The position numbers and the translations under genes were made by a program. From positions 1-40,948 of the forward strand of contig JAJZPI010000012.1 of NCBI GenBank assembly GCA_021811275.1: 40,948 nucleotides of DNA, written 5' to 3'. The DNA is from Deltaproteobacteria bacterium (GTDB lineage Bacteria; Desulfobacterota; Desulfarculia; Desulfarculales; Desulfarculaceae). The notes beneath the pieces are model-generated. The model searched no databases. It had not been told where the DNA came from and worked only from the letters and a program-made list of their open reading frames with translations. Shown in pieces: positions 1 to 40,948 of the stretch (positions are counted from its first letter, which is position 1; each line of letters opens with the position of its first letter).

Positions 1-2
1 AC

Positions 3-785
3 TGCGCGCGCCGCCGGGCCGAGGCCGAGGACCTGCCCGTGGCCCGCCGCCGCACCCGGGTGGTGGAGCTGCCGGTGGGGGCCACCGAGGACCGCCTGCT
101 GGGCACCCTGGACCTGGAGGGCGCGCTGACCGAGGGCCAGGCCCGCTTCCTGCCCGGCCTGCTGGCCGCGGCCAACCGGCAGCTGCTCTATGTAGACGAG
201 GTGAACCTCTTGGACGACCACCTAGTCGATGCGCTCCTGGACGCGGCGGCCATGGGCGTCAACTCCGTGGAGCGCGAATCCATCAGCGTCAGCCACCCCG
301 CCCGCTTCACCCTGGTGGGCACCATGAACCCCGAGGAGGGCGAGCTCAGGCCCCAGCTCACCGACCGCTTCGGCCTGTGCGTGCAGGTGGCCGGCCTGAA
401 CGACCCCCTGGCCCGCGAGGAAGTCATCCTGCGCCGCCTGGACTATGAGAAGGACCCCGGCCGCTTCGCCCGGCGCTTCGCCGCGGCGGGCCGGCGCGTT
501 GGCCGCGACATCGAGCGCGCCCGGAGGCTGCTGCCCCGGGTCAAGGCCGGGGAGGAGGTGCTTGCGCGGGTGGTCGCCGTCTGCCTGGGGCTGTCGGTGG
601 ACGGCCACCGCGGGGACCTGACCCTGCTCAAGACCGCGCTCACCCTGGCCGCCCTGGAGGGCCGCCGGCAGGTGAGCCGCGAGGACGTGGACCGGGCCGC
701 GCTGCTGGCGCTCCCGCACCGCCTGCGCCGCCGGCCCCTGGCCGAGATGGAGTTCGACATAGCCGAGAGGGTGAAGAGGATTTGA
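3..785 (+). CDS. Magnesium-chelatase subunit I-like AAA+ ATPase, 5' end outside window
   Basis: This is the 3' part of a ChlI/BchI-type AAA+ ATPase; the frame is open to the window edge, so the start lies upstream. Subunit I powers metal insertion into tetrapyrroles together with a subunit D and a large subunit H (or CobN). Visible hallmarks are GATEDRLLGTLDLEGAL, a Walker B segment LLYVDEVNLLDDHLVD, the sensor-1 region VGTMNPEEGELRPQL followed by TDRFG with its conserved Arg, and the C-terminal lid helices. The Walker A must lie upstream of the window. In anaerobes such proteins often serve in cobaltochelatase-like complexes or as orphan MoxR-like ATPases, so the metal is uncertain. The GTG at 39 is an internal codon, not a likely start. 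Confidence 0.88.
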   Translation, partial: CARRRAEAEDLPVARRRTRVVELPVGATEDRLLGTLDLEGALTEGQARFLPGLLAAANRQLLYVDEVNLLDDHLVDALLDAAAMGVNSVERESISVSHPARFTLVGTMNPEEGELRPQLTDRFGLCVQVAGLNDPLAREEVILRRLDYEKDPGRFARRFAAAGRRVGRDIERARRLLPRVKAGEEVLARVVAVCLGLSVDGHRGDLTLLKTALTLAALEGRRQVSREDVDRAALLALPHRLRRRPLAEMEFDIAERVKRI

Positions 786-888
786 GGCGCGGGAGGGGCG
801 GGGGAAAAATTGCGAAGAAATGAGACATGAAGGGGTGAAGGCGGGAAGAATCAATTTGAAACTGACTGCCGTTGCGGGCGAGAGCGGA

Positions 889-950
889 GCAATCTCCCGC
901 TTCGCTCTTTCAGCGGCCCAAACCGGGTTGGGAGCGAAGCGGGAGATTGC
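889..950. repeat. REP-like palindrome, 19-bp perfect arms
   Basis: The arms GCAATCTCCCGCTTCGCTC (889-907) and its exact reverse complement (932-950) flank a 24-base spacer. Words of the type GAGCGAAGCGGGAGATTGC recur between genes in many bacterial genomes as dispersed palindromic repeats, so this is probably one copy of such a family. It lies 100 bases after the ATPase gene stop. It has no T-run and is not an obvious terminator. Confidence 0.7.
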
Positions 951-1020
951 CGCGTCGCATCCCGTCTGGGATGTTCCACGCCATGACGCTAGCCGCTGTA
1001 GGGGTGGATGCCTTCAATTC

Positions 1021-1057
1021 GTTCCGGGTGGCCCGGCCACCTGGGAACGCCTTTTTT
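1021..1057 (+). terminator. Hairpin with T6 tail
   Basis: Arms at 1021-1033 and 1035-1048 (GTTCCGGGTGGCC against GGCCACCTGGGAAC, one bulge) are followed after three bases by six T at 1052-1057. This fits a rho-independent terminator on the plus strand. It lies about 235 bases beyond the ATPase gene, so it would be a distal terminator for that operon. Confidence 0.5.
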
Positions 1058-1106
1058 CGTAGGGGAAGGATTTATCCCTTCCCGTCTTTCCGGCGAGGGC
1101 TCCCAC

Positions 1107-1190
1107 AGGTTGAGTTGAGGAGCCTTGGCGGCGAAACCCAACACCGCGACAATGCCTGGATGTTGGGTTTCGCTTCGCTAAACTCAACCT
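1107..1190. repeat. Nested inverted repeat (two stems)
   Basis: An outer pair AGGTTGAGTT (1107-1116) / AACTCAACCT (1181-1190) encloses an inner 13-bp perfect pair GCGAAACCCAACA (1131-1143) / TGTTGGGTTTCGC (1161-1173). The word TGTTGGGTTTCGCTTCGCT resembles a dispersed palindromic repeat seen between genes in many bacteria. It sits just beyond the stop of the minus-strand acetyltransferase and may stabilise the end of that mRNA, but neither strand has a U-tract. Confidence 0.65.
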
Positions 1191-1207
1191 ACAGCAATGG
1201 CTTTCGC

Positions 1208-1660
1208 CTAGATATCCATCTCCAGGTTGGTCATGTCGCCGGGCTGGAAACCCATGCTGTCGAAAAACTTGAGAAGCTTCCAATCGCGGCGCTTCACGAA
1301 GGTGTGCATGGAGGTGATGCCGGCCTTCTTCAACCTGCTGGCCAGCTCGGCGAACAGGAGCTTGGCGACGCCGGCGCGCTGATATTCCGGGTCGATGCCG
1401 ATGGTGTCGATCCAGCCGACGTTCTCCGGCACGCCGTATTCCCAGCGGCTGGCCCCGCCGATGATGAAGCCAATCACCTTGCCGTCCAACTCGGCCACCA
1501 AGGCCGCCACCTCCGGGCGCCTGCCAACCATCTCGATCTTGGATTCCCAAAATGCCGGCCTTGGCTTGCCCAGAACCTTGATGTCTATGGCAACGATCTG
1601 CTCCAGGTCCGAGGCAGCCATCTTGCGGATGGCAGGAGCGCGGGAAGGTTCATCGCCCAT
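1208..1660 (-). CDS. GNAT family N-acetyltransferase
   Basis: A 150-residue GNAT protein that would transfer an acetyl group from acetyl-CoA to an amine; the substrate cannot be read from sequence. The acetyl-CoA motif A is clear (IDTIGIDPEYQRAGVAKLL, with Q/R-x-x-G-x-A). It is followed by the motif B region ending in KFFDSMGF, a common GNAT end. The start is chosen because AAAGGAGG lies six bases upstream of the ATG. Length is typical for a single-domain GNAT such as a RimI-like enzyme. It is the last gene of a minus-strand run with the MinD-like and zinc-ribbon genes, 113 bases after the former. A protein or small-molecule substrate are both possible. Confidence 0.88.
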   Translation of the reverse strand: MGDEPSRAPAIRKMAASDLEQIVAIDIKVLGKPRPAFWESKIEMVGRRPEVAALVAELDGKVIGFIIGGASRWEYGVPENVGWIDTIGIDPEYQRAGVAKLLFAELASRLKKAGITSMHTFVKRRDWKLLKFFDSMGFQPGDMTNLEMDI

Positions 1661-1773
1661 ATCACCCTCCTTTGTTTGCCGCCGTTAACTATGAATTATG
1701 CGGCAGCGCGGCGGGGCGGGTCAACGTGGGGCAGAGGGCGTCACTCGCAGTTCGGCAGGGCCAGCCCGCGGTA

Positions 1774-2838
1774 TCAGGCCTTTTGCCCGCGCAGCAGCTT
1801 GAGCAACTCCTCGCGGGTGGGCATCGGGGTGCCCGGCGGGGGGAAGAGTGGGGCGAACTCGGTGGCCGCGCGCTCGAAGCTGCCCGCGAAGCCCTTGTGT
1901 GCGGCCCAGGCTTGGGCCTTGCCCGACCATTGGCTGATCTTCCAGGCCAGAAGCGCCACCGCCCGGCTGAAGGCGGCGCGGGGGTTCAGGTCCAGGGCCA
2001 CCCGTCCGGCGGCGGCGGCCTCGGCCACCACGTCGTCCTCGGGCACGAAGCCCAGCACCTCCACCATGAGGCCCAGATCCTCGCTGGCCCAACGCTCAAG
2101 TTGGCGAGCGTAGGCGAAGTCGTCCACCCGGCGCACCCGGTTGAGCACCAGCTTGGGCCGCCAGCGTTGCACGGCGTTGGCGGCCCGCTCGCCGGCCCCG
2201 GGCAGGGCCGCTTCCATGGCCGCGATAAGGTCGGCCACCTTCATGGCTCCCGGCCCCCGGCTGCGGCTCTGGAAGGAGGCCAGGGCCTTCTTGGTGGCCA
2301 GGTTGTCGCGGAAGATGCGCTCCAGCGCGCGAAAGAGGGCGTTTTTCAGGAAGTTGAAGGCGTTGAGCACGGCGGGGCGCTCGGGGAGCATCACCACCAG
2401 GGAGACCGGGCTGGTGAGGTAGAAGTCCATCACCGTGATGGCCGTGCCGGCGCCCAGGTCCAGAAGCACGAAGTCGCTGGCCAGGTTCTTGATGGCGCGC
2501 AGGAGCTTGCGTTTTTTTTGGAAGCTGGGGTTGGCCGTGGCCACCACCATGGCGTCGCCGGGCACGAAGAAGAAGCGCGGTTCCAGGGCCGGCTGCCAGA
2601 CCTCGGCCAGGCTCAGGTCCTTGGCCGTGAGCACCTCCCCCAGGCCCGGGCGGTCATTGTCCAGACCCAGGAAATTGTGCAGGTCCGAGCCGCCCAGGTC
2701 GGCGTCCACCACCGTGACCGAGCGCTCCAGCCGGGCCAGGGCCAGGCCCAGGCTGGCGGTGAGCGCGCTCTTGCCAATGCCCCCCTTGCCCCCGCCCACC
2801 GGCAGCACCACCGGTTCTATGATTGCCTTTACCGCCAT
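1774..2838 (-). CDS. MinD/ParA-family P-loop ATPase
   Basis: A 354-residue SIMIBI-class ATPase. The deviant Walker A KGGIGKS is at residues 18-24, the switch-I region with DADLGGSD is at about 45-52, and the Walker B FVLLDLGAG follows. Proteins of this family position flagella, cell-division sites, chromosomes or chemoreceptor arrays by ATP-driven dimerisation on a surface. No clear C-terminal amphipathic membrane helix of the classical MinD type is seen. Instead there is an extra C-terminal region of roughly 80 residues ending in a Pro-rich stretch. It lies 66 bases downstream of the zinc-ribbon/winged-helix gene, so the two may act together. FlhG-like placement of flagella is one possibility given the motility genes elsewhere in the window, but that is inference. 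Confidence 0.85.
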   Translation of the reverse strand: MAVKAIIEPVVLPVGGGKGGIGKSALTASLGLALARLERSVTVVDADLGGSDLHNFLGLDNDRPGLGEVLTAKDLSLAEVWQPALEPRFFFVPGDAMVVATANPSFQKKRKLLRAIKNLASDFVLLDLGAGTAITVMDFYLTSPVSLVVMLPERPAVLNAFNFLKNALFRALERIFRDNLATKKALASFQSRSRGPGAMKVADLIAAMEAALPGAGERAANAVQRWRPKLVLNRVRRVDDFAYARQLERWASEDLGLMVEVLGFVPEDDVVAEAAAAGRVALDLNPRAAFSRAVALLAWKISQWSGKAQAWAAHKGFAGSFERAATEFAPLFPPPGTPMPTREELLKLLRGQKA

Positions 2839-2904
2839 GACCGGAAAACTAGCACAGCCCCCCCACCCTGGTCAAAGGCGGCGGGGTCGCGGGAGGCTCG
2901 GCGC

Positions 2905-3270
2905 TCAGTGAGTGCCGGCGGCCTCGAAGCGCCGGAAGACCTTGCCTCCACCGGGGACGGGAGCGGCGCGGATCATCTCCATGTGGCGCAGGGAGGCTAT
3001 CTCCCGCTCCAGTTCCTTGGGGCTCAGTCCGGCGGCGGCCATGAGCTCCTGGGCCGTGGCCTGGCCCTGGCGGTCGATCATCTTCAATATGGCTTCTTGC
3101 GCGGGGTTGACGGTCTGCTCGGAGAGCCGGCTTGCGGTGTAGACGGCCCAGGGGTCGCAGGTGCGCGCCGGGCTAAGGGCGTCCATGTAGCAATCTTCGC
3201 AAAGCAGGGAGCCGGCATGCTCGCGGGCATCCTCGGGCTCCAAGGGGCGCTGGCATTTTTTACAAAGCAT
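2905..3270 (-). CDS. Zinc-ribbon plus winged-helix protein of unknown role
   Basis: A 121-residue protein I do not recognise by name. The N-terminus has two Cys pairs (C3-x2-C6 and C24-x2-C27) that would bind one zinc. Residues about 55-112 read as a winged-helix domain (AILKMIDRQGQATAQELM, then a second helix and a basic wing), so DNA or RNA binding is likely. AGGAGG lies seven bases upstream of the ATG. It is divergent from the sigma-54 response regulator, and the shared 97-base gap contains a palindrome at 3304-3313. It probably heads an operon with the MinD-like ATPase, and could regulate it or be its partner. Confidence 0.75.
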   Translation of the reverse strand: MLCKKCQRPLEPEDAREHAGSLLCEDCYMDALSPARTCDPWAVYTASRLSEQTVNPAQEAILKMIDRQGQATAQELMAAAGLSPKELEREIASLRHMEMIRAAPVPGGGKVFRRFEAAGTH

Positions 3271-3303
3271 GGGTTACCTCCTGGCCAAAAATTTATCATG
3301 GAA

Positions 3304-3313
3304 TCCACGTGGA
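3304..3313. promoter_or_regulatory. 10-bp palindrome between divergent genes
   Basis: TCCACGTGGA is a perfect palindrome in the short gap between the zinc-ribbon gene and the response regulator gene. Its position between two divergent starts suits an operator, but the binding protein is unknown and a 10-bp palindrome can arise by chance. Confidence 0.3.
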
Positions 3314-3320
3314 AAAACCC

Positions 3321-3349
3321 TTGGCCTCGGCCTGCGGATCGGCGATAAT
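3321..3349 (+). promoter_or_regulatory. Candidate sigma-70 promoter of the response regulator
   Basis: TTGGCC (3321-3326) and GATAAT (3344-3349) are separated by 17 bases. The predicted transcript would start near 3356, leaving only about 12 bases before the first ATG at 3368, where no Shine-Dalgarno sequence is visible. Confidence 0.35.
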
Positions 3350-3367
3350 CGGTAAGAATATCCCGAA

Positions 3368-4930
3368 ATGATGGCTTTGACCATGAATGCTTTGCCCGCA
3401 AATCTCGCCAATAAGGAATCAACGCCCGAAGGTTGGCGGCCCAACGTCTTGGTGTTGGACGATGAGTGGTCGGTGCTGGAGCGCATCAAAGTCTCTCTGG
3501 CCGACGGCTACGAGGTGACGGTGGCCAGCCGGGCCCAGGACGCGGTCCAGATAATGGCCACGCGGGCCTTCGACGTGGTGCTGACCGACCTGCGCATGCC
3601 TGACCAGGACGGCTTGAGCCTGGTCAGAGAGATGAAGGCCATCTACCCCGACACCCAGTACATCCTCATGACCGCCTTCAGCGACATCGAGGACACCATC
3701 AGCGCCATCCGCTTGGGGGTGGCCGACTATCTGCGCAAGCCCTTCACCATCAGCGAGGTCCGTCACGCTCTCTCCCGCTGCCTGGAGCAGCGCAAGCTGA
3801 GACGCGAGGTGGCGCGGCTTCAGGCCGGCGGCGGGCTCACCCTGGGCGACGTGATCGCCCGCAACGCCAGCATGCGCGAGACCATAAAGCTGGCCCAAAC
3901 CGTGGCCGCCACCGACGTCACCGTGCTCATCAACGGCGAGACCGGCACCGGCAAGGGCCTCCTGGCACGGGCCATGCACAACTCCAGCCCCCGGCGGGAC
4001 CGCCCCTACGTGGAGATAAACTGCGCGGCGATTCCCGCCAGCCTGATCGAGAGCGAGCTTTTCGGCCACGAGCGGGGCTCCTTCACCGGAGCCGTGACCC
4101 GCAAGATCGGCCGGGTGGAGACCGCCCACTCCGGCACCCTGCTCCTGGACGAGGTGGGCGAGATGCCTTTGGAGATGCAGGCCAAGCTGCTTACCTTCCT
4201 GCAGGAGTTTTCCTTCGAGAGGGTGGGCGGCACCAAAAAGCTCTTCGCCGACGTCCGCGTCATCGCCGCCACCAACCGCGACCTCCATCAGGCCGTGGAG
4301 GATGGGCGCTTCCGGCGCGACCTCTACTACCGCCTGCACGTGATCAATCTGAACCTGCCGGCCCTGCGCCGCCGCCGAGAGGACATCCCGCTGCTGGCCC
4401 AGCATTTCCTGGAGCGATTCAACCTAAAGTACGGCAAGCAGATACAGGGCTTCGCCGCGCGGGCTCAGGAACAGATGCTCACCCACGCCTGGCCCGGCAA
4501 CGTCCGCGAGCTGGAGAACGCCTTGGAGCGGGCGGTGATCCTCACCCGCTCCACCTCGGTGGAGCAGTTGGACTTGGGCGGGCCCCCGACCGCCGCCGCC
4601 TTGCCGCCCTTGCCGCCCTTGCCGGTCCCGGACCAGGACGAGAAGCGAGGCTGGCCCGTCGAGGCGGCTCCCCATTCCCTGGCCAGCGGTCAGCCCTGGC
4701 CCAGCCTGGCCCAGCATCTGGCCTCCTGCGAGCGCCAATACCTGCGCTGGCTGCTGCGCTCCAACCAGGGCAGCATCAGCAAGACCGCCGCCGAGGCCGA
4801 GGTTGACCCCAAAACCCTCTATTTGAAAATGAAACGTCACGCCATCTCCAGACGCGAGTTCCGCCCGGCTCGCCCCATACGGCGGCCTGGCGGCTCCAGG
4901 CCCTTTCCGGACGAGGGGTCTTGGGACTGA
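3368..4930 (+). CDS. NtrC-family sigma-54-dependent response regulator
   Basis: A 520-residue bacterial enhancer-binding protein with three domains. The receiver domain (about 26-140) has phospho-acceptor D74 in VLTDLRMP and K124. The AAA+ domain (about 160-400) has Walker A GETGTGKG at 190-197 and Walker B TLLLDEVGEMP. A Fis-type helix-turn-helix follows near the C-terminus (ISKTAAEAEVDPKTLYLKMK). The sigma-54 contact loop reads GSFTGA rather than GAFTGA. A Pro-rich linker with a tandem LPPLPPLP lies between the AAA+ domain and the DNA-binding domain. No partner histidine kinase is adjacent, so the signal is unknown. Three nearby ATGs (3368, 3371, 3383) all lack a clear ribosome site; the first is taken by convention. 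Confidence 0.93.
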   Translation: MMALTMNALPANLANKESTPEGWRPNVLVLDDEWSVLERIKVSLADGYEVTVASRAQDAVQIMATRAFDVVLTDLRMPDQDGLSLVREMKAIYPDTQYILMTAFSDIEDTISAIRLGVADYLRKPFTISEVRHALSRCLEQRKLRREVARLQAGGGLTLGDVIARNASMRETIKLAQTVAATDVTVLINGETGTGKGLLARAMHNSSPRRDRPYVEINCAAIPASLIESELFGHERGSFTGAVTRKIGRVETAHSGTLLLDEVGEMPLEMQAKLLTFLQEFSFERVGGTKKLFADVRVIAATNRDLHQAVEDGRFRRDLYYRLHVINLNLPALRRRREDIPLLAQHFLERFNLKYGKQIQGFAARAQEQMLTHAWPGNVRELENALERAVILTRSTSVEQLDLGGPPTAAALPPLPPLPVPDQDEKRGWPVEAAPHSLASGQPWPSLAQHLASCERQYLRWLLRSNQGSISKTAAEAEVDPKTLYLKMKRHAISRREFRPARPIRRPGGSRPFPDEGSWD

Positions 4931-4943
4931 GCCGCCAGGGCGG

Positions 4944-4965
4944 CGGCGAACGCCGGCTTGCTTTT
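4944..4965 (+). terminator. Weak hairpin terminator after the response regulator
   Basis: CGGCG-aa-CGCCG (4944-4955) is followed by GCTTGCTTTT. A second small stem GCCGCC-ag-GGCGGC lies at 4931-4944. The T-run is short, so this is only a possible terminator. Confidence 0.3.
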
Positions 4966-5036
4966 GCCGCGGCCCTGGGGTAAAAGCCAACAAAACCCCA
5001 CGCGGCCGGGTGGCCCCCTGATGCAAGTGGCGGATC

Positions 5037-6185
5037 ATGTCAGAATTCAACCCTGCGGCTGACGATTCCCTTACCAGCGGCTCATCCCACGGCGGCAACA
5101 TATGGGGGGCGGCTCGCCGCCTGCAGGTGCCCCTGGGCGACATCCTGGACCTCTCGGCCTCGCTCAATCCCCTTGGCCCGCCTCCGGGCCTGGCCGAGGT
5201 GCTTCAGGAGGCCATCGGCCAACTTTGCCATTACCCCGACCGCGACACCCTCGATCTCAGACGGGCCATCGCCGCCAGCCACCAGCTTCAGCCCGGCAAC
5301 GTGTTGGCGGGCAACGGCTCCACCTCCCTGATCCGGCTCCTGGCCCGGGCCATGGACTTGAAGTGCATCGTCATCATGGCCCCTGCCTTCGGCGAGTTCG
5401 CGCGTTCCTTCGCCATCGCCGGACGTCACTTCCACTACCTGATCGCCAAGGACTCGCGAACCTTCTCACCCACTCGCGAGGACCTGGACAAGTTATGGGC
5501 CATGGAGCCGGGCCTGGTCGTGCTGACCAACCCCCAGACTCCCTCCGGGGCCATGGCCGAGCCCGAGGTGATCAAGGCGCTGCTGGCGCGGGCCAACCTG
5601 GAGCGCACCTGGGTGATCCTGGACGAGGCGTTCATCGACTTTTGCCCAGACCAGGCCCCCCGCGACCTGGCCCCGGCGTTGCTCAAGCAATACTCCCGTC
5701 TCATCGTGCTCAGGTCCATGACCAAGTTCTTCTGCCTGGCCGGTCTGCGCCTGGGCTATCTGCTGGCCGATGAGCACTTGGTGACCGAACTGGCCCCCCT
5801 GGCCGAGCCCTGGTGCGTCAACACCCTGGCCCAGGCCGCCGGGCTGCATTGCCTCAAACAGTCCGACTACGCAGCACGAACCCTGGAGACGGTGGTCAAA
5901 TGGCGTGAACAGCTGGCCGCGAGCCTGGCCGGCCTGGGCCTGAAGGTCATCCCCAGCAAGGTCAACTACCTTCTTTGCCGCCTGCCCGAGGACGGCCCCA
6001 ACGCCGAGATGGTGGCCGCGGCCTGCGCGGAAAAGGGCGTGCTGGTGCGCGCCTGCGCGGATTTCGTGGGCTGCACGCCCTGGCATCTGCGGGTGGCGGT
6101 ATGCACGCCCGAGGATCAGGAGCGTCTTCTGGCCGTGCTCAAGCCCGCGCTCAAGATCTGGCTCTTCGGCGGCTCCTACAAATAG
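5037..6185 (+). CDS. cobD: Threonine-phosphate decarboxylase (CobD-like), PLP fold type I
   Basis: A 382-residue class I/II PLP enzyme. The N-terminal SSHGGNIWGAARRL and LDLSASLNPLGPPPG match CobD more than histidinol-phosphate aminotransferase. CobD decarboxylates L-threonine O-3-phosphate to the aminopropanol phosphate arm of cobalamin. The PLP lysine is K230 in RSMTKFF, followed by the phosphate-binding Arg in GLRLGYLL; LTNPQTPSGA and ILDEAFIDF are the expected cofactor contacts. No other cobalamin gene is adjacent (the Mg-chelatase-like ATPase at the window start is 4 kb away), so this copy stands alone. The ribosome site upstream of the ATG is weak. HisC is the main alternative. Confidence 0.82.
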   Translation: MSEFNPAADDSLTSGSSHGGNIWGAARRLQVPLGDILDLSASLNPLGPPPGLAEVLQEAIGQLCHYPDRDTLDLRRAIAASHQLQPGNVLAGNGSTSLIRLLARAMDLKCIVIMAPAFGEFARSFAIAGRHFHYLIAKDSRTFSPTREDLDKLWAMEPGLVVLTNPQTPSGAMAEPEVIKALLARANLERTWVILDEAFIDFCPDQAPRDLAPALLKQYSRLIVLRSMTKFFCLAGLRLGYLLADEHLVTELAPLAEPWCVNTLAQAAGLHCLKQSDYAARTLETVVKWREQLAASLAGLGLKVIPSKVNYLLCRLPEDGPNAEMVAAACAEKGVLVRACADFVGCTPWHLRVAVCTPEDQERLLAVLKPALKIWLFGGSYK

Positions 6186-6317
6186 GCCGTCCGCCCCGTT
6201 CCGGCGGCTTCGGCCGCAGGCGGGCACTCGACCGCGGGCGGGTTTCCCCGGCTGCGCCGACATGTCATACTGGGTTAAATGGCCAAACCCCCCAGCAAGC
6301 AAAAGAGAGGCGTTGCC

Positions 6318-8267
<1,950 letters not shown>

Positions 8268-8284
8268 GCGGCCGGCGTCTGACG

Positions 8285-8311
8285 GCCCGCCAGGGCGGGC
8301 TTCTCTTTTTT
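8285..8311 (+). terminator. Rho-independent terminator of glgB
   Basis: GCCCGCC (8285-8291) and GGCGGGC (8294-8300) form a tight stem followed by TTCTCTTTTTT. It begins 17 bases after the glgB stop. Confidence 0.75.
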
Positions 8312-8822
8312 ATTCCCCCCGTCATCTAGCCCCACCCGTCACCGCGGCCCGCGCCTTAGCACGGCCGCTCACGGCCCCGGCACGAGGAGCGTGAAGCGAG
8401 GCCCAGCTTGGGCGATGGCCTGGATCGGGCCGAGCGGTCGCGCAAAGGGGAGCGGGCGGGGCGGGGGGCGTGACGCCAAAATAGCCTTTGCGGCCGGCGT
8501 GGGTGCGGGCCGTAAAAAATGGTTCTGGGCTTCTCCCGGAATTATTTCCCATTTTCCATCTTCACGGGCGCGGCGCTGGGAATCGCGGATGCTCCTCTTT
8601 TTTGCGTCCCGCGCCTTGGCCGGCCGCAAGGGCGCTCGCATATTAGGCAGGCCACGCCGTGGGGCAGTGCGCCCTGCCGGGGCTATGAGCGGCCGGTTTG
8701 CGGCGCGGGGCGCGGGGATTGGGGGAATACGGGAACCGAGGACGTTGGCCCTGCGAGGGGGGTGTGGGCGGGACGGGAAGGAAGGAAGGGAGGGCGGGCG
8801 GGGCTGCCGTGGGTATTTTTTG
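8312..8822. other. About 510 bases without a recognisable gene, upstream of lexA
   Basis: No reading frame here has a ribosome site, a recognisable domain or a codon pattern like the neighbouring genes. The stretch contains purine-rich G-tracts (8770-8810), several local palindromes (for example GCCCAGCTTGGGC at 8401-8413) and a long-range inverted pair: CCTTTGCGGCCGGC (8485-8498) against GCCGGCCGCAAGG (8619-8631), differing by one T. Between these arms lies a more AT-rich patch (8515-8560). I could not match it to tmRNA, RNase P, SRP or 6S RNA signatures. It might hold an uncharacterised RNA or decayed sequence. Confidence 0.4.
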
Positions 8823-8850
8823 TTGACTACGGCCTACACCCCTGTATAGT
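8823..8850 (+). promoter_or_regulatory. lexA promoter, sigma-70 type
   Basis: TTGACT (8823-8828) and TATAGT (8845-8850) are separated by 16 bases, 36 bases before the lexA ATG. The leader contains GGAGGA as ribosome site. Confidence 0.7.
8835..8846. promoter_or_regulatory. Candidate LexA operator (TACA-N4-TGTA)
   Basis: TACACCCCTGTA is an inverted repeat lying between the -35 and overlapping the -10 of the lexA promoter, where LexA autorepression would be expected. It matches neither the E. coli CTGT-N8-ACAG box at its usual spacing nor the Gram-positive GAAC-N4-GTTC box. LexA operators vary strongly between phyla, so this is a candidate for a lineage-specific box. Confidence 0.45.
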
Positions 8851-8885
8851 AAAGGTCAGGCTCGCCCTTCAGCCGGAGGAGAACC

Positions 8886-9482
8886 ATGACCAAGGGACTC
8901 ACCGATCGCCAGAACCAGGTGCTGCAATTCATCCAGGAGTTTCAAGCCGAACGCGGCTACGCCCCCACCGTGCGCGAGGTGGCCGCCCGCTTCGGCTTCC
9001 GTTCGCCCCGGGCCGCCCACGACCATATGAAGGCCCTGCAAAAAAAGGGCTTCCTCAGCTCGGTGCCCGGCTTGCCGCGCACCCTGGCCGTGCTGGGCTC
9101 CCGGCGCAACATCCCCATCCTGGGCCGCATCGCCGCCGGCGCGCCCATTCTGGCCGTCGAGGAAGCCGACGAGTTCCTGGACCTGGAGCCCAGCTTTTTC
9201 GGCTCCGGGCGCTTCTTCGCCCTGAAGGTCAATGGCGACTCCATGGTGGGCGACCACATCCAGGAGGGCGATCTGGTCATCCTGAAGGCCCAGGAACAGG
9301 CCCGGGCCGGCGAGGTGGTGGCCGTGCTGCTGGAGGACGAGGTCACGCTTAAGCACTTCCACCCCACCAGCCAGGGGGTGGAACTCAGGGCCTCCAACCC
9401 CAAGATCCGCACCATCCTGGTGCGCCCCGGCGAAGAGCTGCGCATCTTGGGCGTGATGTCGGGCTTGGTGCGCAAGGTCTGA
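8886..9482 (+). CDS. lexA: LexA repressor, SOS regulator with autoprotease domain
   Basis: A 198-residue LexA. The N-terminal winged helix (about 1-65; LTDRQNQVLQFIQEF and TVREVAARFGF) binds operators. The C-terminal S24 peptidase domain cleaves itself when RecA filaments form. The scissile bond is A84-G85, the nucleophile S119 (in VNGDSM) and the general base K156, the same numbers as in E. coli LexA. The start is supported by GGAGGA eight bases upstream. The promoter just upstream carries a possible autoregulatory operator. The cupin gene starts 16 bases after the stop and is probably co-transcribed. Confidence 0.97.
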   Translation: MTKGLTDRQNQVLQFIQEFQAERGYAPTVREVAARFGFRSPRAAHDHMKALQKKGFLSSVPGLPRTLAVLGSRRNIPILGRIAAGAPILAVEEADEFLDLEPSFFGSGRFFALKVNGDSMVGDHIQEGDLVILKAQEQARAGEVVAVLLEDEVTLKHFHPTSQGVELRASNPKIRTILVRPGEELRILGVMSGLVRKV

Positions 9483-9498
9483 CACGAAAGGGGGAGCC

Positions 9499-9819
9499 AT
9501 GCCCTTCTGGGAGAGCGTGAATGGACTTGAACTGCGCGAGTTCCGCCCCGGCGTGCGCAGTACCGCCGAGCTGGGCCAGGGATTGAACATGGTGTGTATG
9601 GAGATCGGCCCAGGCCTTCAGGACACGGGCCACGAGCATCCCTTCGAGCAGTGCGGCATCGTCACCGAGGGCAGGATGGAGATGTTCATCGGCGACCAAC
9701 GCCGGATGCTCGCGCCTCTGGAAGCCTATTTCATCCCTGCCGGAGTGCGCCACGGCTGGAAGACCTTCGGGGAGCCGGTCAAGGTGCTCGACGTATCGGG
9801 CAAACCGCCGCAAGCCTGA
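9499..9819 (+). CDS. Small cupin-domain protein
   Basis: A 106-residue single-domain cupin. The two cupin motifs are visible: GHEHPFEQCGIVTEGRMEM with the metal-binding His/Glu, and AYFIPAGVRHGWKT with the second His. Such proteins bind a metal and a small ligand, but the activity cannot be predicted. AAAGGGGGAG precedes the ATG. It follows lexA by 16 bases, so it may be expressed from the lexA promoter and induced by DNA damage, which would be unusual for a cupin. Two terminators follow. Confidence 0.85.
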   Translation: MPFWESVNGLELREFRPGVRSTAELGQGLNMVCMEIGPGLQDTGHEHPFEQCGIVTEGRMEMFIGDQRRMLAPLEAYFIPAGVRHGWKTFGEPVKVLDVSGKPPQA

Positions 9820-9840
9820 CCCAGCCTGTCAGGTCACATC

Positions 9841-9879
9841 AAGGAGAAAGCGCGCACGCGGTTTCTCCTTCGCCTTTTT
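9841..9879 (+). terminator. First terminator of the lexA-cupin operon
   Basis: AAGGAGAAA (9841-9849) pairs with TTTCTCCTT (9862-9870), and an inner CGCG/CGCG extends the stem across a G-G mismatch. CGCC and five T follow. Confidence 0.75.
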
Positions 9880-11284
9880 AGGAGGGGGGGGCTGGGGGAG
9901 AGCCCTTTTTGCGTAGCAAAAAGGGCTCTCCCCCCGTTTTTTCCTTGGCGAACCACAGGCGCAGGCCGTGGGCGGCGTACAGGCAAAGGACGGGCAGGGC
10001 GGGTATGCGGAAGCGGGCTCCGCCGCCGGGGCCGGCCGGGATGATCAGCAGATAGAGCAGGACCAGCCAGAGAAAGACATGGGCGAAGAGTTGGCCGCGC
10101 TCCCTCGCCAGGGCGGGCCAGGCCGCGCGCAGGGCTCCGGCGTAGAGGATCAGGAGGTAGCACAGGCTCAGGGTGTTGACCAGGAGGTAGGGCAGGTTGG
10201 CCGGCGTCAGCCACTTGGCCAGATAGGCCCGTGGCGGGAGTCTGAGCAGGTCGCCCATGCTGCCGCTGTCGGTGGAGTTGCCGCCGTAAAAATCGTAGAG
10301 GGTGGCGTCCACGGGGTTGAAGAGCACCTTGGCCAGACCGGCCGCCATCTGGCCGGCGAAGGCGAGGGGATGCTGGGAGATGACGCGCAGAGCCAACTTT
10401 TCGTAGGCGCTGAACCGCGCCCCGGGCGGGGCCTGGGATGGGACTCCTTCTTCGGCCTGGGCGCGCAGGCGGGCCCGCGCCTGCGCGGGGCTTGTGCCCT
10501 CCAGGCCGGCCACCAGGTAGGCGGCTTGGTAGTCCAGCAGAACCAGCGGCTGCAGGTGGCTGAAGTAGGCGGTGCCGGATACCTGATAATTGCGCCACTG
10601 CCAGCCGCCGATGAGCGCCGCCCAGACCAGCAGCGCGGCCAGGGCCGAGGCGGCCAGGGACCGGCTGGGAACGCCCCGTCCCCAGGCGTTCAGCAGGGAC
10701 CAGGCCAGGAGAGGCCAGAGCAGGAAATAGGATATGGGCCGCACCAGGGTGGCCAAGGCCAGGGCCAGGGCGAAGGCCAGGGCCCAGCGGGCGGACGGGG
10801 CATCGCTCCGGCCCAAGCGCAGGCCGGCCCATACTGCGGCCATCATGATCGCCACGAAGAGGGTCTCGGTTTGCAGGACTTGGCTGAACAGGAAGCTGGT
10901 GGGGTCCAGGGCCAGGAGCGCGGTGGCCAGGAACGCCGTGGGCTCGTCCCAGAGCCGGACGGCGATGAGGTAGGCCAGGGCCAGGGGTAGCAGGCTGATG
11001 AACACCTGCAGGGCCAGGGCCGGCAGGTGGCCGGGGCCCATGAGTTTGTAGCACAGGGCCAGGTAGGCGCTGTAGCCCGGTGTGCGCAGGGTCTGGTAGG
11101 CCTCGGGCTCCTGGGGGCTTTTGACAAATTTGCCCGTGGCCAGGAGCGCCCGCGCCCCGGCATCGTAGACGGCCCCGTCGGCGGTGACCACCCGCTCGGG
11201 GTGCTGGGCGAAGACCACCCCCAGGCTGAACAGGCGGGCGGCCAACACCGCCAGCAGCAGCATGAGCAAAACGCGGTGGCGCAC
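9878..11284 (-). CDS. GT39-type membrane glycosyltransferase
   Basis: A 468-residue polytopic membrane protein with about ten hydrophobic segments. It resembles the GT-C fold family that includes PMT/ArnT and transfers sugars from polyprenyl-phosphate donors outside the membrane. The first extracytoplasmic loop has the acidic region VTADGAVYDAGARALLATGK; LRTPGYSAYLAL and the helix around DPTSFLFSQVLQTETLF are family-like. Only three bases separate it from the upstream Nudix gene. The last 20 or so residues (KTGGEPFLLRKKGSPPAPPS) are encoded by an inverted repeat that acts as a terminator for the opposing lexA operon, so this tail is probably not conserved. The acceptor is unknown. Confidence 0.82.
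   Translation of the reverse strand: MRHRVLLMLLLAVLAARLFSLGVVFAQHPERVVTADGAVYDAGARALLATGKFVKSPQEPEAYQTLRTPGYSAYLALCYKLMGPGHLPALALQVFISLLPLALAYLIAVRLWDEPTAFLATALLALDPTSFLFSQVLQTETLFVAIMMAAVWAGLRLGRSDAPSARWALAFALALALATLVRPISYFLLWPLLAWSLLNAWGRGVPSRSLAASALAALLVWAALIGGWQWRNYQVSGTAYFSHLQPLVLLDYQAAYLVAGLEGTSPAQARARLRAQAEEGVPSQAPPGARFSAYEKLALRVISQHPLAFAGQMAAGLAKVLFNPVDATLYDFYGGNSTDSGSMGDLLRLPPRAYLAKWLTPANLPYLLVNTLSLCYLLILYAGALRAAWPALARERGQLFAHVFLWLVLLYLLIIPAGPGGGARFRIPALPVLCLYAAHGLRLWFAKEKTGGEPFLLRKKGSPPAPPS
9894..9942 (+). terminator. Second terminator of the lexA-cupin operon, inside the opposing gene
   Basis: A 19-bp perfect stem, GGGGGAGAGCCCTTTTTGC (9894-9912) and its reverse complement (9916-9934), has a three-base GTA loop. 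On the plus strand it is followed by CG and six T (9937-9942). On the minus strand there is no T-run. The element therefore terminates plus-strand transcription while lying within the last codons of the minus-strand glycosyltransferase. Confidence 0.8.
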
Positions 11285-11287
11285 GGC

Positions 11288-11737
11288 TCAGGATCCGGAC
11301 CCGGCCGGGGCCAGGGGCGGCCGCCGGGAAAATGCCTCGGCCAGGCGGCGGTCGGCCTGACAGAGGTCAAGGGAAATCATCTCGGCTATGGTGACCCAGC
11401 GCAACTCCCGGTGTTCCAGAGGGCTGGGTTCGCCCTCCAGCAGGCGGCAGACGAAGGCGTGCAGGTTAAGCGCCCGCTCAGGGCCGCGTTCGGCCACAGT
11501 GCCGCAATGCTCGAGCACCTCCACCCGGGCGCCCAGTTCCTCGATGATCTCTCGCGCCAGGCAGGCCCGAAGCTCCTCGCCGTCCTTGACCTTGCCCCCG
11601 GGCAGCTCCCAGAGGCCGCTGTCGGAACGCCGGGCCAGAAGGATGCGCCCCTCGCGCCAGATCACGGCGCAGGTCACTTCCAGACAGGCCGACTTCGGAC
11701 CGGCTTCTTCAGGGGCTGGCGGGGGTGAGGGGGGCAT
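11288..11737 (-). CDS. Nudix hydrolase, MutT-like
   Basis: A 149-residue Nudix protein. The Nudix box is intact: GKVKDGEELRACLAREIIEE with the REIIEELGA core that binds Mg and cleaves a nucleoside-diphosphate-X bond. WELPGGK before it and the short C-terminal domain are like MutT/8-oxo-dGTP diphosphatases, which clean oxidised nucleotides. The ATG at 11737 overlaps the TGA of the upstream TPR gene (TGATG), which favours translational coupling and this start over the GTG three bases earlier. The glycosyltransferase gene follows after three bases. Other nucleotide substrates are possible. Confidence 0.88.
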   Translation of the reverse strand: MPPSPPPAPEEAGPKSACLEVTCAVIWREGRILLARRSDSGLWELPGGKVKDGEELRACLAREIIEELGARVEVLEHCGTVAERGPERALNLHAFVCRLLEGEPSPLEHRELRWVTIAEMISLDLCQADRRLAEAFSRRPPLAPAGSGS

Positions 11738-13827
11738 CACTTGGCCGGAGCGGATTTGGCCGGGGAGGCAGAATTCTTGCCGCGCTCCTTGCCGTGCAGG
11801 AGCCGCGTCTTAAGCAGCAGGTAGCGTTCTTGAGCGTCCATGAAACCGGAATCCTTGTCCAAAATTTCCTCGTAAACCTTGAGGGCATTCTCGTCTTTGC
11901 CGGCTGATTCATACAGGCCGGCCAGCTTGAGCTTGATCTCCAGGTTGTCGGGCAGGGCGGCGGCCTCGGCCTCCAGGGCCTTGACGGCCGCAGCGGTGTC
12001 GTCCTGGTCCAGGGCCAGGGAGGCCCGCAGTTCGAAGAGCCGGTGGTCCTTGGCCCCGGCCGCCATGGCCGTGTCGAGCAGGGTGGCCATAAGCTTGGGC
12101 TTGGCCTTGGCCAGAGAGGGGTAGAGGCGCAGCAGCAGGGAGGGGTCTTGAGGGTGGTCCTTGATATGGGCCTCCACCAGGGCCGCGGCCTGATCCCAGC
12201 GGCTCAGGCGAATCAGGGCCTCCAGGGTCAGGCCGCGCACCTCGGCATCCTTGGGCCGCTGCTGGGCGACGGCCTCCAGGGCCGTCAGAGCCTGCTCGGG
12301 CTGTTTTTGGTCCATGAGCAGCACAGCCAGGTTGAACTGCACGTCGGGGTCCCGGGGGTTCAGCCGGGCCAGCTGGCGGTAGGCCTTGGTCTGGGCGGGC
12401 CGGTCTGAAAGCTCCTCGTATATCCTGGCCAGGCGCAGCCAGAGCGAGGGATCGTCGGGCCTGAGCGCGGCGGCTTTTTCCAATTCCTGGGCGGCCTCGC
12501 GCTTTTTGCCCGCCTCGATCATGGACTGGGCCAGACGCAGGTGGGCGTCCTGATCCGTAGGCGCCAGGGAGGCCACCCGGCGCTGGGCCTCCAGGGCCCC
12601 GGCGGAATCGCCTGCGCCGGCCCTTGCCTCGGCCAAGGCCTGCCACGCCTCGGGGTCCAGGGGCCGCGCCCGGGTGGCGCGCTCCAGGGTCTGGGAGGCT
12701 TCGGCCTTGCGTCCGGCCTTGAGCAGGTCCTGGCCCAGGCGATACCAGACCTGGCCCCGCTCGGCCTCGGGCAGCGCCTGGCTCAAGGCCTCCAGGTAGA
12801 GCACGGCCTTCTCCCAGCGCTCCATCTGTTCGTTGACGCCGGCCAGCCTTTCCAGGAGCTGGGCGTCCTTGGGGCGTTTATCGAGCAGCTTCTCAAGGAC
12901 CTGGGCCTCCTGGAAGCCCTGGCCCAGGCGCTGATAGAGATCGGCCATCTTGCTCAAAAGCTCGGGATCGTCCAGGCTGCCCGGCTGCTGCTCCAAAAGC
13001 TCCACCGCCTCGCGGTAGCGCCGGGCCTCCACCATGAGGTCAACCAGCCGCGCCAGGAGCAGGGGGTCGTCGGGAGTCAGTTCCAGGGCCTTGGCGGTGA
13101 AGGCGATCCTGTTTTCGAGGCTGCCCGCCGCTTCGGCCTTGCGCAGCCAGTCGATGGGCATGAAACGCGCGGACAGCGCCACCGAGCCCAGCTTGCGCTC
13201 GCCCTTGCTGACCACCAGCTCGACTTGGCCCTGGGTGTAGACCTTCTCGCCCAGCAGCTCGGCCAGGGTGTGGAAGCGGTTCATGTCCACCTCGGGCAGG
13301 CCGGCCAGGGAGGTCTGCAAGCCGATGTCGAACCAAGCGTCGGAACGCACCTTGAGCACCCTGAAGGGCGCGTCCGGATGCAGGGCCATGACCCCGCCGG
13401 CGGTTACGCGCACCGGCAGCCCGCCCACGGAAAGCTCCACCCATTTGAGCACCTGGCCGCCGCTGGCTGGCCTCGTTTCCGGCGCCGCGGCGGAGGGGGC
13501 CTGCAAGGGCTTTTCGGGCGTGGAGGCGGGCTTGTCGGCCGGGGCGGGAGCCGTTGGGACGGAGGAGGCCGGGATGGGCGCGACCGTGGGTGGAGGCGCG
13601 GGGGCTGTGGCGGGCTCCGCCGGAGTCGCGGGTTTCTGCTCAGGCTGCGGGGCGGGGGCCTCATTTTCCGTCGCGGCCGGCTCGGCCGGTGGCGCCGGAG
13701 TCTCCTTGGCCGGGGAAGCGGCGGGCAGGGGGGGCTTGTCTTCGGCCGGCACGGCGGTGGACCCGGCCTGGGCCGCCCAGGTCAGGCATAGCACAAACAC
13801 CAGCAGGCATGTCAAACGGCGCGCCAT
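11737..13827 (-). CDS. Exported TPR-repeat protein with Pro/Ala-rich linker
   Basis: A 696-residue protein. A signal peptide (RRLTCLLVFVLCLTWAAQAG) is followed by a low-complexity Pro/Ala/Glu region up to about residue 125. A small domain follows at about 126-240 (KWVELSVGGLPVRVTAGG through the SVALSARFMPID segment). From about 240 to 680 it consists of tandem tetratricopeptide repeats, for example DAHLRLAQSMIEAGKKREAA and DPSLWLRLARIYEEL. Such repeats bind proteins, so this is probably a periplasmic scaffold. It heads an operon with the Nudix and GT39 genes; a sigma-70-like promoter lies at 13870-13898. A role in assembling a surface polysaccharide or pilus complex is possible but not shown. 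Confidence 0.85.
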   Translation of the reverse strand: MARRLTCLLVFVLCLTWAAQAGSTAVPAEDKPPLPAASPAKETPAPPAEPAATENEAPAPQPEQKPATPAEPATAPAPPPTVAPIPASSVPTAPAPADKPASTPEKPLQAPSAAAPETRPASGGQVLKWVELSVGGLPVRVTAGGVMALHPDAPFRVLKVRSDAWFDIGLQTSLAGLPEVDMNRFHTLAELLGEKVYTQGQVELVVSKGERKLGSVALSARFMPIDWLRKAEAAGSLENRIAFTAKALELTPDDPLLLARLVDLMVEARRYREAVELLEQQPGSLDDPELLSKMADLYQRLGQGFQEAQVLEKLLDKRPKDAQLLERLAGVNEQMERWEKAVLYLEALSQALPEAERGQVWYRLGQDLLKAGRKAEASQTLERATRARPLDPEAWQALAEARAGAGDSAGALEAQRRVASLAPTDQDAHLRLAQSMIEAGKKREAAQELEKAAALRPDDPSLWLRLARIYEELSDRPAQTKAYRQLARLNPRDPDVQFNLAVLLMDQKQPEQALTALEAVAQQRPKDAEVRGLTLEALIRLSRWDQAAALVEAHIKDHPQDPSLLLRLYPSLAKAKPKLMATLLDTAMAAGAKDHRLFELRASLALDQDDTAAAVKALEAEAAALPDNLEIKLKLAGLYESAGKDENALKVYEEILDKDSGFMDAQERYLLLKTRLLHGKERGKNSASPAKSAPAK

Positions 13828-13869
13828 GGCCTTCGCACCCCATGGAAAAGATTCGCTTTGGGCCTGTCT

Positions 13870-13898
13870 AGCTTACCCAAGGCGCGCCTCCAAGTCAA
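13870..13898 (-). promoter_or_regulatory. Candidate promoter of the TPR-Nudix-GT39 operon
   Basis: On the minus strand TTGACT (13898-13893) and TAAGCT (13875-13870) are 17 bases apart, about 43 bases before the TPR start codon. Confidence 0.5.
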
Positions 13899-14009
13899 AG
13901 CGGGTGAGCGCCGCGTCTACCATGGGGAGGCCTCAAGCCCGGCCTAGGGACAGACCCGGCGGGCTCACTTGGAGGGCTTGCGTCGAAAAAGGCGAAGGGG
14001 GTCGGAATC

Positions 14010-15350
14010 CTATAAAACCCTGGCCACGAGCAGCGGCCCGGCGGAGGTTTCCTCGACCGCCAAGGACTCGATCTCCACCAGGCTGCCCGCGGGCAAGCGG
14101 CGGTCCAGGCGGGCCAGGCAATAGTTGCCCGTGCGGGCCAGGCCCTCGCCCTCCACCACGGCTAAATCCTGACGGCCGATTTGGGCCTGGTGAAAGGCCA
14201 GGCGCTTGGCCTGGCCCAGGGCGCGCAGCTCCGCCGCCCGGGCGCGGGCCAGAGGACCGGGCACCCGGCCCGCCATGGCCGCCGCCGGGGTGCCGGGCCG
14301 GGGCGAGTAGGGGAAGACGTGCAGGTAGGCCAAGGGCAGGGAGGAGATTAGCGCGCGGGTGTCGGCAAAGTCGGCCTCGGACTCGCCGGGCAGGCCCACC
14401 ATTACGTCCGCGCCCAGGCATAGGCCGGGCAGGGCCCGGGCCGCGGCCTCCAGGCGTTGAGCATACTGGGCGCGGGTGTAGGGCCGGCCCATCCCGGTGA
14501 GCAGACGGTCGCTGCCGGTTTGCAGAGGCACGTGGAGGTGGGGGCAGAGCCGGGGCTGGCCGGCCATGAGCGCCAGCAGGTGGTCGCTCACCTCGCTCAC
14601 CTCCAGGGAGGAGAGCCTTAAGCGCGGGCCGGGGTGGGTGGCCAGCAGAGAGGCGAGCAGATCGGTCAGGCCCAGCGGCGGGGTAAGGTCCCCGCCCCAC
14701 CGGCCCAGGTGCACGCCGGTGAGCACCACCTCGGCCGCCCCGGCCTGGCCCAACAGCAGCCAGGCGGACGCCGCCTCGGCCAGGGGCAGGCTGCGGGGCC
14801 GGCCGCGCACCGCGGGGACGATGCAGTAGGCGCAGCCGGCGTCGCAGCCGTCCTGGACCTTCAAGAGGCCCCGGGTGCGTCCCTGGCCGGCCAAGCGCGC
14901 GCCGGGGCATATGGGGCCGGCGTCGGGCGCGGCCAAGGGGCCGGTCTGAGAGGGACCCTGGCCACCGCCGGCCAGCAGATCGGCCAGGCCCGCGAGGTCC
15001 GCCCGGCCCGCGACCCGGGCCCCTTCCTTGCGGTAGGCTTGGGGTGCCGCCTGGGCGTCGCAGCCGCTGACCACCACCCTGGCCTCGGGGTGGGCCTTGA
15101 TGAGCCGGCGGGCCATCTGGCGCGATTGGCGGCCGGCGGTGGCGGTGACCGTGCAGGTCATGAGCAGCGCCACCTCGGGGGCCTCGCCTTCGGCGGCCTC
15201 GCGCCAGCCCCGGGCCATGAGTTCGGCGGCCAGCGAAGCGGCTTCGGCCTGGTTTACCTTGCAGCCCAGGCAGGCCAGGACGAAGCGGGGGGCCTGGCCG
15301 CAATCGGGGCTCAAGCCATCAGCTTGAGCGCCGATTGCGGTGCGGGCCAT
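14010..15350 (-). CDS. mtaB: tRNA t6A37 methylthiotransferase, MiaB-like radical SAM enzyme
   Basis: A MtaB-type methylthiotransferase of about 446 residues that adds a methylthio group to t6A37 of tRNA. The N-terminal UPF0004 domain holds three cluster cysteines (LACLGCKVNQ, MTCTVTA, SGCDAQ). The radical SAM motif is VQDGCDAGCAYC. A C-terminal TRAM-like region ends the protein. I place the start at ATG 15350. A TTG at 15410, in frame, would add 20 residues. An SD-like GGAG with an ATG at 15397 is out of frame by one base because of a run of seven G. A strong stem-loop covers codons 4-17. The gene follows the aminotransferase closely and probably shares its attenuated transcript. Confidence 0.9.
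   Translation of the reverse strand: MARTAIGAQADGLSPDCGQAPRFVLACLGCKVNQAEAASLAAELMARGWREAAEGEAPEVALLMTCTVTATAGRQSRQMARRLIKAHPEARVVVSGCDAQAAPQAYRKEGARVAGRADLAGLADLLAGGGQGPSQTGPLAAPDAGPICPGARLAGQGRTRGLLKVQDGCDAGCAYCIVPAVRGRPRSLPLAEAASAWLLLGQAGAAEVVLTGVHLGRWGGDLTPPLGLTDLLASLLATHPGPRLRLSSLEVSEVSDHLLALMAGQPRLCPHLHVPLQTGSDRLLTGMGRPYTRAQYAQRLEAAARALPGLCLGADVMVGLPGESEADFADTRALISSLPLAYLHVFPYSPRPGTPAAAMAGRVPGPLARARAAELRALGQAKRLAFHQAQIGRQDLAVVEGEGLARTGNYCLARLDRRLPAGSLVEIESLAVEETSAGPLLVARVL
15298..15340. repeat. 43-base near-perfect palindrome at the 5' end of mtaB
   Basis: CCGCAATCGG (15298-15307) pairs with CCGATTGCGG (15331-15340), and GCTCAAGC (15309-15316) with GCTTGAGC (15322-15329). The loop is five bases, with one G-G mismatch between the two stem parts. 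It begins eight bases after the mtaB ATG, inside the region an initiating ribosome would cover, so it may lower translation. It could also be an inserted repeat, since these residues have no counterpart in the family. Confidence 0.65.
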
Positions 15351-15414
15351 GGACGGCTTTGCTCGGGCTCTAGGATCAGACGCCCCCCCGCTGTCATTGT
15401 CTCCGGTCAAGGCG

Positions 15415-16593
15415 CTAGAACTTGGCCCGCACCCGCTTGAAGGCCTCGGCCGAGCGGGTGATGGTTTCGTCGGCGCAGCAGAAGGCGATACGGAAGAAGC
15501 CGGGGCCCATGAAGCCCGACCCCGGCACCAGAAGCAGGTTTTCCTTCTGGGCTTCGCGCACGAAGGCCACGTCGTCGGCTATGGGGCTCTGGGGGAATAC
15601 GTAGAAGGCCCCCAGGGGCTTGTTGAAGGCGTATCCCGCCGCCTCCAGCACCGCGCAGATCAGGTCGCGCTTGCGGGCGTACTCGGCCACGTCGGCGGTG
15701 TGCTCCAGCAGTTCGGCCACCGCCCGCTGCATGAGGCCGGGGGCGTTGACGTAGCCCAGGATGCGGTTGGCCAGGGTCATGCCCGCGATCAGCATCCCCT
15801 TGTCATCGATCTCCGGGTGCACCGCGGCATAACCGATGCGCTCGCCGGGCAGGCTCAGGTTCTTGGAGAAGCTCGTCACCACGATGCTGTGGGGATAGGC
15901 CGCGAAGACGCTGGGCACCGTGGCTCCCTCGTAGACGATCTGGCGGTAGGGCTCGTCGCTGATCAGGTAAACCGCCCGTCCCCGCCGCTTGCCGATATCC
16001 GTGAGCGCCTTGGCCAACTCGGCGATCTGCGAGGCGGGGTAGACCGCGCCGCTGGGGTTGTTGGGGTTGTTGATCAGGACGGCGCAGGTATCATGGTCGA
16101 CCGCCTGGGCGATGGCCGCCACGTCCAGGGTGAAATCGGCCTTGGTGGGCACCCGGGTCACGCTGCCGCCGTGGTTGTCCAGGTAGAAGTCGTACTCCAC
16201 GAAGTAGGGCGTGGGCACCACCACCTTGGCCCCAGGGTCGACGATGGCCTTGAGCACGATGTTCAAGGCCCCGGCCGCGCCCACGGTCATGATGATTTCG
16301 TTCTCGCCGAAGGCCACTCCGTGCAGGCGGTTCAGGTGCTCGGCCACCTTGGCGCGCACCGCCGGGTAGCCGGCGTTGGGCATGTAGGCGTGCTGGCCGG
16401 GCGCTTCCTCGGCCACCAGGCGCCGCATGACCTGTTTGAAGGCCGCCGGCGGCTCCAGGTTGGGGTTGCCCAGGGAAAAATCGTAGACGTTTTCGGCGCC
16501 GACTTCGGCCTTGAGTTTGGCCCCGGCCTCGAACATGGCACGGATCCAGCTGGAGCGCTCGATGAAACCGTGGATTTTCTGGGCTACGGGCAT
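15415..16593 (-). CDS. Class I PLP-dependent aminotransferase (AspC/aromatic type)
   Basis: A 392-residue fold-type I aminotransferase. Visible are YDFSLGNPN near the N-terminus, VGAAGALN and PTPYFVEYDFYL contacting the cofactor, NNPNNPSG, SDEPYR, and PLP lysine K244 in TSFSKNLSLPGERIGY. Substrate binding near the end is FFRIAFC with the carboxylate Arg. This subfamily includes aspartate, aromatic and methionine aminotransferases; the exact substrate is unsure. GGAGGAGAGG lies upstream of the ATG. The 5' region holds a terminator and a leader ORF with Phe, Tyr, Tyr and Cys codons, which would fit control by an aromatic amino acid or cysteine. Confidence 0.9.
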   Translation of the reverse strand: MPVAQKIHGFIERSSWIRAMFEAGAKLKAEVGAENVYDFSLGNPNLEPPAAFKQVMRRLVAEEAPGQHAYMPNAGYPAVRAKVAEHLNRLHGVAFGENEIIMTVGAAGALNIVLKAIVDPGAKVVVPTPYFVEYDFYLDNHGGSVTRVPTKADFTLDVAAIAQAVDHDTCAVLINNPNNPSGAVYPASQIAELAKALTDIGKRRGRAVYLISDEPYRQIVYEGATVPSVFAAYPHSIVVTSFSKNLSLPGERIGYAAVHPEIDDKGMLIAGMTLANRILGYVNAPGLMQRAVAELLEHTADVAEYARKRDLICAVLEAAGYAFNKPLGAFYVFPQSPIADDVAFVREAQKENLLLVPGSGFMGPGFFRIAFCCADETITRSAEAFKRVRAKF

Positions 16594-16622
16594 GACACCT
16601 CTCCTCCTGCCTGGGAGCGGAT

Positions 16623-16664
16623 AAAAAAAAGCCGCGGAAGCTTCCCTGAGGGCCTTCCGCGGCT
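16623..16664 (-). terminator. Attenuator-type terminator before the aminotransferase gene
   Basis: On the minus strand AGCCGCGGAAG (16664-16654) pairs with CTTCCGCGGCT (16640-16630), 11 bp, followed by a run of T down to 16623. It lies only 30 bases upstream of the aminotransferase start and 24 bases after a short leader ORF. It could equally be the end of the upstream gene (stop at 16834), but the placement directly before the ribosome site is typical of attenuation. Confidence 0.75.
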
Positions 16665-16687
16665 GGCTCTGCGACCTGATAAGAGCT

Positions 16688-16771
16688 CTAGGGCCGGCGC
16701 AAGGACCTCCCGCGGCAATAATAGCCGCTAAATCGGTCGCGCGCCCGGGCCTTGTCTACTTGAGTCCCCAT
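16688..16771 (-). CDS. Putative 27-residue leader peptide of an attenuator
   Basis: A short ORF from ATG 16771 to TAG 16688 with an Arg-rich sequence containing Phe-Ser-Gly-Tyr-Tyr-Cys near its middle. The codons after Tyr-Tyr (Cys-Arg-Gly-Arg, GCCGCGGGAG) can pair with the 3' arm of the downstream terminator with one G-U pair. The next segment, CCTTGCG followed by CCGGC, can pair in part with the 5' arm of the terminator. This is the arrangement expected of ribosome-stalling attenuation. The ribosome site is weak (TAGGGTG). I did not fold the RNA computationally. Confidence 0.5.
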   Translation of the reverse strand: MGTQVDKARARDRFSGYYCRGRSLRRP

Positions 16772-16833
16772 GACCGCACCCTACCACTTTCCCCCGGAGG
16801 GGTCAAGGGCGGCGGCCGGCCAGGGGCGGCGGC

Positions 16834-17124
16834 CTACTCGTGCAGGATGGCCGGTCCCATCTCCTTGAAAGAGAAGTTGTAGAAGACGTGGTGGCCGTTG
16901 TAGTCCAGCACGCGCAGGTCCTCGTCCTGCTTGAGGTCATCCATGATGACCTGGAAGTGTTGGCCGTAGCGCTTGCGCACCAGTTCCACGTCCAATTCGT
17001 GGGCGATGAACTTGACGATGCCCTTGCGGGCCAGCTTTTCCACGAACTTGGGGTCGGCGAAGGAGCCGTAGGTGGTCAGGATCAAAATGGGACCGGTGCC
17101 GGTGAAAACGATGCCAGCCTTCAT
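16834..17124 (-). CDS. Conserved small cytosolic protein of unknown function
   Basis: A 96-residue protein without a signal peptide or membrane segment. MKAGIVFTGTGPILILTTYG at the N-terminus and VLDYNGHHVFYNFSF near the C-terminus look like a small alpha/beta protein that I have seen only as a conserved unknown in deltaproteobacteria-like genomes; I cannot give a function. The ATG at 17124 is preferred over the upstream one at 17151 because GGAGGCG lies seven bases before it. A sigma-70-like promoter lies at 17180-17209. It stands alone between the HD-GYP gene and the aminotransferase attenuator. Confidence 0.75.
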   Translation of the reverse strand: MKAGIVFTGTGPILILTTYGSFADPKFVEKLARKGIVKFIAHELDVELVRKRYGQHFQVIMDDLKQDEDLRVLDYNGHHVFYNFSFKEMGPAILHE

Positions 17125-17179
17125 GGGGCGCCTCCAGCCGTGGGAATGCATGCCTGTGAGCGGGGTAATCTCTACTTGA

Positions 17180-17209
17180 AGGATAAGGCTGGCGGGCGGC
17201 GGCTGTCAA
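17180..17209 (-). promoter_or_regulatory. Candidate promoter of the small cytosolic protein gene
   Basis: Minus strand TTGACA (17209-17204) and TATCCT (17185-17180) are 18 bases apart, giving a transcript start about 50 bases before the ATG at 17124. Confidence 0.55.
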
Positions 17210-17220
17210 CAGGCCGCGAG

Positions 17221-18225
17221 TTAGATGTGGCCTATGAAGCGGACGAAATCCTCCAGGATGCGCTGGTCCACCTGGGAGGCCATCTCTCCCCGCAATAGGC
17301 GCAGGGCGGCGAAGGGAGTCAGCACCTCCTTGTAGCCGCAGCCAGAGGTGGCGCTCTCGTAGAAGTCAACTATGCGGGCCAGGCGCGAGGCCGGCGGCAG
17401 GTCGGCGGCCTTCAGTCCCCGGGGATAGCCGCTGCCATCCAAATTCTCATGGTGGTTGGCTATGGTCTCCAGGGTCTCCAGGGCCATGCCCGGCACCCGG
17501 CTCAAGAAGCGCTGGGAGATCAAAGGATGATTGCGCAGCTCCGCGTCATGCCGGGGATGGCAAAGCGCCTCGCGCTGGAGGTCGGGCTGGTTCTGGTCCA
17601 TCAGGCCCAGGTCGTGGAAGAACAGGGCCACGCCCAGGTTCTCGGCCTGTTGGCGGGGCCAGCTACGGGCGCGGGCGAAGCCTACCCCCAGAAGAGTGAC
17701 GTTGAGCGAGTGGGTGTAGAGCTGCTTGTCGCTGGTGAGCACCCTGAGCATGCCCGAACGCGTGTGCTCGTCGTCCCACATCATGCCCATGATCTGGCGG
17801 ACCGTGGTCACGCCCATGCCCAGCCGGCGGCCGTTGCGCGGGTCCAACATGGCGGTCTTGATCGAGCAGAGGGCCTGCTCATAGACCAGGCAGTGGCCCA
17901 GGTCGGGATCGGAGGCGTCCTGGGCCAGCAGCTTGTGGGTGTGGCGGGCCAGGTAGTCCTGGAATAGCTCCAGGTCGTCCAGGGCGATGAAGGCGTGGGT
18001 CACGCCCTCGTTGATCAGATGGTCACGCCAGGACTCCTTGACCTTGGCCCCGGCCTCCAGGGCGGTGATCAGACGCAGGTGCTGCAGATGGCCGGACCAG
18101 GCCTCCAGGCGCACCGAGCAGGGGGCGAGGGTGTTGGGAACCAGGGCCCGCAGCGAAATGTTGACGAAGCCCGGATACAGGTTGGGCGGCGCGGTGACCT
18201 CGGTTATGCTGATCGGCTGGTTCAT
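17221..18225 (-). CDS. HD-GYP domain protein, probable c-di-GMP phosphodiesterase
   Basis: A 334-residue protein. The C-terminal half (about 165-330) is an HD-GYP domain: HSLNV near residue 170, the HD pair H204-D205 in FFHDLGL, HPLISQRFL, and HHENLDGSGYP at 258-268 with the GYP triplet. These metal-binding residues appear complete, so hydrolysis of c-di-GMP to GMP is expected. The N-terminal 160 residues have no recognised domain but resemble the DUF3391-like partner seen in many HD-GYP proteins. It lies about 90 bases after a 48-residue zinc-ribbon gene and probably shares its strong promoter. Other c-di-GMP proteins in the window are the two PilZ proteins. Confidence 0.9.
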   Translation of the reverse strand: MNQPISITEVTAPPNLYPGFVNISLRALVPNTLAPCSVRLEAWSGHLQHLRLITALEAGAKVKESWRDHLINEGVTHAFIALDDLELFQDYLARHTHKLLAQDASDPDLGHCLVYEQALCSIKTAMLDPRNGRRLGMGVTTVRQIMGMMWDDEHTRSGMLRVLTSDKQLYTHSLNVTLLGVGFARARSWPRQQAENLGVALFFHDLGLMDQNQPDLQREALCHPRHDAELRNHPLISQRFLSRVPGMALETLETIANHHENLDGSGYPRGLKAADLPPASRLARIVDFYESATSGCGYKEVLTPFAALRLLRGEMASQVDQRILEDFVRFIGHI

Positions 18226-18316
18226 CTTCGGTCAGGGGCCTTGGCAAGGGGTGCGCGGAGCCGGCGGATGGCGTTCTCGGAGCCCGGGCCGCCTGAAGAG
18301 CCGGGCTGGCGGTGAT

Positions 18317-18463
18317 CTAGCGGGTGGGGCTGAATCCGGGCTCCAGTTTGTTGGGGTGCCGGCAATAGGGACAGTAGGCCACGCCCAGAAGGCTGGTCTT
18401 GAAGGGACGCTTGCACTTGGCGCAGGTGATTTCCCGCTGCCGGGGCGGCTTGAGCGTGGGCAT
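18317..18463 (-). CDS. 48-residue zinc-ribbon protein
   Basis: A small gene from ATG 18463 to TAG 18317. The product is basic and has two Cys pairs, TCAKCKRPF and YCPYCRHPN, that would hold one zinc; nothing else is recognisable. GAGG lies eight bases before the ATG. A near-consensus promoter (TTGACA-17-TATACT) sits 69 bases upstream of the start, so the gene should be well expressed. It precedes the HD-GYP gene on the same strand. Small zinc ribbons of this sort are often nucleic-acid or protein binding, but the function is unknown. Confidence 0.72.
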   Translation of the reverse strand: MPTLKPPRQREITCAKCKRPFKTSLLGVAYCPYCRHPNKLEPGFSPTR

Positions 18464-18531
18464 GGCTTGATCCTCGCACTGGCGTTTTTGGGGGCCAGAT
18501 TTTTCCTTGCGTTCCCTGGCTGGTGTTAACG

Positions 18532-18560
18532 AGTATAAATTCGAGGCGGTCGGCTGTCAA
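18532..18560 (-). promoter_or_regulatory. Strong sigma-70 promoter before the zinc-ribbon gene
   Basis: Minus strand TTGACA (18560-18555) and TATACT (18537-18532) are separated by exactly 17 bases. This is the closest match to the consensus seen in the window. Confidence 0.72.
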
Positions 18561-18610
18561 CGAGACTGAGGGTTCGGCGGGGGGGCCGGGTCGGGCTGGG
18601 AGGTTGTCGT

Positions 18611-19351
18611 ATGAATGGAGAGGCCGGGCGGCGGGCGCGGATGGCCGAGGCCGAGTCGGCGGTTCGGGAGCTGTACGCCGCCCTGGAGGAATTGGCCCAG
18701 GGCCAAGAACGGGCCTGCGGACCCGGTTGCGCGACATGCTGCACCGACCGGGTGCTCCTGACCGGGGTGGAGGCCCGGCTGCTGGCCGCCCACTTGGCGA
18801 AACAGGCCGGGGAGGGCGGCCGGGAACTGCTGGGGCTGGTTCTGAAAAGCCCGGTGGCGGCGGGGGGCCGGCCGGCGTCCACGGTCAACGGCCTGGCCCG
18901 GCGCTGCGTCCTTGGCCAAGAGCCGCCGGCCGAAGACGAGCCCCCCGGCCCGCCCGGGGTATGCCCCCTGCTGGCCGAGGGCCTGTGCCGGGCCTACCAG
19001 GCCCGGCCCCTGGCCTGCCGGGTCATGATCTCGCGCCGGCAATGCCAGACCGGCGGTTGGGCGGACCAGGATTCCTGGTGGTTGACCCTGGGTACGGCGT
19101 TTTTTCAGCTGGTGGAGCAGGCCAGCGCGGGCGAGCCCTTCGGGCTTCTGCCGGAGGTCCTGGCGGCTGAAGATGGGGCCGCCGGACCGGGCCTGCTTGT
19201 TTGCGAGAACCTAGCCGGCATCCCCGCCCCGCCGGAGCACCAGGCCAGGCTGGGCGGAATCCTGGAAAAGCTTTTTCAGAGGCCCTGCGCCGGGGAGCCG
19301 CTGGGCCTGCGCCTGAATAGGCTGCGCCTGGAACAACCAGGCTTCGCTTGA
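18611..19351 (+). CDS. YkgJ-like cysteine-cluster protein
   Basis: A 246-residue protein of the CxxCxxxxCC family (YkgJ/UPF0153), proposed to bind zinc or iron. Two Cys groups are present: CGPGCATCCTDR near residue 36 and CPLLAEGLCRAYQARPLACR near 118-137. The N-terminal helix (AEAESAVRELYAALEELAQG) is common in the family. GGGAGG is seven bases before the ATG. It is divergent from the zinc-ribbon gene and followed by a cupin gene about 70 bases downstream. No enzymatic role is established for the family; iron-sulphur or zinc binding are the main ideas. Confidence 0.82.
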   Translation: MNGEAGRRARMAEAESAVRELYAALEELAQGQERACGPGCATCCTDRVLLTGVEARLLAAHLAKQAGEGGRELLGLVLKSPVAAGGRPASTVNGLARRCVLGQEPPAEDEPPGPPGVCPLLAEGLCRAYQARPLACRVMISRRQCQTGGWADQDSWWLTLGTAFFQLVEQASAGEPFGLLPEVLAAEDGAAGPGLLVCENLAGIPAPPEHQARLGGILEKLFQRPCAGEPLGLRLNRLRLEQPGFA

Positions 19352-19422
19352 CACCCGCCCCGCCAGTACGTAGGGTTAGAAACGCCTTCACAATCAGCAG
19401 GAACCCTGGCGAAGCGAGGAAG

Positions 19423-19845
19423 ATGACTGATCGTATCGAGAAATATAACGACCAGGGACAGATGGTGGCCTTGGTCATCAGGCGCGAATGCGACTTGGGC
19501 CCCGGGGTGCACTTCCTCACCGATTCAGAGCTTCCCCTGCAACTGGCCCTCATGAGCCACCCCCAGGGCAAGACCATCTCCGCCCATGTGCACAACCACG
19601 CCCGGCGCACGGTGGAAAACACCAGCGAGGTGCTGCTGATCCGCCGCGGCCGCCTGGCGGTGACCCTCTACCACGGCGACGGCTCGATCCTGGCTGATTT
19701 CATCCTGGGGCCCGGCGACCTGATCCTGCTCTGCGGCGGAGCCCACGGCTTCAAGGCGCTGGAGCCGCTGGACATGATCGAGGTCAAACAGGGCCCCTAC
19801 CTGGGCGAGGGCGACAAGCGTCTTCTATTTCCGGACAAGCGATGA
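19423..19845 (+). CDS. Cupin-fold protein paired with a sugar aminotransferase
   Basis: A 140-residue protein with a cupin-like core. SAHVHNHARRTVENTSEVLLI and RRGRLAVTLYHGDG correspond to the first motif, and LGPGDLILLCGGAHGFKAL to the second. The ATG at 19423 starts right after GCGAGGAAG; longer frames upstream have no ribosome site. The stop overlaps the ATG of the next gene by four bases (ATGA), so translation is coupled to the DegT-family aminotransferase. Cupins next to such aminotransferases often act on nucleotide sugars, for example as WxcM-like isomerases, but this one is not clearly of that type. Confidence 0.78.
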   Translation: MTDRIEKYNDQGQMVALVIRRECDLGPGVHFLTDSELPLQLALMSHPQGKTISAHVHNHARRTVENTSEVLLIRRGRLAVTLYHGDGSILADFILGPGDLILLCGGAHGFKALEPLDMIEVKQGPYLGEGDKRLLFPDKR

Positions 19846-20975
19846 GCGCCGACCAGTTCATTCCGGTCTGCGAGCCGGTGCTGGCCGGCCGCGAGGACCA
19901 GTACGTGGCCGACTGCGTGGCCACGGCCTGGATCAGCTCCGCGGGGGCCTATCTTAACAAGTTCGAGCAGGGTATGGCCGCCCTGTGCGGGGTGGGCCAG
20001 GGGGTGGCCTGCGCCAATGGCACCGCCGCCCTGCACCTGGCCTGCGCCGCCCTGGGCCTGGCGCCGGGCGACGAGGTGATCGCTCCGGCCTTCTCCATCA
20101 TCAGCACGGCCAACGCCATAGTGCAGACCGGGGCCACCCCGGTCTTGGTCGACGTGGAGCCGGACACCCTCTGCCTGGACCCGGTCCAGATCGAGTCCAA
20201 GGTGGGTCCGCGCACCAAGGCCATAATGCCTGTGCACATGTACGGACACCCGGCGGACATGGACCCGATCATGGAGATCGCCGGCCGTCACGGTCTGGCG
20301 ATTATCGAGGACGCGGCCCAGGTGCACGGCGCCGCCTACCGGGGGCGGCCCCTGGGCGGCATCGGGACCATGGGCTGCTTCTCGTTCTTTGCCAACAAAC
20401 TCATCACCACCGGCGAGGGCGGCATGGTGGTGACCAACGACGAGAGCCTGGCCGAGCGCCTGCGCCTCTTGCGCAACCTGGCCCACGGCCGCCGGCGCTT
20501 CGAGCACGAGGAGCTGGGTTTCAACTACCGGCTGACAAACCTCCAAGCCGCGGTGGGCCTGGCCCAGCTGGAACGGCTGGAGGAGATCAAGACCGCCAAG
20601 GCGGCCATCGGCGACCGCTACAACGCCAACCTGGGCGACTTGCGCGAACTGACCCTCTTCTGGGGCAAGGCGCGGCCGAAGGCCTCGCCGGTGATGTGGA
20701 TGTACGGCCTGCTCCTGCCCGAGGGCCTGGACCGCGACCGCTTCATGGAGCGCTTGCGCGGGCGCGGGGTGGACACCAGGGCATTCTTCCTGCCGCTCAA
20801 CCGGCAGCCCCTCTACGACGGCTCGCGCCGGGGCATGCCCGATCTGCGCGGCAGCTTCCCCGTCAGCGAGGACGCCGGCCGGCGCGGATTCTACCTGCCT
20901 TCAGGCGTGGGGCTTGGTGATGAGCAGATCGACCGCGCCTCGCAGGTGGTGCGAGAGCTGCTGGCGGAGGGCTAG
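19842..20975 (+). CDS. DegT/DnrJ/EryC1 aminotransferase, perosamine-synthase-like
   Basis: A 377-residue PLP aminotransferase of the nucleotide-sugar family. PVCEPVLAGREDQYV, TAWISSAGAYL, ANGTAALHLACAALGL, VHMYGHPADMDPIMEIAG and the catalytic K186 in FFANKLITTGEGG strongly resemble GDP-perosamine and related 4-amino sugar synthases. Such enzymes supply amino sugars for O-antigen or capsule. Its partner cupin overlaps by four bases. No glycosyltransferase or other sugar gene is adjacent, so the pathway is incomplete here. The stop shares CTAG with the convergent sensor gene. The exact sugar is uncertain. Confidence 0.9.
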   Translation: MSADQFIPVCEPVLAGREDQYVADCVATAWISSAGAYLNKFEQGMAALCGVGQGVACANGTAALHLACAALGLAPGDEVIAPAFSIISTANAIVQTGATPVLVDVEPDTLCLDPVQIESKVGPRTKAIMPVHMYGHPADMDPIMEIAGRHGLAIIEDAAQVHGAAYRGRPLGGIGTMGCFSFFANKLITTGEGGMVVTNDESLAERLRLLRNLAHGRRRFEHEELGFNYRLTNLQAAVGLAQLERLEEIKTAKAAIGDRYNANLGDLRELTLFWGKARPKASPVMWMYGLLLPEGLDRDRFMERLRGRGVDTRAFFLPLNRQPLYDGSRRGMPDLRGSFPVSEDAGRRGFYLPSGVGLGDEQIDRASQVVRELLAEG

Positions 20976-22324
20976 GGAAAGCGCAGGGCCTTGAGCCCTT
21001 CCTCGTCCAAATCGAAGCGCTTCTTTAGGGTCTGGGGGTCCAGTTGGAAGACCAGCCAGCCCACCAATTCCTGACCGTTCATCAATTCAAAGGCCAATTC
21101 CAGGTCTCGGCGGCCTTGGGGGTGAGCCTTGTCCTGACGATAGAGTGACAGCAGGCGGTGGACGGATTTTTCGTCACCCTGGAACCGGATATGGGCGTAG
21201 GTGGCGCCCAGTTCATGCCTGGTCAGGGGCTGCCCGTCAAGGGTCAGGCCTCCCAGCACCTCCTTGGCCTTGTCCAGGAGCACCAGGCCCAAGAAGGGAG
21301 GCTGGGCCTGCTTGTCCTGCCCTGCCAGGAAGCCGGCCAGCACCGCCAGGGCCTTGTCGCGTTGGCCTCGGGCCATGACTTGCTCAAGCTGATCCTGGAG
21401 CAAGAGGTAGTCCCTGGCCAACTGGTTGCGCAGGCTCTGCTGCCTGGAGTCCAGGGCCTGCGCGTTGGTGAAGAGATGGGGTTGCCAGAAGGCCAGCCCG
21501 CCCGCCAGGCCGGCCAGCAGAAAGACCGCGGGCAGCAGCCAGGTCCTGATCCGACGCATTCGGCGGTGCAGGTTCTGGGTGGAAGTGACGTCGCGGGCCA
21601 GGACCAACACCCCCTGGAAGGCGTGGCGTGGGTCGTAGAGGGCGGTGAGGCTGGCCGAGACCCAAAGCGCGCCCCGCAGGGGGTGCTTCACCTGCAAAAG
21701 CGATTCCCTGATCTGCTTCTTGGCGCGGACCTGCTCCAAAAGCGCCTTGAATGCCTGGGGTTCGGCGAACATCGCGGCGGCATCGTGTTCAGCCGACTCC
21801 GGCAGGGGCTCTTCCTGCTCGGAGCACTCCATGCCGGCGTTGGCCGACCAGCATCGGCCGTAGAGGTCCTGGGCGGCCCGGTTGTGGGCCAGGACGCGTC
21901 CCTTATCGTCGGTGAAGATGACCGCGTCGGCCAGAAGGTCGCACAATTCTTGGAGACCGTGCAGGGCCTGGCTGGTGTGGTCCAGGCGCTGGGCCAGGAG
22001 TTTGGTCATCTCCAGGCTCAATTCCGGATAGCGGCGGGCCAGGGGCTCGATCTGGTCGGGGGGGATGCGCAGGACCTTGGTCTGCCCCAGGGCGCGCACC
22101 GTGGCCGTGCGCTTGGCCCCCAGAAGGAAAGACATCTCCCCGAAGACCGCGCCCGGCTGGCTTACCTGGCTGATAGTGACTTGGCCCTTGAGAACCTCGA
22201 CCTGGCCCTCGGCCAGGAGATAGAGGTCCTGGGACTCCTCGTCCTCGAAGAAAATCACCTCGCCGGGGGCGAAGTCGCGCAGAAAACGTCCCAGCTCAGG
22301 GTCGTTGACAATGTTGGCAAGCAC
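20972..22324 (-). CDS. Membrane sensor with cNMP-binding and PAS domains, no output domain
   Basis: A 450-residue protein starting with GTG (AGGGAG upstream). Domain order: cyclic-nucleotide-binding fold (about 5-110; FAPGEVIFFEDEESQDLYLL and GAVFGEMSFLLGAKRTATVRA), PAS domain (about 125-250; DAVIFTDDKGRVLAHNRAAQ), one transmembrane helix (about 262-282), then about 165 residues that would be periplasmic. No kinase, GGDEF, EAL or HTH domain is present. The C-terminal part has no domain I recognise. Topology therefore puts two sensor domains inside and one outside, with no visible output. It might act through a partner protein. A promoter and a TCAATGTATTGA palindrome lie upstream. Confidence 0.82.
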   Translation of the reverse strand: MLANIVNDPELGRFLRDFAPGEVIFFEDEESQDLYLLAEGQVEVLKGQVTISQVSQPGAVFGEMSFLLGAKRTATVRALGQTKVLRIPPDQIEPLARRYPELSLEMTKLLAQRLDHTSQALHGLQELCDLLADAVIFTDDKGRVLAHNRAAQDLYGRCWSANAGMECSEQEEPLPESAEHDAAAMFAEPQAFKALLEQVRAKKQIRESLLQVKHPLRGALWVSASLTALYDPRHAFQGVLVLARDVTSTQNLHRRMRRIRTWLLPAVFLLAGLAGGLAFWQPHLFTNAQALDSRQQSLRNQLARDYLLLQDQLEQVMARGQRDKALAVLAGFLAGQDKQAQPPFLGLVLLDKAKEVLGGLTLDGQPLTRHELGATYAHIRFQGDEKSVHRLLSLYRQDKAHPQGRRDLELAFELMNGQELVGWLVFQLDPQTLKKRFDLDEEGLKALRFP

Positions 22325-22363
22325 CCGCGCTCCCTGGGGTTGTAATGGTATTAGACGGTCTTT

Positions 22364-22375
22364 TCAATGTATTGA
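22364..22375. promoter_or_regulatory. Palindrome at the transcript start of the cNMP sensor gene
   Basis: TCAAT-GT-ATTGA is a perfect inverted repeat. On the minus strand it lies directly after the -10 box (22383-22378), so a protein bound here would block initiation. The binding factor is unknown. Confidence 0.4.
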
Positions 22376-22377
22376 CC

Positions 22378-22407
22378 ACAATAGGGGATGAAGGGCATGT
22401 TAGTCAA
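22378..22407 (-). promoter_or_regulatory. Candidate promoter of the cNMP sensor gene
   Basis: Minus strand TTGACT (22407-22402) and TATTGT (22383-22378) are 18 bases apart, with a leader of about 47 bases. Confidence 0.5.
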
Positions 22408-22446
22408 CCGCCAAACGCCAGCAAACCGGCGGTCGGGCTTTTTACC

Positions 22447-22476
22447 TTGACAGGCCGGGGGTTGCCCGTCTAAATT
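22447..22476 (+). promoter_or_regulatory. iorAB promoter, sigma-70 type
   Basis: TTGACA (22447-22452) and TAAATT (22471-22476) are 18 bases apart. The leader to the iorA ATG is about 135 bases long. Confidence 0.6.
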
Positions 22477-22498
22477 CGAAACAGTTATTTTGTAGCTA

Positions 22499-22541
22499 AG
22501 TTATAACTATGGGGAACCCTGGGACAGCCGCTCCCCCAGGG
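22499..22541. promoter_or_regulatory. Palindrome and hairpin in the iorA leader
   Basis: AGTTATAACT (22499-22508) is a perfect palindrome about 16 bases into the predicted transcript, an operator-like position. It is followed by a hairpin CCCTGGG (22517-22523) / CCCAGGG (22535-22541). Neither matches a riboswitch I know. There is no T-run after the hairpin. Confidence 0.35.
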
Positions 22542-22618
22542 CCGGGCAGACCAGGTAATCCTTTAGACTTACAACAGGTTGAGGGCCTCGCACGGCCCTG
22601 GCCGGGAGAAGAGAGAGC

Positions 22619-24484
22619 ATGGACAAACTTTTGACCCCCTCGGCAGGCCAGACCCATCTGCTACTGGGCAACGAGGCCATTGTGCGCGGAGCCCTGGAGG
22701 CGGGGGTGGCCTTCGCCACCTGCTATCCTGGCACGCCATCATCGGAAGTCCCCGACACGCTCTACCGCCTGCGCAAGGAGAGCCCGGACAAGGTCAAGTA
22801 CTACTTCGAGTATTCGACCAACGAGAAGGTGGCCATGGAGTGCGCCGCCGGCGCGGCGGTGGGCGGCTTGCGCACCCTGTGCACCATGAAGCACGTGGGG
22901 TTGAACGTGGCCGCCGACCCGCTCATGACCCTGGCCTACACTGGCGTCAATGCCGGCATGGTCGTCTTGACCGCCGATGACCCCAGCCTCTTCTCCAGCC
23001 AAAACGAGCAGGACAATCGTTTCTACGCCCGCCTGAGCGGCCTGCCCATGCTGGAGCCCGCCGGCCCGGCCGAGCTCAAGGCCATGACCGTCTACGGGTT
23101 CAAGCTCAGCGAGGAACTGGGCCTGCCGGTCCTGCTGCGCACCACCACCCGGGTAAACCACGCCCGCGAATCCGTCACCTTCGCGCCCCTGGGCAAGGTC
23201 AAGACCAAGGCCGAGTTCAAGAAGAATCCCTTCCGGTTCGTGACCGTGCCGGCGGTCAGCCGCCAGCTGCACCTGAAGCTACTTAAATCCTACGAGCAGG
23301 CCCAGGCCATCAGCGAAGCCTCGGACCTCAACCCCATCACGGGCAAGGGCAAGCTGGGCGTCATCGTCAGCGGCGTGAGCGCCAATTACGTGCAGGACGC
23401 CCTCGACGACCTGGGGGCCAAGAACCAGGTCAAGGTGCTCAAGCTGGGCCTTTCCTGGCCGCTGCCCGAGAAGAAAATCGTCAAATTCCTGAAGGCGGTG
23501 GAAAAAGTCCTGGTGGTGGAGGAGCTGGAGCCCATCGTGGAGCAGGCGGTCAAGGCCCTGGCCCAGCAGAACCGCCTGGACCTGCCCATCGCGGGCAAGG
23601 GCCCCGGGCTCTTCAGCCGGGCCTACGAGTACAACCCCCGCCTGGTGCGCGACGTCATCGCCCACTACTTCGGATTCAAGTACAAGGGCACCACGGCGCT
23701 CAAGCTCGACGATACGCCCAACCTGCCCGGACGGCCCCCCAACCTGTGTCCCGGCTGTCCCCACCGCGCCACCTATTACGCGGTCAAGCAGGTGGTGGGC
23801 GACCAGGCCATCCACCCGACGGACATCGGCTGCTACACCCTGGGTCTGCTGCCGCCGATCAGCATGGCCGACTTCGTCATCTGCATGGGCTCCTCGGTAT
23901 CCAGTTCCGGCGGATTGAACAGGGCCACGGGCAAGAAGGTGGTCAGCTTCATCGGCGACAGCACCTTCTTCCACTCCGGTATCACCGGCCTTATCAACGC
24001 GGTGCACAACAACCACGACTTCACCCTGGTCATCCTGGACAACGGCACCACGGCCATGACCGGACATCAGCCCAACCCAGGCGTCGACACCACCGCCATG
24101 GGCGACCCCACCACCCACATAGACTTGGAAGGCGTGGTGCGGGGGCTGGGAGTTACCCACGTCACCACCATCAAGCCCTTCAAGGTGCGTGCCTCCATCG
24201 AGGCCATCAAGGAGGCGGTGGACCACAAGGGCGTGAGCGTCATAATCAGCAAGGAAATCTGCCCGCTCTTCGGCCGCCGGATCGCGCCCAAGTCCCGCAA
24301 GCCCTTCCAGGTCAACCTGGACAAGTGCAAGGGTCATCTGGACTGCATCAACAAGGTGGCCTGCCCGGCCATGTTCAAGGAGGAGGGCAAGGCCCGCATC
24401 AACCCCTTGCAGTGCATAGGCTGCGCGCTCTGCGCCCAAATATGTCCTGAAAACGCCATCCTGCCCGTCAAGGCAGAGGGCTAG
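22619..24484 (+). CDS. iorA: Indolepyruvate ferredoxin oxidoreductase, alpha subunit
   Basis: A 621-residue alpha subunit. With IorB it oxidatively decarboxylates aryl 2-oxo acids such as indolepyruvate and phenylpyruvate to aryl-acyl-CoA, reducing ferredoxin. LLGNEAIVRGALEAGVAFATCYPGTPSSE is the typical start (the N-terminal pyrimidine domain). CPGCPHRATYY and the TPP-binding FIGDSTFFHSGITGLIN follow. The C-terminus is a ferredoxin-like domain. The second cluster motif is canonical (CIGCALCAQICPEN), but the first reads C-x5-C-x5-CP and lacks one of the four usual cysteines. A promoter and long leader lie upstream, iorB 10 bases downstream. Aromatic aminotransferases supply its substrates. 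Confidence 0.95.
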   Translation: MDKLLTPSAGQTHLLLGNEAIVRGALEAGVAFATCYPGTPSSEVPDTLYRLRKESPDKVKYYFEYSTNEKVAMECAAGAAVGGLRTLCTMKHVGLNVAADPLMTLAYTGVNAGMVVLTADDPSLFSSQNEQDNRFYARLSGLPMLEPAGPAELKAMTVYGFKLSEELGLPVLLRTTTRVNHARESVTFAPLGKVKTKAEFKKNPFRFVTVPAVSRQLHLKLLKSYEQAQAISEASDLNPITGKGKLGVIVSGVSANYVQDALDDLGAKNQVKVLKLGLSWPLPEKKIVKFLKAVEKVLVVEELEPIVEQAVKALAQQNRLDLPIAGKGPGLFSRAYEYNPRLVRDVIAHYFGFKYKGTTALKLDDTPNLPGRPPNLCPGCPHRATYYAVKQVVGDQAIHPTDIGCYTLGLLPPISMADFVICMGSSVSSSGGLNRATGKKVVSFIGDSTFFHSGITGLINAVHNNHDFTLVILDNGTTAMTGHQPNPGVDTTAMGDPTTHIDLEGVVRGLGVTHVTTIKPFKVRASIEAIKEAVDHKGVSVIISKEICPLFGRRIAPKSRKPFQVNLDKCKGHLDCINKVACPAMFKEEGKARINPLQCIGCALCAQICPENAILPVKAEG

Positions 24485-24494
24485 GAGGAAGCCG

Positions 24495-25088
24495 ATGAAA
24501 ACCCAGCGCATAGTCAACGTAGGCGTGGGCGGCCAGGGCAACCTTCTGGCCAGCAATCTCCTGGGCCAGGCCGCCCTGGAGGCCGGAGTGCCGGTGGTGG
24601 TCAGCGAGATTCACGGCATGGCCCAGCGCGGCGGCGTGGTGGAGTCGGCGGTGCTCCTGGGCGGGGCCAAGAGCCCTATAGTAAGCGACGCCGAGGCCGA
24701 CATCATCGTGAGCTTCGAGCCGGTGGAGACCCTACGCATCCTGAACAAGGCCCACAAGGGCACCTTGGTTATAACCAACACCCGGCCCCTGCCGCCTTTC
24801 ACGGTGGCCATAGGCCAGGCCCCCTATCCCAAGCCCGACGAGGCGATCAAGTTCATCAAGAAAAAGGTGGGCAGACTGGTCGCCTTCGACGGTCAGGAGT
24901 TGGCCGAGAAGGCCAAGAATCCCTTGAGCCTCAACATGGTCCTGCTGGGGGCGCTCTTTGCCGTGGGCGAGCTGCCGGTTCCGGTCAAGACCATGAAAAA
25001 AATGATCAAGCAGAACAGCAAGGAACGCTTCGTGGAGGCCAACCTGAAGGCCTTCGACTTGGGTTTCCAGGCGGCTGCCGGCAACTGA
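24495..25088 (+). CDS. iorB: Indolepyruvate ferredoxin oxidoreductase, beta subunit
   Basis: A 197-residue gamma-type 2-oxoacid oxidoreductase domain. The N-terminal VNVGVGGQGNLLASNLLG and SEIHGMAQRGGVVESAV are hallmarks of IorB, which pairs with IorA in the active enzyme. AGGAGGAAGCC precedes the ATG, 10 bases after the iorA stop, so both are translated from one mRNA. Length is typical. A strong terminator closes the operon. Confidence 0.95.
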   Translation: MKTQRIVNVGVGGQGNLLASNLLGQAALEAGVPVVVSEIHGMAQRGGVVESAVLLGGAKSPIVSDAEADIIVSFEPVETLRILNKAHKGTLVITNTRPLPPFTVAIGQAPYPKPDEAIKFIKKKVGRLVAFDGQELAEKAKNPLSLNMVLLGALFAVGELPVPVKTMKKMIKQNSKERFVEANLKAFDLGFQAAAGN

Positions 25089-25110
25089 ACATCATCCTGA
25101 ATCGCCTGGC

Positions 25111-25140
25111 GGGGGGCTTCGGCCCCCCTTTCCTTTTCTT
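25111..25140 (+). terminator. Terminator of iorAB
   Basis: GGGGGGC (25111-25117), a UUCG tetraloop and GCCCCCC (25122-25128) are followed by a T-rich tail (TTTCCTTTTCTT). Confidence 0.88.
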
Positions 25141-25227
25141 GCCCGCCGTGGGCCCGGCTCGCTTTAGAATAAAATCATAGGGGGAAAATCGTGATTGGCG
25201 GATGAGTCGCCGTGAAAGGAGGGCCCC

Positions 25228-25530
25228 ATGGCGGTGAAGGTGCTAATCACCAGGCTTTTGAAGCCCGGCGCCCTGGTGGATGCGGCCTTGGCGCTGTCGC
25301 AACTGCGCGGGCAGGCGATGGTCCAACCCGGCTACATCTCCGGCGAAACCCTGGTCAGCCGCGATGAGCCCAACAAGCTGGTGGTCGTGAGCACCTGGGA
25401 CTCCTTCGAGGATTGGAGGCGCTGGCGGGACAACCCCCTGCGGGCGGCCGGAGAGGGCAGGCTGGAAAACTACCTGGCCAGCCCGGTCGGCTACGAGGTC
25501 TTCAACATGGGGGTCAGACCGGAGTCCTAG
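25228..25530 (+). CDS. ABM-domain (antibiotic biosynthesis monooxygenase-like) protein
   Basis: A 100-residue ferredoxin-fold protein of the ABM family: VKVLITRLLKPG at the start, MVQPGYISGETLVS, and VVVSTWDSFEDWRRW in the middle. Such proteins act as dimeric small oxygenases, heme-degrading-like enzymes or ligand-binding modules; no catalytic residue can be assigned. AAAGGAGG lies before the ATG. The stop shares CTAG with the convergent methyltransferase gene. It is monocistronic as far as visible, with its own leader after the iorAB terminator. Confidence 0.82.
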   Translation: MAVKVLITRLLKPGALVDAALALSQLRGQAMVQPGYISGETLVSRDEPNKLVVVSTWDSFEDWRRWRDNPLRAAGEGRLENYLASPVGYEVFNMGVRPES

Positions 25531-26366
25531 GGCAGGGGCGGGGCTGTGTTGCGCAGCAGGAACTCGTTGCAGCCCAAACCCCGGCCGCAGTCGGTGTGCT
25601 TGAGTTCGGTGAAGCCGCGCGGGGCCAGAAAGTCCATCACCTCCTGCGGACGCGAGACCTCGAAGGGATAGCCCCCCACCCAGTCCACGAAGTCGCGCCA
25701 GGCGTTCATGCCCCGGTTGCTCTGGTAGGTCCGCCAGGTGTGGAAGGGCCGTCCGCGCAGCAGGTCCTTAAGCGTGGCCGGTCCCCAGAGACGCAACAGC
25801 GCCGGGCCGGCCACCAGCCAGCGCAGCGGGCCGGGCAGCCGGTTGTAGGCCAGCTTGACCGCGGCCCAGACCCGGCTGGGCCAGCCCTGGTCGTTGTAGA
25901 GGGCGATGTAGAGCAGCCCGCCGGGAGCCACGGCGCGGGCGGCGTTGTCCAGGGCCCGCCATTGGTCGCCGGTGTGATGCAGCACTCCCCAGGAATAGAC
26001 CACCTGGAAACTGCCCAGGGAGCGCAGATATGCCTGGTCCAGGGCGTCGCCCCGCTCCACCGCCCAGCCGGGGTCGCCGGGGAAGAAGCGGTCCTTGAGG
26101 GCCTGGGTGCAGGCCACGGATTGGGGGTCGTAGTCAAACGAGCGCACCCGGGCGCCCAACCGGCGGGCGGCCAGACTGAACAGACCGCTCCCCGAGCCGG
26201 CGTCCAGGAAGCTCATCCCCTCCAGGCTTGGCACCCCCAGCATTTCCCGCAAGGATTTTTCGGCCTCGGCCAGGCGCGCGGGAGTCAGGCCATCCAGAAA
26301 ACGCCGCCAGTTTTCGCCAAAGGCGAAGCGGGTATCCGGGGCCGGGTCGATGGGGGGTCCGGGCAT
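25527..26366 (-). CDS. Class I SAM-dependent methyltransferase
   Basis: A 279-residue methyltransferase with motif I FLDAGSGSGLFSL (around residue 52), the acidic residue FDYDPQ after beta-2, GDALD, VVYSWGVLHHTGD and the post-motif PGGLLYIALYN. The substrate is unknown; the C-terminal part (from about 165) is longer than in small UbiE-like enzymes. The ATG at 26366 is chosen because GAGGAGG lies just upstream; the open frame further upstream runs antisense through the MFS gene. It is convergent with the ABM gene and divergent from the MFS exporter. Confidence 0.88.
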   Translation of the reverse strand: MPGPPIDPAPDTRFAFGENWRRFLDGLTPARLAEAEKSLREMLGVPSLEGMSFLDAGSGSGLFSLAARRLGARVRSFDYDPQSVACTQALKDRFFPGDPGWAVERGDALDQAYLRSLGSFQVVYSWGVLHHTGDQWRALDNAARAVAPGGLLYIALYNDQGWPSRVWAAVKLAYNRLPGPLRWLVAGPALLRLWGPATLKDLLRGRPFHTWRTYQSNRGMNAWRDFVDWVGGYPFEVSRPQEVMDFLAPRGFTELKHTDCGRGLGCNEFLLRNTAPPLP

Positions 26367-26486
26367 CACTGGCCTCCTCGGGTGGACGGCGAGGCAAATA
26401 TACCAGAATAGCCGCCCTGGGGGGCGGAGGCCGACGGTGCTAGAATATGGGCGCCGCGCCTTCGCGGCCAGGGAGAGAAATGCCTG

Positions 26487-27692
26487 ATGCCCAGAGCGGC
26501 CAGCCGAGCGCGAACATCGGAGAGGGAGCGGGCTCGTCCCGGCCAAGGGCTTTTCGGGCTGCAGGCCGTGGTCTTCGCCTTGGTGGCGGCGGCCTTCACC
26601 ACCTACTACCTGCCCCAGCCCGTGCTGCCGGTGCTGGAGCTGGAGTTCGGGGTGCCGCCGGCGGTGGCCTCCTGGACCGTCTCGGCCCTGGTGCTGGGGG
26701 TGGCCCTGGCCAATCTGCCCTTCGGGCTTTTGGCCGACCGCTACCCTGTGCGTCCCCTGATCCTGCTGGGCTCCCTGGTGGTGGCCGCCGGCAGCCTGGC
26801 CTGCGCGGCCGTGCACGACCTGCCTCTGCTGGTGGGGGTCCGTTTCGTGCAAGGACTGTTTCTGCCCGCCCTGACCACCTGCCTGGCCGCCTACCTGGCC
26901 CGCACCCTGCCCCTGGACCGCTTGAACGTGGTCATGGGATCCTACGTCTCGGCCACGGTAGCAGGGGGGCTGCTGGGGCGGCTGCTGGGGGGCTGGATCC
27001 ACCCGCCCTTGCACTGGCGCTATGCCTTCGTCACCGCCGCGCTCCTGGTGTTGGCAGCGGGCGCGGCGGCCCTGCTCTGGTTGCCCAGGCGGCCGCTGGC
27101 CTCCCGCTCCACGGGGCCCAGCCAGGGATTCCTAACCCTCCTGCTCCGGCCTGACTGCCTGCGCATGTTCCTGGTGGCCATGGGCTCGTTCTTCGTTTTT
27201 TCTTCGGTCTTCAACTACCTGCCCTTTTATCTCAGCGCGCCGCCCTTCAACGCCTCCACCCAGTTGATAACCATGATGTACCTGACCTATCTGATCGGGG
27301 TGGTGGTGGGGCCTTTGGCCGGCCGAGTCTCCAACCGCCTGGGCGCGGGCGCGGCGATGGCCTTGGGCTCGCTGATTTTCGCCGTGGCCGTGGCGCTCAC
27401 CCTCATCCCCAGCTTGGCCGCGGTGGCCCTGGGCCTGGCCGGGGTCTGTCTGGGTTTCTTCACCGTGCACGCCGCGGCGGCCGGGGCCCTGAACCGACGC
27501 TTGAGCGCCAGCCAGGGCCGGGCCAACTCCCTCTATGTGCTCTTCTATTACCTGGGGGGCTATCTCGGCATCACCCTGGCCGGCGCGGCCTGGGGATGGG
27601 GCGGCTGGGAGGCGGTGGCCGGCCAGGACCTGGCCATGCTGGCCCTGCCGCTGGCGGTGGGCATTTACGAGATGCTGCGCCGCCGGGCCTAG
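26487..27692 (+). CDS. MFS transporter, YnfM-like
   Basis: A 401-residue major facilitator with about 12 hydrophobic helices. The loop 2-3 signature reads GLLADRYPVRPLIL. The first helix motif YYLPQPVLPVLELEFG resembles the YnfM/YgaY drug-efflux type. A G-rich helix-5 motif (VSATVAGGLLGRLLGGW) suits the antiporter motif C, so export is likelier than uptake. GGGAGAG lies nine bases upstream of ATG 26487. It is divergent from the methyltransferase with about 120 bases between them, where a TAGAAT box is seen. The substrate is unknown. Confidence 0.88.
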   Translation: MPRAASRARTSERERARPGQGLFGLQAVVFALVAAAFTTYYLPQPVLPVLELEFGVPPAVASWTVSALVLGVALANLPFGLLADRYPVRPLILLGSLVVAAGSLACAAVHDLPLLVGVRFVQGLFLPALTTCLAAYLARTLPLDRLNVVMGSYVSATVAGGLLGRLLGGWIHPPLHWRYAFVTAALLVLAAGAAALLWLPRRPLASRSTGPSQGFLTLLLRPDCLRMFLVAMGSFFVFSSVFNYLPFYLSAPPFNASTQLITMMYLTYLIGVVVGPLAGRVSNRLGAGAAMALGSLIFAVAVALTLIPSLAAVALGLAGVCLGFFTVHAAAAGALNRRLSASQGRANSLYVLFYYLGGYLGITLAGAAWGWGGWEAVAGQDLAMLALPLAVGIYEMLRRRA

Positions 27693-27716
27693 GCCGGCCG
27701 GCTTGCAAGTTAAAGC

Positions 27717-28526
27717 TTACTCGTGGCCCCGCTGGTGACGGATTTGGCGCGCCTGCTCGGCCATGATCGCCGCTTGCAAGATGGGACGCAGCTTGGCCCA
27801 GAGCGGAGCCTGGTCGCCCTGGACGATGAACCGGGCCCCCACGTAGTCGTGGCGGAAGGTGGATTGGCGCACCCGCACCACCGCAATCTTGACCGGTACG
27901 TTCCGCCCGCGCAGGCTGAGCTGGAGGTCGTGCCGGCTGCCGAGTTCCACGGTTCCCTGAGGGACATGGAAGCCCACTCCGCCCACGGAGAGGTTGAGCG
28001 CCACCATCTTGAGGGCTTGCGTGGAGAAACCGACCTGGCTGTGGCCGTCCAAGTCCACGCGCACCCCGGCCCGGGCGTTGGTCTGGCTGGGCGAAGGTGA
28101 TGCCTCCAGCCGGACCAGGAGGGCGATCTCTTCCTGCTCGGGGCTCAGCCTGACCATGCGCACGTCCTCCAGGCGGGCCGAGAGACCCAGGCGCTGTGGA
28201 CCTACATCGCCCCGCACCACGGTGGAAAGCTCCAAGGCCGCTCCAGCCATTGACTTTAGGGTCGGCGGCGAGGTCTGGGCGAGCACAACCTCCCCGCCGG
28301 CCAGCACGTCAAGGATAATGGAGGAGCGAACATCGAGCTGATCCCGATGCGGGCTGTGGTCGAACAGGAGCAGGACATCCTCGCGCAGGGTGACGCCGAG
28401 CTTGTCGCGCAGCAGGGCGAAGGCTTGGCTGGCGTTGCGCGGGCTGTGGTGTTGGCGGCGGCCTCCACCAGCCTGGGCGTTTTGGCGTCCCCGGGTCAGG
28501 GCGTTGGGCAGGCTCATCCTGAGCAT
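27717..28526 (-). CDS. PilZ-domain c-di-GMP-binding protein
   Basis: A 269-residue protein. A YcgR-N-like beta domain (about 40-135; DVLLLFDHSPHRDQL and so on) precedes a PilZ domain (about 150-255). The c-di-GMP signature is complete: RAGVR (RxxxR) and NLSVGG (N-x-S-x-x-G). Such two-domain proteins slow flagellar motors or control secretion on c-di-GMP binding. It stands alone, downstream (minus) of nothing obvious and convergent with the MFS gene. The ribosome site is weak (AGGA, ten bases). It is a different type from the one-domain PilZ protein next to motB. Confidence 0.85.
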   Translation of the reverse strand: MLRMSLPNALTRGRQNAQAGGGRRQHHSPRNASQAFALLRDKLGVTLREDVLLLFDHSPHRDQLDVRSSIILDVLAGGEVVLAQTSPPTLKSMAGAALELSTVVRGDVGPQRLGLSARLEDVRMVRLSPEQEEIALLVRLEASPSPSQTNARAGVRVDLDGHSQVGFSTQALKMVALNLSVGGVGFHVPQGTVELGSRHDLQLSLRGRNVPVKIAVVRVRQSTFRHDYVGARFIVQGDQAPLWAKLRPILQAAIMAEQARQIRHQRGHE

Positions 28527-28663
28527 GGCGCTTGATCCTATGAATTCCAGGCGTTATATCACAGGTATGCCCCCCGATGAGGTGGGGGAAATATGAGGAG
28601 AAGGCGGGTGGGGCAGACCCGAGTGCGATTTTAACTTTTTCTCAGGATTTTGTCTCCCAAGAA

Positions 28664-29830
28664 TTATGAGGCCCGCAGGGCGTCGACGATATGTAGCCGG
28701 GCGGCGCGGACCGAGGGCAAAAAGCCGCCCAGCAGGCCCATGCCCAGGGCGAAGGCCAAGGTTTGCAGGGCGATGACCGGGGTCAGGCGGAAGCTGAAGG
28801 CTAGCTCGGAGAAGGTGGCCCAGTTGGTGGTGGAGATGCGCACCAGCTGCATGAGGGCCGCCCCGGCTAGGCCGGCCAGGCCGCCCAGCAGCGACAGCAA
28901 TAGCGACTCGGCCAGAAAGGCCAGCAGGATGTCGCGGCGGCGGAAGCCCAGGGCCCTCAGGGTACCCACCTCGACGGTGCGGTTGGCGACCGCCGCGTAC
29001 ATGGTGATCATGGCCCCTAGCATCGCCCCGACGCTGAAGATGATGGTGAGCACCAGGCCCAGGATGCGTATGAAGCGGGCCATGGCCTCCGACTGTTCCT
29101 CGTAGTATTTCTGCTCGCGCTTGATCTCCATGGGGAGCCTGGGGTCGGACTCAAGGCGCTGCTTGAGCCGGTCGAATAGCGCGGGGTCGCGCAGGGTCAC
29201 CAGCACCGAGGAGTAGACCGGCCGGCGGAAGGCCTGCCTGAGCTGCTCCACATCGCACCAGACCTCCGAATCGAAGCCCGAGCCGTGGCTGTCGATGATT
29301 CCCACCACCCGCCAGGCGCGGCGGCCGAAGGTGAGCGAGCCGCCCAGGCCCGCGCCCGCGAAGCCATGGGCGATGTTCCTGCCCACCACCACCTCGGAGC
29401 TGGCGGGCGCGAACATGCGCCCGGCGACCAGGCGCACCTGGGGCCGCATTTCCAGGCCCACCTCGTTCATGCCGCGCACGCTGACGTTGCCCGCGCCGCC
29501 GCCGTCCAGCTTGGGCAGGCTGATGAGCACGACGATTTCGCGCGAGGCCAGGGGTCTGCCTTCCTGGTCGCGGGCGATCTCCGGCTGGGTCTCCACCACC
29601 GGGGCCTGATCCAGGGGGATGATGGACTGAACCTCGGCCTGGGCCGCTCGGCGCACCGCCAGGGCGTTGTTTGGCGAGCCGGTGGAAACCAGAGTCTCCT
29701 TGAGCCCCTGGGCCAGCATCAAGACCGCCGCGAAGACGAAGACCACCAGGGCCATGCCGCCGGCGGTTAGAGCTGTGGTAAGACGGCGCACCCACAGGTT
29801 GCGCAGGCTGTAGGAGAGGGGGATGGGCAT
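28664..29830 (-). CDS. ABC transporter permease, FtsX/MacB type (second permease)
   Basis: A 388-residue FtsX-domain permease: an N-terminal helix (LTTALTAGGMALVVFVFAAV), a large extracytoplasmic MacB-core domain (about 45-240), then three helices with LGLVLTIIFSVGAMLG, ANRTVEVGTLRALGFRRRDI and a last helix. The coupling helix EVGTLRALGFRRRDIL is typical. It lies 4 bases after the first permease and is the last gene of the operon. Such exporters act by mechanotransmission to extract lipids, lipoproteins or peptides rather than move substrates through a pore. Confidence 0.9.
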   Translation of the reverse strand: MPIPLSYSLRNLWVRRLTTALTAGGMALVVFVFAAVLMLAQGLKETLVSTGSPNNALAVRRAAQAEVQSIIPLDQAPVVETQPEIARDQEGRPLASREIVVLISLPKLDGGGAGNVSVRGMNEVGLEMRPQVRLVAGRMFAPASSEVVVGRNIAHGFAGAGLGGSLTFGRRAWRVVGIIDSHGSGFDSEVWCDVEQLRQAFRRPVYSSVLVTLRDPALFDRLKQRLESDPRLPMEIKREQKYYEEQSEAMARFIRILGLVLTIIFSVGAMLGAMITMYAAVANRTVEVGTLRALGFRRRDILLAFLAESLLLSLLGGLAGLAGAALMQLVRISTTNWATFSELAFSFRLTPVIALQTLAFALGMGLLGGFLPSVRAARLHIVDALRAS

Positions 29831-29834
29831 GCCT

Positions 29835-30989
29835 CTAGCCCACCCGGCGCAGGCCCGAGGCGATGGACATGGACATCACCCGGATCATGGGTATCAGCGC
29901 GGCCATCACGCCCACTCCGGCCGCAGCCGCCGCCCCCAGGCCGATCAGGGCGGGGGGAATGATGAAATCGTGCAGCCCGCCCACGGCCCTGACGAAGGCG
30001 TCGCCGGCGGGGAAGGCCAGCGCCGTGCCCAGGGCTCCGCCCATGAGCGCCAGCAGGAGCGATTCGCCCATGACCAGGATAGCGATGCGGCCGGAGCCGA
30101 AGCCCAGGGTCTTCAGGACCACGTACTCGGTGGTGCGCTCGCGCGCGCTCATGGCCATGGTGTTGGCAAGCACGGTCAGGATCACCAGCACCACCACCAC
30201 GGAAATGACCTGGATGGCCACCAGCAGGGCCTTGGTCATGGCCACGAAGCCCAGTTGGAACGACTTCTCGGTCTCGGTGATGGTTTCGGCCTGGGAGTTC
30301 TTGAATTCCCTGTCGACCAGGCGGCTGATGTGGGCGGCCTGGTCCGGTTCGGCAATTCTGATCACGAAGGAGCCCACCCGGTCGGCCCGCACAGGCATGG
30401 TCTTCTTGAGGCTCTCGTTGAGGTAGTCGAAGTTCATGACCATCAGGCTTTCGTCGGTGCTGGGTTTGGCTCCGCGGTAGATGCCGCGGACCACGAAGGA
30501 CCAGTCGCCGGGGAAGATGTTGCCCTTGATCGGAATCTGGTCGCCGATTCGCCAGCCGTATTTTTCGGCCAGCCGCTTGCCGATGACGCAAGCCCTTTTC
30601 TCGCGGTGGAAGCTCAGGCGCTCGCTTTCGCTGAGGACGAACTCCGGATGCAGCTCGAAGAAGCCCGGCCCCACCGCGAAGCGGGGGAAGAAGTTTCGCT
30701 CGTCGATATATATCCCCCCGAACCAGGACATGTAGGTGAAGCCGTTGACGCCGGGAATCTGCCGGATGGTTTGCAGGTAGGAAAGGGGCAGCGAGAAGGT
30801 CAGCGAGACGGCGTTGCGCACTACCAGCCGGTTGTCGGCGGCGGAGTTGACCCCTCGATACCAGGCCTCGACCACCGCCTGCAACAGCAGGAAGGCCAGG
30901 ATGGCCACGGCCATGCCCAGCACGGTAAGCGCTGTGCGCAGCTTGTGCCGCCAGAGGTGACGATGTATCAGCGCCCAGAACATGGCCAA
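29835..30989 (-). CDS. ABC transporter permease, FtsX/MacB type (first permease)
   Basis: A 384-residue FtsX-type permease with an N-terminal helix (LRTALTVLGMAVAILAFLLL), a large outer domain and three C-terminal helices. The coupling helix reads TTEYVVLKTLGFGSGRIAIL. It is five bases downstream of the ATPase gene. The two permeases differ, so the exporter is a heterodimer of the LolCE or Yhg type rather than a MacB homodimer. The substrate is not evident. Confidence 0.9.
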   Translation of the reverse strand: MAMFWALIHRHLWRHKLRTALTVLGMAVAILAFLLLQAVVEAWYRGVNSAADNRLVVRNAVSLTFSLPLSYLQTIRQIPGVNGFTYMSWFGGIYIDERNFFPRFAVGPGFFELHPEFVLSESERLSFHREKRACVIGKRLAEKYGWRIGDQIPIKGNIFPGDWSFVVRGIYRGAKPSTDESLMVMNFDYLNESLKKTMPVRADRVGSFVIRIAEPDQAAHISRLVDREFKNSQAETITETEKSFQLGFVAMTKALLVAIQVISVVVVLVILTVLANTMAMSARERTTEYVVLKTLGFGSGRIAILVMGESLLLALMGGALGTALAFPAGDAFVRAVGGLHDFIIPPALIGLGAAAAAGVGVMAALIPMIRVMSMSIASGLRRVG

Positions 30990-30994
30990 AACCT

Positions 30995-31702
30995 TCAGTT
31001 CGCCAGCAGCGCCCCCTTGTCCAGGTGGATCACCCGTCTGGCTCGCGCCGCCGCCCGGGGATCATGGGTGACCATGATGATGGTCTTGCCGAACTCGGCG
31101 TTCAAGCGGGCCAGAAGCTCCATGATCTCCTCGGCCGAGACCTTGTCCAGGTCGCCGGTGGGCTCGTCGGCGGCGATCAGGGTGGGGTCGGTGACCAGCG
31201 CGCGGGCGATGGCCACCCGCTGCTGCTGACCGCCGGAGAGCTGGCTCGGGGTGTGGTCGCGCCGGTGGGTCAGCCCCACCAGCGACAGGGCCAGGTCCAC
31301 GTGGCGACGGCGCTCGGCCCGGCTCAAGGGGGTCAGGATCAGGGGCAGCTCCACGTTCTCGTAGGCGGTGAGGACCGGTATGAGATTGTAGAACTGAAAA
31401 ACGAAGCCCACGTGGCGGGCCCGCCAGGCGGCCAGATCCACCTCGCCCAGCTCGGTGATGTCCAGCCCGCCCACGCTCAAGGCGCCGCGGTCGGCGCGGT
31501 CCAGGCCGGCCAGGATGTTGAGCAGGGTGGTCTTGCCCGAGCCGGAGGGGCCCATGAGGGCCAGAAACTCGCCCTCGGCCACGCCGAGAGTGATGTCCTC
31601 CAGCACCGGGATGACCTCCTCGCCCCGGGTGTAGGACTTGCACAGGCCGGTGATCTCGACCAGGAGGTGATCCGGCGCGCCGGGCTGGCCGGTCTCGCTC
31701 AT
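30995..31702 (-). CDS. ABC transporter ATPase, LolD/MacB type
   Basis: A 235-residue ATPase with Walker A GPSGSGKTT, Q-loop FQFYNLIPV, signature LSGGQQQRVAIARAL and Walker B LIAADEPTGDLD. It has the LolD-subfamily profile. Its start overlaps the membrane fusion protein stop by four bases (ATGA). It powers the two FtsX permeases that follow. Confidence 0.95.
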   Translation of the reverse strand: MSETGQPGAPDHLLVEITGLCKSYTRGEEVIPVLEDITLGVAEGEFLALMGPSGSGKTTLLNILAGLDRADRGALSVGGLDITELGEVDLAAWRARHVGFVFQFYNLIPVLTAYENVELPLILTPLSRAERRRHVDLALSLVGLTHRRDHTPSQLSGGQQQRVAIARALVTDPTLIAADEPTGDLDKVSAEEIMELLARLNAEFGKTIIMVTHDPRAAARARRVIHLDKGALLAN

Positions 31703-32937
31703 TCGCTCAGCACCTTGACCTTCTGACCGTCCTTAAGGCCAGCCGGCGGGTTGAGAACCACCCGGTCGCCGTCCTTTAGACCATCCAGCACCTGGACGGT
31801 GTCCCCCAGTTCGGGGCCGGTCCGCACCGGGGTCAGGAGGACCTGGCCCTGCTCGACCTTGAAGGCCGCTTGGCCGCCATGCTTCTCCAGCAGGGCCTGC
31901 TTGAGCACGCTCAGGCGAGGCAGGCGCTCTCCTTCGGCCAGGGGCCTGGTCAGGAAGGAAACCTTGGCGCTCATCTCCGGGCGCAGGGCGGGGTGAAGCT
32001 GGTCGAAGCGCACCTTGACCACAATGGTTCCCTTGGAGCGGTCGGCGGTGGGCATGATTACGTGGACCTGGCCCAACAGGGGCTCGTCGGCCAGGGCGTC
32101 CAGGGTCACCAGGCAGGGCTGATCCTGTACGACCTTGCCGATGTTGGACTCGGTGACGTCAGCCTCGACCATTAGCGACTCCATGTCGGCCAAGGTGGCG
32201 ACCGCTGCCTTGGCGTTGGTCGCCGAGCCGAAGGGGGCCACCACCTCTCCGATGTCGGCGTCCTTGGTCAGCACCATGGCGTCGAAGGGGGCGCGGATGA
32301 AGGTGTAGTCCAGGGTGGCCTCGGCCTGGCGCAGACCGGCCTGGGCCGCCTGTACGTTGCGCTCGGTGGCGGCGTGGGCGGCCCTGGCTTTGAACAGGCG
32401 GGTCTCGGCCACGTCGTAGTCGGCGCGCGGGGCGACTTTCCTCTCCCATAGCGCCTTGAACCGGCGGAAGTTGGCCCGGGCGTCGTCGAATTCGGCTTGG
32501 GCCTGGTCCACGGCCGCGCGAGCGGCGGCCAAACGGGCGCTGGCCTCGTCGCGGGCGGCGGTCAGGTCGCCGTTTTCGAGCTGGGCCATGACCTGGCCCT
32601 TGCTCACCCTTTGGCCGGCCTCCACGCCCATGTATATCAGCCGTCCGGTGCCCTTGGAGCTGACGGCGGCCTTGCGTTGGGCCACCACGTAGCCCGTGGC
32701 GCTGAGCACGGAGATGCTCTGGGAGGGCGAGAGTCGGCTGACCACCCCCACCTTGACCTCCTGGGCCGGACTGAGCCAGCCCAAGGCCCAGCCCAGGCCG
32801 GCCAGGACCGCCAGCAGCGCCGCCGCCAGCAGGAATATCCGTTTGCCCTTGCGGCGGCGTCCCGGCGCGGCCACGCCCCAGCCCGCGCGGTCGATGCGCA
32901 GGGCGGAGATGTCCGGCTTGGGTGTTGCTTGTTCCAT
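31699..32937 (-). CDS. Membrane fusion protein (HlyD/RND type) of the ABC exporter
   Basis: A 412-residue periplasmic adaptor. A transmembrane anchor (FLLAAALLAVLAGLGWALGW, about 36-55) precedes the barrel-sandwich hybrid domain with GRLIYMGVEAGQRVSKGQVM and the coiled-coil hairpin (about 125-200). IRAPFDAMVLTKDADIGEVV closes the lipoyl domain, and beta-barrel and membrane-proximal domains follow. The ATG at 32937 is chosen over an upstream extension that runs into FliL; the ribosome site is weak. MacA-like function with a TolC-like channel is expected, but no TolC gene is nearby. Confidence 0.9.
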   Translation of the reverse strand: MEQATPKPDISALRIDRAGWGVAAPGRRRKGKRIFLLAAALLAVLAGLGWALGWLSPAQEVKVGVVSRLSPSQSISVLSATGYVVAQRKAAVSSKGTGRLIYMGVEAGQRVSKGQVMAQLENGDLTAARDEASARLAAARAAVDQAQAEFDDARANFRRFKALWERKVAPRADYDVAETRLFKARAAHAATERNVQAAQAGLRQAEATLDYTFIRAPFDAMVLTKDADIGEVVAPFGSATNAKAAVATLADMESLMVEADVTESNIGKVVQDQPCLVTLDALADEPLLGQVHVIMPTADRSKGTIVVKVRFDQLHPALRPEMSAKVSFLTRPLAEGERLPRLSVLKQALLEKHGGQAAFKVEQGQVLLTPVRTGPELGDTVQVLDGLKDGDRVVLNPPAGLKDGQKVKVLSE

Positions 32938-32967
32938 GGTCAGCCATCCCCGCCAGGATTGAGCCCT

Positions 32968-33001
32968 GCCGGCCGGGGAGGGGAAACCCCGGCGGGCCGG
33001 C
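32968..33001. repeat. Intercistronic GC-rich hairpin
   Basis: GCCGGCC (32968-32974) pairs with GGCCGGC (32995-33001), and GGGG (32975-32978) can pair with CCCC (32987-32990). It lies exactly between the fliL stop and the fusion-protein start. No T-run follows on either strand. It may stabilise the upstream mRNA or reduce read-through between the two genes. Confidence 0.5.
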
Positions 33002-33433
33002 TTACTGGATGAAGAAGTCGGTGAAGTAGACGACCGGCAGCCTCTCAGGAGCGCCGATGGTGCGCGCCACCAGTCGGCGGATGTCATCGCGGAGCTTGAG
33101 CTTGCCCTCGAGGCTTGAGACGTCCTTGACGGTCAGGCTGGAGAGCAAGAGCAGGATGGAATCGCGCACGATGGGCAGGCGCTCATCCAAGGCCTTTTTG
33201 CGCGGCTCCTCCCGAACATCGACTGAGATGGTCATCTTGAGATAGCGCTTGCCGCCCTCGTCGGCCAGGTTGATCAAAAAGGGCTCAAAGGCCAGAACCG
33301 TGGAAGGCGGTTTCCCGCCTCCCTCTCCCCCCCCGCCGCCTCCCGAGGCCAGGGCGGGGGCCGTACCGGCCAGCAGCAGGGCCAGGGCGAGACTTAGGCA
33401 GAGCCATGAGCGAATGGTCTTCACGGTTTCCAT
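33002..33433 (-). CDS. fliL: FliL-like flagellar basal-body-associated protein
   Basis: A 143-residue FliL family protein. An N-terminal hydrophobic segment (SWLCLSLALALLLAGTAPALA) is followed by a Gly/Glu linker and the FliL domain (EPFLINLADEGGKRYLKMTI, then VRDSILLLLSSLTVKDV). In other bacteria FliL surrounds the stator and supports MotAB. Here the hydrophobic segment ends in an Ala-Leu-Ala motif, so it might be cleaved rather than serve as a permanent anchor. It sits upstream of an ABC exporter, about 3.3 kb from motAB, which is unusual. The ribosome site is poor. Confidence 0.8.
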   Translation of the reverse strand: METVKTIRSWLCLSLALALLLAGTAPALASGGGGGGEGGGKPPSTVLAFEPFLINLADEGGKRYLKMTISVDVREEPRKKALDERLPIVRDSILLLLSSLTVKDVSSLEGKLKLRDDIRRLVARTIGAPERLPVVYFTDFFIQ

Positions 33434-33552
33434 CCTAGAAAGGCAGGCCCAAGCGGCCTATCGCCGCGGTTGGGGATGCTGTAACACGTTCAGGCGGTGC
33501 GGGCAACCTCCGCACCGGCCGCCCGCGCCGGTCCCAGGGCATCCGGGCGGGC

Positions 33553-33777
33553 TCAAGCGCCCTGAAAGGGGTCCTGCACCTGGCCCCGCTCCACCATCTC
33601 GGCGAACTCGCGAAGGGTCTTGGCGGTTTCGGCCGCGCCGGCCTCGGCGCAGTAACGGCCCGCCCCCAATACCATGAGCAGGTGGCCTACCCGTTCGCCG
33701 CGGCCGGTGGCTTCGGCCACCACGGGGGTGACAGCGGTGATGAAATCCTGGATGGTTTGGGTGGAATCATCTGCCAT
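33553..33777 (-). CDS. 74-residue protein of unknown function
   Basis: A small acidic, helical protein (MADDSTQTIQDFITAVTP, then RVGHLLMVLGAGRYCAEAGA). It contains one Cys and no signal peptide or membrane segment. AAGGAA lies about ten bases upstream of the ATG at 33777; an extended frame to 33852 lacks a ribosome site. It precedes fliL by 119 bases, with a hairpin (CGGTGCGG at 33495-33502 / CCGCACCG at 33510-33517) between them. I do not recognise the family. Confidence 0.6.
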   Translation of the reverse strand: MADDSTQTIQDFITAVTPVVAEATGRGERVGHLLMVLGAGRYCAEAGAAETAKTLREFAEMVERGQVQDPFQGA

Positions 33778-33878
33778 TTTGGAGTTTTCCTTCCTGGGCT
33801 TGTGACCTGTCGCCCATGGTATCAGGCATGGGCCAGGCTTGACAACGCTCATGGCGGGGGTTAGGCGGGCAGCTCGGC

Positions 33879-33907
33879 TTGACAGATGGGCACGCGTGGC
33901 CTAACCT
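33879..33907 (+). promoter_or_regulatory. Candidate promoter of the M23 peptidase gene
   Basis: TTGACA (33879-33884) and TAACCT (33902-33907) are 17 bases apart, about 43 bases before the start codon. Confidence 0.5.
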
Positions 33908-33950
33908 TCCGAAATATTGTTTTTTGTGGTCACTAGCCGGAGTTGAGCCA

Positions 33951-35333
33951 ATGTCCATGGCCCGTTCGCTGACCCTGGCGGTCCTGCTGGTCCTCGCCGC
34001 CGTCATAATCCTGCCTTTGGTTTTCTTCTGGCCCTACCTGGAGGGCCAGGCCCCGGTGATCGAACTGGGCGCCCCCCTGACCCACCTGGGCCGGCAGACG
34101 CCGCTGCGCCTGGCCATCAAGGATGAGCAGACCGGTCTGTCCATGGTCAAGGTGGTGTTGGTCCAAGGGACCAAGGAGATCAGCCTGCTGGACAAGAAGT
34201 TCACCGGGGCCTCTATCTGGGACCGCAAGGGCGAGGGCCTGGCCGAGGTGAGCCTGGACATAAAGGCGCCGGAGCTCAACCTGGCCCAAGGGCCGGCCAC
34301 GGTAATCATCGAGGCCCGCGACCGCTCCTTCCGGGGCTTTTTCCACGGCAACCTGAGCCGGCTGGAACTGCCGGTGGTGGTGGCCACCGTTCCCCCGCGC
34401 CTGAGCGTACTCAGCCGGACCATCCATCTCAACCGGGGCGGGGTGGGCCTGGCGGTCTATAGGGCCACCGAGAACACCACGCTGCACGGAGTGCAGGTGG
34501 GCGGCCGCACCTTCCGGGGCTTCAGCCCCTGGCCGCAGGATCCCCAGGCCAGGCTTTGCTACTTCGCCTATGGCGACGACGAGCCCCAGAACGCCCCCAT
34601 CAAGCTCTTCGCCCAGGACGCCGCGGGCAACCAAGCCACCGCCTCCCTGACCGTGCGGTTGAAATGGCGTGAATTCAAAAGCGACAAACTGAATATCGGC
34701 GATGAGTTCCTCAATGCCATCAGCGGCCGCTTCGCCGGCGAGGCCCCGGCCGAGCGCCAGCACAGCCCTCTGGACACCTTCCTTTGGGTCAACGAGGACC
34801 TCAGGCGGATCAACCACCAGAAGATCACGGAGATACTCGCCAAGTCCGACACCTACCAACTCTGGCAGGGCACCTTCCAACGCCCCCTGGGCAAGCCCAT
34901 GGCCGGTTTCGCCGACCGGCGCACCTACAGCTACAAGGGCAAGGATGTCAGCGCCTCGGTGCACCTGGGCGCGGACCTGGCCGACTTGGCCGCCAGCCCC
35001 ATCAAGGCGGTGGCCGCGGGCACGGTGCTGCACGCCGGGCCCCTTGGCATCTACGGCAACGCGGTGATCCTGGACCACGGCCAGGGCGTGGCGACCCTCT
35101 ACGGCCACATGTCGGAGGTTTCGGTCCAGCCTGGGCAGAGCGTGGCGGTGGACCAGGAACTGGGGCGCTCCGGAGCCACCGGGCTGGCCCTGGGCGACCA
35201 CCTGCATTTCTCGGTTCTGGTGGGAGGAGTGTTCGTCAATCCCACCGAGTGGTGGGATCCCCATTGGATTCAAGACAACGTGGAGTTGAGGTTCCAGGAG
35301 GCCAACCTGCCTTGGCCCAGGCCGGTTAAATAG
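33951..35333 (+). CDS. M23-family peptidoglycan endopeptidase, membrane-anchored
   Basis: A 460-residue protein. One N-terminal helix (LAVLLVLAAVIILPLVFFW) anchors it. Residues about 45-250 are beta-rich with Ig-like traits (RLAIKDEQTGLSMVKVVLVQ, and a second module). The C-terminal LytM domain (about 330-440) has the metal ligands VHLGADLAD and HLHFS, so it should be active on peptide cross-links. The ATG at 33951 follows GGAG by eight bases. An upstream in-frame extension lacks a ribosome site. The ChaN-PDZ lipoprotein gene follows after 87 bases. Confidence 0.9.
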   Translation: MSMARSLTLAVLLVLAAVIILPLVFFWPYLEGQAPVIELGAPLTHLGRQTPLRLAIKDEQTGLSMVKVVLVQGTKEISLLDKKFTGASIWDRKGEGLAEVSLDIKAPELNLAQGPATVIIEARDRSFRGFFHGNLSRLELPVVVATVPPRLSVLSRTIHLNRGGVGLAVYRATENTTLHGVQVGGRTFRGFSPWPQDPQARLCYFAYGDDEPQNAPIKLFAQDAAGNQATASLTVRLKWREFKSDKLNIGDEFLNAISGRFAGEAPAERQHSPLDTFLWVNEDLRRINHQKITEILAKSDTYQLWQGTFQRPLGKPMAGFADRRTYSYKGKDVSASVHLGADLADLAASPIKAVAAGTVLHAGPLGIYGNAVILDHGQGVATLYGHMSEVSVQPGQSVAVDQELGRSGATGLALGDHLHFSVLVGGVFVNPTEWWDPHWIQDNVELRFQEANLPWPRPVK

Positions 35334-35420
35334 CGGAGGCGCGCAATTACATGTTCAAGCCCTGTCATGTTACCATGTTAGCCCAAGTCGGTTTCCGGCC
35401 CTGGGAGAGGACGGCTTGGC

Positions 35421-36647
35421 ATGGTTCGCCGACTGAGATTCACTGACCAGGTCTGCCAGGGCAGGGGCAGGGCTTCTGTCTTGACCCTCACCCTGGCCTT
35501 CGCCATGTCCCTAGTCCTTGCCTGGGCCTTGGCTGGATGCGCCACCATGGGAGAAAGCCCCGCCTCCCTTCCCCCGGTGGGAACCGCCTACGCCCGCGGC
35601 TTATCGCATCCCCTTTCCCGGACGGAGCTGCGCGATCTGCTGGCCAAAACCCGGGTGCTGGTGGTGGGCGAGGTCCACGATCACCCCGGCCACCACCAGG
35701 TTCAACTCGACCTGCTCAAGGCCATGGCCGATACCGGCGGCCCCCTGGTGGTGGGCATCGAGTGGTTGGACCAGAGCGCCCAGCCGGCCTGCGAACGCCT
35801 CGGCGCGGGCGAGGTGGGGGTGGAGGAGTTCGCCCGCCTGGTCGATTGGGAGCACGCCTGGGGATTCCCCCTGGAGCTTTACGCCCCTATTCTGGAGGAG
35901 GTGCGCGCCCGCCGCCTACGTCTGGTGGCCTTGAACGCCCCCCTGGCCGTGGTGCGCCAGGTGGCCCGGAGCGGCCTCGCCTCTTTGGAGCCGTCCCAGC
36001 GCGCGCTCCTGGCCCCGGCCCTGGACCTGAAGGACCAGGCCTACCGCGCTCGCCTGGACGCCCAGTTCGCCATGCACGGCTTCCAGGACCCGCTGAGCCG
36101 GGAGAACTTCTTCGCCGCGCAGGTGTCGCGCGACGAGACCATGGCCCACAACCTGGCCGGGGCCCTGCACCCCTGGCCGGACAGCGACGTCAGGGCGGTG
36201 GTGCTGGCCGGGGGAGGACACCTGGCCCACGGCGAGGGCCTGCCCCCTCGCATCAGCCGCCGGCTGCCCGGCTCGGCCCTCGTTACCGCCTTGGCCGTGC
36301 CCGCCGAGGCGGCCCCGGACCTGACCGCCTCGGACCCCGACGGCTGGCCGGCCGACATTTTGGTCGTCAGCGCGCCCGCTCCGCCCAAACCGCCCCGGCT
36401 GGGGGTGGTCCTGCAGGAAGTACCAGCCGGTTTGCTTATAGAACGGGTGCTCGCCGGCAGCGCCGCCGCCCGGGCCGGCTGGCGGGCCGGGGATGTGCTG
36501 ATCAGCCTGGACGGCGCGGCGCTGAGCCGGATCAAGCAGATACACGACCTGGTGCGTGACGCGCCCTGGGCCCCGCACACCTACCGTATCAAGCGCGGGG
36601 ACACGGAGCTCGATTCCGCCATCACCCTGGGCGGTGGGGAGCGGTAA
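35421..36647 (+). CDS. ChaN-like lipoprotein with C-terminal PDZ domain
   Basis: A 408-residue probable lipoprotein. The signal sequence has a lipobox ending LAGC near residue 40. The ChaN/Tiki-like domain (about 65-300) shows VVGEVHDHPGHHQVQLD and GGGHLAHGEGLP. ChaN of Campylobacter binds heme, while Tiki-superfamily members are metalloproteases, so heme binding or proteolysis are both possible. Residues about 330-400 are a PDZ domain (LGVVLQEVPAGLLIERVLAG, then AGDVLISLDG). The fusion ChaN-PDZ is known in Desulfobacterota-like genomes as far as I recall. GGGAGAGG is 12 bases upstream; ATG 35505 would leave a shorter signal peptide. Confidence 0.82.
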   Translation: MVRRLRFTDQVCQGRGRASVLTLTLAFAMSLVLAWALAGCATMGESPASLPPVGTAYARGLSHPLSRTELRDLLAKTRVLVVGEVHDHPGHHQVQLDLLKAMADTGGPLVVGIEWLDQSAQPACERLGAGEVGVEEFARLVDWEHAWGFPLELYAPILEEVRARRLRLVALNAPLAVVRQVARSGLASLEPSQRALLAPALDLKDQAYRARLDAQFAMHGFQDPLSRENFFAAQVSRDETMAHNLAGALHPWPDSDVRAVVLAGGGHLAHGEGLPPRISRRLPGSALVTALAVPAEAAPDLTASDPDGWPADILVVSAPAPPKPPRLGVVLQEVPAGLLIERVLAGSAAARAGWRAGDVLISLDGAALSRIKQIHDLVRDAPWAPHTYRIKRGDTELDSAITLGGGER

Positions 36648-36762
36648 GCCCCTTCATCCACCCAGGGCGGCTGCAACACCAGGATTTGTGTTCCATGGGG
36701 GGACCCATACCTGAAAAGCCGGGGGGGCGCTGCCTCAGCCCCTTCCCCAGGGAGCCGGCGGC

Positions 36763-37533
36763 ATGGATATTGCGACCATCATAGGGATCCTTTCGGGCTT
36801 GGCGCTGATCTTCGGCGCGATCATGCTTGGCGGCTCGGTTTTTTCATTTCTGGACACCCCCAGCATCATGATCGTCCTGGGGGGGACTCTTGCTTCCCTG
36901 TTGATAAACTTCCCCCTTCGCGACGTAATCCAAGCCTTCCAGATGACCAAGCAGGTCTTCACCGAACGCAAGGTGGACCCCAACGAGGTGGTGCGGGTCA
37001 TCATCACCGTGGCCAACCTCTCGCGTCGCCAGGGCCTGGTGGCCTTGTCCAAGGTGCGCACCGAGAACGCCATCTTGAAGAAGGCCCTGAACCTGATCGC
37101 CGATGGCGCCAGCGAAAACATCATCAGCGAGACGCTGCGCATCGAGATCGAGGCCCTTAAGCAGCGCCGCCTGGTGGCCCAGGACGCCTTCCGCAAAATG
37201 GGGTCCTACTCCCCGGCCTATGGCATGCTGGGAACCCTGATCGGTCTGATCCAGATGCTCAGAACCCTTGACGACCCCAAAGGCATCGGCCCGGGCATGG
37301 CCACCGCCCTGATCACCACATTCTACGGGTCCATGCTTTCCACCCTTCTTTTCCTGCCCATAGCCGGCAAGCTGAGAAGCCGCACCCAGCTGGAGGTGGT
37401 CAACCTGGAGATCATCTTCCAAGGCGCGCTGATGATTCTGGAAAACAACAATCCCATGTTAATCCACGAAAAGTTGAGTTCCTTCATCCCGCCGCGGGTG
37501 CGCGACGCCTACCGTTCAACCCGGGAGGGCTAG
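36763..37533 (+). CDS. motA: Flagellar motor stator MotA
   Basis: A 256-residue MotA/PomA with four transmembrane segments. The first, IIGILSGLALIFGAIML, and the second, SIMIVLGGTLASLLINFP, come before the cytoplasmic loop with conserved charged residues (RRLVAQDAFRKMGSYSPAYG). Helices 3 and 4 follow (GMLGTLIGLIQML, TALITTFYGSMLSTLLFLP). Five copies surround two MotB, and the ring rotates around them. The sequence is PomA-like. The next gene begins right after its stop codon. Confidence 0.95.
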   Translation: MDIATIIGILSGLALIFGAIMLGGSVFSFLDTPSIMIVLGGTLASLLINFPLRDVIQAFQMTKQVFTERKVDPNEVVRVIITVANLSRRQGLVALSKVRTENAILKKALNLIADGASENIISETLRIEIEALKQRRLVAQDAFRKMGSYSPAYGMLGTLIGLIQMLRTLDDPKGIGPGMATALITTFYGSMLSTLLFLPIAGKLRSRTQLEVVNLEIIFQGALMILENNNPMLIHEKLSSFIPPRVRDAYRSTREG

Positions 37534-38262
37534 GTGGCCGAGGAATACCGCAGCTTCACCGCCTTGGAGGAGGAAGAGGAAGGCTCGCAGGAGTGGATGC
37601 TGACTTATGGTGACATGGTCACTCTCCTGCTCACCTTCTTTGTGTTTCTGTTCTCGGTCAGTTCCCTGGACACCCAGCGCTTCGACAGCATGGTGAACTC
37701 GGTGCAGGGGGCCTTGACCGGCGGCGGGCCCACGCCCGCGGTCCTGCGCGAGAGCTACGAAACCAGCTCTCCCTTCATGCAAAAGGGTCTTGACCCCTTG
37801 GCGCTCCTTGAGGAGCAGGGTTTGGCCGAAGATGCCCGCGAGATGGTGTCGGGCCAGAACTTTGGTGATTCGCTGGACGTGGTGGCCGAGGGTCGAAAAG
37901 TGACCCTTCGGGTGAAGGGACAAACCCTTTTCGACTCCGGTTCGGCGAAGATCAACCCGGGGGCCTTCCCCATGCTGGATCAAGTCGCCAGGCTTGTGCG
38001 TGAATATCCCACCTACCGGCTTGACATAAAGGGGCATACCGACCCCCGGCCCATCAACACTCCCAAATTCGACAGCAACTGGGAGTTGAGCGCCTTGCGT
38101 TCCACCGCGGTGCTGCGCTACCTGATGGACAAGGGCATTTCTCCCAAGCGGATGACGGCCACGGGCTACGCCGACACCCAGCCCCTAGCGCCCAACAACA
38201 GCGAGGAGAACATGGCCAAGAACAGGAGGGTGGAGTTTGTTTTGGAAAAAAAAGAAAAGTAA
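37534..38262 (+). CDS. motB: Flagellar motor stator MotB
   Basis: A 242-residue MotB/PomB. The start is a GTG immediately after the motA stop with GGGAGGG in the motA end. The single transmembrane helix holds the ion-carrying Asp D27 (LTYGDMVTLLLTFFVFLF). A plug/linker region follows, then the OmpA-like peptidoglycan-binding domain (about 120-240; DIKGHTDPRP and NRRVEFVL). It has a short acidic N-terminus (five Glu in a row). The last 26 bases overlap the PilZ gene, which starts with TTG. Confidence 0.95.
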   Translation: MAEEYRSFTALEEEEEGSQEWMLTYGDMVTLLLTFFVFLFSVSSLDTQRFDSMVNSVQGALTGGGPTPAVLRESYETSSPFMQKGLDPLALLEEQGLAEDAREMVSGQNFGDSLDVVAEGRKVTLRVKGQTLFDSGSAKINPGAFPMLDQVARLVREYPTYRLDIKGHTDPRPINTPKFDSNWELSALRSTAVLRYLMDKGISPKRMTATGYADTQPLAPNNSEENMAKNRRVEFVLEKKEK

Positions 38263-38659
38263 GGGGGATGACCCCTTCGGCCTGGAGTTTGAGGAAGGAC
38301 CCCGTTATTATTTTAGGGTATGTCCCGCTCCCGACCGTCCGGTGACCTTCCAAGTTGGCGGCAAGGTCTATCCCGTGGAGGATATCAGCGCCGGTGGATT
38401 CGCCCTGCATGCCGAGGGAGTGGCCCCCGGCCAACAAGTGCCCGGTTTGCTGAGTCTGCCAGGCGCCGACAAGCCCATACCGGTGGTGGTAACCGTGCGC
38501 GGCGTCAGCCCCCACGGGTTGGTGGGGACCGAGTTCGCCAAAATCCGCGAGGGCGACCAGGAACTCATTCACCTGTACGTCTTGGCCCGGCAGAAGGAAG
38601 AGATCGAGCAGCGAAAACGCGAGGGCAAGGTGGAGAGCGAGCCCCCCTTCGAGAGCTGA
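38237..38659 (+). CDS. One-domain PilZ protein, starting inside motB
   Basis: A 140-residue PilZ protein with R23-x3-R27 (RYYFR) and D49-x-S51-x2-G54 (DISAGG), the complete c-di-GMP signature. It starts with a TTG at 38237. AGGAGG lies exactly seven bases upstream, inside the last motB codons, so translation is coupled to motB. A Lys-rich N-terminus (KKKK) and a charged C-terminal helix flank the domain. The position suggests c-di-GMP control of the MotAB stator, similar in idea to YcgR or MotI, but it is not homologous to either in domain layout. Confidence 0.87.
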   Translation: MFWKKKKSKGDDPFGLEFEEGPRYYFRVCPAPDRPVTFQVGGKVYPVEDISAGGFALHAEGVAPGQQVPGLLSLPGADKPIPVVVTVRGVSPHGLVGTEFAKIREGDQELIHLYVLARQKEEIEQRKREGKVESEPPFES

Positions 38660-38801
38660 CCGGTGTCCGATGGGACCCATGGGGTTTGACATTGCCTTCC
38701 CCTTGGGCACTGTTTAAAATTTATTCAATAACTTTTCAATGACCCTTGGCCGGATTCCGTACAAGGGGGACAACGCCTAAACGCCGGGAGGAGCCCAAAC
38801 C

Positions 38802-39113
38802 ATGGAATTGACGGTTACGCCGCAGGGCGACTTGGCCCAGATCGAGGTGATCGGCAGCATTGACGAACGTGGCGCCGAGGAGCTCAAACGCCGGTTCCTG
38901 GAACTTGACGTATCTTCCCTTAAGGAAGTGGTCTTCGATTTCGGAGGCGTGACCTTCATCGGCAGTGCCGGCATCGGCAAGCTGCTGCTTTTCTACAAGA
39001 ACGTGGCGGCCCAGGGCGGCAAGATCCGCATCGAAAACATGTCCAAGGACATCTACACAATGTTCAAGGTGGTCAAGCTGGACAAGATCTTCAACATATC
39101 CCCGGCCAAATAA
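38802..39113 (+). CDS. STAS-domain anti-sigma-factor antagonist-like protein
   Basis: A 103-residue STAS protein (SpoIIAA/RsbV-like): IEVIGSIDERGAEELKRRF and VVFDFGGVTFIGSAGIGKL, with S55 at the usual phosphorylation site. Such proteins bind anti-sigma factors or act in partner switching. It begins the STAS-STAS-CheY-CheA cluster. GGAGGAG precedes the ATG. No anti-sigma kinase or sigma factor is nearby, so the partner is unknown. Confidence 0.85.
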   Translation: MELTVTPQGDLAQIEVIGSIDERGAEELKRRFLELDVSSLKEVVFDFGGVTFIGSAGIGKLLLFYKNVAAQGGKIRIENMSKDIYTMFKVVKLDKIFNISPAK

Positions 39114-39127
39114 GCGGAGTCCGGCAG

Positions 39128-39421
39128 GTGCTGACTTCCGTCCTCAACGGACAAAACCTGTCGATAGCCGGCGAGCTTCAGGTCCAATACCTCGATTCCC
39201 TAAAGGACGCCCTGGACCAGGCCCTTGCGTATCCCCAGCCGTTGGACGTGGACCTGGCGGGGGTGAGCGAGGCGGACCTGGCGGGCCTGCAGCTCCTTTT
39301 GGCCTTTTCCCAAGCCCGCCGAGAGGTAGGCGAGACGCGCTTCATCGGGGTCCAGCCCTCCTTGGAAAAGGCCTTGGCGCTGACGGGCCTGGACGCGCTT
39401 TTGGCCGGACACCTGGGCTAG
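39128..39421 (+). CDS. Second STAS-domain protein, no phosphorylatable Ser
   Basis: A 97-residue STAS/MlaB-like protein starting with GTG, 14 bases after the first. The conserved loop reads EADLAGLQLL, with Leu where the phosphorylated Ser or Thr normally sits, so it cannot be controlled in the usual way. It could be a constitutive or decoy form of the first protein, or a MlaB-like binder. Between it and the response regulator are 30 bases. Confidence 0.72.
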   Translation: MLTSVLNGQNLSIAGELQVQYLDSLKDALDQALAYPQPLDVDLAGVSEADLAGLQLLLAFSQARREVGETRFIGVQPSLEKALALTGLDALLAGHLG

Positions 39422-39451
39422 GTTCGGCATCTCCCGGCACCGGGGGCAGGT

Positions 39452-39838
39452 ATGAGCAAGCTTATTCTGATTGTGGACGACTCGGCGACCCTGCGCATGT
39501 CGGTGGAGATGACCCTCAAACCGGCTGGCTATGAGGTGGCCCAGGCCATCAACGGCCGGGAGGGGCTGGAGGCGCTCAACAAGCTGGCGGCCAAGGCCCA
39601 GACCCCGGCCATGATCATCAGCGACGTGAACATGCCCGTGATGGACGGCATCACCTTTATCAGGGAGGTCAAGAAGACCGCCTTCAAGTACGTTCCCATC
39701 CTGGTTTTGACCACCGAGCGCGAGGACAGCAAAAAGCTGGAGGGAAAAAGCGCCGGAGCCGCCGGCTGGTTGGTCAAACCGTTCAAGCCCGAGACCCTGC
39801 TGACCGTGGTCCGCAAATTCACCCGTACCCTCTCCTGA
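39452..39838 (+). CDS. cheY: CheY-like single-domain response regulator
   Basis: A 128-residue receiver domain. It has D9 and D10 binding Mg, D58 as phospho-acceptor (MIISDVNMPVMDG), a conserved Thr in VLTTERED and Lys in WLVKPF. Single-domain receivers next to cheA bind the motor switch or serve as phosphate sinks. cheA starts 12 bases after its stop. The longer alpha-2/loop region (ALNKLAAKAQTPA) is common in deltaproteobacterial chemotaxis operons. Confidence 0.92.
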   Translation: MSKLILIVDDSATLRMSVEMTLKPAGYEVAQAINGREGLEALNKLAAKAQTPAMIISDVNMPVMDGITFIREVKKTAFKYVPILVLTTEREDSKKLEGKSAGAAGWLVKPFKPETLLTVVRKFTRTLS

Positions 39839-39850
39839 GGCGGAGCGGCC

Positions 39851-40948
39851 ATGGAAGAAAAGCTCCTAAAAATATTCGCCGAGGAATCGCAGGAAATCAT
39901 AGAGAGCTTGGAAAAGGGCCTCTTGGACCTGGAAGGCAGCGAGAACCCGGAGGAGATCAACGCCGTCTTCCGCGCGGCCCATACCATGAAGGGTAACGCC
40001 GGCATCGTCGGTTACGACGACGTGGTGGACCTGACCCACCTCATGGAAGGCCTGTTGGACGAGATGCGCCAGGGCCGCATGGTTCCCGACGGCCAGATCG
40101 TGGGGCTTTTGCTGTCGGCGGTGGACGCCCTTAAGGTGCTGGTGGGCGGGCGCCTGGCCGGCCAGTCCCCGCCCCGGCCCGAGGACATAATTGCCATGCT
40201 CTCCCGGCGGCTGGAAGGCGAGGCCCCCACCCCGGCCCCGGCCGCCGCCGTGTCCGCGCCGGCCGGGGCCTCCAAGGCCAATACCTTTCGCATCACCATA
40301 CGCTTTGATCCCCAGATCCTGGCCACGGGTACCGATCCCCTTCAGCTTTTCCTGGAGTTGGAGGAGGTGGGGCGGCTGGAGCAGGTGATCTGTCACGCCG
40401 ACAAGCTGCCGTCCTGGCAGGAGATGGCGCCAGACAAGCTCTACCTTTGGTGGGAGGTCCTGCTCCAAACCGAACAGCCGCGCCAGGTCCTGGACGATGT
40501 CTTCATCTTCGTCCGCGACGAGAACGAAATCCGGATAGAGGAAATCGCGCCCGCCGCTGCGCCCATGGCGGTTGCTTCGGCTCCGGCCGCCACTTCTCCA
40601 CGGCCGGCTCCCATGCCGGCCCAGCCACGGCAGCGCCCGGCCGCGCCGACCGCATCGCCGGCGGCTCAGGCATCGCCAGACGCAGTCCGTCCCGCGGCCC
40701 CGGCCCATCCGTCCGAGGAGGGTCGCTCTCCGGCGTCGTCCAAGCCGGTGATGCAGGCGTCCACGATTCGGGTGGAGACGGACAAGCTGGACAAGCTGGT
40801 GAACCTGGTGGGTGAGCTGGTAATCGGGGTGGCGCGGGTGAACCAGCTTTCCGAGGGGTCGGGCGGTGAGGACCTGGGCGGCGCGGTGGAGGCGCTGGAC
40901 CACATCAGCCGAGACCTGCAGGAGCAGGTGATGCGGGTGCGCATGATC
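39851..40948 (+). CDS. cheA: Chemotaxis histidine kinase CheA, 3' end outside window
   Basis: The first 366 residues of CheA; the frame is open to the window end. The P1 HPt domain has phosphorylated H44 in AAHTMKGNAG. A Pro/Ala-rich linker, a P2-like region (about 145-235; TFRITIRFDPQILATG), a second Pro/Ala-rich linker (about 240-295) and the dimerisation domain P3 follow (STIRVETDKLDKLVNLVGEL, then VMRVRMI). Catalytic P4 and the CheW-like P5 domain must lie beyond the window. The antisense frames here are shadows. CheA would phosphorylate the CheY just upstream. CheW, receptors and methylation genes are not visible. Confidence 0.95.
   Translation, partial: MEEKLLKIFAEESQEIIESLEKGLLDLEGSENPEEINAVFRAAHTMKGNAGIVGYDDVVDLTHLMEGLLDEMRQGRMVPDGQIVGLLLSAVDALKVLVGGRLAGQSPPRPEDIIAMLSRRLEGEAPTPAPAAAVSAPAGASKANTFRITIRFDPQILATGTDPLQLFLELEEVGRLEQVICHADKLPSWQEMAPDKLYLWWEVLLQTEQPRQVLDDVFIFVRDENEIRIEEIAPAAAPMAVASAPAATSPRPAPMPAQPRQRPAAPTASPAAQASPDAVRPAAPAHPSEEGRSPASSKPVMQASTIRVETDKLDKLVNLVGELVIGVARVNQLSEGSGGEDLGGAVEALDHISRDLQEQVMRVRMI

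Follow-up and report, generated by a model that had tools for sequence, protein, structure and literature searches.

Between a promoter-like element and the start of an aminotransferase gene, the window (the whole stretch of 40,948 nucleotides that was analysed) holds a short open reading frame (ORF) and a hairpin followed by a run of T. The question raised by this locus is whether these parts form a switch in which a ribosome on the leader ORF governs transcription of the downstream operon and, if so, which amino acid is sensed. The Escherichia coli trp, pheA and pheST attenuators are generally known to share a leader ORF with control codons for Trp or Phe, competing 1:2, 2:3 and 3:4 pairings, and an intrinsic terminator before the first structural gene (PMC11802643). 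In a 2005 survey, attenuators are given as the control for His, Thr and Phe, and T-boxes as that for Tyr (PMC1262725), and no confirmed Tyr-sensing leader-peptide switch was found in the part of the literature that we covered. Here, we conclude from a comparison of related genomes that the element is very probably a ribosome-mediated transcription attenuator with the logic of the trp leader, tuned to Tyr, in front of an aminotransferase-mtaB operon. The mechanism would be classical, and the Tyr-rich leader at this operon a new example of it.

Results

All features of the locus lie on the minus strand (Table 1). The coordinates that an initial annotation had given for the leader ORF (16771-16688) and the terminator (16664-16623) proved exact on re-reading, and a ribosome site is present between the terminator hairpin and the aminotransferase start at 16593. 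In the computed fold of the region, the terminator stem has 11 bp, and the leader forms a hairpin in which GGCC..GGCGCG.GACC pairs with GGUC..CGCGCC/GGCC. Bulk folding of the leader region is unexceptional compared with shuffles (z -0.87) and hence the evidence for an attenuator is comparative. The hairpin is missing from the list of a simple terminator scanner run on the window because the loop limit of the scanner is 8. The -10 box of the window, TAGGGT, is weak and matches the consensus at 3 of 6 positions. The gene upstream of the element carries a motif that reads DYNGHNVFYNFSF in relatives and DYNGHHVFYNFSF in the window, and most family genomes keep this gene upstream of the element.

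Table 1 Features of the proposed attenuator locus in the window
Feature	Position	Strand	Details
105-aa gene upstream of the element	16834-17151	minus	No significant family match; same strand as leader
Promoter-like element	16778..16806	minus	TTGACC (16806-16801), 17-nt spacer, TAGGGT (16783-16778)
Leader ORF	16688..16771	minus	MGTQVDKARARDRFSGYYCRGRSLRRP; 27 codons plus stop; ATG at 16771, TAG ending at 16688
Segment 1 (putative protector)	16735..16751	minus	GGCCCGGGCGCGCGACC; partner in the computed fold is segment 2
Conserved block	16715..16735	minus	CGA TTT AGC GGC TAT TAT TGC, Arg-Phe-Ser-Gly-Tyr-Tyr-Cys
Putative control codons	16723-16718	minus	TAT TAT, inside the conserved block of the leader ORF
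Segment 2 (predicted antiterminator half)	16691..16707	minus	GGTCCTTGCGCCGGCCC; 3' end at leader stop codon; partner is the 5' arm
Segment 3 (terminator 5' arm)	16653..16664	minus	AGCCGCGGAAGG; from fold and cross-genome alignment
Segment 4 (3' arm) with T-run	16623..16640	minus	CTTCCGCGGC; from sequence, fold and 3:4 pairing counts
Terminator hairpin	16664-16623	minus	AGCCGCGGAAG-GCCCTCAGGGAAG-CTTCCGCGGCT plus eight T; about 30 bases 5' of the aminotransferase ATG (16593)
PLP-dependent aminotransferase, 392 aa, first gene under the proposed control	15415..16593	minus	PRK06836 family (NF005305), 555.7 bits, cut-off 376
MiaB-like methylthiotransferase, second gene	14010..15410	minus	Best match MtaB (TIGR01579), 312 bits, under the cut-off of 357

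The initial annotation had proposed comparing the upstream regions of orthologous aminotransferase genes for a conserved short ORF with Tyr/Phe/Cys codons, and a short ORF with aromatic codons is indeed kept in 15 genomes. A search of 60 relatives gave an aminotransferase match in all 60, for some a paralog alone. Within the family set (f1, 20 genomes), 16 genomes yielded an ortholog, with an identity of 61 to 81%; with the window's own genome this makes 17, and the leader ORF precedes the ortholog in 15 of these 17, the window counted. The block common to the 15 leaders opens with Arg (or Gly)-Phe-x-x and continues with two to four Tyr, at times mixed with Phe, as in MHREFRFIRYYYYPGNGFAEAC, MGARRFTSYYYWYLPQGSARTP and MTLAGRRFLGFYYCPAARVRRP. 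An intrinsic-terminator hairpin lies 3' of the leader in every leader-bearing genome (15/15), with a poor T-run in two of them (L002 and L003, from G002 and G003), and a TTGACC-N17-TAnnnT-like promoter is found at the same place, upstream of the leader, in 16 family genomes. In most genomes the leader stop codon coincides with the 3' end of segment 2, and in two it comes shortly before that segment. A strict nucleotide motif, CGATTTANNNNNTATTAT, occurs in 12 of the 20 family genomes, at most once per genome, and 11 of the 12 matches stand before the aminotransferase gene. The twelfth, in G011, falls inside an unrelated coding sequence and was dropped as an attenuator candidate. The heptanucleotide CGATTTA (16735-16729 in the window) is conserved in the window and its relatives beyond what the codons need; the Arg codon is CGA in 14 of 15 leaders, though it is rare in the window genes, and TTT is found in 15 of 15.

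Two of the orthologs have no leader. G007 (L015) retains the promoter and the hairpin with its T-run but has no leader ORF upstream of the aminotransferase, which looks like a natural loss, and the ortholog of G011 has neither leader peptide nor promoter and hairpin. No leader of this type was found before 77 more distant homologs (contig loci and L018), so the candidate attenuator is, within the genomes searched, restricted to one bacterial family; L043, which has the leader, is a family member. Likewise, a search of 395 genomes of the phylum with the strict motif gave four family matches and a single match by chance, in f15, where no leader ORF accompanies it.

Pairing was counted in a hand alignment of ten arm positions in 15 genomes (150 cells), with single bulges skipped. 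The 2:3 antiterminator pairing is formed in 139 of 150 cells with 15 two-sided changes, and none of 5000 whole-row shuffles, which ignore relatedness between genomes, matches either figure. For the 3:4 terminator pairing the counts are 136 of 150 cells and 13 two-sided changes, and hence both of the alternative stems covary, the pattern that the initial annotation had asked to see. At arm positions 9-10 of L002, L003 and L013, the pairing with the leader is full and that with the terminator 3' arm is incomplete, so these changes are evidence specific to the antiterminator. In L002 and L003, moreover, the leader:arm antiterminator is better paired at arm positions 7-10 than the terminator stem. 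Cognate 2:3 duplexes have a mean of -20.75 kcal/mol compared with -17.94 kcal/mol for non-cognate duplexes (permutation p 5e-5, relatedness not removed), and cognate 1:2 duplexes are also stronger than non-cognate ones, less clearly than for 2:3 (permutation p 0.003, relatedness not removed).

These counts bear unequally on the two competing pairings that had been drawn by hand for the window. The pairing of CCTTGCG and CCGGC with the terminator 5' arm is conserved and covaries across the 15 genomes. The other, between the codons after Tyr-Tyr (GCCGCGGGAG) and the terminator 3' arm, was not seen in relatives, and we rejected it as part of the mechanism. The predicted protector of segment 2 is instead the upstream segment at 16751-16735, just 5' of the Phe/Tyr codons.

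Simulated ribosome positions were evaluated by downstream-only folding, in which just the RNA that has emerged 3' of the ribosome is folded and sequestration of the 5' arm by the leader is scored. A ribosome placed on the first codon of the aromatic run gives a family mean of 0.78, and one placed on the stop codon gives 0.28; for the window, the values are 0.79 (first Tyr/Phe codon of the run) and 0.02 (stop). If upstream RNA may fold as well and leader partners only are counted, the means are 0.56 at the first run codon and 0.06 at the stop, with L004, L005 and L016 staying at or below 0.24 and the window (L001) responding at the first Tyr codon alone (0.48). If any upstream partner is counted, the contrast shrinks to about 0.7 versus 0.56. 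Hence, the size of the switch in simulation depends on the treatment of upstream RNA and of pairing partners. Non-cognate arms gave nearly the same contrast as cognate arms, with no discrimination between them, so the simulation indicates that the geometry fits and does not speak for co-evolution. The stalled-ribosome logic first put forward for this leader thus survives in outline, given that a ribosome at the Tyr codons leaves the antiterminator free in simulation and one at the stop codon hides it, but with a protector other than GCCGCGGGAG.

Judging from the composition of the leaders, Tyr, possibly with Phe, is the most likely signal, and Cys is not. Tyr codons in the leader blocks are 40 TAT and 7 TAC, compared with 21 and 73 in the window genes (Fisher 6e-13), and Phe codons are 16 TTT and 7 TTC, compared with 13 and 108 (Fisher 1e-8), so it is the less-used codons that stand at the control positions. 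Tyr or Cys had been suggested as the charged-tRNA signal, and the runs of Tyr common to the leaders agree with the former. A cysteine-sensing leader is hardly credible: a Cys codon follows Tyr-Tyr in 2 of 15 leaders, those of the window and L004, but the other 13 have Pro, Phe, Leu, Trp, Arg or more Tyr there. Sensing of Phe, or of Phe and Tyr together, rather than of Tyr alone has more in its favor and is still quite improbable. A TTT codon for Phe stands a few residues 5' of the aromatic run in all 15 leaders, preceded by Arg in 14, segment 2 is likewise freed in most genomes when the simulated ribosome stalls at this constant codon, and the AroR leader of Corynebacterium glutamicum, with its Phe-Tyr-Phe, answers to Phe and not to Tyr (PMC11802643). 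However, runs of two to four Tyr dominate the leaders and one Phe alone is constant, and a Phe/Tyr mixture is carried by a separate aroF leader of the same genomes.

The start of the leader in the window species differs from that in its relatives. The leader ATG lies 6 nt 3' of the -10 box, compared with 23 to 34 nt in relatives, no good ribosome site was found at this ATG (16771), and where its nearest relatives have their start codon, the alignment places AAG in the window (16753), 18 nt downstream of the ATG in use. Because of this short distance, and because the ancestral start now seems to be AAG, initiation at 16771 is uncertain, and the window leader would either be read from a leaderless transcript or be decaying. 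An element that functions in relatives and decays here, its leader start codon and ribosome site lost, has these three features in its favor, but we consider it unlikely. The reading frame, the Tyr codons, the position of the stop and all pairings are intact, the 5' arm and the leader have compensating changes in common at arm positions 8-10 that are specific to the window, and a transcript that begins at the ATG could be translated as a leaderless mRNA. Function is therefore favored over decay, and we infer a working switch in the window species. Another explanation, that the hairpin is the ordinary terminator of the upstream 105-aa gene, with the short ORF and the pairings due to chance, is very improbable. 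That gene, on the same strand and with its end at 16834, is kept upstream by most relatives, and bulk folding does not set the region apart from shuffles; yet a conserved promoter separates the gene from the hairpin, conservation and covariation are seen for the leader ORF, aromatic codons and antiterminator pairing, and L009, without the upstream DYNGHNV motif of the 105-aa gene, retains the full attenuator.

Discussion

The leader-peptide attenuator first proposed from the window alone is supported by a leader ORF, aromatic codons, promoter, terminator and covarying antiterminator in 15 genomes, together with folding at simulated ribosome positions. The locus has the marks of a trp-leader-type element, namely a putative leader ORF with repeated control codons, a terminator before the first gene, 2:3 and 1:2 pairings, and folding that depends on ribosome position. 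In the proposed mechanism, transcription would start at the conserved promoter and a ribosome would translate the leader ORF behind RNA polymerase. With charged tRNA-Tyr plentiful, the ribosome would reach the stop codon and cover segment 2, segment 3 would pair with segment 4 and transcription would terminate. With charged tRNA-Tyr scarce, the ribosome would stall at the Tyr codons and cover part of segment 1; segment 2 would then be free to pair with segment 3, no terminator would form, and the aminotransferase and mtaB would be transcribed.

Compared with E. coli trp, pheA and pheST, the element differs in its Tyr-rich leader and in its target, a PRK06836 aminotransferase with mtaB. The AroR leader before aroF in C. 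glutamicum is likewise aromatic and precedes an aromatic-pathway gene, but it belongs to another gene in an unrelated lineage and answers to Phe limitation, with no response to Tyr reported (PMC11802643). Tyr T-box riboswitches likewise sense charging of tRNA-Tyr and control a terminator (PMC1262725), but bind the tRNA directly without translation, whereas the element described here is proposed to signal via a translated peptide. Rfam models at gathering scores, the T-box model included, gave no match over the window and a T-box identity was rejected; Pfam and NCBIfam gave no match on the leader peptides. Another lineage-restricted upstream ORF with tandem control codons, likewise found by comparative genomics, is uORFC-8-2 before cysS in Rhodobacterales (PMC8632094), although it has Cys codons and belongs to another gene and another class. 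The part of the literature covered on Tyr-codon attenuators, or on attenuators of Desulfovibrio and Desulfobacterota, contained nothing pertinent and the element is unreported there. If true, Tyr sensing by a leader peptide would close a gap, because the sources list Tyr under T-boxes and His, Thr, Phe and Trp under leader-peptide attenuators.

Control by Tyr would also give a putative function to a PRK06836-family aminotransferase with no assigned substrate. The closest solved structure, 3ele, has its molecule labelled just 'Amino Transferase', and a Tyr-controlled enzyme would probably be aromatic, which leads us to infer an aromatic (tyrosine-forming) transaminase. In every family locus that extends to the second gene, the CKVNQAE motif of mtaB is found 3' of the aminotransferase, so mtaB would be co-controlled with the aminotransferase, but there is no sign that the control exists for the sake of mtaB.

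The window's own genome has, at L132:611-721 (G000:C198), a Phe/Tyr-rich leader, ANYFYFSFYYFTTVC / MEMGRASGVMNPGANYFYFSFYYFTTVCPVAREVQG, and a terminator before its DAHP synthase gene (aroF), which is followed by the prephenate dehydratase gene (pheA). With this aroF-pheA leader and, in several relatives, candidate Trp leaders after tyrA, the Tyr leader looks like one of an aromatic set, and a transaminase under Tyr control would suit the final step of the aromatic pathway. This suggests that attenuation may be the main means by which the family controls its supply of aromatic amino acids. The broadest reading is a tentative one that we hold to be possible but rather doubtful: that the attenuator truly answers to charging of tRNA-Tyr, is one of an aromatic set (with Phe/Tyr leaders at aroF-pheA, Trp leaders near tyrA and the Tyr leader at the transaminase) and ties a tRNA methylthiotransferase to tyrosine supply, with the window leader read from a leaderless transcript. 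Leaders similar to that before aroF in the window's own genome are seen at L126, L127, L129, L133, L134, L135 and L140. Trp-rich leader ORF candidates 3' of tyrA are seen at L153 (MFATCWRYWWWYEDRSGPPALAR), L155, L156, L158, L159, L160, L161 and L168, with two candidates in tandem in L159 and L161.
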